This document shows positions 1 to 64,000 of a stretch of 64,000 bases of DNA, one piece after another (the first letter of the stretch is position 1; each line of letters begins with the position of its first letter). Below the pieces are notes generated by a model, which worked only from the letters and a program-made list of their open reading frames with translations, searched no databases and was not told the origin of the DNA. The position numbers and the translations under genes were made by a program. The stretch comes from an uncultured Gammaproteobacteria bacterium (GTDB taxonomy: Bacteria; Pseudomonadota; Gammaproteobacteria; GCA-001735895), in the NCBI GenBank assembly GCA_947260025.1, contig CAMYON010000013.1, positions 84,806 through 148,805 on the forward strand. Direction: 5' to 3'.

Positions 1-122
1 GACCGGATATATTTTCGCGGCCTCGATTTGGTCGACTCATTTTGCCTGCACCGTCATCCCTGGAATGAATTGTCAGATCACCTGCCGCTTTATGCGCGGT
101 TTGCGCTTGGTTAGCAAAACAG

Positions 123-1238
123 GTGGGAGCAGGGCAGCGCTTATTTTTAACACCCGAGGAGTACTTCGCGGGCCTGATCGCGGATATCGATCAGGCCCAA
201 ACCACGATCGTGCTCGAGGTTTACATCTTCGAACTGGGTATCGTCGGTAATCGGCTGCTGGAGGCGCTCGAAAGGGCCACGGCTCGCCGGGTTAGACTGC
301 AGGTGTTGATCGATGGTGTCGGTTCGTACCGTGATGCCGATGCCATTGCCACCAGGCTCGACACGCCGGAGTGCGCGCTTCGGGTATTTCATCCGCTGCC
401 CTGGGATTTCGCACTCTACCGGCGCGCGCTAAGCTCCGGTCGTGGACTCTCGCGGATTCTGCATTTATTTGCATCGCTCAATCATCGCGATCATCGCAAG
501 CTGTGCATTATCGATAGCAAAATCGCCTGGTTGGGCAGTTACAATATTACCGACGATCATTTCAACTACCGCGAGGCGGCAGGAGCCGGCGATTACTGGC
601 ACGACACCGGTCTCAGGGTTACCGGCCCGGTGGTTGACTCGCTTGCCACCAATTTCACCCAGGTATGGCAACGTAAAACGGGTAGCCGCAGCAAGCGGTC
701 GCTCTATTTCCTGTCGAGCGGTGAGATAGCACAGCGCAGGAGACGTAAATTGCAGTTGGCGCAGCTGCTTGGCCTGGCGCAACAACGAATATGGATAACC
801 AACGCCTATTTCAATCCTACCGCACGCTTGCTCAAGACACTAAAGGCCGTTGCCACGGAGGGAAAATCAGTCAGGCTAATCGTCCCCGCACGTACCGATG
901 TCGTGTTTTTCCCGCTACTTGCGCGTAGCTACTATGCCGATTTACTACAGGCTGGAATCCAGGTTTTCGAATACGACAGGCGTGTTCTGCATTCGAAAAC
1001 CATGATCATCGACGACCAGGCGCTGGTGGGCAGTACCAACCTGAACTATCGCAGCCTGTTTCATGATCGCGAGCTCGACCTGTTGACCGATGACCCCGAT
1101 ATCGTAGCCACGCTGGAGAGCCGATACGAGCAGGATATCGGTAACAGTACTGAAATCACCCTGCTTAATCCCCGTAAACATCCCTGGCTGATTCGATCAG
1201 TTGGCTGGTTAGCGAGGTTCCTGCGCTACTGGCTATAA
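123..1238 (+). CDS. Cardiolipin synthase / phospholipase D-like protein (ClsB-type)
   Basis: Two PLD HxK motifs: HRDHRKLCIIDSKIAWLGSYNI and VLHSKTMIIDDQALVGSTNLNYRS; GTG start. Confidence 0.88.
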   Translation: MGAGQRLFLTPEEYFAGLIADIDQAQTTIVLEVYIFELGIVGNRLLEALERATARRVRLQVLIDGVGSYRDADAIATRLDTPECALRVFHPLPWDFALYRRALSSGRGLSRILHLFASLNHRDHRKLCIIDSKIAWLGSYNITDDHFNYREAAGAGDYWHDTGLRVTGPVVDSLATNFTQVWQRKTGSRSKRSLYFLSSGEIAQRRRRKLQLAQLLGLAQQRIWITNAYFNPTARLLKTLKAVATEGKSVRLIVPARTDVVFFPLLARSYYADLLQAGIQVFEYDRRVLHSKTMIIDDQALVGSTNLNYRSLFHDRELDLLTDDPDIVATLESRYEQDIGNSTEITLLNPRKHPWLIRSVGWLARFLRYWL

Positions 1239-1387
1239 CACTACAAGCGCTCGCCAAAACAGCAATTGCAGAATAAGTTACCTTAACTATACTAACTAAC
1301 TTATTGAATTCATTAAATTAAAGACAGGGAGTTTTACAGTTAGGATGAATCCCGCGATAATGTCAGGCCCCGTTGTACTGGTTGACC

Positions 1388-2785
1388 ATGAGTAACACTG
1401 AAAACGGCTTTACCTGGCGCTCGCAATCCACTTTTGTAATCGTGGCGGCCGGCGCAACCCTGAGTCTGAACGACTTTCTGACCTTTCCGGTACTGGCCGG
1501 TCAGAACGGCGGCGGCGCCTTCCTGCTGCTTTATGTCCTGTTTCTGTTCGGCCTGGGGTTGCCACTGCTAATGGTCGAATTGATGCTGGGTCGTCTGACC
1601 AGGAGCGATCCGGCAGCGTCCCTGCGTTTACTGTCGGAGCAATACAAGGCCTCGGTTTACTGGAAACTGGTCGGCCTGGCATCGATGTTTGCCGCGTTCC
1701 TGATTGTGTCGACATTCAGCGTGATCGCAGGGTGGTCGCTGGCCTACGCGGTCAGGGCCGCGGCCGGCGCCTTCGATGGTGTAACGGCGGATTCGGCAAA
1801 ACTACTGTTCGAAGAGCTGACTATCGATAGTGAGCGTATGTCACTATGGCACACGCTATTCGTCGTGACGCTGGTCGCCATCTGCGCTCAACCGCTCAAA
1901 CAGGGCGTCGAACGTATCATGCTGATCCTGGTGCCTGCGATGATTCTGTTACTGATTGTCGGTCTCCTCCTCGCTATCACTTCTCCCGGCTTCATCGACA
2001 GCATACGCTACATTCTGTATACGGATTTTTCGGCGGTCGATTCGCATACGCCGATACTTGCGCTGCAACGTGCCTTTTACACGCTCGCGTTGGGAATCGG
2101 CGTGATGATTGCCTATGGCCGTTATCTGCCGGGCGGTATTTCGATCGGCTATTCTGCCGCGCTGGTGATTACCGTTGACCTGCTATTTTCGATTTTTACC
2201 GGGTTATCGATTAACGCGCTTATGCTCTCTACCGGGCATGAGCCTGGTGTCGACAGCCAGTTCGCTTTTCGGCTCATGCCGGTGATCCTCGATCAGTTTT
2301 CTTCTGGCGGGCTGTACAGTATGCTGTTCTATTCGTTGATGACGATCGCAGCGTTAACCACCTCGGTCGCCCTGCTGGAAGCTCCAATCACGTATTTTCA
2401 GCGCAAATGCGGTATATCCCGGTTAAAAGCCACCGTATTGCTGGGCCTTGGCGTCTGGCTCTTTGGCCTCGGCGTAGTGCTGGCGCACGGCGTCTGGAAC
2501 GGAGACGGTTTTACCGTCGCCCTGTTTTTTGGCGATGAGGCTGTTCGCCTGATTAACAACGCCGGTTTTCACGATGTACTGGTGTTCGTATCGAGTCACC
2601 TGATTCAGCCTTTCGTCGCGTTATTCGTTTGCCTGTTCGTGGCCTGGAAAATCCCGCGAGAAGTCAGCCACAAGGAATTTGCGCTGTCGAAACACTACAG
2701 TTATGAAATCTGGAATTACCTGATACGCTATATCGTTCCGGTTTTATTATTGATTGTCATTCTTGCAGCATTTGGACTGATCTGA
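1388..2785 (+). CDS. Sodium-dependent transporter, neurotransmitter:sodium symporter (SNF) family
   Basis: Hydrophobic multi-TM protein; N-terminal TWRSQSTFVIVAAGATLSLNDFLTFPVLAGQNGGGAFLLLYVLFLFGLGLPLLMVELMLGR resembles the NSS signature; start set at ATG 1388 inside the ORF. Confidence 0.85.
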   Translation: MSNTENGFTWRSQSTFVIVAAGATLSLNDFLTFPVLAGQNGGGAFLLLYVLFLFGLGLPLLMVELMLGRLTRSDPAASLRLLSEQYKASVYWKLVGLASMFAAFLIVSTFSVIAGWSLAYAVRAAAGAFDGVTADSAKLLFEELTIDSERMSLWHTLFVVTLVAICAQPLKQGVERIMLILVPAMILLLIVGLLLAITSPGFIDSIRYILYTDFSAVDSHTPILALQRAFYTLALGIGVMIAYGRYLPGGISIGYSAALVITVDLLFSIFTGLSINALMLSTGHEPGVDSQFAFRLMPVILDQFSSGGLYSMLFYSLMTIAALTTSVALLEAPITYFQRKCGISRLKATVLLGLGVWLFGLGVVLAHGVWNGDGFTVALFFGDEAVRLINNAGFHDVLVFVSSHLIQPFVALFVCLFVAWKIPREVSHKEFALSKHYSYEIWNYLIRYIVPVLLLIVILAAFGLI

Positions 2786-2786
2786 A

Positions 2787-3221
2787 GTGCCCGAAATTTC
2801 GCGCAACGCGCTGATGCCGTACCCGGCAGGCTTTATGTATGACATCGTCAACCAGGTCGAAGCCTATCCCGAGTTTTTGCCGTGGTGCGGGGGAGCCAGG
2901 CTCCACCAGGCCAGCGAAACCGAACTTGAAGCGTCGATCAAGATCAGCGTGGGCGCTTTGAATAAATGGTTCAAAACGCGCAATACCATGGTGCCGGGCA
3001 AATCGATCGAGATGGAGTTGGTGGAGGGGCCTTTCAAAAGTCTGCATGGGCGCTGGCAGTTTACCGAACTCGAAGACCACGAATGCAAAATCGAGCTTCT
3101 GTTAAAATTCGAATTCAAGGCGGGCCTTACGGCGACTTTGATTGGCCCCGTCTTTACTCGCATCGCAAACACCATGGTGGATTCGTTTTGTCAGCGAGCC
3201 AGGGAAATACATGGTCGATAA
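2787..3221 (+). CDS. ratA: RatA / COQ10-like START-domain protein
   Basis: PYPAGFMYDIVNQVEAYPEFLPWCGGARL typical of RatA (YfjG); followed by rnfH as in E. coli. Confidence 0.9.
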   Translation: MPEISRNALMPYPAGFMYDIVNQVEAYPEFLPWCGGARLHQASETELEASIKISVGALNKWFKTRNTMVPGKSIEMELVEGPFKSLHGRWQFTELEDHECKIELLLKFEFKAGLTATLIGPVFTRIANTMVDSFCQRAREIHGR

Positions 3222-3534
3222 TAAAACCCTGATCGAAGTCGCTTACGCGACGCCCGCAAAGCAACTCATTCTGGAATGCCAGGTAGAAACCGGTACCTCT
3301 GCGCGCGACGCCGTTGCCATCTCCGGCATAAACCAGCATTTTTCCGAAATCGATCTGGAGAACTGCGAACTGGGCGTCTTCGGCAAAGCCATACCTGCAG
3401 ATTACGAGTTGCAGGACGGTGATCGTATCGAGATTTATCGCCCCCTGATTGCGGATCCCAAGGAGATACGCCGGCAGCGAGCGGCCCAGGGACTAAAAAT
3501 GAAAAAAGGTGGTGGCGCGCTTAACCAGGATTGA
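3211..3534 (+). CDS. rnfH: RnfH family ubiquitin-like protein
   Basis: VEVAYATPAKQ-like N-terminus, GDRIEIYRPLIADPKEIRRQRA C-terminus; start ATG 3211 overlaps ratA end. Confidence 0.9.
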   Translation: MVDNKTLIEVAYATPAKQLILECQVETGTSARDAVAISGINQHFSEIDLENCELGVFGKAIPADYELQDGDRIEIYRPLIADPKEIRRQRAAQGLKMKKGGGALNQD

Positions 3535-3844
3535 GGTCGCCGTCGATCGACGACAGCAAGTCGCCGGTGAAGGTCAGCGTCATCACGCTCTTGGCAATAT
3601 TGCCGTCGTCACCTGTCTTCAGATAGAAGATATAATGCCACTGGTCGGGATGGTAGGAGTCGACTATCGCTGGGGTACCCAACAGGAATTCCACCTGGTT
3701 GCGCGACATGCCGATTTCGAGTTGGTCGACCAGGGCGGGATCGATGCGATTACCCTGGGGGATATCCATTCGATAGAGGCAGCCCGACAATGTTACAATC
3801 ACCAGGCTGGCAATAAGGGCGCTTTGTAATAGTCGTAAGATCAT
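3521..3844 (-). CDS. bamE: Outer membrane assembly lipoprotein BamE
   Basis: Lipobox LSGC; YRMDIPQGNRIDPALVDQLEIGMSRNQVEFLLGTPAIVDSYHPDQWHYIFYLK; divergent from fur. Confidence 0.93.
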   Translation of the reverse strand: MILRLLQSALIASLVIVTLSGCLYRMDIPQGNRIDPALVDQLEIGMSRNQVEFLLGTPAIVDSYHPDQWHYIFYLKTGDDGNIAKSVMTLTFTGDLLSSIDGDLNPG

Positions 3845-3919
3845 ATTTCAGACGCATTAGAATCAAGGCGCGATGATACTGTCACGGCCGGCCTGCTGCA
3901 AACACTGGGATCATAATTG

Positions 3920-4324
3920 ATGGAAACAGCCGATATTAAAAATGCGGGACTGAAAGTTACCCTGCCGCGGATGAAAATCCTGGAACTACTGGAAAGCTCC
4001 GACGACCGTCATCTAAAAGCAGAAGACATATACAAGATGCTGCTGGATTCGGGCGAGGAAATCGCACTCGCCACGGTTTACCGGGTTCTGACCCAATTCG
4101 AAACAGCAGGCCTGGTCACGCGCCACCACTTCGACGGCGGACACGCGGTGTTTGAAATAAACGACGGTGAGCATCACGATCACCTGGTGGATATCTCAAC
4201 CGGCAGGGTAGTCGAGTTTTACGATGAAGTTATCGAGCAGCGGCAAAAAGAGATTGCCGATCGCTACGGGTTTACCATCACCGAACATACGATGGTGCTA
4301 TACGGCCATTTCAACGAGAGTTAA
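3920..4324 (+). CDS. fur: Ferric uptake regulator Fur
   Basis: KNAGLKVTLPRMKILELLE, LATVYRVLTQFETAGLV, HHDHLVDISTGRVVEF; ATG 3920 (ORF track starts at TTG 3917). Confidence 0.95.
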   Translation: METADIKNAGLKVTLPRMKILELLESSDDRHLKAEDIYKMLLDSGEEIALATVYRVLTQFETAGLVTRHHFDGGHAVFEINDGEHHDHLVDISTGRVVEFYDEVIEQRQKEIADRYGFTITEHTMVLYGHFNES

Positions 4325-4409
4325 TCGGGCCAATCCCCGCCTGCAACGGGGACTTATAATGTAGTGAATTACAGGTTTCGGCTTTCGCCGCCCCGGCCTG
4401 GATTGTCGG

Positions 4410-6074
4410 CTAATCCCGGGACGCAATCATTTCGCTGGCGTGAGCGCGCGATTGTTCGGTAATTTTAACGCCGCCGAGCATGCGCGCAATTTCTTCCAGC
4501 CGCTCGGCTTCGTCCAGTAACGAAACCGCTGTCGTGGTGTCGTCATCTATGCTGGTTTTTTCGACGCGATAATGATGGTGCGCCTGCGAGGCAACCTGCG
4601 GCAGGTGGGTGACGCACAATACCTGCCGTCCCTGACCCAGCAAGCGTAGTTTCTTGCCGACAATTTCGGCCACGCCGCCGCCAACGCCGGCATCGACCTC
4701 GTCGAATATCAAGGTCGGTATGCGGGACGATTCGCTCATGATCACCTGTATTGCCAGGCTGATGCGGGATAACTCTCCGCCGGAAGCGGTTCTGGCCAGG
4801 GTTTTTGGCGTCTGCCCCGGATTGGTAGTAACCAGGTATCGGATATTGTCGATGCCATTGGCCGATGGCTCCTGCGTCGAATCGATATCGATTATGAAAC
4901 GGCCGTTTTCCATGCCCAGTTGCTGCATTACCTGGGTAATCTGTTCCGACAGACTGGTAGCGGTTTGCTGACGCTTGAGCGACAGCTCTCGGGCGCTGAA
5001 CAGGTAATCTTCCCGCGCCTTTTCGAGTTCGGATTCGAGCGCGGCGACGTCGAAATCATCACCCTGCAGCAGTTCCAGTTCCTGCTCCATTTCGAGCGCT
5101 AGCGCTGGCAGCGACGCCACCTCGACATGGTGTTTGCGCGCGAGATTCTGTGCATTGGCAATGCGCTCGTTGGTGATCGCCAGGCGCTCGCCGTCCAGTT
5201 CGATGCCGTCGCGGTAAGCGCGTAATTCAGCAGTCGCCTCCTGCACCTGTATCAGTGCGGCGTTTACCATTTCGTGGCTGTCCGACAGTGCCGGGTCGCT
5301 GGCGACGAGTTCGGCCAGTTGTTGTTCGCAAAGGCTTAGCGCAGACTGCAGATCCTGTTCCTCGTCCTCGTAGAGCAGTCGCAGGATTTCGCCTGATTTC
5401 TCGATCAGGTTTCCGGCGTTCGCCAGGCGGCGGTATTCGTTCTGCAGCGATTCATACTCACCCTCCGCGAGGTTCAACTGTTGCAGTTCGCTACAGTACA
5501 GGCCGAGCAAATCGATACGTTGCTCGCGCTCCTTCGATCCCGAGCGAGCCTGTTGCAGGCGTTGCTGCAGGTCGAGATAGCCTCGATATTTTTGCGCGAC
5601 TTCCGCGATTAGCGTGGGATCGGCCAGGAAGGCATCCAGCAGCTGTCGCTGCACCTGCGATTTCTGTAACGACTGGTGCTCGTGCTGACCATGAATATCG
5701 ATCAGCATATCGCACAGGGTGCGTAACTGTAGCAGGGTTGCGTTATACCCGTTAATGAAAGCCTTGCTGCGACCATTGGCATGGAGCACGCGACGGATGA
5801 CACACTCGCCATCGGCGGCCATTTCGTTCTCCAGCAGCCAGCGGTTGGCCGCGTCCAGGTCTTGCAGGCCGAAACAAACCGAGATCTCGGCGCGCTGCGC
5901 ACCGCTACGGATACTGTCTGTGTCGGCGCGGTCTCCCGCGGCCAGTTTGAGGGCATCGAGCAGAATGGATTTGCCGGCACCGGTTTCCCCGGTAAGCGCG
6001 CTCATACCGTTTTCGAACTCGAGCTGTAAGCTGTCGATGATAGCGAAGTTGTTGATTTGTATCGATTCGAGCAC
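4410..6074 (-). CDS. recN: DNA repair protein RecN
   Basis: MLESIQINNFAIIDSLQLEFENGMSALTGETGAGKSILLDAL; TLIFDEVDAGVGGGVAEIVGKKL. Confidence 0.96.
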   Translation of the reverse strand: MLESIQINNFAIIDSLQLEFENGMSALTGETGAGKSILLDALKLAAGDRADTDSIRSGAQRAEISVCFGLQDLDAANRWLLENEMAADGECVIRRVLHANGRSKAFINGYNATLLQLRTLCDMLIDIHGQHEHQSLQKSQVQRQLLDAFLADPTLIAEVAQKYRGYLDLQQRLQQARSGSKEREQRIDLLGLYCSELQQLNLAEGEYESLQNEYRRLANAGNLIEKSGEILRLLYEDEEQDLQSALSLCEQQLAELVASDPALSDSHEMVNAALIQVQEATAELRAYRDGIELDGERLAITNERIANAQNLARKHHVEVASLPALALEMEQELELLQGDDFDVAALESELEKAREDYLFSARELSLKRQQTATSLSEQITQVMQQLGMENGRFIIDIDSTQEPSANGIDNIRYLVTTNPGQTPKTLARTASGGELSRISLAIQVIMSESSRIPTLIFDEVDAGVGGGVAEIVGKKLRLLGQGRQVLCVTHLPQVASQAHHHYRVEKTSIDDDTTTAVSLLDEAERLEEIARMLGGVKITEQSRAHASEMIASRD

Positions 6075-6943
6075 TAGTAATTGGTACTCCAGTAGAGCTT
6101 GGCGCGCAGCACCTCGAAGTAATCGTAATCCTCTGGATGCAGCAGGGTCAGGGATTCACCGTAGCGGGTGATCAATACCCGGTCCTGTTGTTTTACCAGC
6201 TGCGTCGAGTGCCCGTCGTAGCTGACCTTGGCGAGCTGGGTGTCTTGCCCCAGGCGCAGTTCGATCGGTTGATCCGCCGGCAACACGATCGGTCGATTAC
6301 TCAAGGTATGAGGACAAATTGGCACGATGGCAAGCGTTTCCAGCGAAGGATGAATGATGGGGCCGCCGCCAGACAGGGCGTAGGCCGTCGAGCCGGTGGG
6401 CGTGGAGACGATGACGCCATCGGAACGCTGGATGTGGATCAATGCACCGCCGCTCGATATCTCGTACTCGATCATATTGGCCGCTTCCGGGCTATGCAGA
6501 ATGATGTCGTTCAACGCGATATTGGTCGAGACCAGCTCGTCACCACGGTAGAATCTACCCTCGATAAAAAAGCGCTCCTCGACGCTGTAACGACCGGCAA
6601 CTACCTCTTCGATATAAGATTCGAAATTTTCGAAGGATACATCGGCGAGGAAGCCGAGTCGCCCGAGGTTAATCCCGAGCAGGGGAGTATTCTTATCGGC
6701 CAGCGCGCGTGCCGCGGTTAACAGGGTGCCGTCGCCACCGAGCGAAATCACCAGTTCGGCTTCTTCTACCAGTTGATCCAGCGACACACTGGAAATCTCC
6801 TTCAGCGGTTCGTCGAAATTAAGGCAATGCACCAGCACTTCGGCGTGGCGTGCCAACACGTCGACCACCTGTCGAATACTTTGCTGGCGCGACTGCATGT
6901 CATTGCGCACCACTACACCGATTGACTCGAAATTTGCTGGCAT
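6074..6943 (-). CDS. nadK: NAD kinase
   Basis: SLGGDGTLLTAAR, NLGRLGFLAD, DGVIVSTPTGSTAYALSGGGPI; start set at MPANFESIG (CAT at 6941-6943), not the upstream ORF start. Confidence 0.95.
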   Translation of the reverse strand: MPANFESIGVVVRNDMQSRQQSIRQVVDVLARHAEVLVHCLNFDEPLKEISSVSLDQLVEEAELVISLGGDGTLLTAARALADKNTPLLGINLGRLGFLADVSFENFESYIEEVVAGRYSVEERFFIEGRFYRGDELVSTNIALNDIILHSPEAANMIEYEISSGGALIHIQRSDGVIVSTPTGSTAYALSGGGPIIHPSLETLAIVPICPHTLSNRPIVLPADQPIELRLGQDTQLAKVSYDGHSTQLVKQQDRVLITRYGESLTLLHPEDYDYFEVLRAKLYWSTNY

Positions 6944-7058
6944 TTCCCTGGCTATTTCCCCTGGATCGCTTGATTTACCGGTTTTAAGACTATAGCTTGT
7001 GTTCCGCGGCCACAAGATTGTGGCTAAACTATGGCTCGGCAACAATATATCAGACCCG

Positions 7059-8099
7059 ATGACTGAAAAATACGAACTTGATGAACGCGCCCAACTTCTC
7101 TTGCGGCAACTGATCAACTCGTACACGCGCGATGCCCAGCCGGTTGGTTCGAAAAACCTGGCGGAAATGTCCGGACTCGACGTCAGCTCGGCAACGATAC
7201 GCAATATCATGGCCAGGCTCGAGGACATGGGGCTGGTCGATTCTCCGCATACCTCGGCGGGCAGAGTCCCGACCGAAGCGGGTTATCGATTTTTCATCGA
7301 TAGCCTGTTGGAGGTCGATAACCTGGCCCAGTCGGCGCAGCGGGTGATTTCACAAAGCTTTTCCAGCAACAAGACTTCCAGCGACCTGATCCACAGCGCG
7401 ACCGATATCCTGTCACGGGTGACTCACCTCGCGGGTATCGTCAGCCTGACGCATACCGCGCCGGCCGAAATACGTCATATCGAGTTCATGAAACTCAGTG
7501 ATCGCCGTGTGCTCGTGATCCTGGTGATAAACCAGGACGACGTGCATAACAAGGTTATCCACGTCGATCGCGATTACAGCGAGCTGCAACTGCAGCAGGC
7601 CGCGCAAACGCTGAGCCGCTACCTCATCGGTCGCAGTTTCGAAAATGCGCGCAAGATGCTGCTCGAGGAATTGTCCGAATTACGCACCGACGTAAACTCC
7701 ATCATGGCAACGGTGCTCGAGGCAATGGACGAGGTTTGCAGCCTCAACGAGCATGAAGACCTGATTATGAGCGGTGAAACGAACTTGTTGGAATATGCAG
7801 AACTATCTGATATCAATAAGTTACGTAAGTTATTTAATGTATTTAATGAGAAAACTGACCTGCTTAAACTACTCGATGGTTGCACCTCTGCGGAAGGCGT
7901 GGAGATATTTATCGGTAGCGAATCCGGCTACTCGGTACTTAGCGACTGCAGCGTGGTTGGCGCCCCTTATCACGTCAAGGGCGAGATAGTCGGTGTACTC
8001 GGTGTCATCGGTCCCACCAGGATCGCTTACGAGCAGGTCATCCCAGTGGTCGATGTAACCGCAAAATTATTGACTTCAGCCTTGAATACTCGGAAATAA
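7059..8099 (+). CDS. hrcA: Heat-inducible transcription repressor HrcA
   Basis: LDERAQLLLRQLINSYTRDAQPVGSKNLAEMSGLDVSSATIRNIMARLEDMGLVDSPHTSAGRVPTEAGYRFFIDSL; start ATG 7059. Confidence 0.95.
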   Translation: MTEKYELDERAQLLLRQLINSYTRDAQPVGSKNLAEMSGLDVSSATIRNIMARLEDMGLVDSPHTSAGRVPTEAGYRFFIDSLLEVDNLAQSAQRVISQSFSSNKTSSDLIHSATDILSRVTHLAGIVSLTHTAPAEIRHIEFMKLSDRRVLVILVINQDDVHNKVIHVDRDYSELQLQQAAQTLSRYLIGRSFENARKMLLEELSELRTDVNSIMATVLEAMDEVCSLNEHEDLIMSGETNLLEYAELSDINKLRKLFNVFNEKTDLLKLLDGCTSAEGVEIFIGSESGYSVLSDCSVVGAPYHVKGEIVGVLGVIGPTRIAYEQVIPVVDVTAKLLTSALNTRK

Positions 8100-8189
8100 C
8101 CCTTAACTTATCGCCACCAGACCCGGGGAGGCTGGTTGCATCCACCTAATTAACAAACTATCGCTAATTCGTAGCAAACGGAGTAGTTA

Positions 8190-8780
8190 ATGTCGCCACA
8201 TCAATCCGACACCAACATCGACATCGATGACGAGCATTCCCTGGCCACCGAGCCGATGGAAGACGCAAGCCTGGAAGACGTGGTTCCCGAAGCGGTCGAA
8301 GGAGCCGACGAGGAACAGCAGAGCATCGAACAGCAGCTGGTTAAGGCGCAGGAAACCATCAAGGATTACTGGGACCAGATGATGCGCCTGCGCGCAGAGA
8401 TCGATAATAATCGCAAGCGTGCCGAACGCGATGTCGAAAACGCGCACAAGTACGCGCTCAAGACCTTTGTCGAAAACCTGTTACCGATCATCGACAGTAT
8501 GGAGATGGGACAAAATGCCGCGGTTGCGGATAACGCAACGCTGGAAAGCATCCGTGAGGGTTCCGCGCTGACGATGAACATGTTTGTCCAGGTGCTCGAA
8601 AAGAATGGCCTGCAGCAGATCGATCCACTGGGCGAGAAATTCGACCCGGAGAAACACCAGGCGATCAGCATGATCGAAGCGGAGGGGGCGGAATCCAATT
8701 CCGTGGTCGAGGTAATGCAAAAGGGATTTTTGTTAAACGATCGGCTGGTGCGCCCGGCGATGGTCGTAGTGGCCAAATAG
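8190..8780 (+). CDS. grpE: Nucleotide exchange factor GrpE
   Basis: LRAEIDNNRKRAERDVENAHKYALKTFVENLLPIIDSMEMG; position between hrcA and dnaK. Confidence 0.95.
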   Translation: MSPHQSDTNIDIDDEHSLATEPMEDASLEDVVPEAVEGADEEQQSIEQQLVKAQETIKDYWDQMMRLRAEIDNNRKRAERDVENAHKYALKTFVENLLPIIDSMEMGQNAAVADNATLESIREGSALTMNMFVQVLEKNGLQQIDPLGEKFDPEKHQAISMIEAEGAESNSVVEVMQKGFLLNDRLVRPAMVVVAK

Positions 8781-8805
8781 ACCCCGGAATATTTACGTGA
8801 ATTCG

Positions 8806-8833
8806 CTTGAAAGGTAAAAAAATAACCCTACAT
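8806..8833 (+). promoter_or_regulatory. Candidate sigma-32 (RpoH) promoter upstream of dnaK
   Basis: CTTGAAA (8806-8812), 13-nt spacer, CCCTACAT (8826-8833), compared with consensus CTTGAAA-N11-16-CCCCATNT; 44 nt upstream of the dnaK ATG. Confidence 0.6.
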
Positions 8834-8876
8834 CGGGTGTAAGTTTCACTTTAATACAGTTTTTGGAGCACATTAA

Positions 8877-10808
8877 ATGGGCAGAATTATAGGCATAGAC
8901 CTTGGCACAACGAATTCCTGCGTAGCGGTAATGGAGGGCGACAAACCCAAGGTTATCGAGAACGCGGAAGGCGATCGCACAACCCCGTCAATCGTCGCCT
9001 TTGGCACCGATGACGAAGTTCTTGTAGGCCAGCCGGCTAAACGCCAGGCGGTCACCAACCCTACTGATACCCTGTACGCGGTCAAGCGCCTGATTGGCCG
9101 GCGTTTCGACGAGCCCGCGGTGCAGAAAGACATCGACCTGGTACCTTACAAGATCCTGAAAGCCGACAACGGCGACGCCTGGGTCGAAGCCAAGGGCAAG
9201 AAAATGGCGCCCCCCGAAATTTCGGCGCGCGTGCTGCAGAAAATGAAGAAAACCGCGGAAGACTATCTCGGCGAAGAAGTCACCGAGGCCGTTATCACGG
9301 TACCCGCATATTTCAATGATTCGCAACGGCAGGCAACCAAGGACGCCGGTAAGATCGCAGGTCTGACCGTCAAGCGTATCATCAACGAACCGACCGCCGC
9401 GGCCCTGGCTTACGGTATGGACAAGTCTTCGGGCGATAAGAAAATCGCGGTTTACGATCTGGGTGGTGGCACCTTCGATATCTCGATTATCGAGGTTGCC
9501 GAAGTCGATGGCGAACACCAGTTCGAAGTGCTGTCAACCAACGGCGATACCTTCCTCGGCGGCGAAGACTTCGATATGCGCCTGATCGACTATCTCGCAG
9601 ACGCATTCAAGAAAGAGCAGGGCATGGACCTGCGCGGCGATCCGCTGGCGATGCAACGCCTCAAGGAAGCCGCTGAAAAAGCCAAGATAGAGCTGTCCTC
9701 GAGTCAGCAGACCGATGTCAACCTGCCGTATATCACGGCGGATGCATCCGGACCGAAACACCTGAACCTGAAAATCACACGTGCCAAGCTCGAGTCCCTG
9801 GTCGACGACCTGATCGCACGCACCATCGAGCCGCTCAAGGTTGCGCTGGATGACGCCGACATGTCGGTATCTGACATCAACGATATCATCCTGGTCGGTG
9901 GTCAGACCCGCATGCCCAAGGTCCAGGAAGTGGTCAAAAACTTCTTTGGCCGCGATGCCCGCCGTGACGTCAATCCTGACGAGGCAGTGGCTTGTGGCGC
10001 CGCAATCCAGGGTGGTGTACTAGGTGGCGACGTCAAGAACGTATTGCTGCTCGATGTTACCCCGCTGTCGCTGGGTATCGAAACCCTGGGCGGTGTCATG
10101 ACGAAGCTGATCGAAAAGAATACGACGATTCCTACCAAGGCGTCGCAAACCTTTTCGACCGCCGAGGACAACCAGACCGCGGTTACCGTGCACGTGCTGC
10201 AGGGCGAGCGCGAAGTCGCAACCGCCAACAAGTCCCTGGGTCGGTTCGACCTGTCCGATATCCCGCCGGCACAGCGTGGTGTCCCGCAGATCGAAGTTAC
10301 CTTCGACATCGATGCCAACGGAATTCTGAACGTTTCAGCGAAAGACAAGGCGACCGGTAAGGAACAGAAGATCGTGATCAAGGCCTCAAGCGGTCTGTCT
10401 GACGATGAGGTCGACGCCATGATCAAGGACGCGGAAGCGCATGCCGACGAAGATCGCAAGCATCGCGAAACCGTCGAACTCCGCAACCAGGCTGACGCCA
10501 TGATCCACGCCGCGGAAAAATCGCTCAAGGATCTTAGCGATCAGGTCGAAGACGAAGACAGGTCGAAGATCGAAGCGGCAATCGAGGATTTGAAAAAGGC
10601 GCTGGAAGGCAGCGACAAAGACGCTATCGAAGCCAAGACCCAGGCGCTGGCCGAGGCATCGAGCAAGCTAGCTGAAAAGGCTTACTCGGCGAACGCAGAC
10701 GAAGCTGGCACGGAACCGGTGGACGCGAATGCTGAATCCGGCTCTGCCAATGCCGACGAAGTCGTCGACGCCGAGTTCGAAGAAGTAAAAGAAGACGATA
10801 AGAAGTAA
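8877..10808 (+). CDS. dnaK: Molecular chaperone DnaK
   Basis: [42 protein letters not shown]; full-length 643 aa Hsp70. Confidence 0.99.
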
Positions 10809-10835
10809 CGGTTTACAGACTGCCGTTACGCTAGA

Positions 10836-10863
10836 CCTGGCGCGATTTATCGCGCCGGGTTTT
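10836..10863 (+). terminator. Rho-independent terminator/attenuator between dnaK and dnaJ
   Basis: CCTGGCGCGA-TTTA-TCGCGCCGGG 10-bp stem (with one T-G pair) followed by TTTT. Confidence 0.75.
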
Positions 10864-10884
10864 GCTATTTTATAGAACGAGTCC

Positions 10885-12818
<1,934 letters not shown>

Positions 12819-12928
12819 ATTTACTTTAAGTAGTTACCCTAAACTACTGAATTAATTAATTTAAAAGAATCCTGGCTTAGCTAATCTGTAGCCGACACGG
12901 TGCCCGGCTGAAACCGGTGTAGCCGCAG

Positions 12929-14284
12929 CTATCGCATGGTGACAAGTTCTTCAGAGCTGGTCGGATGGATAGCCACGGTATCGTCAAAGTCTTTCTTACG
13001 GGCACCCATGCGGATCGCTACCGCGAAACCCTGCAGCATTTCGTCGACCGCGGGACCGATCATGTGACAACCGATGACTTTTTCGTCATCGTCGAGACAA
13101 ACCAGCTTCATCGCGGTTGGCACGTCATGCCCGCTGATCGAGTTATACATCGCGGTAAAGCGGGTCTGGTAAATCCTGATACGATCGCCATATTCGTCCC
13201 GGGCCGCCTGTTCCGTCATGCCGACGGTGCCAATCGGCGGATGGCTGAATACAACGCTGGGGATCAGTTCGTAATCCAGGTGACGGTCGGTTTGATTATC
13301 GTACAGGCGATCCGCGAGACGCCTGCCGGCGGCAATCGCGACCGGCGTCAACGGCGCGCGACCGGTGATATCGCCGAGCGCAAAAATATGCGGTTGGCTG
13401 GTGTTCTGGTAAACATCGCTCTCGATATATCCCCGGTCATTTACTTCTACTCCGGCGCTTTGCAGATTCAGCCCTTCCAGGTCGGGATCCCTGCCAATGG
13501 CGTAGATCAGCTGATCCACGTCCTGCAGGCCGACTCCGTGATTATCCTGTAGCGATAGCTTGCCCTCGGCGTCACACTCGATCGCGGTGATTTCGCACTC
13601 GGTATGCAGCCTGATGTCGGATTTGGCGATCTCCTCGAGCAGCGTACTGCTGAGCAGGCTGTCAAATTCACCCAGCACGTGGTGTTTGCGCAGATACAGG
13701 CTGACCTCGCTACCGAGGGCGTTTAACACGCCAGCCAGTTCGACCGCGATGTAACCCGACCCGGCGATGGCAACCCGTGCAGGCTGTTGCGTCAGTTCGA
13801 AAAATCCATCGGAGGTAATTGCATGTTCGATGCCCGGAGTGTCCGGCAGGCGCGGCCGGGTGCCGGTTGCGATAGCGATGTGTCTGGCGGAGTAGTGCTT
13901 GCCGTCTACCGCGATGGTATGGGCATCGACAAAACTGGCTTCACCCTCGATCTCGTCGACGCCGAGCTGTTTCATGTAACCGTGGTACCAGCTATTGATG
14001 CCGTCGATGTATGCCTCGCGCCGGGCCACCAGTTTCGACCAGTCGAATCCATTGTTGGTCAGATCGAAACCGTAGTTCCTGGCATCCTCCAGCATATCCG
14101 CCAGGTTTGCCCCGAACCACATTATTTTCTTGGGAACGCAGCCCACGTTGACGCAGGTACCCCCGATTCTGCCACGCTCGACAACCGCGCAACGTTGCCC
14201 GTAACTGGCCGCGCGCTCGATAATCGAGAGACCGCCGCTGCCGGCGCCAAGGGTAATCAGGTCGTAATCGAATTCGTGGGTCAT
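12929..14284 (-). CDS. gor: Glutathione reductase (FAD/NAD disulfide oxidoreductase)
   Basis: [41 protein letters not shown] redox-active disulfide; C-terminal [12 protein letters not shown]. Confidence 0.92.
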
Positions 14285-14386
14285 GACGTATTCCGGTTTT
14301 AATCGATGCGCACTTTAGCAGTTTTTCGATGGATATTTTACCTGTCGAGCGACATAATTCGGCCACTCGGACGGGAAACAGCTGCA

Positions 14387-14857
14387 ATGTTCAAATTAAT
14401 TCGATTCATGGTTACCCACGGTATCGCGTTCGCCATCGGGCTTGCACTCGGAATCTACCTGTTACCCATTCTGATTGCGCCCGATGCACCCAGTCGTGCA
14501 CAGGTCGATGCCAGCGCACAACAGGCCCTGTTCAGCGCCGACTTCCACAGGAAACTGGCCGGCAGCGATTTCCTGCATTGGGGCGAAGGACGGGTTTCGA
14601 TCTCGGCCAGGCAGATCAGTTTCATGGGCTCGCTGGCCCCGGGGCCCGATTACCAGCTGTACCTGACACCAACGCTGGCACAGACCGAGGAAGAGTTCCT
14701 GATGATAAAGGGCGAGTCGGTAAAGATTGGGCCCGTTAAGACTTTCAGTAATTTTATTCTGGACATACCGCCAAACGTCAATCCGGCGGACTACCGGGCA
14801 CTGATTGTCTGGTGCGAAAGCTTCGGCGAGTTTATCACCGCTGCAAGTTACCGCTAA
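14387..14857 (+). CDS. Membrane-anchored DM13 domain protein
   Basis: Single N-terminal TM, then FHRKLAGSDFLHWGEGRVSI...LAPGPDYQLYL...VKIGPVKTFSNFILDIPPNVNPADYRALIVWCESFGEFITAASY, typical of DM13. Confidence 0.75.
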   Translation: MFKLIRFMVTHGIAFAIGLALGIYLLPILIAPDAPSRAQVDASAQQALFSADFHRKLAGSDFLHWGEGRVSISARQISFMGSLAPGPDYQLYLTPTLAQTEEEFLMIKGESVKIGPVKTFSNFILDIPPNVNPADYRALIVWCESFGEFITAASYR

Positions 14858-14913
14858 GCCGCGGTACCGGGCTCGAATCGGTAGCGAGTCATCGCTGGCC
14901 TGCATCCCGCGGA

Positions 14914-15252
14914 TTAATCTGTCGGCCCCCACAGAATCCGGTCCAGGCTATCGTCGGTCTCGACTTCGATAATTTTCAGGCCGTCGAAACGCACACCTTC
15001 CTGCTTCAGCAATTGCGCCTGTTCATGATAGGCGCTCGAGCCCTCGTCGAACGCCAGCGTCCGGTTCGATCGTACCACCCGATGCCACGGCAAGGAGTCC
15101 GGGGAACGTCCCAACGCGGCGCTCACCATTCTGGAGTACCGCGGAAAGCCCGCTGCCCGCGCCACTTCGCCGTAACCCATGACGCGCCCGGACGGGATCG
15201 ACGCAACAACTTCCCAGACGCGATGATCGAACTTGTCCCGAAATTGACTCAT
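14914..15252 (-). CDS. Alkyltransferase-like protein (ATL; MGMT homologue lacking the acceptor Cys)
   Basis: VASIPSGRVMGYGEVARAAGFPRYSRMVSAALGRSPDSLPWHRVVRS: PWHRV replaces PCHRV. Confidence 0.88.
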   Translation of the reverse strand: MSQFRDKFDHRVWEVVASIPSGRVMGYGEVARAAGFPRYSRMVSAALGRSPDSLPWHRVVRSNRTLAFDEGSSAYHEQAQLLKQEGVRFDGLKIIEVETDDSLDRILWGPTD

Positions 15253-15330
15253 GACGTTAAGGATTCATGGAAAGCAGCGCGACTATATGACTATTTACTT
15301 TAAATAAAACATTTAAATCATTGATTTATA

Positions 15331-18300
15331 TCAATTAGTCTGCTCTCGAAAACTGTAGTGGTCGCGTTTGCTCAACTGCACCAGTCGTCGCACCTCAGAG
15401 ACCGCGACGCTGATGGTTGGAAAGTCACAGCTGCGCATGGCGCTGAACTCGTTGAGAATACTGTCGTAACGCTGCAGCGCTTCCTGATGCTGCTGTTCCC
15501 AGATCGCCATCGCCTTGTTGGTATGGCGCTTGTTATCGACGATCTGCAGTACGAGTTCGGTCAGGTTACGCTGGTTGGCGTGCAAATCGTTACGCAAATT
15601 GAGAATGGCCAGATGATTCCAGTGGGTGCGTACGATGGTTTTCGAGATCGCATCCCGGATCCAGTGCAACTGCAATCGCTCCGAAAGCGCGTAAAACAAC
15701 CTGGCCACATGTTCTATGTCGCTAAAAAGCGCCGATTTAGTTTCGATAATGTCGAATACCGAAGCCAGGGTTGTCTTGTCCACCAACTCCTGGGCCAGCG
15801 CCGCCGGCAGGCGATACCTGACAAAGCTGCGTCTGGTGGCGAGGTAGTTCTTGCGTGATTTACCGATGATAGCGCTGGAGATAACCTGCCGCAGAATACG
15901 CGTATCGGTCTTGTAACGCTCGATTACGTGGCTGACATCAAAATTTGACGGCTGATTGCGCAGTAACCAGCTAATCGAGCGCTCCAGCAACCCGCTTACC
16001 GACTGGAAAATCTCGTAGCGGTCCTGTTCCTGCACCACGTTATCCAGCTTTTCCAGCTTGCGCCAGGTTTCATAAAGATCGAACACCTCTACACAAACCA
16101 CGTAGGCCTTGGCGATATCCTCGATCGTGGCCCCGGTTTCTTCACGAATTCGAGAGCCGAAGCCGATACCGATGTTGTTGGCGATCTGATTACTCAAAAT
16201 GGTCGCAATGATTTCCTTGCGCAGCGGATGCTGCAGAATCTCATCGGCAAAACGGCTGCGTATCAGGCGCGGGAAATAACCCAGCAACAGGGCGTCATAA
16301 CATTGCTCGGTCAGGGATGACGACTCCAGCAGGGCGTTCTTGTAAGTCAGCTTGCTATAGGACAGCAGGATCGATAACTCGGGGCGCGTCAATCCCTGGT
16401 TCTTGGCGATTCGATCGGTAATCTGCTTGTCACTCGGCAAGTGTTCGAGTCGGCGGCTCATGATGCCTTCAGCCTCCAGATGGCGCATGAAACGCGCATG
16501 CTGATACATGTTGAGGGCCGCGCGCTTTTCGATACTATCGACAATCTGGGTTTGCCGATAATTGTTGAACAGGCATTTTTGAGCAACCTCATCGGTCATA
16601 TCGACCAGCAATTGGTTGCGCTCCTTGTTGCTCAGACGCCCGGACTTGACCAGTTGCGAAAGCAGGATCTTGATGTTGACCTCCTTGTCCGAACAATTCA
16701 CGCCCGCTGAATTATCGATCGAATCGGTGTAAATCAAACCGCCGTTGAGCGCATACTCGACGCGCCCGCGTTGAGTCACCCCGAGATTACCGCCTTCGCC
16801 GATCGCCTTGGCACGAACTTGTCGCCCATTGATCCGAATTGCATCGTTGCTTTTGTCCGAAACGTCGGCGTCGGTTTCGTTGCTTGCCTTGATATAGGTA
16901 CCAATGCCACCGTTCCAGATCAGGTCAATCGGCGCCTTCAAGATATAAACGATGAGTTCGGCAGGGGTCAGGTGCGCTTCCTTGCACTGCAACAATTGCT
17001 GCATCTGTGGACTCAGGTCGACGCGTTTGGCCTTGCGAGAAAATACCCCGCCGCCCGCGCTAATCAGTCTCTTGTTGTAATCGTTCCAGGTGGACCGCGA
17101 CAGGCCGAACATGCGCTGCCGTTCCTGAAAGCTCTTTTTAACATCCGGGTTGGGGTCGATGAAAATATGCATGTGATTAAAAGCGGCGACCACCTGTATG
17201 CAGGGAGACAGCAACATGCCGTTGCCAAAGACGTCACCGGACATATCGCCGATTCCAACTACGGTAAATTTTTCCTTCTGTATATTCTTGCCAAGGCCGC
17301 GAAAATGACGCTTCACAGACTCCCAGGCACCGCGCGCGGTAATACCCATTTTCTTGTGATCGTACCCCTGCGACCCGCCCGAGGCGAAGGCATCGTCAAG
17401 CCAGAAGTCGTGCTCCACGGCGATACTGTTGGCGACGTCGGAAAATGCCGCGGTGCCTTTGTCGGCCGCGACCACGAGATAAGGGTCCGGACCGTCGTGG
17501 ACACGGGTTTTGGCGGGTTGCTCGATCTTGACACCCACGCGGTTGTCGGTGATTTCGAGTAACGCGTTGATGTACAGCGAGTAACAGGTCTGTACTTCGG
17601 CATATACCTCGCTCGAAGGGACACTGGCAATTTGCTTGGTGATGAAGCCGCCCTTGGACCCCGCTGGCACAATAACCGCGTTCTTTACCATTTGCGCCTT
17701 CATCAGTCCCAGCACCTCGGTGCGATAATCCTCGCGTCGATCTGACCAGCGTATGCCGCCGCGGGCGACGAGTCCGCCGCGCAGATGTATGCCCTCGAAA
17801 CGCGCGGCGTAGACATAGATCTCGAAGCGCGGGCTCGGTTTCGGTAAACGTTCGATCTGTCCTGAATCGAGTTTGAAACTGATGTGGCCGGTGCCGCCTT
17901 CGTCTGCCTGAAAGTAGTTGGTGCGTACCGTGGCCTCGATCAGGTTCAGCATGCTTTTGAATATCAGGTCGTGATCGAGTGATTCGATATTGTGCAGCCG
18001 CTCCCGAATCTGTTCGAACAATGCCAGATAAGAATCCAGCTGAGCATTTTCCGGGTCGAATTTGCGCAGAAAAGCACGCACCAGCAGCAGGGTTAGATCC
18101 GGGTAGCTGTTAAGCGTTTCGATTATGTATTCCCGACTATGGGGGAAGCGGATTTGCTGCAGATAGGCGGTATAGGCTCTCAGTATCTGTATATTTTCGG
18201 CCTTGATGCAGGCGCTGAACAACAGGTGGTTAAAGGCATCGTTCTCGCTGCGCTGGCACCAAATGCTTTCGAAAAGCTGGCTGAAGTAGCGCGGTACTCT

Positions 18301-18696
18301 CTCTACGTCGACGTTACAAATAGTCTCGCCGTTGCCCAGTGTAAAATGATTTATCCAGTAATTTCGGTTGCCAAGCCGGATGCGGTAGGGGCGACCGATC
18401 AAGACCTCCAGTCCCATGGATTCGAATACCGGCATCGACTCTGATAACGGAATCGAGTCCTTTAACGTGTACAACTTGATTGAATAGTTTTTGGGGTCGC
18501 GCGATATTTTAACCAGGCGCGCCTGGGCACGGTTTTTCTGGTTGATCGTCGCCAGTACCTCGAGGTCGGGAATCGCATCGCTGACGGCAAAATCACCCTG
18601 GTAATTCTCGGAAAACGTTTCCTCGCTCAGTTTGAGTTTAGCCAGGTCCGAATTAGCTTTTATCTGCTTGAAGAGCTGCGTGTACCATCGGTTCAT
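15331..18696 (-). CDS. NAD-specific glutamate dehydrogenase, large class, N-terminally short form (1121 aa)
   Basis: GGIRWSDRREDYRTEVLGLMKAQMVKNAVIVPAGSKGGF; VVGIGDMSGDVFGNGMLLS; NGGIGTYIKASNETDADVSDKSNDAIRINGRQVRAKAIGEGGNLGVTQRGRVEYAL. Confidence 0.88.
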   Translation of the reverse strand: MNRWYTQLFKQIKANSDLAKLKLSEETFSENYQGDFAVSDAIPDLEVLATINQKNRAQARLVKISRDPKNYSIKLYTLKDSIPLSESMPVFESMGLEVLIGRPYRIRLGNRNYWINHFTLGNGETICNVDVERVPRYFSQLFESIWCQRSENDAFNHLLFSACIKAENIQILRAYTAYLQQIRFPHSREYIIETLNSYPDLTLLLVRAFLRKFDPENAQLDSYLALFEQIRERLHNIESLDHDLIFKSMLNLIEATVRTNYFQADEGGTGHISFKLDSGQIERLPKPSPRFEIYVYAARFEGIHLRGGLVARGGIRWSDRREDYRTEVLGLMKAQMVKNAVIVPAGSKGGFITKQIASVPSSEVYAEVQTCYSLYINALLEITDNRVGVKIEQPAKTRVHDGPDPYLVVAADKGTAAFSDVANSIAVEHDFWLDDAFASGGSQGYDHKKMGITARGAWESVKRHFRGLGKNIQKEKFTVVGIGDMSGDVFGNGMLLSPCIQVVAAFNHMHIFIDPNPDVKKSFQERQRMFGLSRSTWNDYNKRLISAGGGVFSRKAKRVDLSPQMQQLLQCKEAHLTPAELIVYILKAPIDLIWNGGIGTYIKASNETDADVSDKSNDAIRINGRQVRAKAIGEGGNLGVTQRGRVEYALNGGLIYTDSIDNSAGVNCSDKEVNIKILLSQLVKSGRLSNKERNQLLVDMTDEVAQKCLFNNYRQTQIVDSIEKRAALNMYQHARFMRHLEAEGIMSRRLEHLPSDKQITDRIAKNQGLTRPELSILLSYSKLTYKNALLESSSLTEQCYDALLLGYFPRLIRSRFADEILQHPLRKEIIATILSNQIANNIGIGFGSRIREETGATIEDIAKAYVVCVEVFDLYETWRKLEKLDNVVQEQDRYEIFQSVSGLLERSISWLLRNQPSNFDVSHVIERYKTDTRILRQVISSAIIGKSRKNYLATRRSFVRYRLPAALAQELVDKTTLASVFDIIETKSALFSDIEHVARLFYALSERLQLHWIRDAISKTIVRTHWNHLAILNLRNDLHANQRNLTELVLQIVDNKRHTNKAMAIWEQQHQEALQRYDSILNEFSAMRSCDFPTISVAVSEVRRLVQLSKRDHYSFREQTN

Positions 18697-18812
18697 GCCG
18701 GTTACCGTTTATTGTTTAGCCCGCGACATTGTAAACCTAATACTCGAATTATTTTGAATCTTTATTTTAAAAGCCGGTTAAAATGGGCGTCGGTTAATCC
18801 AGGATTCCGCAA

Positions 18813-21800
18813 ATGTCGATAACAGCATCTGTCGTCCCACCTGTCTCGCAGGATACGATACGCGCACGAATACGCGCTTGCTACCTGGCGGATGAAGCCT
18901 CCGTGGTGCGAGAGCTGATTGGCAGCGCCGGGTTTAGCAGCGATGAGCGCAGCGAAATCAGCAGCATGGCTGCCGAGCTCGTTACGCGGGTCAGAGCCAA
19001 TAGCAGCCCCAGCATGATGGAAAACTTTCTCGCCGAGTATGGTTTGACCACGCGCGAAGGCGTTGCCCTGATGTGCCTGGCGGAAGCCCTGCTGCGAGTC
19101 CCGGACGCAGAAACCATCGACGAACTCATCGAAGACAAGATCTCACCGGGGAATTGGGGTCAGCACCTGGGCCATTCCGGTTCGCCGCTGGTAAACGCCT
19201 CCACCTGGGCATTGTTATTAACCGGCAAAATAATCGGCCCCGAGGATGAAAAGGGTTTCGGCCAGATTGTGCACGCCCTGGTAAAAAGGCTCGGGGAACC
19301 ACTGGTGCGCAACGCCGTGGCGCAGGCAATGCGCGAGATGGGCCGACATTTCGTACTGGGCACCAGTATCGAAAAGGCCAGTGAACGCGCCCGCCAGCTC
19401 GAGAAAAAAGGTTACACCTATTCCTATGACATGCTTGGTGAAGCCGCGCGTACCGATGCCGATGCGCGGCGTTATCACCTGGCTTACTCGGACGCGATTA
19501 CCGAACTTGCGCGCAACTGCCGGCACGCGGATTCGCGTGACAATCCCGGCATTTCGGTAAAACTCTCGGCATTGCATCCGCGTTACGAGATCGGCCAGTA
19601 CCAGCGGGTAATGGACGAACTCGTGCCACGGGTAGAGTCACTGGCGATGCTGGCCTGCTCGGCGAACATGGGTTTCAACATCGATGCCGAAGAGGCGGAC
19701 CGCCTCGATATTTCGCTGGATGTCATCGAAGCGGTGCTTGCCAACCCGGCGCTGCGCGGCTGGAACGGTTTCGGCGTCGTGGTTCAGGCCTTTGGCAAGC
19801 GTGCCGCGCCGGTGCTCGACTGGTTGTACGCGCTGGCACAGCGCCTCGATCGCCGTATCATGGTGCGACTGGTGAAAGGCGCCTACTGGGACACCGAAGT
19901 CAAACGTGCACAGGTGCTGGGGCTGTCCGGTTACCCGGTCTTTACGCGCAAGGTCAACACCGATTTATCCTACATGGCCTGCGCCCGAAAACTGTTGACC
20001 ATGACCGATCGCATCTATCCGCAATTTGCGACGCATAACGCGCACTCGGTTGCGGCGGTACTAAATCTTGCCGGTGGCCAGAAAGATTTCGAGTTTCAAC
20101 GCCTGCACGGCATGGGCGAGGCCTTGCACGACGATGTGCATCGTCATCACCAAACGCGCTGCCGGATTTATGCACCGGTCGGCGAGCACCAGGATTTACT
20201 CGCCTACCTGGTCAGGCGACTGCTGGAGAACGGCGCCAACAGCTCTTTTGTCAATCAAATCGTGGACACCAGTATTACGCCGCAGTCGATTGCACGTGAC
20301 CCGATAGACGTGATCGACGATCTCGAGCAGTTGTCGAATCCCAATATTCCGATGCCAATCGACCTGTACGCTCCGGCGCGACGCAACTCGCAGGGTTGGG
20401 ACATCACCGACCCGGCAACTCTCGAGGATCTCAATCAGCAGCGTCAGGCTTTGCTCGATAAAACCTGGCAGGCGCAACCGCTTACCGCAAGCCAGACAAG
20501 CAGTGACGAAGCCCGCGAGGTTTTGAATCCAGCTGATCCCGATGACCAGGTCGGTCAGGTGTTCGACGCCAACGCGGCAACGGTCGAAAGCGCAATCCAG
20601 GGCGCGATCGAAGGTTTCGACGACTGGTCCAGCACGGCTGTGGCTACCCGGGCCGATTACCTGCAACGGATCGCCGACGAATACGAAGCAAATGCGGCCG
20701 AACTGTTTGCACTGCTGGCGCGTGAAGCCGGCAAATCATGGCTTGACGCGGTCGGTGAGGTTCGCGAGGCGGTCGACTTCGCCCGTTATTATGCCAGCCA
20801 GGCTGAAAATCTGGGACTCGACGGCAGAGCGCGTGGCGTCATCGGCTGCATATCGCCATGGAATTTCCCACTTGCCATTTTCAGCGGGCAGATCTTTGCG
20901 GCGCTGGCCGCGGGCAATTGCGTCCTTGCAAAACCCGCCGAGCAGACCAGTTTGGTCGCTGCTTTCGCGGTCGAACTAATGTATCGCGCCGGAATTCCTC
21001 GGTCCGCGCTGCAATTGCTTCCGGGCAGCGGTGCTATTGTGGGCGCCGCGCTCAGCGCGGACGCCCGCATTGCCGGTATCTGTTTTACCGGTTCCACCGC
21101 GACCGCGATGCATATCAATCGCAACATGGCGCGGCAACTACCCGCACAGGCGCCGCTGATCGCCGAGACCGGTGGTCTGAACGCGATGATTGTCGATTCC
21201 ACGGCCTTGCCTGAGCAGGTAGTGCGTGACGTGCTGGCGTCGGCTTTCCAGAGCGCCGGTCAGCGATGTTCGGCGCTGCGTGTCCTGTACCTGCAGGAGG
21301 ACGTCGCCGACAAGATACTGGAAATGCTGTTCGGCGCGATGGATGAACTCAGTATCGGCAATCCCTGGTACCTGGCCACCGACGTCGGACCCGTTATCGA
21401 CAACGCGGCAAAGCAGAAGATAGATGCGCACTGTCAACAGATGGCGGATCAGGGTCGGGTCATCAAATCGCTGTCGGCGCCGAAAACGGGGCTATTCGTG
21501 GCGCCAACCGTGATCGAACTCGACGGCATCGAGCAGCTCGAGGAAGAGATTTTCGGCCCGGTACTGCACCTGTGCAGGTTTGCCGCCAGTGACATCGACG
21601 CGGTCGTCGATTCGATCAATGCCCGTGGATTCGGCTTGACCTTCGGCATTCACACCCGGGTCGACTCGCGAGTCGAACAGGTGGTTAAACGTATCAGGGC
21701 GGGAAATGTTTACGTCAATCGCAACCAGATAGGCGCCGTGGTCGGTACCCAGCCGTTTGGTGGGGAAGGTCTGTCCGGCACCGGACCCAAGGCCGGCGGC

Positions 21801-22451
21801 CCCTGGTACCTGGCTCGATTTTTACGCTACCCGATGTCGCACCGCGATCAGGCGCTAGCTGAACCGACCGATATCGAAACCCTGAATTCGCTGCTGCGAA
21901 GTCTCGCAGGATTACACAGCCTGCCCCCTGCCCAGGATCTGGATTTGCTGCAGCGTATCGCGCAGCAGCAGGCAGTTGCATGGCGGGACGAATCGATTAT
22001 CTCCATCGAAGAAATGCCGGGGCCGACGGGCGAAACCAACCAGCTTTCCGCGCATCCGCGTGGCGTTGTTTTATGTCTCGGCCCCGGTCGGGAAGCCGCG
22101 CTGTTGCAGGCTCTGTCAGCGCTTGCCCAGCAAAATCGGGTGGTCATTGTCGCCGAGCAGGGCGAACAGCTAGCCGCCTTGCTGCGCGAAAATGGACTCC
22201 CGGCCGTGGGTGTCGAGGGCGATATCGACGCTGATTGCCTGCAATCTATCGAGGGTATCGATGCCGTCATGTCGCAGGCGCAGCCGCAACGGCTAACCGA
22301 GTATCGAATCGCGTTGGCTGGCAGGGATTCGAAACTGATTCCGTTGATCTGCGAAGACGGAGTACTCGAACGCCTTATCGTCGAGCGTCACCTGTGCATC
22401 GACACCACGGCTGCCGGCGGTAATGCCAGCCTGATTGCCGCGGGCAGTTAG
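18813..22451 (+). CDS. putA: Bifunctional proline dehydrogenase / L-glutamate gamma-semialdehyde dehydrogenase
   Basis: PRODH segment (MVRLVKGAYWDTEVKRAQ) plus ALDH segment (GVIGCISPWNFPLAIFSGQI, SAFQSAGQRCSALRVLYLQEDV); no N-terminal ribbon-helix-helix visible. Confidence 0.95.
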   Translation: MSITASVVPPVSQDTIRARIRACYLADEASVVRELIGSAGFSSDERSEISSMAAELVTRVRANSSPSMMENFLAEYGLTTREGVALMCLAEALLRVPDAETIDELIEDKISPGNWGQHLGHSGSPLVNASTWALLLTGKIIGPEDEKGFGQIVHALVKRLGEPLVRNAVAQAMREMGRHFVLGTSIEKASERARQLEKKGYTYSYDMLGEAARTDADARRYHLAYSDAITELARNCRHADSRDNPGISVKLSALHPRYEIGQYQRVMDELVPRVESLAMLACSANMGFNIDAEEADRLDISLDVIEAVLANPALRGWNGFGVVVQAFGKRAAPVLDWLYALAQRLDRRIMVRLVKGAYWDTEVKRAQVLGLSGYPVFTRKVNTDLSYMACARKLLTMTDRIYPQFATHNAHSVAAVLNLAGGQKDFEFQRLHGMGEALHDDVHRHHQTRCRIYAPVGEHQDLLAYLVRRLLENGANSSFVNQIVDTSITPQSIARDPIDVIDDLEQLSNPNIPMPIDLYAPARRNSQGWDITDPATLEDLNQQRQALLDKTWQAQPLTASQTSSDEAREVLNPADPDDQVGQVFDANAATVESAIQGAIEGFDDWSSTAVATRADYLQRIADEYEANAAELFALLAREAGKSWLDAVGEVREAVDFARYYASQAENLGLDGRARGVIGCISPWNFPLAIFSGQIFAALAAGNCVLAKPAEQTSLVAAFAVELMYRAGIPRSALQLLPGSGAIVGAALSADARIAGICFTGSTATAMHINRNMARQLPAQAPLIAETGGLNAMIVDSTALPEQVVRDVLASAFQSAGQRCSALRVLYLQEDVADKILEMLFGAMDELSIGNPWYLATDVGPVIDNAAKQKIDAHCQQMADQGRVIKSLSAPKTGLFVAPTVIELDGIEQLEEEIFGPVLHLCRFAASDIDAVVDSINARGFGLTFGIHTRVDSRVEQVVKRIRAGNVYVNRNQIGAVVGTQPFGGEGLSGTGPKAGGPWYLARFLRYPMSHRDQALAEPTDIETLNSLLRSLAGLHSLPPAQDLDLLQRIAQQQAVAWRDESIISIEEMPGPTGETNQLSAHPRGVVLCLGPGREAALLQALSALAQQNRVVIVAEQGEQLAALLRENGLPAVGVEGDIDADCLQSIEGIDAVMSQAQPQRLTEYRIALAGRDSKLIPLICEDGVLERLIVERHLCIDTTAAGGNASLIAAGS

Positions 22452-22465
22452 CCCTGATTAAAGCT

Positions 22466-22975
22466 TTAGCTCACGACCCGGTAAAAAATGTCGTGATCGC
22501 AGGCGGGGCAGCGGGGTATCTGCCCGGTAGCCGGTAAATTGATAGCTTCGTCGCAGTTGCAGCAGCTAAAAGTCCCTGCGTTGCAAACTTCACCACTGCG
22601 GTACAGGCTTGCCTGGTGATCCTCGTATTCGAATTCGTGAAAATCGAGCCAGGCCTTGTCTGCGGCCCTTGCAACCAGATCGATAAACCGGTCCTCCACC
22701 AGCGCGAGGTCGAAGCTCAGCCAGTCCTTCAGCTCCTTGCCTTGCTGGTTCATCGTTTTGTTGGCCTTGTGCAGGTCTCGCTTAAGTGTATCTCCAAGGC
22801 CCTCGGCTTCTTCCTGGGTAAGGGCGAACAGTTCCCGGGCCAATACCTGGGCATTGTGCACCATCTCGTCAATGGTCGGAGCCAGCGCTTCTTCGGCATT
22901 GTGTACTGCTTCGCTGACGTTCTCCACCATGTGGTCAAACGCCGCCACCAGTTTGTCTTTTTCGTTAATATCCAT
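22466..22975 (-). CDS. Zinc ribbon-containing protein (YbeL / DUF1451-like)
   Basis: C-terminal CNAGTFSCCNCDEAINLPATGQIPRCPACDHDIFYR; start at MDINEKDK. Confidence 0.75.
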   Translation of the reverse strand: MDINEKDKLVAAFDHMVENVSEAVHNAEEALAPTIDEMVHNAQVLARELFALTQEEAEGLGDTLKRDLHKANKTMNQQGKELKDWLSFDLALVEDRFIDLVARAADKAWLDFHEFEYEDHQASLYRSGEVCNAGTFSCCNCDEAINLPATGQIPRCPACDHDIFYRVVS

Positions 22976-23028
22976 GGATCCATTAATAACGCATAATATC
23001 GGGCTGCACAAGTTAGCCTTCGCATTCG

Positions 23029-23520
23029 ATGACACAGATCAAATCCAGCGGCGCCCAGGGTCCGGTTTTAGCCTGGTGGGACCGACTTTCGGCCTGGCCG
23101 GGAGGCTCCTGGTTGTTTAGCCTGGCGCTCGGCCTGATCGCACCTTACAGCGGCACGATCGGCGCTCGCGTCGAGGAAATCAGGCCGGGTTTTGCACGCG
23201 TGACCCTGCGCGACCGACGCCGGGTGCGCAACCACCTGCGTTCGATACATGCGATCGCGCTGATAAACCTGGGTGAAATTGCGACCGGGCTGGCCGTCCT
23301 GTCGACCGTCTCCGCTAACATGCGTGGCATCGTGCTCGGCATCCAGGCCAATTATGTAAAAAAAGCGCGCGGCAAACTTACCGCGACTGCCGATTTTCAA
23401 TTACCCGAGCTGGTCGAAGAAAATACCCCGTGCGAGGTCACGGCGCAGCTGCGGGACGAGTCCGGCGAGATGGTCGCCGAGGTCAAAGCCACCTGGCTAA
23501 TCGGCTACGGGACATCATGA
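23029..23520 (+). CDS. DUF4442 / hotdog-fold thioesterase-like protein
   Basis: RVRNHLRSIHAIALINLGEIATGLAVLSTV hotdog-like helix region. Confidence 0.75.
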   Translation: MTQIKSSGAQGPVLAWWDRLSAWPGGSWLFSLALGLIAPYSGTIGARVEEIRPGFARVTLRDRRRVRNHLRSIHAIALINLGEIATGLAVLSTVSANMRGIVLGIQANYVKKARGKLTATADFQLPELVEENTPCEVTAQLRDESGEMVAEVKATWLIGYGTS

Positions 23521-24512
23521 AACCAGAGTTTCCCGACGCCGCCAAAAGATTTTGCGAACAGGTCGGCATTCGCTACCCGGTCATTGGCGGGCCGATGTAC
23601 CCGTGCAGCAATCCCGAGCTCACCGCCGCGGTGTCGGCAGCCGGCGGGATCGGTATCCTGCAGCCTATCTCGCTAACCTACGTCCACGGTCACGATTACC
23701 GCGAAGGCATCCGCCTGATGCGCCGACTGACCGACAAGCCGATCGGCATGAATGCGCTGATCGAAAAATCGTCGGAAAAGTATCGGCAGCGCATGTCGCT
23801 CTGGATCGATATCGCGCTCGAAGAAGGTGTTCGATTTTTCGTTACATCGTTGGGCAAGCCCGACTGGGTCGTGGAGCGCGTGCATGCCGCAGGCGGTCTG
23901 GTCTACCACGACGTCACCGAGTTGAAGTGGGCCCGAATCGGGCTCGATAACGGTGCCGACGGGCTGATCTGCGTCAATAATCGAGCGGGTGGTCACGCCG
24001 GCGAAAGAACGATGCGCACGCTTTACGAGGAATTGCATGGTCTGGGCGCGCCGCTGGTCTGTGCCGGCGGTATTGGCGAAGCAGCCGGGTTATGGGAAGC
24101 ACTGGACTATGGTTACGCCGCCTGCCAGTTGGGGACGCGCTTCATCGCGAGCCACGAGTGCCGGGCAAGCGAAGCCTACAAGCAGGCGGTTATCAACGCT
24201 AACGAAGCCGATATCGTGCTGTCGGAACGAATTACCGGAATCCCGGTGTCGGTGATCAATACCGACTTTATCAAGCGCAGCGGCACCCGCATCGGTCGGT
24301 TTGCTCGCTGGATGCTGAGCGGCAATACCACCAAGCACTGGATGCGCATGTATTACGGATTGAAATCGATCTGGCAACTGAAACGCTCATCGCTCGATGA
24401 AACCGGTGAAAAAGACTACTGGCAGGCGGGCAAGAGCGTGTCCGGCATCGATAGTATCGAGACCTGCGAAACCATCATGCAACGATTGCTAACCCGAGGG
24501 GTCAAAAAATAA
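23517..24512 (+). CDS. Nitronate monooxygenase / 2-nitropropane dioxygenase family
   Basis: RYPVIGGPMYPCSNPELTAAVSAAGGIGILQP; GADGLICVNNRAGGHAG; start ATG 23517 overlapping upstream gene. Confidence 0.88.
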   Translation: MKPEFPDAAKRFCEQVGIRYPVIGGPMYPCSNPELTAAVSAAGGIGILQPISLTYVHGHDYREGIRLMRRLTDKPIGMNALIEKSSEKYRQRMSLWIDIALEEGVRFFVTSLGKPDWVVERVHAAGGLVYHDVTELKWARIGLDNGADGLICVNNRAGGHAGERTMRTLYEELHGLGAPLVCAGGIGEAAGLWEALDYGYAACQLGTRFIASHECRASEAYKQAVINANEADIVLSERITGIPVSVINTDFIKRSGTRIGRFARWMLSGNTTKHWMRMYYGLKSIWQLKRSSLDETGEKDYWQAGKSVSGIDSIETCETIMQRLLTRGVKK

Positions 24513-25126
24513 TGCAGACAAAACTCTACTACGTTCACGATCCGATGTGCAGCTGGTGCTGGGGATTCGAACCGACACGCCGGCAACTGTTTACAGCACT
24601 CGAGGGCCGGCTGCAGATTGAACGCCTGGTTGGCGGCCTGGCACCCGATACAGACGAGCCGATGCCAGAAACGATGCGCAACATGCTACAGCAAACCTGG
24701 CACCGCATCGCGACATCGATTCCGGGAACCGAGTTCAATTTCGAGTTCTGGGAAAAATGCCAGCCGCGTCGTGCCACTTATCCGGCGAACCGCGCGGTTA
24801 TCGCGGCCCGCGCCCAGGGCGAGGAATTCGATACGCAGATGACCGCACGCATCCAGCGGGCCTATTACCTGGAGGCCCGTAATCCTTCCGACGACAGCAC
24901 GCTGATCGAACTGGCCGACGATATCGGCCTCGATAGCGAACGTTTCGCGGATGAACTGACGTCGGCGGCGTTACAGCAGCAATTGCTGCAGGAAATCCAG
25001 CACAGTCGCATGCTCGGCATTGACAGCTTCCCGAGTCTTGCCGTGGAAAAATCGGGGCAGTTACACCACATCGCTCTGAACTATACCGATGCGCAGGCGA
25101 TGCTGGCGCAGATCGAGGCAATCTGA
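24512..25126 (+). CDS. DsbA-family (FrnE-like) thioredoxin-fold protein
   Basis: YYVHDPMCSWCWGFEP (CSWC); DSFPSLAVEKSG cis-Pro region. Confidence 0.85.
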   Translation: MQTKLYYVHDPMCSWCWGFEPTRRQLFTALEGRLQIERLVGGLAPDTDEPMPETMRNMLQQTWHRIATSIPGTEFNFEFWEKCQPRRATYPANRAVIAARAQGEEFDTQMTARIQRAYYLEARNPSDDSTLIELADDIGLDSERFADELTSAALQQQLLQEIQHSRMLGIDSFPSLAVEKSGQLHHIALNYTDAQAMLAQIEAI

Positions 25127-25132
25127 AGTAGT

Positions 25133-25963
25133 CTAGAGAATCGCTTCCCGGATCTCTTCTATCTCGATTACGCCGCCGGTCATATTGATTTCTTCGACAT
25201 TGTCGGCCATGCCGAGGCGTTCAAAAGCCGAAACCTGGCTGTGATCGACGCTAGCCAGCGGATGGCCCGGGTCGTCGAGTGTCTGCAATAGCGCTACCTG
25301 CACGATGTCTACGTAATCTGCCTTACCGTTGTCGCCATTGCGTTCGATATTGAGGTGCTCGGCCGGTACCTTGACCAGCGCTTCACTGAAGCCCCAGTTC
25401 CTGAGAATCTGGCTACCTACCACCGGGTATATTTCGTACATCAGTTTTTCCAGCAGCTGTGCATTGCCCAGTATGTCAGGATAGTTTTCGGCCTTGACCA
25501 GAATAGGGGAGAGACCGATAGAATGTGTCAAACCCGCAAGCAGCGCGCTATCGGCTTCCAGCGTGGTCGAGGTTTTCGCAATCATGGCGCTGAGCGCAGC
25601 AACGTCGGTGCTCTGTTTCCAGGCCGCGCGCAGGTAGTGATCGACCACCGGGTGAGTCGCCTGGAACAACTGTTTCATGACCAGGCTGGTGGCAAGCGAA
25701 CGTACCGTGTCCAGGCCCATTCGCATCGCCGCCGCCTGTACCGTCTCGGCTGGGTTGATACCGCGGTAAAGCGCCGAGTTACCTACCTGAACGATACGCG
25801 CCGACAGCGCCGCATCGGTTTCGATGATCCTGGCGACATCGGTTATCGAGGCGTTGTCATCGTCCGCGGTTTCGCGCACGCGTATCGCGACTTCGGGCAG
25901 GGTGGGTAACGGCAAACGATCGTTTTCGAGATCGTCGATAATAGATTCGGGCGTGATACTCAT
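25133..25963 (-). CDS. HDOD domain-containing protein
   Basis: LPLPTLPEVAIRVRETADDDNASITDVARIIETDAALSARIVQVGNSALYR. Confidence 0.9.
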   Translation of the reverse strand: MSITPESIIDDLENDRLPLPTLPEVAIRVRETADDDNASITDVARIIETDAALSARIVQVGNSALYRGINPAETVQAAAMRMGLDTVRSLATSLVMKQLFQATHPVVDHYLRAAWKQSTDVAALSAMIAKTSTTLEADSALLAGLTHSIGLSPILVKAENYPDILGNAQLLEKLMYEIYPVVGSQILRNWGFSEALVKVPAEHLNIERNGDNGKADYVDIVQVALLQTLDDPGHPLASVDHSQVSAFERLGMADNVEEINMTGGVIEIEEIREAIL

Positions 25964-26034
25964 GGTCTCTCGAGTGGTTTAATAATTTACACTCGAGTAT
26001 AGATGCCTATTCTGTTTTCGCAGCCCGATTGGGA

Positions 26035-27021
26035 TTAATTTTCCAACGAATAGGGCAGATCGACGTTACGTATTGTGGTTTGGGGTTGTTTCAGTAAATT
26101 TAGTTGACCCGCATCGGCTTTCGCGATCTGGGCGATATACAGGCAATGGCACAAGCCCTGTTCATCGAACTCGGCGTCGACCACCTTGCCACTGCCGTCG
26201 ATCTCTTCCTTACCCTGCATGACCAGTTCGTCACCGGGTTGGGGTAGCTGCTCGGTTTGCAGCTCGGCGAGGTACATGCGCCGCTTCAGTTTCCCGAGAT
26301 ACTGCATGCGCGCGACGATTTCCTGACCGGGGTAACAACCCTTCTTGAAACTGACTGCGTCTAGCGCTCCCAGGTTGGCCATCTGCAGTACGAACTCTTC
26401 CGAGGTCTGCGGGTAAATCGACGGGATACCGGCCCTTATTTCGGATAGATGCCAGGATTGGTAAGCGGCGACCCTCAATTTCGCGGCAAATTGCTGCCAC
26501 AGATCGATGGCTTCGTCGGCCGACAGGCATAACAGCAGGAAGCGCTGTTGCGTTCCGAGCGGCTCGAGTCGCATCGAGATGACGGAATCGGTTTGTACAA
26601 CCGCGTTGGTGGCCGTCGGCAATAACGAGTGGTCGATGACACCGGGTTGGTCGGTGACAATAGCAAAGCGCGCGAAGTAGTCGCTGGCGTCGGCGAGGGT
26701 TACCTGTGCCTGCACGATATACTTGAAAAGCTGCTGTAACAACGGCACGACCATCGGCTTGACGGTCACCAGGATATAGCCGTTTGAAACCTGAACCACC
26801 CTGAAAATCCCGAGCATTCGGCCTTTCGGTGTCGAATAGGAGCTGATCTGAAGGCTTGCTTCATCGATCAGACCGATATCGTTGCTAAGCTGATTCTGCA
26901 AAAAATCGCGGGCATCGGTACCGCTGACCAGGATAAGCCCTATCTCATCGGCCGAACAGATGTAATCGCCGCTGGCAACGACGTCGCTACTGCGGTCCTT
27001 GAATTCCTGCCAATGTATCAT
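26035..27021 (-). CDS. ygfZ: tRNA-modifying protein YgfZ (folate-binding, GcvT-like)
   Basis: KKGCYPGQEIVARMQYLGKLKRR signature. Confidence 0.92.
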   Translation of the reverse strand: MIHWQEFKDRSSDVVASGDYICSADEIGLILVSGTDARDFLQNQLSNDIGLIDEASLQISSYSTPKGRMLGIFRVVQVSNGYILVTVKPMVVPLLQQLFKYIVQAQVTLADASDYFARFAIVTDQPGVIDHSLLPTATNAVVQTDSVISMRLEPLGTQQRFLLLCLSADEAIDLWQQFAAKLRVAAYQSWHLSEIRAGIPSIYPQTSEEFVLQMANLGALDAVSFKKGCYPGQEIVARMQYLGKLKRRMYLAELQTEQLPQPGDELVMQGKEEIDGSGKVVDAEFDEQGLCHCLYIAQIAKADAGQLNLLKQPQTTIRNVDLPYSLEN

Positions 27022-28061
27022 TTCGCGTTGCTCTGTTGTTGAATCGCCCAGTCTATATGATGCCGGATAAAATCGCTGTGAGTGGCGTAGTCTCGTTTCA
27101 GCGTCGCTACTATATGAGGATCAGGCGCCGCGTTTCCAAGTGCGATGACAACGTTTCTTAACCAGCACTGATGCCCGATTCGGCGAATGGCCGAGCCCTC
27201 CATTTTGCGCAGAAACTCGGCCTCGGTCCAGCGGTAGCATTCCATCAGGGAAATCATGTCGAGCCCGTGGCGTGGCTGAAAATCAGGCTCATTGCTATAC
27301 CTTGCGAATCGATTCCAGGGACAGACCAGTTGGCAATCGTCACAACCGTAGATTCGGTTGCCGATGGCGGCACGAAATTCCAGCGGGATCTCGGAGCGAT
27401 GCTCGATCGTGAGATAGGAGATGCAGCGCCTGGCGTCGACCAGGTATGGCTCGACGATCGCCGCCGTGGGGCAGATATCGATACAGCTGGTACAACGTCC
27501 GCAGTGATTCTCCAACGGCGCGTCGATCTCGAGCGCCATATCGGTAAATATCTCCCCCAGGAAAAACCAGGACCCATGCTCGCGCTGCAGCAGGTTGCTG
27601 TGCTTGCCCTGCCAGCCGATTCCGGCCTTGGCCGCGAGCGCTTTTTCCAGCACCGGTGCGCTATCGGTAAACACGCGATACCCCATCTTGCCGTAAATCT
27701 CGACGATACGCTCGGCAAAGGTCTGCAGCCGTTTGCGCATCAGCTTGTGGTAGTCGCGCCCCAGGGCGTAGCGCGAGACGTAGGCGAGGTCGTCCCGTTC
27801 GAGCAAATCCAGTGGGCTTTGCTGTTCTGCAACCAGGTAGTCGAGCCTGACGCAGATTACCGACAAGGTGTCTGGCACCAGTTCCGGCGGATGCAGCCGC
27901 TTGCTGACGTTGCGCGCCATATAGCTCATCTCCCCGTGAAAATTACGGTCTATCCATTGTTGGTAGAGCCGATGGTGCGGATCGAGCCTGACGTCGGTTA
28001 TGCCGACCTGCTGGAATCCCAGGTCGCGTCCGATTTTTTTGATAGTTTCAGTTTTCGACAA
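27018..28061 (-). CDS. queG: Epoxyqueuosine reductase QueG
   Basis: CGRCTSCIDICPTAAI and CDDCQLVCPWNRFA 4Fe-4S motifs; ALGRDYHKLMRKRLQ. Confidence 0.95.
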   Translation of the reverse strand: MSKTETIKKIGRDLGFQQVGITDVRLDPHHRLYQQWIDRNFHGEMSYMARNVSKRLHPPELVPDTLSVICVRLDYLVAEQQSPLDLLERDDLAYVSRYALGRDYHKLMRKRLQTFAERIVEIYGKMGYRVFTDSAPVLEKALAAKAGIGWQGKHSNLLQREHGSWFFLGEIFTDMALEIDAPLENHCGRCTSCIDICPTAAIVEPYLVDARRCISYLTIEHRSEIPLEFRAAIGNRIYGCDDCQLVCPWNRFARYSNEPDFQPRHGLDMISLMECYRWTEAEFLRKMEGSAIRRIGHQCWLRNVVIALGNAAPDPHIVATLKRDYATHSDFIRHHIDWAIQQQSNAK

Positions 28062-28154
28062 TTGGTTGTAGCGCGTTTAAGCGGGTAATTAACCCGGATT
28101 CGAGTGCATCTTTTGTAGCGGCTGGTACAATATCGCATTTTTAATCAAAGCAGA

Positions 28155-29815
<1,661 letters not shown>

Positions 29816-29857
29816 GGGACTATACTTTGCAGGAACCAGGCCGCTTCGGAATGCCAG

Positions 29858-30376
29858 ATGAAACTGTTCGCAAAATTGATGATCGCAGTGCTGTTTATTG
29901 GGATGATGTTACCGTTTACGATCCTCAAGGGTCCTGATGGCAAAACGCTGATGAGCCTTTCAGATATCTCCTTGCCAGATTTTTCGATACCCAAGATGCC
30001 CAAATTTTCGCAGGCGTTCGAAGGTAGTGAACCCATTCCTGGCGACGACAGTGACCTGAGCGGCAAAGACCTGTTCTACCAATGGTATGATGCCAAGGGT
30101 AATGTGCAGTTCACTACCGAACCTCCCGCGAAAGGAATCGAGTACACTATCAAGGGCTTCGATCCCAACACGAATGTGATCCAGGCGGTTAAGGAGCCGC
30201 CGGAGCAAGACCCGATGGATGAAGCCGATACAGACGAGCAGAAATCCGCTAAAACAGATGACTTCGGAAATCCATATTCCGGGGACAGCATCAAGAAACT
30301 GTTAGACGACGCCAGGAATGTCGAAAAGCTGATTAATCAGCGCTTCAAGGACCAGGAATCCGCACTTAACCAATAG
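29858..30376 (+). CDS. Hypothetical membrane-anchored protein with DUF4124-like segment
   Basis: N-terminal TM; LFYQWYDAKGNVQFTTEPPAKGIEYTIKGFDPNTNVIQ resembles DUF4124. Confidence 0.6.
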   Translation: MKLFAKLMIAVLFIGMMLPFTILKGPDGKTLMSLSDISLPDFSIPKMPKFSQAFEGSEPIPGDDSDLSGKDLFYQWYDAKGNVQFTTEPPAKGIEYTIKGFDPNTNVIQAVKEPPEQDPMDEADTDEQKSAKTDDFGNPYSGDSIKKLLDDARNVEKLINQRFKDQESALNQ

Positions 30377-30388
30377 AGATATCAACGC

Positions 30389-30877
30389 ATGAAATTAACC
30401 ACATTTATTCTGCTGGCAGTTTTGAGCTTTAACCTCAATGCCGCCGGTAAAAGCGCATTCATCAATTCCAAGGTGTTGTTGGAGCAATCACCCCAGGCCA
30501 TTGCCGCCAATACCGAGTTACAGAAACAATTCGGAGAGCGCGAGCAAAGCCTGCGCAACCTGGCGCAAAGCATTCAGGAAATGGAACAGACCTATAAGAG
30601 CGATAGCGCGGTGATGAGCGACGAGCAAAAGAAAAAGGCCGAGGACAACATCATTCAGAACAAACGCCGCTTTCAGTTTGAACAACAATCGCTAAAAGAA
30701 GATTTACAAACCAAGCAGCGAGAGTTGCTACAGCAGGTGCAGGTTTCTATCAAGTCCGTGATTCAGGCCTTTGGCAAACGGGAGGGGTATGATTTCATTT
30801 TTACCGATTCCAGCATTGCCTATGCCAGTGACGCGGTAAACATCACCGATAAAATCCTCGAGGAACTGAAGAAGTAA
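30389..30877 (+). CDS. OmpH/Skp-family periplasmic protein
   Basis: Signal peptide; KSAFINSKVLLEQSPQA..., coiled-coil, FGKREGYDFIFTDSSIAYASDAVNITDKIL. Confidence 0.85.
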   Translation: MKLTTFILLAVLSFNLNAAGKSAFINSKVLLEQSPQAIAANTELQKQFGEREQSLRNLAQSIQEMEQTYKSDSAVMSDEQKKKAEDNIIQNKRRFQFEQQSLKEDLQTKQRELLQQVQVSIKSVIQAFGKREGYDFIFTDSSIAYASDAVNITDKILEELKK

Positions 30878-30925
30878 GCCAACTTGCCAGTCCTGGCGAC
30901 ACGCGCCGGACTGGCATGCCTGGCT

Positions 30926-33430
30926 TTAATCCTGGTTGACGGGTGTTGGTGGCGCCGCAATCGCCTCGGGCTTGACCGCTTCCGCCTTGGGACCAGGTTC
31001 CGTCTTCTTGGGTTTGGCTGCGACTTCAGCCGTAACCGCGGCAGCCTCCGAATTGACATCGGTTTTCGGCTTTGCGCGAGGCGCCCTGGATTTCGGGGCC
31101 GGTTTACTGTCCGCATCGGACGCCTCTGAACCAGTCCTGTCACGGGATTTCTTTTCAGGATTTACCGCCGCCTGATCTTTGTTTCCCGTCCGGGATCGGT
31201 CCAATTCAGGTCTTGCATTAGCATCGACGCTTTGCTTGTCAGCCCCGGTCGGTGACTGATTCGACGCCGCTTCGGCACCAGACTTCTGACCTGCCTTCTG
31301 CTTTTGCTCATCCTGCCGCCGGGTACTGGGCTTGCCGCTGTCGCGCGACTGGCTGGATTGATCCTGAGCGGCGGTTTCAGCGGTCTTGCCCTGTTCCTGC
31401 TGCCCCTTGTTTTCCGCCTGACGACCGCCGCGATTACCGCGATTACCGGAGCGATTGCCGCCACGCGAGCGACCGGGCCGGGACTGGCCGCGAGGCTTGC
31501 CTTCCCTGGGCTCGCTCTTGTCCTGGCTGCGCTGTTCGCTGTCCTGACCCTGACCCTGGCTGCGCCTGGAGTTATCTCCACCCCTGGCGCTGGACTTGCC
31601 ACGTTGCCGATTTTGTCCGCCGCGGTACTTGCCACGACGTCCCCGGTTGCCGCCACGGGACTGGCGACTCTCCGGGCTGGGCTCGGGTTCTTCAACCTTT
31701 TCGGCAGATTTTTCCCCACCGCCCACAAACAGGCTAACGAGTTTTGCGATCAATCCGCCGCCACTGGCAGCCGGCACTTCGGCCGGCGGTGGTGGTGGGG
31801 GAGCCGTGGGCCTGGGCTCGGAAGGAGCCACGCGCTGCACGGCCGCTACTTCTGGCGTCACCGTCGTACTGCTGGCCATTTCCACCAGGTCGACTGCTTC
31901 TTCCTCGGTGGTCAATTCGTAGGATTTCTTATAATTGGATTCGTGCCGGTGCGTGTCGTTGTCCTTGACCCGCTCGATATGGTAATGAGGGGTTTCCAGG
32001 TTGGGATCCGGGATCATGACAATATGTACCTTGCGCCGCTGCTCGAGCGCATCGATCTTTTCTCGCTTCTCGTTTAGCAGGTAGGTGGCGCACTCGACCG
32101 GCATTTTCGCGAGGATCTTACCGGTATTGTCCTTGAGCGACTCTTCCTCGAGCAAACGCAACACCGCGAGCGATAGCGACTCGACATCGCGGATGGTACC
32201 CTGTCCGCTACAGCGCGGGCATACGATCTGGCTGGACTCTTCCAGCGACGGGCGCAGGCGTTGACGCGACATTTCCAGCAGCCCGAAACGCGATATGCGT
32301 CCTATCTGCACCCTGGCGCGATCGTCATACACGGCATTGCGCAGCCGGGTTTCGACCTCGCGTTGATTCTTGTTCTGCATCATGTCGATAAAATCGATGA
32401 CGATCAGGCCGCCAAGATCGCGAATTTTCAATTGACGCGCAATTTCATCGGCAGCTTCGAGGTTGGTCATTTTCGCGGTATCTTCAATATCGCTGCCGCG
32501 GGTGGCGCGCGCGGAGTTGACATCGATCGAGGTCAGGGCCTCGGTATGATCGATAACGATAGCGCCGCCGGAGGGCAGGTTAACTTCGCGTGAAAAAGCC
32601 GACTCGATCTGGTTTTCGATCTGGAATCGATTGAACAGCGGTAATTTATCTTCAAACTGCTTGAGCTTGTGCAACGAACCAGGCATGACCATCGACATGA
32701 AATCATGCGCCTGCTGATAGGCCTGCTTCGAATCGATCAGGATTTCTCCGATATCGTTGCGGTAGTGATCGCGCAGTGCCCGAACCACGATATCCGACTC
32801 CTGGTAAATCAGGAAGGGGGCTTTCTTGGTTTCGGAAGCCTTCTCGATCGCGGCCCATACCTGGGTCAGGTAGTCGAGATCCCACTGCATTTCCTCGAGG
32901 CTGCGACCGACGCCCGCGGTGCGAACGATAACCCCCATGCCTTCAGGCATTTCGAGCCCGGATAAAACTTTCTTCAGCTCATCGCGATCCTCGCCCTCGA
33001 TGCGTCGCGAGACGCCTCCAGCACGGGGGTTTTGCGGCATAGCGACGAGGAATCTCCCGGCCAGGCTGATAAAGCTGGTCAGGGCCGCGCCCTTGTTGCC
33101 GCGTTCTTCCTTCTCGACCTGGACGATGATTTCCTGGTCTACTTTCAAGGCATCCTTGAGCAGGGGTTTACCGCCGTCGTCGCGAGGGGCATCGCCATAA
33201 TACTGTTTGGCGATTTCCTTGAAGGGCAGAAAGCCGTGCCGTTCGGCACCATAGTTGACGAAGGCGGCCTCGAGGCTGGGTTCGACGCGGGTTATTTTAC
33301 CCTTGTAGATATTGGACTTTTTCTGCTCCCGAGAGGGTACTTCGATATCGAGGTCGTAGAGCCGCTGCCCATCGACCATGGCCACTCGCAGCTCTTCCGT
33401 CTGGGTGGCATTGATTAGAATTCGTTTCAT
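30926..33430 (-). CDS. rne: Ribonuclease E
   Basis: [31 protein letters not shown]1 domain; [18 protein letters not shown] Zn-link; long disordered Arg/Gly/Gln-rich C-terminus. Confidence 0.97.
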
Positions 33431-33668
33431 TTAAATATTTGCCTTGCTTGAAGGGCCTGGCGCTGCGCATTACCGGTTTCGTTGCCGTGGCTTCCAGTTT
33501 ATGTTGCGGGCAGAATTGGCCCGACCAGTCGGATCTAACCAGACTGTTTATCGTTAGGAAACTTTCAAGGTAAACAAAACTGAGTGTGAGGCAGTGCATG
33601 GACCCGTGTGTATCTCAAATGGCCCGTAAGTTGGCGTCCGCTCGACGCTTTCCGGGACTAATTCTTGT

Positions 33669-33699
33669 GGAAAACAACCGCTGCTGCGGTTTGCTTTCC
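33669..33699 (-). promoter_or_regulatory. Strong interrupted hairpin in the rne/rluC intergenic region (candidate rne 5' leader structure)
   Basis: On minus strand GGAAA-GCA-AACCGC-AGCA-GCGGTT-GTT-TTTCC: 6-bp + 5-bp stems with a 3x3 internal loop, about 239 nt upstream of the rne start. Confidence 0.4.
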
Positions 33700-33792
33700 G
33701 CGAAAAAACTGTGTTGGTAGTGTTTTGCCCAGATATAGGCAGTACAATGCTACGTTGGCGAATATATCATAGTTTCCAGACACTGCCATCCA

Positions 33793-34749
33793 TTGAATTC
33801 ATATAAGCCTCAAAAAACCGCCGTCAGCATGGTGGAAATTAGCGCCGCCCAGTTAAACCAGCGGCTCGATAATTTCCTGATGAAACAACTGGATAACGTG
33901 CCGCGCACCAGGATTTATCGAATCATCCGCAAGGGCGAAGTGCGCGTCAATAAGAAACGCTGCAAGCCGGATTACAAACTGCAGATCGGCGATCAGGTGC
34001 GCATACCGCCGATACGCATGGACCAGGAAAAGCCGCACAAGGCGCGGCCACCGGCAGCGCTTGTCAGCAAAATCGAACAGGCCGTGCTGTACCAGAACCA
34101 CGACATCCTGATTGTGGACAAGCCGACGGGACTTGCGGTACACGCCGGCTCCGGCGTGGATTACGGTCTTATCGACGTTATGCGACTGCTGTATCCAGAA
34201 ACCGAAATCGAACTGGTCCACCGACTCGATCGCGATACCAGCGGCTGTCTGTTGCTGGCAAAGAATCGCCAGGCTCTGCTCGCTATGCAGGTGTTGCTGC
34301 GGGAACGGCAACTCAACAAGAACTATACCGCCGTGGTACAGGGGTATTGGCCGCAGGAAATAGCCGAGATATCGCAACCGTTGCAGAAATTTCATCTGCC
34401 CAACGGCGAGCGACGGGTGCGAGTAGACGCCAAGGGAAAACCGGCATTGAGTCGTATCAAGCTGCTGCGTGGCGGCAAATACTACAGCATTATCCAGGTG
34501 GAGTTGGTAACCGGTCGCACTCATCAAATCAGGGTGCACTGCCAGGCACAGGGGCATCCGATCGCCGGCGACGACAAGTACGGTGACAACGAGTTCAACC
34601 GCAACCTGCGCCGGCGCGGTATCAGGCGCCTGATGTTGCACGCTTCGAGCCTTGAACTCCCGTTTTGCGACTACACTTCGGAGATAGTAATCAATGCGCC
34701 CTTGCCGGCTGAGTTCGAACTATTGCTGGCCGACGCTGCACGGGCTTGA
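33793..34749 (+). CDS. rluC: 23S rRNA pseudouridine synthase RluC (S4 + RluA type)
   Basis: HRLDRDTSGCLLLAKN; TGRTHQIRVH; S4 region; divergent from rne as in E. coli; ATG 33829 is an alternative start. Confidence 0.93.
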   Translation: MNSYKPQKTAVSMVEISAAQLNQRLDNFLMKQLDNVPRTRIYRIIRKGEVRVNKKRCKPDYKLQIGDQVRIPPIRMDQEKPHKARPPAALVSKIEQAVLYQNHDILIVDKPTGLAVHAGSGVDYGLIDVMRLLYPETEIELVHRLDRDTSGCLLLAKNRQALLAMQVLLRERQLNKNYTAVVQGYWPQEIAEISQPLQKFHLPNGERRVRVDAKGKPALSRIKLLRGGKYYSIIQVELVTGRTHQIRVHCQAQGHPIAGDDKYGDNEFNRNLRRRGIRRLMLHASSLELPFCDYTSEIVINAPLPAEFELLLADAARA

Positions 34750-34776
34750 ATCACTTACCCCTGAACAGGAACTATC

Positions 34777-35731
34777 ATGGTCGATCCAGACACCGAAACT
34801 AACCAGGCGCGCCCCGCGGCCGACGTCCATAACCAGAAGGTTGTCGACCGATTAGTATTTGCGGCGCTAAGAGAGCAGACGCGTGCACGCCGCTGGCGAC
34901 CTGATCTTCGTCACCTTCACGCTGATGACCGCCGGTGACGGTGGTTTTGGCGTTGGCGGAGAACCGGATGGCGAAAAACATACCGCGGTAGTGAAGCTTT
35001 CCGGCCTGATTGCCAGCGGTGAAAAGGCTGGATCGGAAAGAATGATTAGCGGAATCAAAAGGGCCTTCGAGCATGAGGATACCGCGGGCATAGTGCTCGA
35101 GATCAACTCGCCTGGGGGGTCCCCGGTCCAATCGGCTTATATATTCGATGAAATCATGCGTCTCAAGCAAAAGCATGATTCGATCCCGCTGTACGCGGTT
35201 GTCACCGATATCGCGGCTTCGGGTGGATATTTCGTGGCTTCCGCCGCCGACAAGATCTACGTCAACAAATCGAGCCTGGTGGGCTCGATCGGAGTACGCC
35301 TGGATGCCTTCGGTTTTGTCGACCTGATGCAAAAGCTCGGCATCGAGCGGCGACTGCTGACCGCGGGTGAAAACAAAGGCCTGTTCGATCCATTTCTGCC
35401 CGAACAGGACGCGCAGAAGGCACATTTGCAAAACATGCTGGACCAGGTGCACGATCACTTTATCGACGCGGTCAAGCAGGGCCGGGGCGATCGTCTCGAT
35501 CAAAGCCCGGATATCTTCAGCGGGCTGATCTGGAGCGGCGAACAATCGCTGGCACTCGGGCTGGCCGACGCTTACGGCACGACAAGCAGCGTCGCCCGGG
35601 AACTTCAGGCTGAACAAATGGTGGACTTTACGCCCGAGACAGATTTGCTCGAACGCATCGCAGACCGTATCGGCAGTAGCGCTGGACGAAGCATCAGTCA
35701 GTACCTGCTGGGTAATTATTCGATCAACTAG
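34777..35731 (+). pseudogene. sppA: S49 signal peptide peptidase SppA with apparent +1 frameshift near codon 42
   Basis: Frame of ATG 34777 gives MVDPDTETNQARPAADVHNQKVVDRLVFAALREQTRARRWR then stops at 34936-34938; catalytic remainder is in the next frame (34883-35731: KHTAVVKLSGLIASG, EINSPGGSPVQSAYI, DIAASGGYFVASAADKI). Confidence 0.75.
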
Positions 35732-35738
35732 CGACGCG

Positions 35739-36320
35739 TTATACGACTTCGATCCCGGCCTGCTCCAGCATCGTAGTCAGCCTTAGCAGCGGTAACCCGA
35801 TCAGCGCGTTAGGATCGTCGCCGCGCAATGCGCTAAACAGGCAGGCGCCATAGCCTTCTGCCTTGAAGCTGCCGGCGCAATCGTAGGGTTGTTCGACCTC
35901 GAGGTAATGCTCCAGCTGTTTGTCGGTCAGATTCCTGAACTCGACCTCGAAAAGCACATCGTCGACGGCACAATAGCGACGCTCCAGGCTGAGCACACAG
36001 ACACCGGTGTGAAACACGACCGTCTTTCCCTGTGCCCGCCGCAGCTGCTCCAGGGCCCTGACGTGCGAGCCCGGTTTACCGAGGATTTCGTCATCCAGCA
36101 GCGCGCATTGATCCGACCCGATCACCACTGCCTGCGGATAGCTTTCGGCGATACTCTGTGCCTTGGCCTGCGCCAGCCGACAAACGTAGTCGCGCGCCTG
36201 CTCCCCATCGTTGATGGATTCGTCGATGTTCGGGGAATGGCATTCGTAGTCGAGATGCAATCGGTCCAGCAACTGTCTGCGATAGGGTGAACTGCTGGCC
36301 AGGATAATCTTGTTTTGCAA
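35739..36320 (-). CDS. Maf-family nucleotide pyrophosphatase (YceF-type)
   Basis: ILASSSPYRRQLLDRL; AQAKAQSIAESYPQAVVIGSDQCALLD; GDDPNALIGLPLLRLTTML. Confidence 0.93.
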   Translation of the reverse strand: MQNKIILASSSPYRRQLLDRLHLDYECHSPNIDESINDGEQARDYVCRLAQAKAQSIAESYPQAVVIGSDQCALLDDEILGKPGSHVRALEQLRRAQGKTVVFHTGVCVLSLERRYCAVDDVLFEVEFRNLTDKQLEHYLEVEQPYDCAGSFKAEGYGACLFSALRGDDPNALIGLPLLRLTTMLEQAGIEVV

Positions 36321-36484
36321 TAGATTCGATACTCCGCATCAGGAATGATTCTGGACCCGTACCGGACCCCACGGTCGAGCCGCAGCGCCGTATATTACAG
36401 GCATTCCGCGAATTCACAATCCTGTGATTTTAGCCGCGAATTGAATAGACATTGTTATCCACAAGCATGTAAAATCGCCGCCTT

Positions 36485-37006
36485 ATGCGGGATAAGTTGC
36501 GTAGGCGCTACCAGGTTCAAAAGGAAGTGACCCGAAACGGCCATTTTGAAGGCGATATCGCAGTATCGGAATTGGCACGTTTGGGAGAGCTTTTGTACCC
36601 GGGTGAAGCTGGTCGATTAGACCGGAAAATCGCCGTCAAGTTTGAGTTTGTTCGTAACGAGTACGAGATACCCATGATAGTAGGGCAGCTGCAAACCAGT
36701 CTTGAGCTGGAATGCCAACGCTGCCTGCAGGCATTGGAAATTCCGATGAAACTGGATTTCCGGCTGATGATAGATGCCAGCGATGAACTGCTGCGCGATA
36801 GCAGCATGGATACGCTATACAGCGAAGACGGCTTCATCGACGTATTCGAAGTGGTAGAAGACGAGTTGATCCTGGCGATCCCGCTGGTGGCCTTGCACGA
36901 GAATAGCGATTGCAATGAGCACTGGCCGGACTCGTCGGCGCAACACGAGACCGCTGTTAAAGACAACCCGTTTGCAGTTTTAGAGCAACTGAAAACGACA
37001 GATTAA
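36485..37006 (+). CDS. YceD family (DUF177) protein
   Basis: LELECQRCLQALEIPMKLDFRLMI; ELILAIPLVALHE; directly upstream of rpmF. Confidence 0.9.
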   Translation: MRDKLRRRYQVQKEVTRNGHFEGDIAVSELARLGELLYPGEAGRLDRKIAVKFEFVRNEYEIPMIVGQLQTSLELECQRCLQALEIPMKLDFRLMIDASDELLRDSSMDTLYSEDGFIDVFEVVEDELILAIPLVALHENSDCNEHWPDSSAQHETAVKDNPFAVLEQLKTTD

Positions 37007-37023
37007 GTTAACTGGAGATACCA

Positions 37024-37218
37024 ATGGCAGTTCAGAAAAACCGGAAAACCCCCTCCAAGCGAGGCATGAGACGATCGCATGATGCCCTCGGCGGCGAGAC
37101 CCTGTCGGTCGAACCGACGACAGGCGAAACGCACCGCCGCCATCATGTCAGCGCCGACGGTTATTACAAGGGACGAAGAGTTATCGCGGACAAGGTCGTC
37201 GAAGACGACGACGAGTAG
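37024..37218 (+). CDS. rpmF: 50S ribosomal protein L32
   Basis: [22 protein letters not shown]...[21 protein letters not shown]. Confidence 0.98.
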
Positions 37219-37237
37219 TAGCGTTCAAATCGAACTG

Positions 37238-37269
37238 AATACGGGCGGCACATACCGCCCGTATTTATT
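37238..37269 (+). terminator. Rho-independent terminator between rpmF and plsX
   Basis: AATACGGGCGG-CACATA-CCGCCCGTATT 11-bp stem followed by TATTT. Confidence 0.75.
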
Positions 37270-37284
37270 TCGGACGCGGATTAA

Positions 37285-38316
37285 ATGATAAAAAAAATTA
37301 TTGCACTCGATGCCATGGGAGGCGATCACGGGCCCGTTGTCACGGTGGCTGCAGCCAGGCTGGCGGTGGAAAGGATTCCCGGCATCGAACTGGTCCTGGT
37401 CGGCAACCAGGAGCAGCTGGCGGCCGAGCTACAGAACAACAACCTGCAGCAGGAAAGTCGGGTCAGCCTGCATCACGCTTCCGAAGTCGTGGAGATGGGC
37501 GATCTACCGGCGGTGGCCCTGAAAAAGAAGAAGGATTCTTCGATGCGAGTGGCGATCAACCTGGTAAAGGACGACTCGGTGCAGGCTTGCGTCAGCGCGG
37601 GCAACACCGGGGCGCTAATGGCCACCAGTAAGTTCGTGTTAAAGACGATACGTGGAATCAGCCGACCCGCAATCTGCACGATATTACCGGGTATCAAGGG
37701 GCATACGCATATGCTCGATCTGGGCGCCAATCCCGAATGTACACCTGAAATCCTGGCCGAGTTCGCGCTCATGGGATCGGAGCTGGCGCGTTCCGTCGAA
37801 GGCATCGAAAAACCCAGCGTGGGCCTGCTCAATATAGGGTCGGAAGAAATCAAGGGCAGTGAATCGATCAAGCGCGCCAGCCAGCTTATTGCCGAGAGCC
37901 GCTTGAATTACTACGGATTTGTCGAAGGCGATGACATTTTCAAAGGCACCGTTAACGTCATCGTCACCGATGGGTTTGTCGGCAATGTCTCCCTCAAAAC
38001 CGGGGAGGGGCTCGCGGCGCTGGTGAACCACGTCCTGCGCAGCGAGTTCAAGCGCAACTGGTTGACTCGATTGGCGGGCCTCTGCGCGTTGCCTGTACTG
38101 CAGTCGATCAGGCGTCGCCTCGATCCGCGGCGCCACAATGGTGCCAGCCTGCTGGGACTCAACGGCATTGTCATCAAGAGCCACGGCAGCGCCGACGCGG
38201 AGTCTTTCTTCAACGCCATCAAGATCGCCGCGATCGAAATCGAAAACAACGTGCCGCAACGCATATCGAGCGCGATCGAAAACCATTTAAGCCAGGTGGA
38301 GGAAGCAGTGACATGA
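37285..38316 (+). CDS. plsX: Phosphate acyltransferase PlsX
   Basis: [44 protein letters not shown]. Confidence 0.97.
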
Positions 38317-39281
38317 TCTATGCGCGGATCAGCGGTACCGGCAGTTACCTGCCTGAAAATGTCATGACCAATCATGACCTGGAAAAAATTGTCGAAACTT
38401 CCGACCAGTGGATTCGCGAGCGCACCGGCATCGAGCAACGGCATATCGCCGCCGATGGCGAAACCACGGTGGACCTGGCGGAAAAAGCATCCCGCATGGC
38501 GATCGAATCCGCTGGCATCGATGCGTCCGAAATCGATCTGATCGTGCTCGCCACTTCCACCCCGGACAAGATATTCCCGAGTTCCGCCTGTATCCTGCAG
38601 GCGCGGCTCGATATTCACGGCTGCCCGGCGTTCGATATCCAGGCGGTGTGCACCGGGTTTGTCTATGCCCTGACGGTGGCGGAAAAATTCATCAAGACCG
38701 GCAGCGCCAGGAAAGCGCTGGTAGTAGGCGCGGAAGTCTTTTCACGCATTCTGAACTGGCAAGATCGCGGCACCTGCGTCCTGTTTGGAGACGGTGCCGG
38801 AGCGGTAATACTGGAAGCGAACGAAGAAACCGGAGTCCTGTCGACGCATATTCACGCCGACGGTAAATACGAAAACCTGCTGTGGGTGCCGCACGGTATT
38901 GCCGACGGCTACGACGAGGTCAAGCAGGGCAAGGCCTATGTCGAGATGAAGGGTAACGAGGTCTTCAAGATGGCGGTCAACACGCTCGGCCGAATCGTCG
39001 ACGAAACCCTGGATGCCAATCATATGAAGAAATCCGACATCGACTGGCTGGTGCCGCACCAGGCCAATATACGCATTATCACTGCGACCGCAAAAAAACT
39101 GAAAATGTCGATGGACCAGGTCGTCGTAACCGTCAATAAGCATGGTAATACGTCCGCGGCATCGGTGCCGCTGGCCCTCGATGTCGCGGTGCGCGACGGC
39201 CGTATCAAACGCAATGAACTCGTCCTGCTGGAAGCCTTCGGCGGCGGTTTCACCTGGGGCTCGGTGCTGCTGCGCTACTAA
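38313..39281 (+). CDS. fabH: 3-oxoacyl-ACP synthase III (FabH)
   Basis: Active-site [40 protein letters not shown]. Confidence 0.97.
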
Positions 39282-39356
39282 GCCCACCTCGTCGGCTGGA
39301 TTACAAGAAGTAGGATAGCTGTGTTATGATGCCGGCAGATTATCCGGTGTCCAATC

Positions 39357-40004
39357 ATGATAAGCGTACTCTTAACCGACGACCACATGCTGGTTCGCAG
39401 CGGCATCCGCCGCCTGCTGGAAGATAGCCAGCAGGTCAAGATTGTAGGCGAGGCAGATTGCGGCGAGGATAGCGTTCAGCTGGCGCAAGAGCTCGAACCC
39501 AACGTCATCCTGATGGACGTCAATATGCCGGGAATCGGTGGTGTCGAGGCCTGCCGTCGAATTCTGCAACGTAATCCCCAGCAGAAAATCATCGTGTTGA
39601 CCATCCACAACGAACAAACCTTTCCCAAGCGTATGCTCGAGATCGGCGCCAAGGGTTACCTGACCAAGGATTGCGAGGTCGAAGAAATGTTGAATGCCAT
39701 CAGGCAGGTTTATAACGGCGGTGCGTACATTGCGCCGAGCATAGCACAGCAGCTGGCCCTGTCGCTGCTGCCCGGCAACGAGCACAATCCGATCGATCGG
39801 CTGTCGCGGCGCGAATTCCAGGTCATGTTGATGATTTCACACGGTCTGACCAATGCCGAAATCTCCGAAAAACTGTGTCTCAGTCCCAAAACTATCAGCA
39901 CCTACCGTCTGCGCCTGCTGGAAAAGCTGGGCGCACAGAACGAAGTCGACCTGATCAAGATTGCGGTTGAGCAGGGCATCGTAGAATTCGCCAATTCGGA
40001 TTAA
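39357..40004 (+). CDS. gacA: Response regulator GacA/UvrY (REC + LuxR HTH)
   Basis: MISVLLTDDHMLVRSGIRRLLE; LMDVNMPGIGG; LSRREFQVMLMISHGLTNAEISEKLCLSPKTISTYRLRLLEKL; upstream of uvrC. Confidence 0.92.
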   Translation: MISVLLTDDHMLVRSGIRRLLEDSQQVKIVGEADCGEDSVQLAQELEPNVILMDVNMPGIGGVEACRRILQRNPQQKIIVLTIHNEQTFPKRMLEIGAKGYLTKDCEVEEMLNAIRQVYNGGAYIAPSIAQQLALSLLPGNEHNPIDRLSRREFQVMLMISHGLTNAEISEKLCLSPKTISTYRLRLLEKLGAQNEVDLIKIAVEQGIVEFANSD

Positions 40005-40009
40005 TCGAC

Positions 40010-40636
40010 GTGTCTGACTTGCACGGCTGTCAACTGTGTCCGCGTCTAAGCCAATTCCGCAGCGAACAGAAACTCAGGTATCCGGATTACCATTGCCTGC
40101 CGGTCGCGGACTTCGGCGCCGCTGACCCACGCCTGTTAATTGTCGGCCTGGCACCAGGACTACACGGTGCAAACGCTACTGGCAGGCCTTTTACCGGCGA
40201 TGCCTCGGGTGAGGTTTTATTCCAGACCCTGCATCGTTTCGGATTCGCGAGTATTTCCCGTTCGCGCAGCCAGGGTGACGGCATGCGTCTATACCAATGC
40301 AGGATAACCAACGCGGTTAAGTGTGTGCCGCCGCAAAACCGGCCTAGTGGCGAGGAAGTAAGAAACTGTAATCCGTATCTGCGCGACGAGATATCTCGCC
40401 TGCAGGCCGGTTCCATAGTCCTCGCGCTCGGTACCATCGCCCATCGCGCCGTGTTGCGGGCCCTGGGTCTGCGACAGGTCGAGATGCGTTTTCACCATGG
40501 AGCAGAGCACCGACTACCGGGACAACTGCAGTTAATCGATTCCTATCACTGCAGCCGCTACAATTTCAACACCGGCAGACTCAACCCTATCATGTTCGAT
40601 CAGGTTTTCGAACGTATCGTCGAGCTGATGCGATGA
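40010..40636 (+). CDS. Uracil-DNA glycosylase superfamily protein, family 5 (UDGb)-like
   Basis: GLAPGLHGANATGRPFTGDASG motif 1; DSYHCSRYNFNTGRLN motif 2; CQLCPRL and KCVPPQNRPSGEEVRNC cysteine motifs; GTG start, overlaps uvrC by 4 nt. Confidence 0.88.
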   Translation: MSDLHGCQLCPRLSQFRSEQKLRYPDYHCLPVADFGAADPRLLIVGLAPGLHGANATGRPFTGDASGEVLFQTLHRFGFASISRSRSQGDGMRLYQCRITNAVKCVPPQNRPSGEEVRNCNPYLRDEISRLQAGSIVLALGTIAHRAVLRALGLRQVEMRFHHGAEHRLPGQLQLIDSYHCSRYNFNTGRLNPIMFDQVFERIVELMR

Positions 40637-42462
40637 ACCAGCGGACAAGTTTCGATCACAAGGCCTTTCTCGACACGGTTAACAGCAAACCCGGCGTTTA
40701 CCGCATGATCGACAGCAACGACAAGGTTATTTACGTCGGCAAGGCCAAGAACCTGAAAAAGCGGCTGGCCAGTTACTTTCGTCGGACCGGGCTGAGCACG
40801 CGCATCATGTCGCTGGTGAACAATATCCACAATATAGAGGTCATCAATACGCGTACCGAAAGCGAGGCGCTGCTGCTGGAAAACGACCTGATCAAGAACT
40901 TGAATCCGCGTTACAACATCCTGTTTCGCGACGACAAGAGTTATCCCTATATCTGCCTGACCAAACACGAATTTCCGCGCCTCAAAGTGTTTCGGGGTAA
41001 GCCCGACAAGCGCAAGGGGACCTTCTTCGGTCCGTTCCCCAGTGCCGGTTCGATCCGTTACACCATCAACCACGTGCAACGCATGTTCCAGCTGCGCAAT
41101 TGCGAGGATTCTGCCATGTCCAACCGCACCCGCGCCTGCCTGCAGTATCAGATCAAACGCTGTACCGGGCCCTGTGTCGGCCATACCGACCAGGCAAGCT
41201 ACCAGCGCCAGATCGAACAGGCGCAAATGTTTCTCGAAGGCCGCAGTAGCCAACTCATCGACCAGCAGATCGAACTGATGGAAGATTTTTCCGACAGGCT
41301 CGAATTCGAACAGGCGGCCCAGGTGCGCGACCGCATCGAAACGCTGCGCCGGGTGACCGAAAAGCAGTTCGTCACCAACTTCGATGGCGATATCGACATC
41401 ATCGCCTGCGAAATGCAGCAGGACTTCAGCTGCATCCAGCTATTCATGATTCGCAATGGCACCTCGCTCGGCAACAAGCCGTTTTACAATCGCGCCAGGC
41501 TCGACACCGATGCCGCCAGCCTGCTGGAAAGTTTCATCATCCAGCACTATTCGAACCATCCTGCGCCGCCCGAGATCATCGTCAGCCATGAACTCGAAAA
41601 CAGCGAGCTGCTGGCCGAATCGTTGCATCAACTCAACCATTCCAGGATCAGGATCGTGCACAGTGTCCGCGACAAGCGCCGGCGTGCACTGGAAAACGCG
41701 ATCAACAATGCCAAACAGGCCCTGGAAAGCTACCTGCTATCGGCAAGCATGCTGAGCAAGCGCTATCAAAACCTGGTCGAAATACTGCACCTCGAGAATC
41801 CGCCCGAACGCATAGAGTGCTTTGATATCAGTCACACCATGGGTGAATCGACCAAGGCGTCCTGCGTTGTCTTCGGCAAAGAGGGAGCGATAAAGAACGA
41901 GTACCGTCGCTATAACATCAGGGATATCCAGGCCGGCGACGACTATGCCGCGATGCGCCAGGTGCTGGAGCGGCGTTACGAAAAAAGACGCAACTCTCCC
42001 GAGCAGTTGCCGGACCTGATCCTGATCGACGGCGGTAAAGGACAACTGGGCATCGCGCTCGAAGTGCTGGAGGCCCTCAATATTCCGACCGTTAAGGAAA
42101 ACCTGCGTGTCTTCGGCGTGGCCAAGGGGGTCGAGCGGCGCGCCGGTTATGAAGATATCCTTGACGAGGAAATGTCCGCGCTCAACTTTCCGCTGGATTC
42201 TCCCGGGCTGCTGTTGATCCAGCAGATTCGGGACGAAGCGCATCGCTTTGCAATCACCGGGCATAGACAGGCCCGCGCCAAAACCCGCAATAAGTCGAGA
42301 CTCGAGGAAATCCCCGGTATCGGCGCCAGGAAACGGCAAATACTGCTGAATACCTTCGGTGGGCTGCAGGGCGTCAAGGCCGCGGGAATCGAGGAGTTGA
42401 TGCAAATCAGGGGCATTAACCGAGAGACCGCGCAGGCGATCTATGATAGTTTTCACGGCTAA
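40633..42462 (+). CDS. uvrC: Excinuclease ABC subunit C
   Basis: GIY-YIG KPGVYRMIDSNDKVIYVGKAKNLKKRLASYF; IECFDISHTMGESTKASCVVF; C-terminal HhH. Confidence 0.98.
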   Translation: MNQRTSFDHKAFLDTVNSKPGVYRMIDSNDKVIYVGKAKNLKKRLASYFRRTGLSTRIMSLVNNIHNIEVINTRTESEALLLENDLIKNLNPRYNILFRDDKSYPYICLTKHEFPRLKVFRGKPDKRKGTFFGPFPSAGSIRYTINHVQRMFQLRNCEDSAMSNRTRACLQYQIKRCTGPCVGHTDQASYQRQIEQAQMFLEGRSSQLIDQQIELMEDFSDRLEFEQAAQVRDRIETLRRVTEKQFVTNFDGDIDIIACEMQQDFSCIQLFMIRNGTSLGNKPFYNRARLDTDAASLLESFIIQHYSNHPAPPEIIVSHELENSELLAESLHQLNHSRIRIVHSVRDKRRRALENAINNAKQALESYLLSASMLSKRYQNLVEILHLENPPERIECFDISHTMGESTKASCVVFGKEGAIKNEYRRYNIRDIQAGDDYAAMRQVLERRYEKRRNSPEQLPDLILIDGGKGQLGIALEVLEALNIPTVKENLRVFGVAKGVERRAGYEDILDEEMSALNFPLDSPGLLLIQQIRDEAHRFAITGHRQARAKTRNKSRLEEIPGIGARKRQILLNTFGGLQGVKAAGIEELMQIRGINRETAQAIYDSFHG

Positions 42463-42480
42463 TTATCGGGCCATGAGCCA

Positions 42481-43041
42481 ATGACAGTAACGCTGCCAAC
42501 CGCCATTACGCTGTTTCGAATCGCCCTGATCCCGCTTTTCGTGCTGGTGTTTTACCTGCCATTTAGCTGGGCCAATGTCGTCGCCACAGTCATTTTCGCT
42601 ATCGCCAGTTTCAGCGACTGGGTGGATGGCTACCTGGCGCGTTCGATGCAGCTCGAGTCATCGTTCGGTGCCTTCCTCGACCCGGTCGCCGACAAGTTGA
42701 TGGTGGTCGTGGTAATCGTGCTGCTGGTGGAGGCAAATCCGAGTATTTTCGTGGCGTTGCCATCGATTGTTATCGTTGCCCGGGAGATTTCGATTTCGGC
42801 GCTGCGAGAATGGATGGCACAGCTCGGCGCCAGCACCACGGTGAAAGTTTCATTCATCGGCAAAACCAAGACCGTGGCGCAAATGCTGGCGCTGGGATTC
42901 ATGATTTTTTCGGAGCCCTTGATGGGATTTCCCGTGTTCCAGATAGGCCTCGGCATCTATTACCTGGCAGCGCTGCTGACCCTGGTGTCGATGGTTATTT
43001 ACCTGCGCGCCGCGTGGCCGGTTATTAACCACCATAGTTAG
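42481..43041 (+). CDS. pgsA: CDP-diacylglycerol--glycerol-3-phosphate 3-phosphatidyltransferase
   Basis: SFSDWVDGYLARSMQLESSFGAFLDPVADKLMVV CDP-alcohol phosphatidyltransferase motif. Confidence 0.97.
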   Translation: MTVTLPTAITLFRIALIPLFVLVFYLPFSWANVVATVIFAIASFSDWVDGYLARSMQLESSFGAFLDPVADKLMVVVVIVLLVEANPSIFVALPSIVIVAREISISALREWMAQLGASTTVKVSFIGKTKTVAQMLALGFMIFSEPLMGFPVFQIGLGIYYLAALLTLVSMVIYLRAAWPVINHHS

Positions 43042-43102
43042 CATTTGCAGGCTGCTGGCAGCTTGACAGGCGAGGGTGAATATATAGAATAGCGGCTCTT
43101 TT

Positions 43103-43178
43103 GCGGGAATAGCTCAGCTGGTAGAGCACAACCTTGCCAAGGTTGGGGTCGCGAGTTCGAATCTCGTTTCCCGCTCCA
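43103..43178 (+). tRNA. tRNA-Gly (GCC)
   Basis: 76 nt cloverleaf, anticodon stem-loop CAACC-TTGCCAA-GGTTG, GTTCGAATC T-loop, encoded CCA. Confidence 0.97.
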
Positions 43179-43220
43179 GTTTTGACGACCGCGCTTCGAT
43201 AAGCAGGATTGCCCTTCATT

Positions 43221-43294
43221 GGCTGGGTGGCAGAGTGGTTATGCAGCGGCCTGCAAAGCCGTGTACGGCGGTTCGATTCCGCCCTCAGCCTCCA
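43221..43294 (+). tRNA. tRNA-Cys (GCA)
   Basis: 74 nt, acceptor GGCTGGG/CTCAGCC, anticodon loop CTGCAAA, encoded CCA. Confidence 0.96.
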
Positions 43295-43394
43295 TAATAA
43301 CGATACAGTGAAAGTCCGATCTTGTTGGAATAGAGCGATATATCTGAGATTTTATAAGTCGCTCCGAAACGCATCTGACAGCAAGGCATCCGTG

Positions 43395-43481
43395 GCCCGG
43401 ATGGCGAAATTGGTAGACGCAAGGGACTTAAAATCCCTCGGTGGAAACACCGTGCCGGTTCGACTCCGGCTCCGGGCACCA
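43395..43481 (+). tRNA. tRNA-Leu (TAA)
   Basis: 87 nt class II tRNA with long variable arm, acceptor GCCCGGA/TCCGGGC, anticodon loop CTTAAAA, encoded CCA. Confidence 0.97.
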
Positions 43482-43547
43482 AAAAATCAATAAGTTAGAT
43501 AACAAACTTCACGCACTTTATAGATAAATTCTCGCGCGCTGTTCGGG

Positions 43548-43970
43548 TTATCGGCGCTTGCTGCCCTTGCGTTTCGACGGCGTCGGCGCGTTCTTGGCGA
43601 CGTAGCGATGGCTTTCGACGAGTTTGAGCAGGTCGAAAGCGCTCAACACGCCGACGACTTTCTGCTCGTGGGTGACCACTACGCGGTGGATATCATGGTT
43701 ACGCATGATCCGCGCGGCGATGCTGGTATCGTCGTATAGCGGCACCGTGTAGACCTTTTCGGTCATGATCTGGCTGATCGGTGCGCCCGGCTTCAAGTCG
43801 TGCACCAGGTCAGTTGCCGAGACGATGCCGACCGGATGGCCATCGCTGTCAACCACCGGTACGGCGCTGATGGAATTCTTTTCGAGCATGTTGCGCACGT
43901 GCTCGATGCTTTGATGCGGTTCGGCTGTGATCACCGACCTGGTCATCAAATCCTCAACTTTGACGTTCAT
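43548..43970 (-). CDS. CBS domain-pair protein
   Basis: MTRSVITAEPHQSIEHVRNMLEKNSISAVPVVDSDGHPVGIVSATDLV, second CBS repeat. Confidence 0.92.
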   Translation of the reverse strand: MNVKVEDLMTRSVITAEPHQSIEHVRNMLEKNSISAVPVVDSDGHPVGIVSATDLVHDLKPGAPISQIMTEKVYTVPLYDDTSIAARIMRNHDIHRVVVTHEQKVVGVLSAFDLLKLVESHRYVAKNAPTPSKRKGSKRR

Positions 43971-44158
43971 TAAGTCTCTCCTCCGTAAGTATTATTGGCC
44001 GGCATTTTATACGCTTATCCAGCCGTTGATTAGACGCAGGTCAATTGATCGAGCCACTCGACTTAAAAAGCCTGCCGATTCTGGCAACCCGCCCGCCAGT
44101 TTGAAACTGTCCGCTCCAAATTCTAGTACTGACGTGTCCGGCGCTATAAGATAGCCGC

Positions 44159-45700
44159 ATGGTCGTTAACGATGAATTCATCAGGATAATTCGGCGCCTC
44201 GCGATGCCTTGTTTCTTGTTCGCACTCGTCTGCCATGCTCCCAATGCTCATGCGAACGGCTGGGAGCATACTTCCATCGATTTTGACGTGCTGGTCAAGG
44301 CGTTGAATGATTCCAATGCAAACGTTCGTCTGCGAGCCGCCGAGTCGCTCGGATACCGACCGCAGTCCGGCGCCACCGATGCGCTGCTGGCGCGGTTGGA
44401 GCAAAACGAATCCATCGACCGTGTAAGGCAGGAGATTTACTCGGCACTCGGAAAAATTGGTGAACCGTCTGCGCTAGCTAAAATCGAGGATTGCCTGCTC
44501 GGTGAAACCAGCGCCGCGGTAAGGGTAGAGTGCGCCAATGCCCTCGGTAATATCGATTCACGGGAGGCCGAGCAGCTTGCGCTAAAAGCCATCCATGATC
44601 CAAATATCCAGGTACGTCTGCATGCGATAAAAAGCCTGGGAAGTTTTTCGGGGTCGGCTACGCTGCAGGCTTTGACAGACTTCGCGCGGGACAAAAATGA
44701 TTCGATCAGCCAGGTTGCGCTGCTATCGTTAGGACGCACCCGCAGCACGACGGGCCTCGAAATCCTGCGGGAATCGCTGAGGCAGTCGGAGAATCGCGAA
44801 CAAATCCTTGTGGCTCTGCGGGCCCTGACGTTACTGGCAAATCCGGATGCTATTGCAGACATTCAGGCGCTGTACCGAAAAACCGAAGATGAGGAGGTAA
44901 AGCGCTATGCCCTGGTCGCGATGGCCAATACTCGCGCCAGGGGATCGGAATCCTATTTTCTCGAGGCGCTTTCGAGCGAAGATCACGACAGCCGAATCCT
45001 GGGTCTGGCGATCTTGCGAAACTTCGGCAGTCGCAATCAGGCAGGCGCCATCACCGAGCACGCGTTGCTCGAGGGCAGCCGGATATTCAAGCAGGACGGA
45101 GACGCATTGTTACTCGAGCCCGGATCGACGATTGCGAGTCTCGAGCTGCTGCATGAGTATTTGCGCACCATCATCAGGCTCGACCCCCAGGCTGGAGTAA
45201 GCCTCTATCTGCGGGCGGCAACGGTAAAATCGATACCGCGTACGAGCAGCACTGCGCTGAAAATCGCGCAAGGTCTCTACCAGGTTCGCTGGCAGGCAAT
45301 CTACGGGCTTGGTTACACCCGGACAGAGCAGGCCGCGGAGATCCTTGGCGCGGCCCTGAAAGACCCGGACGCACGCATTCGTGCCGTCGCGATTCGCTCG
45401 CTTGGTGTCCTGGGAAATGCGGGATACTACGATTCGATCGTCGCAATGCTGAACGATCAGAGTGCCGAAGTTCGCTGGACGGCGGCGCGCGTGCTGGGCA
45501 GAGGCAAGGTCAACTCTGCCAGCGAACCCTTGATCCGTTCCCTGGCCGACCCCATCGCCCAGGTCCGCCTCGAGTCAGCGCTTGCGCTGGGTTATCTCAA
45601 TGCCGCTGCGGCGAAACCGAGGCTGTCGGACCTGGCGTCGAAAGATCCTGATTCACGGGTTAAGGAAGCCGCCCTTTATGCGGCGTCCCTGATCGAATAA
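44159..45700 (+). CDS. Exported HEAT-repeat protein
   Basis: Signal peptide (MPCFLFALVCHAPNAHANG); repeated units such as VRLRAAESLGY, VRVECANALGNI, VRLHAIKSLGSF, IRAVAIRSLGVLG, VRWTAARVLGRG. Confidence 0.85.
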   Translation: MVVNDEFIRIIRRLAMPCFLFALVCHAPNAHANGWEHTSIDFDVLVKALNDSNANVRLRAAESLGYRPQSGATDALLARLEQNESIDRVRQEIYSALGKIGEPSALAKIEDCLLGETSAAVRVECANALGNIDSREAEQLALKAIHDPNIQVRLHAIKSLGSFSGSATLQALTDFARDKNDSISQVALLSLGRTRSTTGLEILRESLRQSENREQILVALRALTLLANPDAIADIQALYRKTEDEEVKRYALVAMANTRARGSESYFLEALSSEDHDSRILGLAILRNFGSRNQAGAITEHALLEGSRIFKQDGDALLLEPGSTIASLELLHEYLRTIIRLDPQAGVSLYLRAATVKSIPRTSSTALKIAQGLYQVRWQAIYGLGYTRTEQAAEILGAALKDPDARIRAVAIRSLGVLGNAGYYDSIVAMLNDQSAEVRWTAARVLGRGKVNSASEPLIRSLADPIAQVRLESALALGYLNAAAAKPRLSDLASKDPDSRVKEAALYAASLIE

Positions 45701-45734
45701 AAACGCGATATCGCGATAATGCCCAGGGCTGTCC

Positions 45735-46694
45735 TTACTTGCAAAGTGCCAGCACTCTCGACGGGCCGCCGGTACCTCCCACATGTTTGGGCGCACCGAC
45801 GACAATCGTGCATTTTCCCGGATTTTTTACCATGGCAAGTTGCCCGAGATTGGTTGCATTTTCGACAAACTTGACGCCGCGCTGCAGCAAGCGCACGTGG
45901 GCATGCCAGGAATTGGTCCATTTGTCGTCGTCGCCGACCGCGCTTTGCCCCGAATCAATACCGATGTTGTCTGCAATAATGCCGCCGATCAGGACGCCTT
46001 TCCGATCCATGATCTCGATCAGTTTATCCACTGCCGCCCTGCTCATGCCGGGATGGTTGAAACCGTTGATGTAGGGGTCCTTGGCGAAATCGTTACCCGA
46101 GAAAAAGAACTTCGACCAGCCGGTATTGATAACCAGCCAGACGCCATTCTTGATCTGCTTTTCCACGGCGACGATATCGGCTGCGGTTACGACGTTGGGC
46201 GAGCTGTTAGAAAAATCCGTTACCGCGGTGTCTGGACTCGGAACACCGCCGTTTTTGGCCAGCTCCATTTCGACACGGCCCGAGATATCGATTAGCACCG
46301 CGTGACCGATCAGGTCGTCTGCATTCAGATCGTGCGTGTGTTTGCGCTGTTCGGCCGGCAGATTTTCACCTTCAAGGGATTCTGCATTGTTGACATAGTG
46401 CCCCGGTGAATCCAGGTGCGTACCGTGATGCTCTGCCAGTACCATGGTCCCGAGATTAAAATAACCCTGGCTGGTGGGGAATTTCGCGAACGACAAAACC
46501 GCCTGTGCGCCGAAGGTCGGGATCGGTTTCGAATCTTGATAAGGGCTGGATAGATCCGGTTTCATCGGGTCTTCGCTACTGGGAGCAAATGTGGGAATCG
46601 GGTGCGACAAATCGATGCTCAACGAGCCGTGACCGTAAACCCCGAACGAGGCGAGGACTGATAGTACAGCGGCGATGCGGGGTAACTTGTTCAT
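45735..46694 (-). CDS. Exported cyclase-family protein (kynurenine formamidase-like)
   Basis: AEHHGTHLDSPGHY metal motif; VWLVINTGWSKFF; signal peptide MNKLPRIAAVLSVLASFGVYGHG. Confidence 0.85.
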   Translation of the reverse strand: MNKLPRIAAVLSVLASFGVYGHGSLSIDLSHPIPTFAPSSEDPMKPDLSSPYQDSKPIPTFGAQAVLSFAKFPTSQGYFNLGTMVLAEHHGTHLDSPGHYVNNAESLEGENLPAEQRKHTHDLNADDLIGHAVLIDISGRVEMELAKNGGVPSPDTAVTDFSNSSPNVVTAADIVAVEKQIKNGVWLVINTGWSKFFFSGNDFAKDPYINGFNHPGMSRAAVDKLIEIMDRKGVLIGGIIADNIGIDSGQSAVGDDDKWTNSWHAHVRLLQRGVKFVENATNLGQLAMVKNPGKCTIVVGAPKHVGGTGGPSRVLALCK

Positions 46695-46844
46695 TAATAG
46701 TGGCCTCCGTGGTATGCCCATAATGTAGCGAGGTAGGGCTTGCGTGAACGCAAATCATTAAAATTATTCGAGCGTTGCGGGAATTTTACTCCAAACCTCC
46801 GGCTAAATCATGTCTCGCCTGAGCGGGTCATTTTTCGGCTCGCT

Positions 46845-47099
46845 TTAAATCGATAACAGCGTCGCGTCCTGCTTCAGTCCCCGTAAGCGCGCCGTTCGCA
46901 GGCGGTTTTCCATGATCTGGGTTTCCTCACGCATGATGCGCGTCAGTCTCGATGGCCCGGTGATGTTTTCAATGTTGCGGATGCATTCGTACTTGCTGAT
47001 GATTTCGCGCACGACACCGGACTGGTCGATGGCGAGATCGAGTTCGGACAACAGTTGTGACGTTTCCCGGGTGGCTTCCAGGTCGACGGGGTCTCGCAT
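46845..47099 (-). CDS. Hypothetical small protein
   Basis: 84 aa ORF, no family recognised; an alternative frame upstream carries a lipobox (see findings). Confidence 0.45.
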   Translation of the reverse strand: MRDPVDLEATRETSQLLSELDLAIDQSGVVREIISKYECIRNIENITGPSRLTRIMREETQIMENRLRTARLRGLKQDATLLSI

Positions 47100-47212
47100 T
47101 TAACTTCCATGTCGGATTGGCAGGCGCCCAGCGTAACAAAACAGAAGAGGGCGTTACAGGGCACTGCGCCGACAAAATTGTAGGGATTTTCCTACATTTA
47201 AGCCTATCCGAT

Positions 47213-47767
47213 TTACTTGTCGCCGCTATAGTGTTCCGGCCAGTGCAGCTTGACGACCGGACTGTCAGAGGCGTAGGTGTGGCAGCTATCGAGAAAAGCG
47301 TTCGACCTGGAACTGGCCTTGTTGTGATCTAGCCTGGACTTCGCGCTGGCGATCGTTTGAATGGCGGTAGTCGCTACCGGGCCCAGCAGCTCGGTCAGGT
47401 GGGTACAGCCGCGATTCGCGCCCATGGCCCGTTTCGATTTCTGGGTCCAGCCGGGCGCAATCTTCAAACCGATCAGGTTGCGCGCCATCCTGGAAACCGA
47501 CTTACAGTAGTTGTAGGGTGAATGATCGATAACGGCGTCGACATCGATGACTTCGAGATCGAGGTTAATCGTCAGCCGTATGGACATATCGTGTAATGCC
47601 TCGTCAGCCTCGATCCAGCCGCCGCGATCTCGATTCTGGAAACGATAGGGCTTGGTGTCGACGATTCGGCCCTCGATATCCCATAAGCCATCTTCGCGCA
47701 GATAACCATGGCAGGTAACGACGCGGGTATGCGCCAGCTCTCGCGGAACGGGTTGTGTTAACGGCAC
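47213..47767 (-). CDS. DUF2889 family protein
   Basis: VTCHGYLREDGLWDIEGRIVDTKPY; LDLEVIDVDAVIDHSPYNYC; GCTHLTELLGPVATTAIQTI. Confidence 0.8.
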   Translation of the reverse strand: MPLTQPVPRELAHTRVVTCHGYLREDGLWDIEGRIVDTKPYRFQNRDRGGWIEADEALHDMSIRLTINLDLEVIDVDAVIDHSPYNYCKSVSRMARNLIGLKIAPGWTQKSKRAMGANRGCTHLTELLGPVATTAIQTIASAKSRLDHNKASSRSNAFLDSCHTYASDSPVVKLHWPEHYSGDK

Positions 47768-47923
47768 GGTAAATCTCCAACTATCGATTTTTACTGATCA
47801 GGGCAGCGCTGCAAAACGAGATTTTGCGTTTATCCTGCTTAGCCGGGTCAGGCTGACTTATGCAGAGCTTTCTTAAACCCGGGCGTGACATTATCATGCA
47901 GCATCTTCCCGGAACAGTCTTGA

Positions 47924-48826
47924 ATGAATAAAGCTAACCAGTTCAAAGGCCTGAGTGATCGCGGCAAGGGTATCCTGATGTCGCTCGGAGGGGTTTTCGT
48001 GCTCAGTCCCGATAGCCTCCTGATTCGTCTTGCCGACCTAAACGATTACACGCTGATATTTTATCGCGGGCTGTTTCCGATAGTTGCCATCAGCCTGGTG
48101 CTGTGGATTTACTATCGCACGCGTTTCGTCGGCGCGCTGCTGCGGATCGGCTGGATTGGCGTGCTAAACGGCGTGCTGTTCGCCTGCGTCAATATCAGCT
48201 TTATCAGCGCGATTCAGCGAACCTCGGTGGCCAACACGCTACTGTTTCTCTCCTCGGCGCCTATTTTTGCCGCCATCCTGTCGCTGATCGTGCTGCGTGA
48301 AAACCAGCGGCCGAGTACCTGGCTCATTATCGCGTTGTCTTTGCTCAGTATCTTTATCATCGGCTGGGGCAGCTATGGCAGCAACGGCCTGCTGGGTGAT
48401 TTTTTCGCCATTTGCTGCGCGATCGTTACCGCCTGTAGCGCGGTACTGATTCGTTACAAGAAGGACGTCGACCTGGTGCCATCGGTCATCATCGGCAGTT
48501 TGTTTACCGCTTGCTTCGGGCTGATCCAGGCGCCCGAGTTGAGCCTCTCGTCGGTACAGTTCGTTTACCTCGGGATAATCGGATTCATCCTGATACCCTT
48601 CGCTTTCATCATGCTGACGATTGCCCCACGGTTCGCCAATTCGGCGGAGGTGCAGCTGGTTTACCTGCTGGAGAGTATTCTTGGTCCGCTCTGGGTCTGG
48701 CTGGTGATTCGCGAAGCGCCGTCGCTGAACACCATTATCGGCGGCAGTATGCTGCTATTGTCGGTAGCCTGGTTTGCCCATCACACGATAAGCGAGGAAT
48801 CGAAAATCGCAGCGCAGGATAGCTAG
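47924..48826 (+). CDS. EamA/DMT-superfamily transporter
   Basis: About 10 TM helices; RTSVANTLLFLSSAPIFAAILSLIVLRE. Confidence 0.88.
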   Translation: MNKANQFKGLSDRGKGILMSLGGVFVLSPDSLLIRLADLNDYTLIFYRGLFPIVAISLVLWIYYRTRFVGALLRIGWIGVLNGVLFACVNISFISAIQRTSVANTLLFLSSAPIFAAILSLIVLRENQRPSTWLIIALSLLSIFIIGWGSYGSNGLLGDFFAICCAIVTACSAVLIRYKKDVDLVPSVIIGSLFTACFGLIQAPELSLSSVQFVYLGIIGFILIPFAFIMLTIAPRFANSAEVQLVYLLESILGPLWVWLVIREAPSLNTIIGGSMLLLSVAWFAHHTISEESKIAAQDS

Positions 48827-49773
48827 CCTCGACAGGCTACCAGGTTGACCATTTCGAAGGCCAGGGTTGCCGCCGCCAGCGACGTGATCTCGGCATGATC
48901 ATAGGCCGGCGCTACTTCGACGATATCGGCGGCGACCAGGTTAGCACCCTGCAACCCGCGGATTATGTTGACCAGTTCGCGGCTGCTTAGGCCTGCAATC
49001 TCCGGTGTACCGGTACCGGGAGCATGTGCGGGATCGAGCACGTCGATATCGATCGACAGGTACAGTGGATTATCGCCAATTCGATCGCGAATACGTTTGA
49101 CCACGTGCTCGACACCGTGGGTTTGCAGCTCGTCGCAGTGCACGGTCTTGAACCCGAGCTCTTCATCCCGCAGCAGGTCATCGGGGCTGTACAGCGGGCC
49201 GCGGATGCCGACGTGCATCGAGGCTGCTTCGTTGAACAGGCCTTCCTCGGCAGCACGGCGGAAAGGGGTGCCGTGCGTATAGGGTGCGCCGAAATAAGTG
49301 TCCCAGGTGTCGAGGTGGGCGTCGAAATGCACCAGCGCCACCTGGCCGGCGACCTTGTTTACCGAGCGCAGTAGCGGTACCGCGATGGTGTGATCACCAC
49401 CCAGGCTGACAATCACCGGCGACTTCTGGTAAAGCTCGTCCGCGGTCGCTTCGATCTGCGCAATCGCTTCCTCGATGTTGTAGGGATTACAGGCGACATC
49501 GCCGGCATCGGCGACCTGCAGCGTCTTGAAAGGCTCGGTGTCGTAGGCCGGATGGAAGTTGGTGCGCAGGTGGCGTGAAGCCTGGCGAATTGCCTGCGGC
49601 CCAAAACGCGCGCCGGGGCGGTAGCTGGTGCCGGAATCGAACGGGATACCGAGTATCGCAACGTCGCAGTAGGGCACGTCGCGTAACTCCGGTAGCCGAC
49701 AAAATGTCGAAGGTCCCGCGTAGCGCGGCACCACCGTACCGCTGACGGGTGGAACCGGGGGGGTGTCAGCCAC
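48823..49773 (-). CDS. Agmatinase-family ureohydrolase
   Basis: [48 protein letters not shown]. Confidence 0.9.
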
Positions 49774-49853
49774 TGAGTATCCTCCTGAATGGACGAATTT
49801 GTTATATCACCGATATCTGGCACAATCAAACACCGCATAAAACAGGAATCGTC

Positions 49854-50399
49854 GTGACTGTCAGAACCATATTGAAAATGGGTGATCCCCGGCTGCTGGA
49901 AGTTTCCCTGCCGGTTGACCCCATCGATGGGAACGCGCTGGCGCCGCTGCTGAACGATATGTGGGACACCATGGCAGCAGCGAATGGAGCGGGACTTGCC
50001 GCGCCTCAAATCGGCGTCATGCGACGCGTCGTGATTTTCGGTTACCAGACCAATTCACGCTATCCGGATGCGCCCGCGGTACCCGAAACGGTGCTGATCA
50101 ACCCGCAGATTACGCCACTGGGCGACGCGCGCGAAGACGGCTGGGAAGGCTGTCTCAGCGTACCCGGCATGCGCGGCATGGTGCCACGCTACCGCGAAAT
50201 TCGCTACCGCGGATACGACCAGCACGGTGAGCTCATCGAGCGCGAAGTGTCGGGTTTTCATGCGCGCGTGGTACAGCATGAATGCGATCATCTGGATGGC
50301 ATACTTTATCCCCAACGTATAGAAGATATGCGCAGCTTCGGTTTCATCGACACGCTGACCGAGCAGGGTGTGATGGAACTGCAGCCCTGTGACGATTAA
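49854..50399 (+). CDS. def: Peptide deformylase
   Basis: [41 protein letters not shown] 49854 start. Confidence 0.92.
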
Positions 50400-51027
50400 C
50401 CCTGGCCTGCCACCAGCGGTCGGAGGTTTTGCGCTGCTTGCCAGTGGCGCCAATTTTTCCTGCGAAGTTCTGCTGGCGCTGATCGGCAGGGGTTATCGGC
50501 CACGAATTCTCGCGTTACCCGAGTATCCGCCCGCGGCGCAAGGCGTCTTAACTGGCAGCAGCCTGATCGAGGACAGGCCTGAACGACCCTTGCTGAAACT
50601 GGGGCAGGGTATCGAAATAGCCTATGTTCCGGCCGCGGCACAGGCCGATTTCGCCAGCCAGGTCGAGCAACGCGGTATCGAGTTTTTGCTGGTAGCCTGC
50701 TGGCCGTATCTGATCGAACCTCCGCTGACCGAGAGTGCCGGCAAGGCCGCGCTCAACCTGCATCCGTCACTGCTGCCACGCTACCGAGGTCCGGACCCGC
50801 TGACGCAGCAGCTGACGCAGGCAGATTCCGATTTCGGGGTTAGTCTGCATTTGCTGAGCCAGCGCTTCGATCGTGGCGATATCATTGCTCAGGGCCGTTT
50901 GCCGGATTCGACGACTCAGCCGCAGCGCTCGCTACTGGAGAAACTTTGCGCGCAGCGGGGAGTCGAGCTGTTTATCGAGGCGATCGAAAGTTACCCGGCC
51001 TGGCACCCGGTTGCGCAAGTCGACTAA
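50389..51027 (+). CDS. Formyltransferase-family protein (Fmt N-terminal domain-like, no C-terminal Fmt domain)
   Basis: [23 protein letters not shown]...[20 protein letters not shown] (N, H, D formyltransferase residues); overlaps def. Confidence 0.82.
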
Positions 51028-51599
51028 GCGTCGGCAACTGATTCGAAGAATGCCCGGGTGTCGGCTTCGCTGGCACCGACATCCTGCGCAATAGCAAGCA
51101 AGATCGCCCGCGAATCGCCTTCGGGATTAGCCAGGTGTTCCTCGCAAACCATAGCGCCAATCGGACCGAAATGATGGATCGCGGCGGATTCGATAATTCT
51201 TTTGAGGCGTTCGTCTACCGGACTACCAGTGGCAGCCTGGCTGGCCTGGCGCGGGACGGGGACATCTTCTATTTCCGTTATCAAGGTAGTAGTTTCGTCC
51301 AGCGTATTGGCGGTTAGCCGCGACAACACCGCGCTGGTGTCGAGCGCGTCGCCGGTGGCGTCCTGTGTATCGCTGGTCGGATGCTCGGTGATCTTGGCGC
51401 GTTCGATCTGGACAATCAGCGGTAGCGCCGACATGCCTTTCTTGACGCGGTAAGACAACAGCACGATTTCGCCGTGATCGAATCCGACCTGAAACGAATG
51501 CCCGATGTCGCTGACACCGGTGATCAAGCCGCTGAAGGCGTTATGATGATGATTTCTAACTAGATCGACAAAATCGTCGTAAAGTATCCAGTTGCTCAC
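51024..51599 (-). CDS. Hypothetical cytoplasmic protein; N-terminus DUF4388/PATAN-like, C-terminus DUF8082-like (tentative)
   Basis: FSGLITGVSDIGHSFQVGFDHGEIVLLSYRVKKGMSALPLIVQIERAKI; ESAAIHHFGPIGAMVCEEHLA..AILLAIAQDVGASEADTRAFFESV. Confidence 0.5.
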   Translation of the reverse strand: MSNWILYDDFVDLVRNHHHNAFSGLITGVSDIGHSFQVGFDHGEIVLLSYRVKKGMSALPLIVQIERAKITEHPTSDTQDATGDALDTSAVLSRLTANTLDETTTLITEIEDVPVPRQASQAATGSPVDERLKRIIESAAIHHFGPIGAMVCEEHLANPEGDSRAILLAIAQDVGASEADTRAFFESVADA

Positions 51600-51645
51600 T
51601 TCGGCTCTAAAACCCGGTAACTAATATCGGTCTGGACCGATAGTA

Positions 51646-52374
51646 TCAGGCAGATCTGGCCTTTTTGTAAATCCTTTTGAAAGCAACACGCAGGCTGGTC
51701 TGCATGCGGTGGAACGCCTCCGCCAGCTGACCTATTTCATCATTCGACTCGGGAATAATGTTCTGCTTGAGATCGCCATGGCTGATATCGTCCGCGTGCT
51801 TGGCAAGGCGCGTAATCGGGCCGACGATAATCTGGTTCATAACAATAGTCATGACGATCGCCATCACGATAATCAACGCAACCAGGGTAATCACGCTGGA
51901 GGTGGTCGACGCGGCCAATTGGCGATTAAGCTGCTGCTTGGAGACGAAAACGGCAACTTCTCCGATCGCCTTGGCGCCGTTGTTAACGGCGTCCGACGAT
52001 TTGATAAAATCCCCGGCTATCGCCCCGGTCGATGCGACCAGACGTCCGCCGGCGCCGCGCTCACGGGCCGCAAAGACTCGCGTTGCGCCTTCGTCCCAGA
52101 CCACGATGGCATGGATATTGTCTTCCAGCATTTCTGCCTCGAGCGTCGAATCGACCAGGTCCTTGTCGAGATCCCACATCGGCCCGATCAAGTGCCTTGA
52201 CAGGCGCTTTGATGTCACGCTTGCGAGCTTTTGGAGATCGGCAGTGAGCTGCTTTTGTTCGCTGATCGTGTTGTAGGCGCTCAAACTGCCGAGCACCAGG
52301 ATGCAGGATACGACGACGACGGCAACGACTTTCATGCGAATAGTTCGATACCAGCGGATATTGACTTTAATCAT
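51646..52374 (-). CDS. Two-TM periplasmic-sensor HAMP protein without output domain
   Basis: TM1, approx. 120 aa extracytoplasmic region, TM2, IIVGPITRLAKHADDISHGDLKQNIIPESNDEIGQLAEAFHRMQTSL then stop. Confidence 0.8.
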   Translation of the reverse strand: MIKVNIRWYRTIRMKVVAVVVVSCILVLGSLSAYNTISEQKQLTADLQKLASVTSKRLSRHLIGPMWDLDKDLVDSTLEAEMLEDNIHAIVVWDEGATRVFAARERGAGGRLVASTGAIAGDFIKSSDAVNNGAKAIGEVAVFVSKQQLNRQLAASTTSSVITLVALIIVMAIVMTIVMNQIIVGPITRLAKHADDISHGDLKQNIIPESNDEIGQLAEAFHRMQTSLRVAFKRIYKKARSA

Positions 52375-52406
52375 AGGTACTACCAGATCCCGGTTAACTC
52401 AAGAAT

Positions 52407-53177
52407 TCATTTACGAAAGCGGCCGACAATCCGATCGAACTCGCCATTTTTACGTATCCTGTCCAAACCCTGATTAAAGTCCTGTATTATTTTTTCTCCG
52501 TCCGAAATCTTGCGTGAAGCCATCAGGTAGAGGCCATGGGTTTCGAGCGGTGGCTCCATGAATTCGACGTCGCTAATGCAAAATCCTTCTTTCTTTGCTT
52601 CGTAACGGAACAGGTCGAAATTCATTACCGCCATATCGATCCGCCCGCGGAACAATTTGCGGATGTTCAAATTGGGAAAGGTTGCAATATGCTTGTCCAG
52701 ATAGTTGGCACTATCGAACTCTTCGCTGTTGGCAAAGCCCCGCGAAATGCCGATGCTGTATGACGTCAGGTCGCGCAGCGAGTCGTATCTTGATATACCC
52801 AGTCCAGGTCGAGCAATCAAACCCAGCTGCAGAAAATAAATCGGGTCGCTGAAAATGTATTTTTCTTCGCGATCCTGGTTGTGGTAAGCACCCATTACGA
52901 TATCGGACTTGCCTTCCTCGACTTCCTTCAGGGCTCGTGCCCAGGGGATAAAATCGACATCGGAACTATGGCCGGCTGCCTTGAAAGCCGCCTTGACGAT
53001 CGCCGTGGTCAATCCTTTCTCGGGAAGGTCGGAGCCATAATGAGGCGCCCATTCCACGGTCAACATGGAGATTTCGCGCGCATAAAGCTGCTGACAGGTC
53101 GCCACCATCAGCAGCGAGATCATCACTGCCCGGAGGGATTTGAGAAATTGCATGGTTTTCTTCCCGCTACATTTCAT
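52407..53177 (-). CDS. Periplasmic substrate-binding protein (SBP_bac_3-like)
   Basis: Signal peptide; MLTVEWAPHYGSDLPEKGLTTAIVKAAFKAAGHSSDVDFIPWARALKEVEEGKSDIVMGAY. Confidence 0.82.
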   Translation of the reverse strand: MKCSGKKTMQFLKSLRAVMISLLMVATCQQLYAREISMLTVEWAPHYGSDLPEKGLTTAIVKAAFKAAGHSSDVDFIPWARALKEVEEGKSDIVMGAYHNQDREEKYIFSDPIYFLQLGLIARPGLGISRYDSLRDLTSYSIGISRGFANSEEFDSANYLDKHIATFPNLNIRKLFRGRIDMAVMNFDLFRYEAKKEGFCISDVEFMEPPLETHGLYLMASRKISDGEKIIQDFNQGLDRIRKNGEFDRIVGRFRK

Positions 53178-53288
53178 ATACTTTTAACCGCTATCGAGCT
53201 GAGCCGGCGATAGCTTTGCAACCGATTTAACTATTTTCTACTTTTTTCCTTATTATCAAAAAGATATAAGGATTAGATACTAAGTTAC

Positions 53289-53344
53289 TTTAATAAACGA
53301 TACTGCTACCAATTAATTTAATAAACGATACTGCTACCAATTAA
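53289..53344. repeat. Perfect 28-bp tandem duplication
   Basis: TTTAATAAACGATACTGCTACCAATTAA at 53289-53316 and 53317-53344. Confidence 0.97.
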
Positions 53345-53391
53345 ATGATTATGGACCAGAATTCAAAGTTTAGCCCATTTTCCCCCCGATA

Positions 53392-54687
53392 ATGGACTCA
53401 CCCTCGATCCAGTCTCAAATCGAAATCGATTACGAGCATATTTGGCACCCTTATAGTGCCATGCATAGCGATTCGCCGGTTTATCATGTTGATTCAACCT
53501 CGGGCGTCATGCTGCATCTTTCGGATGGCCGCCAGCTAATCGACGGCATGTCTTCCTGGTGGTGTGCGATTCATGGCTACAATCATCCAAAAATCAACCA
53601 GGTCGCCGAGGCGCAACTGCAGCGTATGGCGCACGTTATGTTTGGTGGATTAACCCATGCTCCGGCAATTAAGTTAGCCGAAAAACTCGTTACGCTGACA
53701 CCCGATGCACTGCAGTCGGTGTTCTTCTCCGACTCCGGTTCGGTCGCGGTCGAGGTTGCGATGAAAATGGCGATCCAGTACTGGAACGCGAAGGGCGAAC
53801 CCGGCAAGCAGCGTTTCGCGACCCTGCGCAACGGTTACCACGGGGATACCCTGGGCGCCATGTCAGTCTGCGACCCGGTCACCGGCATGCACAGCCTGTT
53901 CAATTCGGTGCTGAGCCAACAGTATTTCGTCGACCGACCGAGCAGCCGATTCGGAGAGTCCTGCGATCCGTGCGAGCTCGATTCACTCGAACAGGTGCTG
54001 CGGCAAAACCATCGACAGATCGCGGCGCTGATTCTGGAACCGATAGTGCAGGGTGCCGGAGGCATGTACTTTTACTCGGCTGACTACCTGCAGCGGGCGC
54101 GCGAACTTTGCGATCGCTACCATGTGCTGCTGATCGCCGACGAAATTGCCACCGGTTTTGGCCGCAGCGGCAAACTCTTCGCCTGCGAGCACGCGGCGAT
54201 TACGCCGGATATCATGTGTATCGGCAAGGCACTCACCGGTGGCTACCTGAGTCTTGCGGCCACCCTGGCGACCAGCGAGGTTAGCACGAGCATCGACCGC
54301 GGCGACCCCGGCGTTTTCATGCACGGGCCGACGTTCATGGCGAACCCGCTGGGCTGCGCGGTCGCGCTGGCGAGCATCGAGCTGCTACTCGAATCCGACT
54401 GGCAAGCGCGTATCGCGCGGATTCAGCAACGGCTCGAGGAATTTTTGGCACCCTGCGCACAAATGCCGCAGGTCGCCGAAGTACGTTGCCTCGGTGCAAT
54501 CGGTGTGGTTGAAATGAAGCGGGCAGTCGATATGACGAGTATTACGCGCCAGTTTGTCGAGGCGGGCGTCTGGGTGCGACCGTTCGGTCGCCTGGTTTAC
54601 CTGATGCCAGCCTACGTGATTACCGATGATGAACTGTCGCGGCTTTGCCGTGCCGTGGTAGAGGTGGTTGCTCGCCAGGCTGATTAA
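53392..54687 (+). CDS. bioA: Adenosylmethionine-8-amino-7-oxononanoate aminotransferase
   Basis: IWHPYSAM, DGMSSWWCAIHGYNHP, FGGLTHAPAI, LIADEIATGFGRSGKLFACEHA, HGPTFMANPLGCAVA. Confidence 0.95.
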   Translation: MDSPSIQSQIEIDYEHIWHPYSAMHSDSPVYHVDSTSGVMLHLSDGRQLIDGMSSWWCAIHGYNHPKINQVAEAQLQRMAHVMFGGLTHAPAIKLAEKLVTLTPDALQSVFFSDSGSVAVEVAMKMAIQYWNAKGEPGKQRFATLRNGYHGDTLGAMSVCDPVTGMHSLFNSVLSQQYFVDRPSSRFGESCDPCELDSLEQVLRQNHRQIAALILEPIVQGAGGMYFYSADYLQRARELCDRYHVLLIADEIATGFGRSGKLFACEHAAITPDIMCIGKALTGGYLSLAATLATSEVSTSIDRGDPGVFMHGPTFMANPLGCAVALASIELLLESDWQARIARIQQRLEEFLAPCAQMPQVAEVRCLGAIGVVEMKRAVDMTSITRQFVEAGVWVRPFGRLVYLMPAYVITDDELSRLCRAVVEVVARQAD

Positions 54688-54727
54688 GATTTTCGTCTTG
54701 CGGCCGATAAACGAATCAGAGGTTGCA

Positions 54728-55057
54728 ATGAAAAGATCTACCGTATTGACATTACTGTTATCGAGCCATTTGGCAAGCGGCTGCGTCGAGCCGGCACTGG
54801 TGGTGGGACAGCCGGGCCCGGGCCTGTCCAGCGAAGCGGTCCGGATATACTACTTCGATCGCCCTGGCTGCACTTTCGAGACGATTGCGCATATACGGGT
54901 CACGGGTGGTTACTTTACGCTGAATTCGATGGTTCGCAACATGCGCCAGGACGCAGCTGAAGTTGGGGCCGACGGACTTTATGTGCTGCATACGCAGCAA
55001 TTGCATAACAAGGAATTTCTGGGGACGGCGAAAGCAATCCGTTGCCTGCCGGCCTAG
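54728..55057 (+). CDS. Small lipoprotein (RcsF/DUF4156-like)
   Basis: Lipobox LASGC; CTFETIAHIRVTGGYF...MRQDAAEVGADGLYVLHT...AKAIRC. Confidence 0.6.
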   Translation: MKRSTVLTLLLSSHLASGCVEPALVVGQPGPGLSSEAVRIYYFDRPGCTFETIAHIRVTGGYFTLNSMVRNMRQDAAEVGADGLYVLHTQQLHNKEFLGTAKAIRCLPA

Positions 55058-55069
55058 TTAAGGCGAGAC

Positions 55070-55231
55070 CTAGTCCTCACTCTCGTCATCTTCCTGCTGC
55101 TCCTCTTCGGGAACATCTTTCAGAATCTTATCTTTTTCTTCAGGGGTTAATACCACTGTATCTTCATCTCCCATTGCAGCCACCTCAGTACCAGATTTTA
55201 GAATGTAATGTGAGCTTTCAGCATCGGTCAA
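55070..55231 (-). CDS. Candidate unannotated small acidic protein (53 aa from TTG; 34 aa from ATG 55174)
   Basis: Open frame ..LTDAESSHYILKSGTEVAAMGDEDTVVLTPEEKDKILKDVPEEEQQEDDESED*; below the 60-aa cutoff of the ORF track. Confidence 0.4.
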   Translation of the reverse strand: MTDAESSHYILKSGTEVAAMGDEDTVVLTPEEKDKILKDVPEEEQQEDDESED

Positions 55232-55358
55232 ATTATAGTTCAGTTCAAGCGCTTTTGTAGCAACTTTAGGTTTTGGCTAAATATTAGGTCGCGGGTCCAA
55301 CCCTGCTTGTTGTCCCGGTGTTACAATCGGTTACCACGAGTATGTTTGAAGCGTCGCA

Positions 55359-56744
55359 ATGAAAACCAAAAAAATCACGCTAAGCGATAGCATGGGCACG
55401 GTAGAAGTGCCGGCCGATGCGCTTTACCAGGCCCAAACCCAGCGCGCGCTGGATAATTTCAAAATTAGTTCGCTACGCCTGCCAGCGAGCACGATACGCG
55501 CCATGGCGCTCATCAAACAGGCCGCCGCCGAGGTCAATGTCGAGCTTGGTAAACTCGATGCAGAGCGCGGCGCGGCGATCGCTTCGGCCGCGGCGAGCAT
55601 TGCAGCGGGCGAACATGCGGAGCAATTCCCGGTCGATGTTTTTCAGACCGGCTCCGGTACCAGTAGCAATATGAATGTTAACGAGGTTATCGCAACGCTC
55701 GCGTCAAGTGACGAACTGCCGGTAGATCCAAACGACCATGTCAACATGGGACAGAGTTCCAACGACGTCTTCCCGACAGCCATTCATATCGCCGCAAGCC
55801 TCGGAATTCACGAGCGCTTGTTACCCGCCATGCAGGAGCTGGAAGCCGCGTTGGCGAGACGCGTCGAGCAGCATCGCGACGTGATCAAGACCGGGCGCAC
55901 GCACCTGATGGATGCGATGCCGATTTCGTTGGCGCAGGAAATATCCGCCTGGGCATCGCAGATCAAGAATGACCGTTACCGTCTGCAAACCGGGTTAACC
56001 CGGCTGCAGCAGCTCGCGATCGGCGGCACCGCGGTCGGCACCGGCGTTAACACCAGCGCCGATTTTGGCAAGCGCGTATGCGCGAAATTACAGACAGAAA
56101 CCGGCATTCGCCTGGTGCCGATGGAGAATCTGTTCGAAGGCCTGAGTACGCAGAACACCGCGCTGGAAATCAGCGGTCAGTTGCGCGTGCTGGCATGTTC
56201 GCTGACGAAGATCAGTAATGATTTACGCTGGATGAACTCGGGTCCCTTGACCGGCCTTGCTGAAATCAGGCTTAAACCACTACAGCCCGGCAGTTCGATC
56301 ATGCCGGCCAAAGTCAATCCTGTCATTCCCGAAGCGGTATTGATGGTTGCGGCCCAGGTCAACGGTAACGACGCAACTATCACTCACGCGGCACAGTCCG
56401 GAAGCTTTCAACTCAACGTAATGCTGCCGGTAATCGCCTACAACCTGCAACAAAGCATCGAAATTCTCGCCAACGCCAGTCACCACCTGGCCGCTGCGAT
56501 CGACGATTTCAGCGTCAATCGCGAAACCATGGCGCAAAACCTGGCGCGCAATCCTGTTCTGGTAACCGCGCTCAACCCGGTGATTGGCTACCGCAAGGCC
56601 GCCGAAATCGCAAAACAGGCACTTGAGCAAAACCGTCCTATACTTGAAGTAGCGGTAGAAATGACCGATATCGATGAGTCCAAATTAAAGGAGCTTCTCG
56701 ATCCGGGCAAGCTTGCGCTGTACCATCAGGAAAAACCTGAATAA
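55359..56744 (+). CDS. fumC: Class II fumarate hydratase
   Basis: FQTGSGTSSNMNVNEVIA; GRTHLMDAMPISLAQE; GSSIMPAKVNPVIPEAV. Confidence 0.97.
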   Translation: MKTKKITLSDSMGTVEVPADALYQAQTQRALDNFKISSLRLPASTIRAMALIKQAAAEVNVELGKLDAERGAAIASAAASIAAGEHAEQFPVDVFQTGSGTSSNMNVNEVIATLASSDELPVDPNDHVNMGQSSNDVFPTAIHIAASLGIHERLLPAMQELEAALARRVEQHRDVIKTGRTHLMDAMPISLAQEISAWASQIKNDRYRLQTGLTRLQQLAIGGTAVGTGVNTSADFGKRVCAKLQTETGIRLVPMENLFEGLSTQNTALEISGQLRVLACSLTKISNDLRWMNSGPLTGLAEIRLKPLQPGSSIMPAKVNPVIPEAVLMVAAQVNGNDATITHAAQSGSFQLNVMLPVIAYNLQQSIEILANASHHLAAAIDDFSVNRETMAQNLARNPVLVTALNPVIGYRKAAEIAKQALEQNRPILEVAVEMTDIDESKLKELLDPGKLALYHQEKPE

Positions 56745-56811
56745 GCTGCTTGCCTAATTGACATTTTACTTCTAGAATTTGCTCTAAATTTCTGAAATAT
56801 AAAGGTTTATA

Positions 56812-58767
56812 GTGACCATTAAACTCTCAGGTTTCAGATCATCAGCGAGTCTGAGAATGCTGACAGCAGCGCTCATCGTAGGCGCCTTGCTGGTGAGCCC
56901 TCAAGCGCAGGCGAGCATCGAACAACAACGCCAGTTGTTTCACGACGCCTCTGCTGCGCTCGAGCGCAATCAAATGAGCAAATTCAATCGATTGCTGAAG
57001 CAACTCGATGACTATCCGGCCAGGCCCTATCTCGAGTACGACGCCTTCAGGCGCAGCGCCAGCCAGCTGAAACCCCAGCAGGCCGAGCTTTTTTTCCGAC
57101 GCTTTGCCGACTATCCCTTCGTTTACCACGCGCGTGGCAAATGGCTGAGCGTGCTCGCTCGGCGCGGCGACTGGGAAAATTATCTCGATTTTTTCGACGG
57201 ACGCGAAAATACCCGGCTGAAGTGCATCGCGTTTCAGGCCCGGCTTAAACTTGATCGACTCGAAAACATCAATGCCGATATCGCCAAGGTGTGGTTGCGC
57301 GGATACTCGCAGCCATCGGAATGCGATCCGGCCTTCGAACATTACCTGGCCAGCCACGAGCAGGCAGACAAGGTAATCTGGTTACGCATAGAAAAAGCCT
57401 TCAAGGCGCGCCGACCGAACCTGGCGCGCTATCTCGGCAAAAAGCTGGATCAGCAGTCGCGCGCCACGGTGGAGACCTGGTACCAGGCGCATATCCGCCC
57501 CGAGCGCTCGCTAAGGAAACTGGCCGACCAGGAAGATTCCGAGCATACCCGGGCTATCATCGTGCACGCCATCGACCGGCTGGCTCGCAAGGACAGTCTC
57601 AAGGCGCTCAAGCAATGGAACCTGATACGCGATCACTTCGAATTTACCGAGGCACAAATAGATCAAAGCCAACTTCGCATTGCGCTCTCCGCGGCTTTGC
57701 AACACGAGCCCGAGGCGCGCGCCTTGCTGGCGAGTCTCGAGCCATCGGTCATGAACGATCAGGCCTACCTGTGGCTGGCGCGGATCCAGTTACGTGGACG
57801 CGACTGGCCGGGTTTAAAGGAAACGATCAACCGCATGCCTTCCCATTTGCAGCAGGAAAACGAATGGCAATACTGGTTATCACGCTCGATGGAAGCCGAG
57901 GGCCAGCTGGTTGATTCGCTCGGATTGCTCGAACAATTGTCCGGCAAGAGCAGTTACTATGGTTTCCTGGCGGCAGACAAGCTGCATCGTGATTACCATA
58001 TCGAACAGGAAAATGCCGCCAGCAGCGAGATCGACGAGGAAACGTTTCTGAGCGCCAATCCCCACCTGTTGCGGGCGCGTGAGCTTTACTACCTGGACCG
58101 ACTGATCGACGCCAAGCGCGAATGGTTCCAGGCGCTGCGCTATCTCGATCAGGATGGTATCAAACAGGCCGCTACCCTGGCGTCAAGATGGAAGTGGCAC
58201 GACAGCGCAATACGCACGGTCGCCAAGACCCCGCACCGCAGCGACTACAGCCTGCGCTTTCCGATGCCCTACAAACAGCAGGTGCTCGAGTATGCCCAGG
58301 TACGTGAACTCGATCCGTCGCTGATTTATGGCGTAATGCGGCGAGAGAGCCTGTTCGATCCGTTGGCGCGTTCCAGCGTCGGCGCCCTCGGATTGATGCA
58401 GCTGATGCCAAGCACCGCGCGACTCGTTGCTCGTTCGCTCGGCATGAAGCGTCCGCGCAAGTCCGATATTCTGCGCGTCGAGAACAATATTCGTTTCGGT
58501 ACGCATTACCTTAAAACGGTAATGAATCGTTTTGACAATAACGTTGCGCTGGCCGCGGCCGCCTACAACGCTGGGCCGAGTAACGTACAACGCTGGTTAC
58601 CCCGTGATTCGTCGATGTCGGCCGATCTGTGGGTCGAAACGGTTCCCTTTCGCGAGACCAGAAACTACGTTCAGGCAGTACTGGCTTATTCCACGGTGTT
58701 TGATAAGTCGCTGGGTAAAAATACCTTGATGTCCAGTCGAATGGGTGATATCAGAACCGAGTATTAA
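56812..58767 (+). CDS. slt: Soluble lytic murein transglycosylase
   Basis: Signal peptide; long superhelical region; SLIYGVMRRESLFDPLARSSVGALGLMQLMPSTAR; VALAAAAYNAGPSNVQRWL. Confidence 0.94.
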   Translation: MTIKLSGFRSSASLRMLTAALIVGALLVSPQAQASIEQQRQLFHDASAALERNQMSKFNRLLKQLDDYPARPYLEYDAFRRSASQLKPQQAELFFRRFADYPFVYHARGKWLSVLARRGDWENYLDFFDGRENTRLKCIAFQARLKLDRLENINADIAKVWLRGYSQPSECDPAFEHYLASHEQADKVIWLRIEKAFKARRPNLARYLGKKLDQQSRATVETWYQAHIRPERSLRKLADQEDSEHTRAIIVHAIDRLARKDSLKALKQWNLIRDHFEFTEAQIDQSQLRIALSAALQHEPEARALLASLEPSVMNDQAYLWLARIQLRGRDWPGLKETINRMPSHLQQENEWQYWLSRSMEAEGQLVDSLGLLEQLSGKSSYYGFLAADKLHRDYHIEQENAASSEIDEETFLSANPHLLRARELYYLDRLIDAKREWFQALRYLDQDGIKQAATLASRWKWHDSAIRTVAKTPHRSDYSLRFPMPYKQQVLEYAQVRELDPSLIYGVMRRESLFDPLARSSVGALGLMQLMPSTARLVARSLGMKRPRKSDILRVENNIRFGTHYLKTVMNRFDNNVALAAAAYNAGPSNVQRWLPRDSSMSADLWVETVPFRETRNYVQAVLAYSTVFDKSLGKNTLMSSRMGDIRTEY

Positions 58768-58784
58768 TCACGATACTCGGCGCG

Positions 58785-59396
58785 ATGAAAATATACGGCG
58801 ATATTCATTCCGGAAACTGTTACAAACTCAAACTCATATGCTCCCTGCTGAACATCGAGCATGAGTGGATTCCGGTCGACATCATGCGCGGTGAAACGCG
58901 TGAAGATCATTTTCTATCGCTGAATCCCGTTGGGCAGATTCCTATCTGTATCACCGATGACGCGCAAATCCTGACCGAATCCAACGCGATCCTGTATTAC
59001 CTCGCCCGGGACAGCGAATTCTGGCCCGACGGCAGGCTGGCGCAGACCCGCGTACTCGAATGGCAATTCTTCGAGCAATACACTCACGAACCGAGCGTCG
59101 CGGTGGCGCGTTTCATCTTGCTCTACCAGGGCCTGCCGGAAGATCGCAGGCAGGAATACCAGGCCAAACTCAAGGCAGGCTATCGAGCGCTCGACCTGAT
59201 GGAGCGCCAACTCGAAGATCGTGAGTTCCTCGTCGGTGACGGTTGCAGCATTGCCGACATTTCATTATTTGCCTATACCAACGTGGCGGACGAGGGTGGA
59301 TTCGATTTATCCTCCTATCCGTCGATACGAAAATGGATCTCGAATATCGAGAAACTTTCGGGCTATATCTCGATGCCGCCGGCAGTTTCCAGATAG
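58785..59396 (+). CDS. Glutathione S-transferase family protein
   Basis: MKIYGDIHSGNCYKLKLICSLLNIEHEWIPVD; NPVGQIPICITDDAQILTESNAILYYLA; CSIADISLFAYT. Confidence 0.93.
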   Translation: MKIYGDIHSGNCYKLKLICSLLNIEHEWIPVDIMRGETREDHFLSLNPVGQIPICITDDAQILTESNAILYYLARDSEFWPDGRLAQTRVLEWQFFEQYTHEPSVAVARFILLYQGLPEDRRQEYQAKLKAGYRALDLMERQLEDREFLVGDGCSIADISLFAYTNVADEGGFDLSSYPSIRKWISNIEKLSGYISMPPAVSR

Positions 59397-59492
59397 CCCT
59401 CTGACGCAAGTCAATTGTATTAAAAAATCACTGTGTTTATACTTCGCTAGCGCCTGAAGACAGCCGCAATTTATCCACTCATCAGCGAGTCC

Positions 59493-60392
59493 ATGACCGT
59501 GACCAAATTCAATCAACAGCTCGACAAGATCAGTAACGAACCCGGCTTTATCGCCGCGCTGGACCAGAGCGGCGGCAGCACCCCCAAAGCGTTGGCCAAC
59601 TACGGCGTAGACGCTTCGGCTTTCAGTAACGACGATGAGATGTTCGATCTCGTCCACGCGATGCGCACCCGCATCGTAACCAGCCCGGCATTCAACGGAG
59701 ACCGCATCATGGGTGCGATCCTGTTCGAAAATACCATGGATCGCGAGGTCGAGGGGCAGGGCACGGCCGACTACCTGTGGCAGGTCAAGCGCGTGGTACC
59801 GTTTCTCAAAGTAGACAAGGGCCTGGCCGATGAGGCCGATGGTGCGCAGGTCATGAAACCCATGCCTGGCCTGGATGAGCTGCTGCAGAAAGCCCGGCAA
59901 AAGAACGTTTTCGGTACCAAGATGCGTTCGGTAATCAAGACCGCGAATCCCACGGGCGTTCACGACGTGGTGGCGCAGCAGTTCGAAATAGGGCGCCAGA
60001 TCGTCGCCGCGGGTCTGGTGCCGATCATCGAACCCGAAGTCGATATCAATAGCCCGCAAAAATCCGAAACCGAGGATTTGCTCAAAACCGAATTATTGCG
60101 GCATCTCGATCAACTCGGCGATGGGCCGCTGGTTATGCTCAAGCTGACATTGCCGGAACAGGATAACTTTTACACCGACTGTATCCAGCATCCCAATGTG
60201 CTTAAGGTGGTTGCGCTTTCCGGCGGTTACTCGCGGCAGGAGGCCAACCAGAGGCTGGCCCGACAAAACGGCATGGTCGCGAGTTTTTCGCGCGCGCTGA
60301 GCGAGGGTTTGAGCGCACAGCAGAGCGATGAGGAATTCAACCAGGTGCTGGACGCGTCCATCGAGAGCATCTTCCAGGCTTCAAGTACTTAA
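59493..60392 (+). CDS. Class I fructose-bisphosphate aldolase (bacterial type)
   Basis: [67 protein letters not shown]. Confidence 0.93.
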
Positions 60393-60418
60393 TCCGATCA
60401 AAGGAAAACGTCTAAATC

Positions 60419-60748
60419 ATGAAAACGAAAACAATACTGCTGCTCGTATCATCGCTCTCGCTAGGTGCCTGTGCTACCGGACTGAAGCTCACCGAGGAGG
60501 GCGAAAAAGTACGTGTACTCGATCCGACCGAGGTGAATAGCTGCCGTGAGCTGGGCAAAACCAATAACTCGGTGTCCTGGCAGGTGGTAGGTATCGCCCG
60601 ACCCGAAGATGCCGTCAGCAAGGAACTACGCGTACTGGCGCGCAACAGTGCCTCGCGCATGGGCGGCGATACGATCGTACCCTTGACGATCATCGATAAG
60701 GGCGTACAAACCTTCGTTGTCTACAAGTGCATTAATCCCGACGGTTGA
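60419..60748 (+). CDS. Small lipoprotein (DUF4156-like)
   Basis: Lipobox LGAC; VLDPTEVNSCRELGKTN...RNSASRMGGDTIVPLTI. Confidence 0.65.
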   Translation: MKTKTILLLVSSLSLGACATGLKLTEEGEKVRVLDPTEVNSCRELGKTNNSVSWQVVGIARPEDAVSKELRVLARNSASRMGGDTIVPLTIIDKGVQTFVVYKCINPDG

Positions 60749-60784
60749 TAGCGTTATCCGTCTCGCAATCCGTCCCGGGTCATT

Positions 60785-60866
60785 AAAAGTCATCCCGGCG
60801 TAATTACGAGTCATCCCCGCGCATTTACGAGTCATCCCCGCCGGGTGCGGAACACTTAGCGGGGAT
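60785..60866. repeat. 21-bp period degenerate triplet repeat plus inverted arm (REP/MITE-like)
   Basis: ACGAGTCATCCCCGCGCATTT-type units at 60785, 60806, 60827; ATCCCCGC (60834-60841) inverted against GCGGGGAT (60859-60866). Confidence 0.7.
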
Positions 60867-60955
60867 CTTCCATAGTCTGCAAGATACGAGATTTCCGCTG
60901 CGCCAGGCAGGCTCACGCAGCGGTCTGATGCGCCTGCAAGTCTGCAGGCCGGATA

Positions 60956-62185
60956 TTACTGGTTTTGCACCATGACCCTGGTCGACAAGGCGTGAGAAAT
61001 TTCGGCATAGGTCTTGGTCACATCGTCGCCCGGGCTAAAATAAATCAGCTCATCACACATGGCTTCAAGACGCTGATGACTGGCACTCCTGGCTTCCTCG
61101 TCGGATTCAGAGCTGACACCGTAAATGTACTTGCCGTGGGCGCGGGCGTAGCCGCACTCGAAGCCGGTCCAGCCTTCTGATTCCACCCCTTCGAGAACAA
61201 CGATAACGATATCCGCACGGTCGAGCTCGGATTCGTAGCATGCCTGAATTTCGCGCCGCGTCATGGATTTCAGATCGATGTCGAGATCGATCTGCGGGAT
61301 CAGGATTTCCATATAGGGATTATCTTCGGTCAGGGTTTCGCGCAACTGCAGGTTCCACACACGCGCGGCCTGGGAGCTGTTATAGGCCGCCAGGTAAGCC
61401 CTGATTCCGTGATGAATGCCCATGTTGACATTGTGCGTAATCGACTCTGGCTCGAGGTTGGTCTCTTTTTGCGCCGCGACCTGCAGCGCGTCCTTGAGCG
61501 CAATCTCGCCGGTCATCAGGGCGTGGCTGATAATCGCACCATTGATATTAGGCAGGTAACGCAGGCGCGCGATATCGTCCAGCGTCCTCACGGTACCGCT
61601 GGAATAGACCGGAATCGAGACATCGTGGCTGAGCTGTTCGGTTAACGCCAGGGCTTCCTCGAAGCCCGATGCGTCAAGGGTTTCGGTACCCTTGTGGATT
61701 ACGCCTGCAATACCGGTCATCTGCAGGTCGCGAATCAGGTCCTGCGGCATGAACGCGGTTTGCGTCTTCCAGCCGTCGATCATAACGTATCCGCCGCGCG
61801 TGGCCAGGTGTACGATAATTCCGCCGGGATGCCGGCTGGCAGCCTCTACCACCAGCGGTGAATCGGTGATGGCGACGGTTCCCAGCACTACGCGCGCCGC
61901 GCCGGCTTCGAACCAGTCGTTAATCTGCGCCATGGTTCTGATGCCACCTGCAACCTGGATCGGAATGTCGGTATCGTTGATGATATCGCGTATCAATGCC
62001 TCGTTATTGTCGCGCTTTGACCTGGCTGCATCGATATCGACGATCTGCAACATTTGCGCACCGTCAGCGACAAAATCACGGACCGCATCGCGCGGTTCGA
62101 TTGCATGAACTATGTCGTCACCTTCAATTGCGGCTCGTGTTATTACCTTGCCGTCCTGCAACTGGATTTCGGGAATAATCAGCAT
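60956..62185 (-). CDS. HisA-like TIM-barrel fused to nucleoside 2-deoxyribosyltransferase-like domain
   Basis: N-terminal MLIIPEIQLQDGKV...VAGGIRTMAQINDWFEAGAARVVLGTVAI (HisA/HisF-like); C-terminal AYLAAYNSSQAARVW...LDRADIVIVVLEGVESEGWTGFECGYARAHGKYIYGV (NDT-like). Confidence 0.8.
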   Translation of the reverse strand: MLIIPEIQLQDGKVITRAAIEGDDIVHAIEPRDAVRDFVADGAQMLQIVDIDAARSKRDNNEALIRDIINDTDIPIQVAGGIRTMAQINDWFEAGAARVVLGTVAITDSPLVVEAASRHPGGIIVHLATRGGYVMIDGWKTQTAFMPQDLIRDLQMTGIAGVIHKGTETLDASGFEEALALTEQLSHDVSIPVYSSGTVRTLDDIARLRYLPNINGAIISHALMTGEIALKDALQVAAQKETNLEPESITHNVNMGIHHGIRAYLAAYNSSQAARVWNLQLRETLTEDNPYMEILIPQIDLDIDLKSMTRREIQACYESELDRADIVIVVLEGVESEGWTGFECGYARAHGKYIYGVSSESDEEARSASHQRLEAMCDELIYFSPGDDVTKTYAEISHALSTRVMVQNQ

Positions 62186-62287
62186 GGCGGTTACCTGGCA
62201 GTTTAATCGAGAGAGGGACGCCATTGTAACGCCTGATTGTTGCCTGGCGAACACCCTTTATTGCTCCAAAATGATATATTCGTGCCT

Positions 62288-62776
62288 ATGAGCGACATTA
62301 AACCGATTCAAGTCCTGTTTGTTTGCATGGGTAATATTTGCCGGTCGCCGACGGCGCACGGCGTTTTCCAGTCACTGGTGGAGTCACAGCAACTTGAGCA
62401 TGCGATCAGGGTCGATTCCGCGGGCACCCACAGCTACCACATCGGCAGCCCTCCGGACCCGCGCTCCCAGGCAACCGCGCTGCAGCGGGGCGTTGATTTG
62501 TCGGGATTGCGAGCCCGCCGTTTCGTTAGCAGCGACTTTGTCGAATTCGACTACCTGCTGGCAATGGACCATAACAATCTTGCCGATATGATGGCGCTGA
62601 AACCGGACGAGGCGAACGCCAGTGCCGAGCTCATGCTGTCGTATTCGAACCGTTTCGGGCAACCGGAGATTCCGGATCCATATTTCGGTGACGATGGTTT
62701 CGACCTGGTGTTCGATATGATTGACGACGCGGCGCAAGGATTACTGGCGCAGATTCGCCAACGGCACGGTTTTTAG
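62288..62776 (+). CDS. Low molecular weight protein-tyrosine phosphatase
   Basis: VLFVCMGNICRSPTAHGVF (CX5R(S/T)); PEIPDPYFGDDGFDLVFDMI. Confidence 0.93.
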   Translation: MSDIKPIQVLFVCMGNICRSPTAHGVFQSLVESQQLEHAIRVDSAGTHSYHIGSPPDPRSQATALQRGVDLSGLRARRFVSSDFVEFDYLLAMDHNNLADMMALKPDEANASAELMLSYSNRFGQPEIPDPYFGDDGFDLVFDMIDDAAQGLLAQIRQRHGF

Positions 62777-63393
62777 CCGTCGCTCGAAAAGCGGCGCGCC
62801 GCCGCGACATATCGCTTGCGCGCCAGCAACAGCTTCCATTTACTGCCGCCGAGCTGCTTCCACAATACCGCCGAACGTATACCGGCCAGCAACAGGGTTC
62901 TGATGCGCGCGGCGGTATCGTCGTTCAACAAATGGTGCTGTTCGCCCCGGACCAGAATTCTCGGATCGAGATTACTGATCGTATCCTGGTAGAGCCCGTC
63001 AATCTGGCCGATGACGCTGCCGCGCGACAGCTCGAACTCTCTGCTGCGGCGCTCGATATTCTGCAGGCCGTCGAATAATCGGTCGGATAGCTGCTTATTT
63101 GCCATCAGCACCCTGGCTATTTTCAGCATCGATAGAACATAGTAGGCGATGTTGCGGCTCGTTGGCCTGGCTGCCCCGCCCAGATAACCGTCAAGCGCCG
63201 TAAATCCCTTGCCTAGCCGGGATAATTCACCGTAAACATCGCGGGTGCTTGCGGCATCGAAGGTAAACAGGCTATCGAAACTGCCGCTGAAGGCTTCATT
63301 GTCGCAACTGCCGGTCAGTGCGAGGTCGTCGATCAGTACCGCAACCTGGAACATTCCGGCCAGCGCCAGGGTCTGGTTTTCAAGTTGAGTCAC
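62773..63393 (-). CDS. hflD: High frequency lysogenization protein HflD homologue
   Basis: QTLALAGMFQVAVLIDDLALTG; located directly downstream of mnmA; GTG start 63393. Confidence 0.9.
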   Translation of the reverse strand: MTQLENQTLALAGMFQVAVLIDDLALTGSCDNEAFSGSFDSLFTFDAASTRDVYGELSRLGKGFTALDGYLGGAARPTSRNIAYYVLSMLKIARVLMANKQLSDRLFDGLQNIERRSREFELSRGSVIGQIDGLYQDTISNLDPRILVRGEQHHLLNDDTAARIRTLLLAGIRSAVLWKQLGGSKWKLLLARKRYVAAARRFSSDG

Positions 63394-64000
63394 GGGTTGA
63401 AGGCAGATTCGATCACGCCGCCACCCAGGCATTGCTCGTCGAGGTAGAAAACCAGCGCCTGCCCGGGAGTAATCGCGCGTTGCGCCTGATCGAATTCGAC
63501 CACGGCCGAGTCGCCTTCGATCGAAACCAGCCGACAGGCGCTATCCTGCTGGCGATATCGAATTTTGGCGCTACAGGAAAACGGCACCTCGATCGCTTGC
63601 GAAATCCAGTGCAGTTGGCTGATGCGGCAATGCGAATGGAACAACAGCGGGTTGTTCACACCCTGGGCAACTACCAGTCGATTACTGTCCAGTAGCTTGT
63701 CGATGACGTACCAGGGCTCGTCACCACCTTGCTCGGTGCCACCGATACCGAGCCCCTGACGCTGCCCGATGGTGTAATACATGAGGCCGCTATGTTCGCC
63801 AATTCCGTCACCCTCGGCGGTTACGATTTCCCCGGGTTGTGCCGCAATGAAACGCTGCAGAAAATCCCTGAACTTACGTTCGCCAATAAAACAAATTCCG
63901 GTACTGTCTTTCTTGGCGGCGACGCTGAACTGCTGCTGCTCGGCGATGACGCGCACTTCGCGCTTGTCCAGTTCACCGACCGGGAACAGCGCATGCCCGA
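63390..64000 (-). CDS. mnmA: tRNA-specific 2-thiouridylase MnmA (5' part beyond window edge)
   Basis: FPVGELDKREVRVIAEQ...KKDSTGICFIGERKFRDFL; GLMYYTIGQRQGLGIGG; open to right window edge. Confidence 0.94.
   Translation of the reverse strand, partial: GHALFPVGELDKREVRVIAEQQQFSVAAKKDSTGICFIGERKFRDFLQRFIAAQPGEIVTAEGDGIGEHSGLMYYTIGQRQGLGIGGTEQGGDEPWYVIDKLLDSNRLVVAQGVNNPLLFHSHCRISQLHWISQAIEVPFSCSAKIRYRQQDSACRLVSIEGDSAVVEFDQAQRAITPGQALVFYLDEQCLGGGVIESAFNP

Follow-up and report, generated by a model that had tools for sequence, protein, structure and literature searches.

A gene on the minus strand at 60956–62185 of the window (the whole 64,000-nucleotide stretch of DNA from an uncultured gammaproteobacterium that was analysed) encodes a HisA-like barrel joined to a domain of the nucleoside 2-deoxyribosyltransferase (NDT) superfamily. 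The catalytic residues of HisA have been lost from the barrel, one phosphate site has been kept, and the attached domain has relatives among enzymes that remove or exchange the bases of nucleosides, so the fusion probably handles a ribonucleotide-like compound. Most likely it works on a phosphoribosyl compound as an N-glycosidase or transglycosylase, the barrel serving as the partner that binds the ligand. The preferred reading, held tentatively and a little short of even confidence, is that of a neofunctionalised HisA paralogue in which the NDT-like half would be catalytic and the barrel would supply, position or sense its N-ribosyl substrate. The next most likely reading gives the barrel a new chemistry, and a non-catalytic sensor follows.

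Gene and domain layout

The gene, its domains and its candidate promoter element are placed as follows.

60956–62185, minus strand: HisA-like/NDT-like fusion gene, 409 aa, stop codon included (open frame; relatives)
61466–62185, minus strand: HisA-like (beta/alpha)8 barrel, residues 1–240 (PF00977; AlphaFold2 model; Foldseek)
61409–61465, minus strand: fusion linker, residues 241–259 (low model confidence, sequence conserved)
60971–61408, minus strand: NDT-like domain, residues 260–405 (PF05014 and PF15891 above cut-off; Foldseek)
62223–62228, minus strand: candidate -10 element TACAAT (TACAAT/TATAAT-like in relatives)

The ATG at 62185 is common to the relatives, and an alternative GTG upstream would add 23 residues. 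A TACAAT/TATAAT-like element about 40 bases 5' of the ATG is also kept in relatives; given this conserved element and the conserved ATG, the fusion gene probably has its own promoter. An Rfam search upstream of the gene gave no riboswitch or other RNA match.

The first-pass annotation, made from the sequence by eye, had read the N-terminal half as a HisA/HisF-type barrel and the C-terminal half as NDT-like, and both assignments were borne out. PF00977 (His_biosynth) covers residues 3–228 (1.6e-42, 146 bits against a Pfam gathering score of 23.6), PF05014 (Nuc_deoxyrib_tr) covers residues 264–364 (3.2e-9, 37.4 bits against 28.8), and PDB sequence matches were found for both halves. An AlphaFold2 model built on a 27-row alignment has a barrel (residues 1–240), a low-confidence linker (242–259) and an alpha/beta domain (pLDDT 80, pTM 0.58); the linker has pLDDT < 50, and the relative placement of the two domains is uncertain. 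In Foldseek the whole model matched S. enterica HisA (5a5w, 7e-18), with PriA also among the matches, and a separate C-terminal model matched NDT 7o62 first (8e-8), followed by BcmB, CtNDT, MilB, BlsM and DNPH1. With the NCBIfam equivalog TIGR00007 the protein scored 146.7 bits, below the cut-off of 228.95. Judged from these profiles and its residues, it is not a HisA member and fits the definition of an NDT only in part.

Residues of the barrel pocket and the NDT-like site

The barrel was compared with HisA and PriA at the following places.

62162–62164, minus strand: Gln8 for the HisA catalytic Asp (S. enterica D7, PriA Asp11) (alignment)
61934–61951, minus strand: residues 79–84, AGGIRT, phosphate-2 site G80, G81 and R83 kept (alignment; PMC7591586)
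61877–61882, minus strand: residues 102–103, GT, phosphate-2 site G102 kept (alignment; PMC7591586)
61796–61810, minus strand: residues 126–130, HLATR, strand-5 Asp (S. enterica D129) is Ala128 (alignment)
61676–61696, minus strand: residues 164–170, HKGTETL; HisA 'TD' is K165-G166 and catalytic D176 is L170 (alignment)
61592–61600, minus strand: residues 196–198, SGT replacing SGG, strand 7 motif (alignment)
61520–61528, minus strand: residues 220–222, SHA replacing GRA, strand 8 motif (alignment)

Canonical HisA (27 sequences) shows essentially no variation at D7, D129, the Thr, D176, SGG and GRA, and Asp11 and Asp175 are catalytic in M. tuberculosis PriA (PMC13055916). None of the genus fusions has Asp at either the D7 or the D176 column (PriA Asp11/Asp175). 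The three substitutions noticed in the first pass hold: Asp to Gln at residue 8, Asp to Ala at residue 128 (a column with Ala, or Thr, Val or Ser, in the genus fusions), and the TD..RDG loop turned into HKGTETL (K165, G166, L170). The GGIR motif is kept, as had been noted, and so is G102-T103. Positions 80, 81, 83 and 102 of HisA bind the phosphate of ProFAR's non-reacting ribose (PMC7591586). R83 and W139 are kept in the barrel; the corresponding Arg and a loop-5 Trp matter for ProFAR binding (PMC5404923). By alignment, then, the phosphate-2 residues of the two HisA phosphate sites are retained and the strand 7/8 motifs are changed.

The barrel had also been described as degenerate, and this part of the earlier description gives way: the replaced positions are conserved, purifying selection is strong, and one phosphate half-site is intact. 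Across the 22 genus fusions, T141-Q142-T143, H164 and T198 are present in all 22, H126, K165 (else Arg) and H221 in 21, and Q8 in 20 of 21 (His in one). Median pairwise dN/dS among the genus fusions is 0.078 in the barrel, 0.078 in the NDT-like half and 0.092 in the linker, values that are approximate since dS is saturated in many pairs; close pairs give 0.04–0.10. With the replacement residues conserved across 22 relatives and dN/dS of about 0.08 in both halves, the pocket reads as re-tooled, not decaying.

The same conservation also speaks for a bifunctional enzyme, in which the barrel would perform new chemistry with Q8, H126, H164, K165 and H221 and the NDT-like half would do the preceding or following step. 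The replacement residues are under purifying selection and conserved in nearly all fusions, and HisA/PriA paralogues have been recruited to other pathways, for example AdeK (PMC13055916) and SubTrpF (PMC5404923). However, the acids for HisA-type acid/base chemistry were lost together, the motifs on the phosphate-1 side went from SGG and GRA to SGT and SHA, and a partner pathway is not visible. A bifunctional enzyme is a real but unlikely alternative.

The loss can be followed through the relatives. Among the stand-alone HisA-like proteins D7 is replaced by Glu (15) or Gln (1) and SGG is gone; D129 and T-D persist. One distant fusion (L083) has E8, D129, T-D and GRA, but Phe at D176. Because this fusion still has E8, D129 and T-D, the HisA catalytic residues were lost in steps while one phosphate site stayed.

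Three residues of the NDT-like half were placed by profile alignment, with L. leichmannii NDT numbering, in which D72 is the catalytic Asp, D92 the 5'-OH contact and E98 the nucleophile Glu.

61394–61396, minus strand: Tyr264, in the column of the active-site Tyr that NDTs conserve, invariant
61226–61228, minus strand: Glu320, in the column of the NDT catalytic Asp (L. leichmannii D72)
61157–61159, minus strand: Glu343, in the column of the NDT nucleophile Glu (L. leichmannii E98)

The first-pass annotation had taken two NDT motifs to be kept, one of them with the catalytic Glu. The nucleophile, E343, is indeed retained; as a refinement, the column of the catalytic Asp has Glu320 in the fusion and Ala in one relative (L027), with a 3-residue alignment gap nearby. 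Y264 and E343 are invariant in the 22 genus fusions and in L083, and on this alignment with an active-site Tyr and a nucleophile Glu a retaining N-glycosidase or transferase chemistry is possible. The 5'-OH/phosphate-contact column (NDT D92, DNPH1 S98) has E337 in the fusion and Glu, Thr, Lys or Asp among the relatives. The Ser six residues before the Glu, a phosphate contact and a feature of DNPH1, MilB and BlsM, is absent, with E337 in its place; Ser98 of DNPH1 binds phosphate (PMC10603095). Since this position varies, the NDT-like half matches neither of the two signatures of substrate specificity, that of nucleoside enzymes or that of nucleotide enzymes.

The alterations in both halves suit a non-catalytic sensor or regulator, in which each half would bind a nucleotide-like ligand (e.g. 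ZMP/AICAR or a related ribotide) and the protein would regulate partners. Catalysis has been lost from the barrel, the NDT acid and 5' contact are altered, and the gene stands alone next to housekeeping genes. Against this, neither Glu343 nor Tyr264 varies, the distant fusion included, although a pure binding domain would have no need of them, and no DNA-binding or output domain was found in the fusion protein. A sensor is improbable, more so than a second active site in the barrel.

Compared with HisA (TIGR00007/PF00977) and PriA, the barrel shares the (beta/alpha)8 fold, about 30–38% identity, the phosphate-2 site G80 G81 R83 G102 and the GW motif of loop 5, but the fusion is without the catalytic Asp pair and the strand-5 Asp, has changed SGG and GRA motifs, scores below the TIGR00007 cut-off, carries a C-terminal NDT domain and falls in a separate clade. 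NDTs (PF05014; PDB 7o62, 1f8x and CtNDT 8pqs) share the fold, the active-site Tyr and the nucleophile Glu in G-x-E-x-G, and differ in having Asp for Glu320 and Gly for Trp339 in the loop before the Glu; the fusion also has a variable 5'-OH contact position and a fused barrel. MilB, BlsM, BcmB and DNPH1, nucleoside 5'-monophosphate N-glycosidases, are alike in superfamily, in their expected retaining Glu mechanism and as Foldseek matches, but their phosphate-contact Ser (DNPH1 S98, MilB S97) is absent from the fusion. AdeK and SubTrpF are HisA-family proteins with altered function, AdeK being an extra copy beside the housekeeping one; unlike the fusion they are single-domain, with both catalytic Asp marked as conserved (PMC13055916, PMC5404923). 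AdeK differs further in its location in a biosynthetic gene cluster, and it occurs in nucleoside antibiotic clusters (PMC13055916).

Both halves thus come from known superfamilies, and re-purposed HisA paralogues are known. The literature searched yielded no account of a HisA-NDT fusion and none of a HisA paralogue whose residues are changed in this way. Neither the combination of HisA, paralog and nucleoside 2-deoxyribosyltransferase nor that of nucleoside 2-deoxyribosyltransferase, fusion and TIM barrel returned a paper, in a search for which primed spelling may hide some papers and which covers few subscription journals.

Distribution, neighbours and origin

The first pass had seen no other his gene, which holds for the window; elsewhere in the genome, contig C35 carries canonical hisA and hisF as a pair, and the proposed check for a separate hisA thus gave a positive answer. 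A trpF gene is on contig C39 (PF00697, 8.9e-42). With hisA, hisF and trpF elsewhere in the genome, the fusion is neither the housekeeping HisA nor TrpF, and an identity as housekeeping HisA or TrpF/PriA was rejected on this ground and on the loss of the Asp pair. A diverged housekeeping HisA or HisA/TrpF-type isomerase would agree with the identity to canonical HisA and the retained R83 and W139, but every HisA catalytic residue is gone and the barrel lies in its own clade; this explanation is very improbable. The two findings that the first-pass annotation had named as fatal to its proposal, conserved catalytic Asp residues in a genome with no other hisA and a C-terminal half unlike NDT profiles, were both contradicted.

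The fusion is present in 24 of the 31 genomes of the window's genus, and some of those that lack it are incomplete. It is absent from all 10 other genomes of the same family (the whole order in the set searched). Sampling with the fusion profile, confined to Pseudomonadota (369 Gammaproteobacteria and 399 Pseudomonadota), gave one further fusion, L083 in genome G253 of a distant gammaproteobacterium, with 43% identity. The NDT-half profile at 1e-6 matched 4 of 339 genomes of the class, making this half rare. The same in-frame fusion in 24 genus genomes and one distant genome is far beyond chance. Matches of the kind 'HisA with long frame' in G133 and G253 were canonical hisA genes in his operons and were set aside. 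Among plasmid and phage relatives, no match spanned the NDT half, and the barrel matches resemble ordinary hisA.

An unbroken frame occurs in 22 genomes or contigs, one of them a scaffold of the Olavius algarvensis Gamma 3 endosymbiont (L036). The gene is divided between two frames in a pair of metagenome-assembled genomes (G018:C61, L028; G023:C95, L021), where an assembly error or a real frameshift may be responsible. These broken frames would fit an assembly artefact or a decaying pseudogene, but the intact copies, the low dN/dS and a chromosomal place by fructose-bisphosphate aldolase common to most members make this explanation negligible.

The adjoining aldolase gene is class I and on the other strand. 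Named by eye, the upstream neighbours are mnmA, hflD and a low-molecular-weight phosphatase, and those on the other strand are aldolase, GST, Slt and FumC. No conserved co-directional functional partner was found, downstream included, and the gene appears to be monocistronic. Because it stands alone, its neighbours give no functional clue: the search for the same fusion and its surroundings found the fusion itself, but the neighbours favour none of salvage, repair and housecleaning, roles suggested in the first pass. PADLOC gave no meaningful match for the fusion and no defence function. The contig with L083 (the fusion gene at L117:2099-3397, minus strand) carries, by eye, genes like those for benzoyl-CoA reductase subunits, aldehyde ferredoxin oxidoreductase and CoA ligases.

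In a tree of 68 barrels the genus fusions group with L083 (support 100/98), and these fusions group with alphaproteobacterial stand-alone proteins and one gammaproteobacterial stand-alone (100/99), apart from canonical HisA. The barrel thus places in a supported HisA-paralogue clade shared with stand-alone alphaproteobacterial proteins, a clade for which no exact rooting is claimed, as the program warns of long branches. The stand-alones also share the changed SGG and an LDDIxRLxYxPN motif after strand 7, and have Glu for the strand-1 Asp; they differ in lacking the NDT domain and in keeping the strand-5 Asp, the strand-6 T-D and mostly D176 and GRA.

The stand-alone paralogue (L094-L097, L108, L121-L130) is patchy, occurs in addition to the normal hisA and has Glu, once Gln, for the catalytic Asp. 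The alphaproteobacterial family concerned contains Rhodobacterales-type genomes, by sequence resemblance, and about 17 of its 58 genomes with a match have a second, HisA-like copy. By eye, these genes adjoin housekeeping genes (fabD, fabG, acpP, yebC) and have no common partner.

A second HisA fusion occurs in the genus, a barrel with a class I SAM methyltransferase of about 504 aa (L049-L057; L055:4614-6125, plus strand). Its D7 is His, both phosphate motifs are largely kept, and the gene is directly downstream of dnaK-dnaJ-dapB. By sequence match it is in 14 genus genomes; the genome of the window gave no sign of it. A profile built on it had no hits in 274 genomes of the class, a weak result, with few or no carriers among them. 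A co-occurrence link between the two fusions was rejected, as it is not strict.

Proposed function and significance

Under the preferred reading, the C-terminal domain would do the catalysis, in the manner of NDT and DNPH1/MilB enzymes. Glu343 would attack C1' of a ribosyl or deoxyribosyl substrate while Glu320 helps the base leave, and the glycosyl-enzyme (glycosyl-Glu343) would be resolved by water, as in a hydrolase, or by another base, as in a transferase. The barrel would have given up the Amadori isomerisation of HisA and TrpF. It may bind a phosphoribosyl-containing ligand through the phosphate-2 half-site (G80, G81, R83, G102), with Q8, H126, H164, K165, T198 and H221 as a re-tooled pocket, and so supply, position or sense the N-ribosyl substrate; in HisA this half-site takes up the phosphate of ProFAR's N-glycosidic ribose, the one that does not react. 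On this reading the ligand of the barrel would be a ribotide, and the two halves would share a substrate. Several points count against this: the NDT acid is Glu in place of Asp, and Ala in one relative; the 5'-OH/phosphate contact is variable; no operon partner or co-occurring gene pointing to a substrate was found; and the domain placement in the model is uncertain.

A narrower proposal, doubtful at present, is a new enzyme acting by cleavage or exchange on the N-glycosidic bond of an imidazole ribotide-like compound (ProFAR-like, ZMP/AICAR-like or a specialised ribotide), with the HisA half-site holding the nucleotide phosphate and the NDT active site attacking C1'. If this were true, the marine genus would have a link from histidine or purine intermediates to salvage or to a specialised pathway.

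HisA is a textbook model of barrel enzymes gaining new functions. The fusion offers a natural case, in which a HisA paralogue lost its catalytic acids stepwise, from Asp to Glu (stand-alones and the distant fusion) to Gln, and in which the barrel retained one phosphate half-site and remained under strong selection once it was joined to a domain that acts on N-glycosidic bonds. The two-domain protein, together with the evolutionary intermediate L083, provides a test of how an isomerase barrel becomes another enzyme's partner, and it may reveal a new ribotide metabolite.
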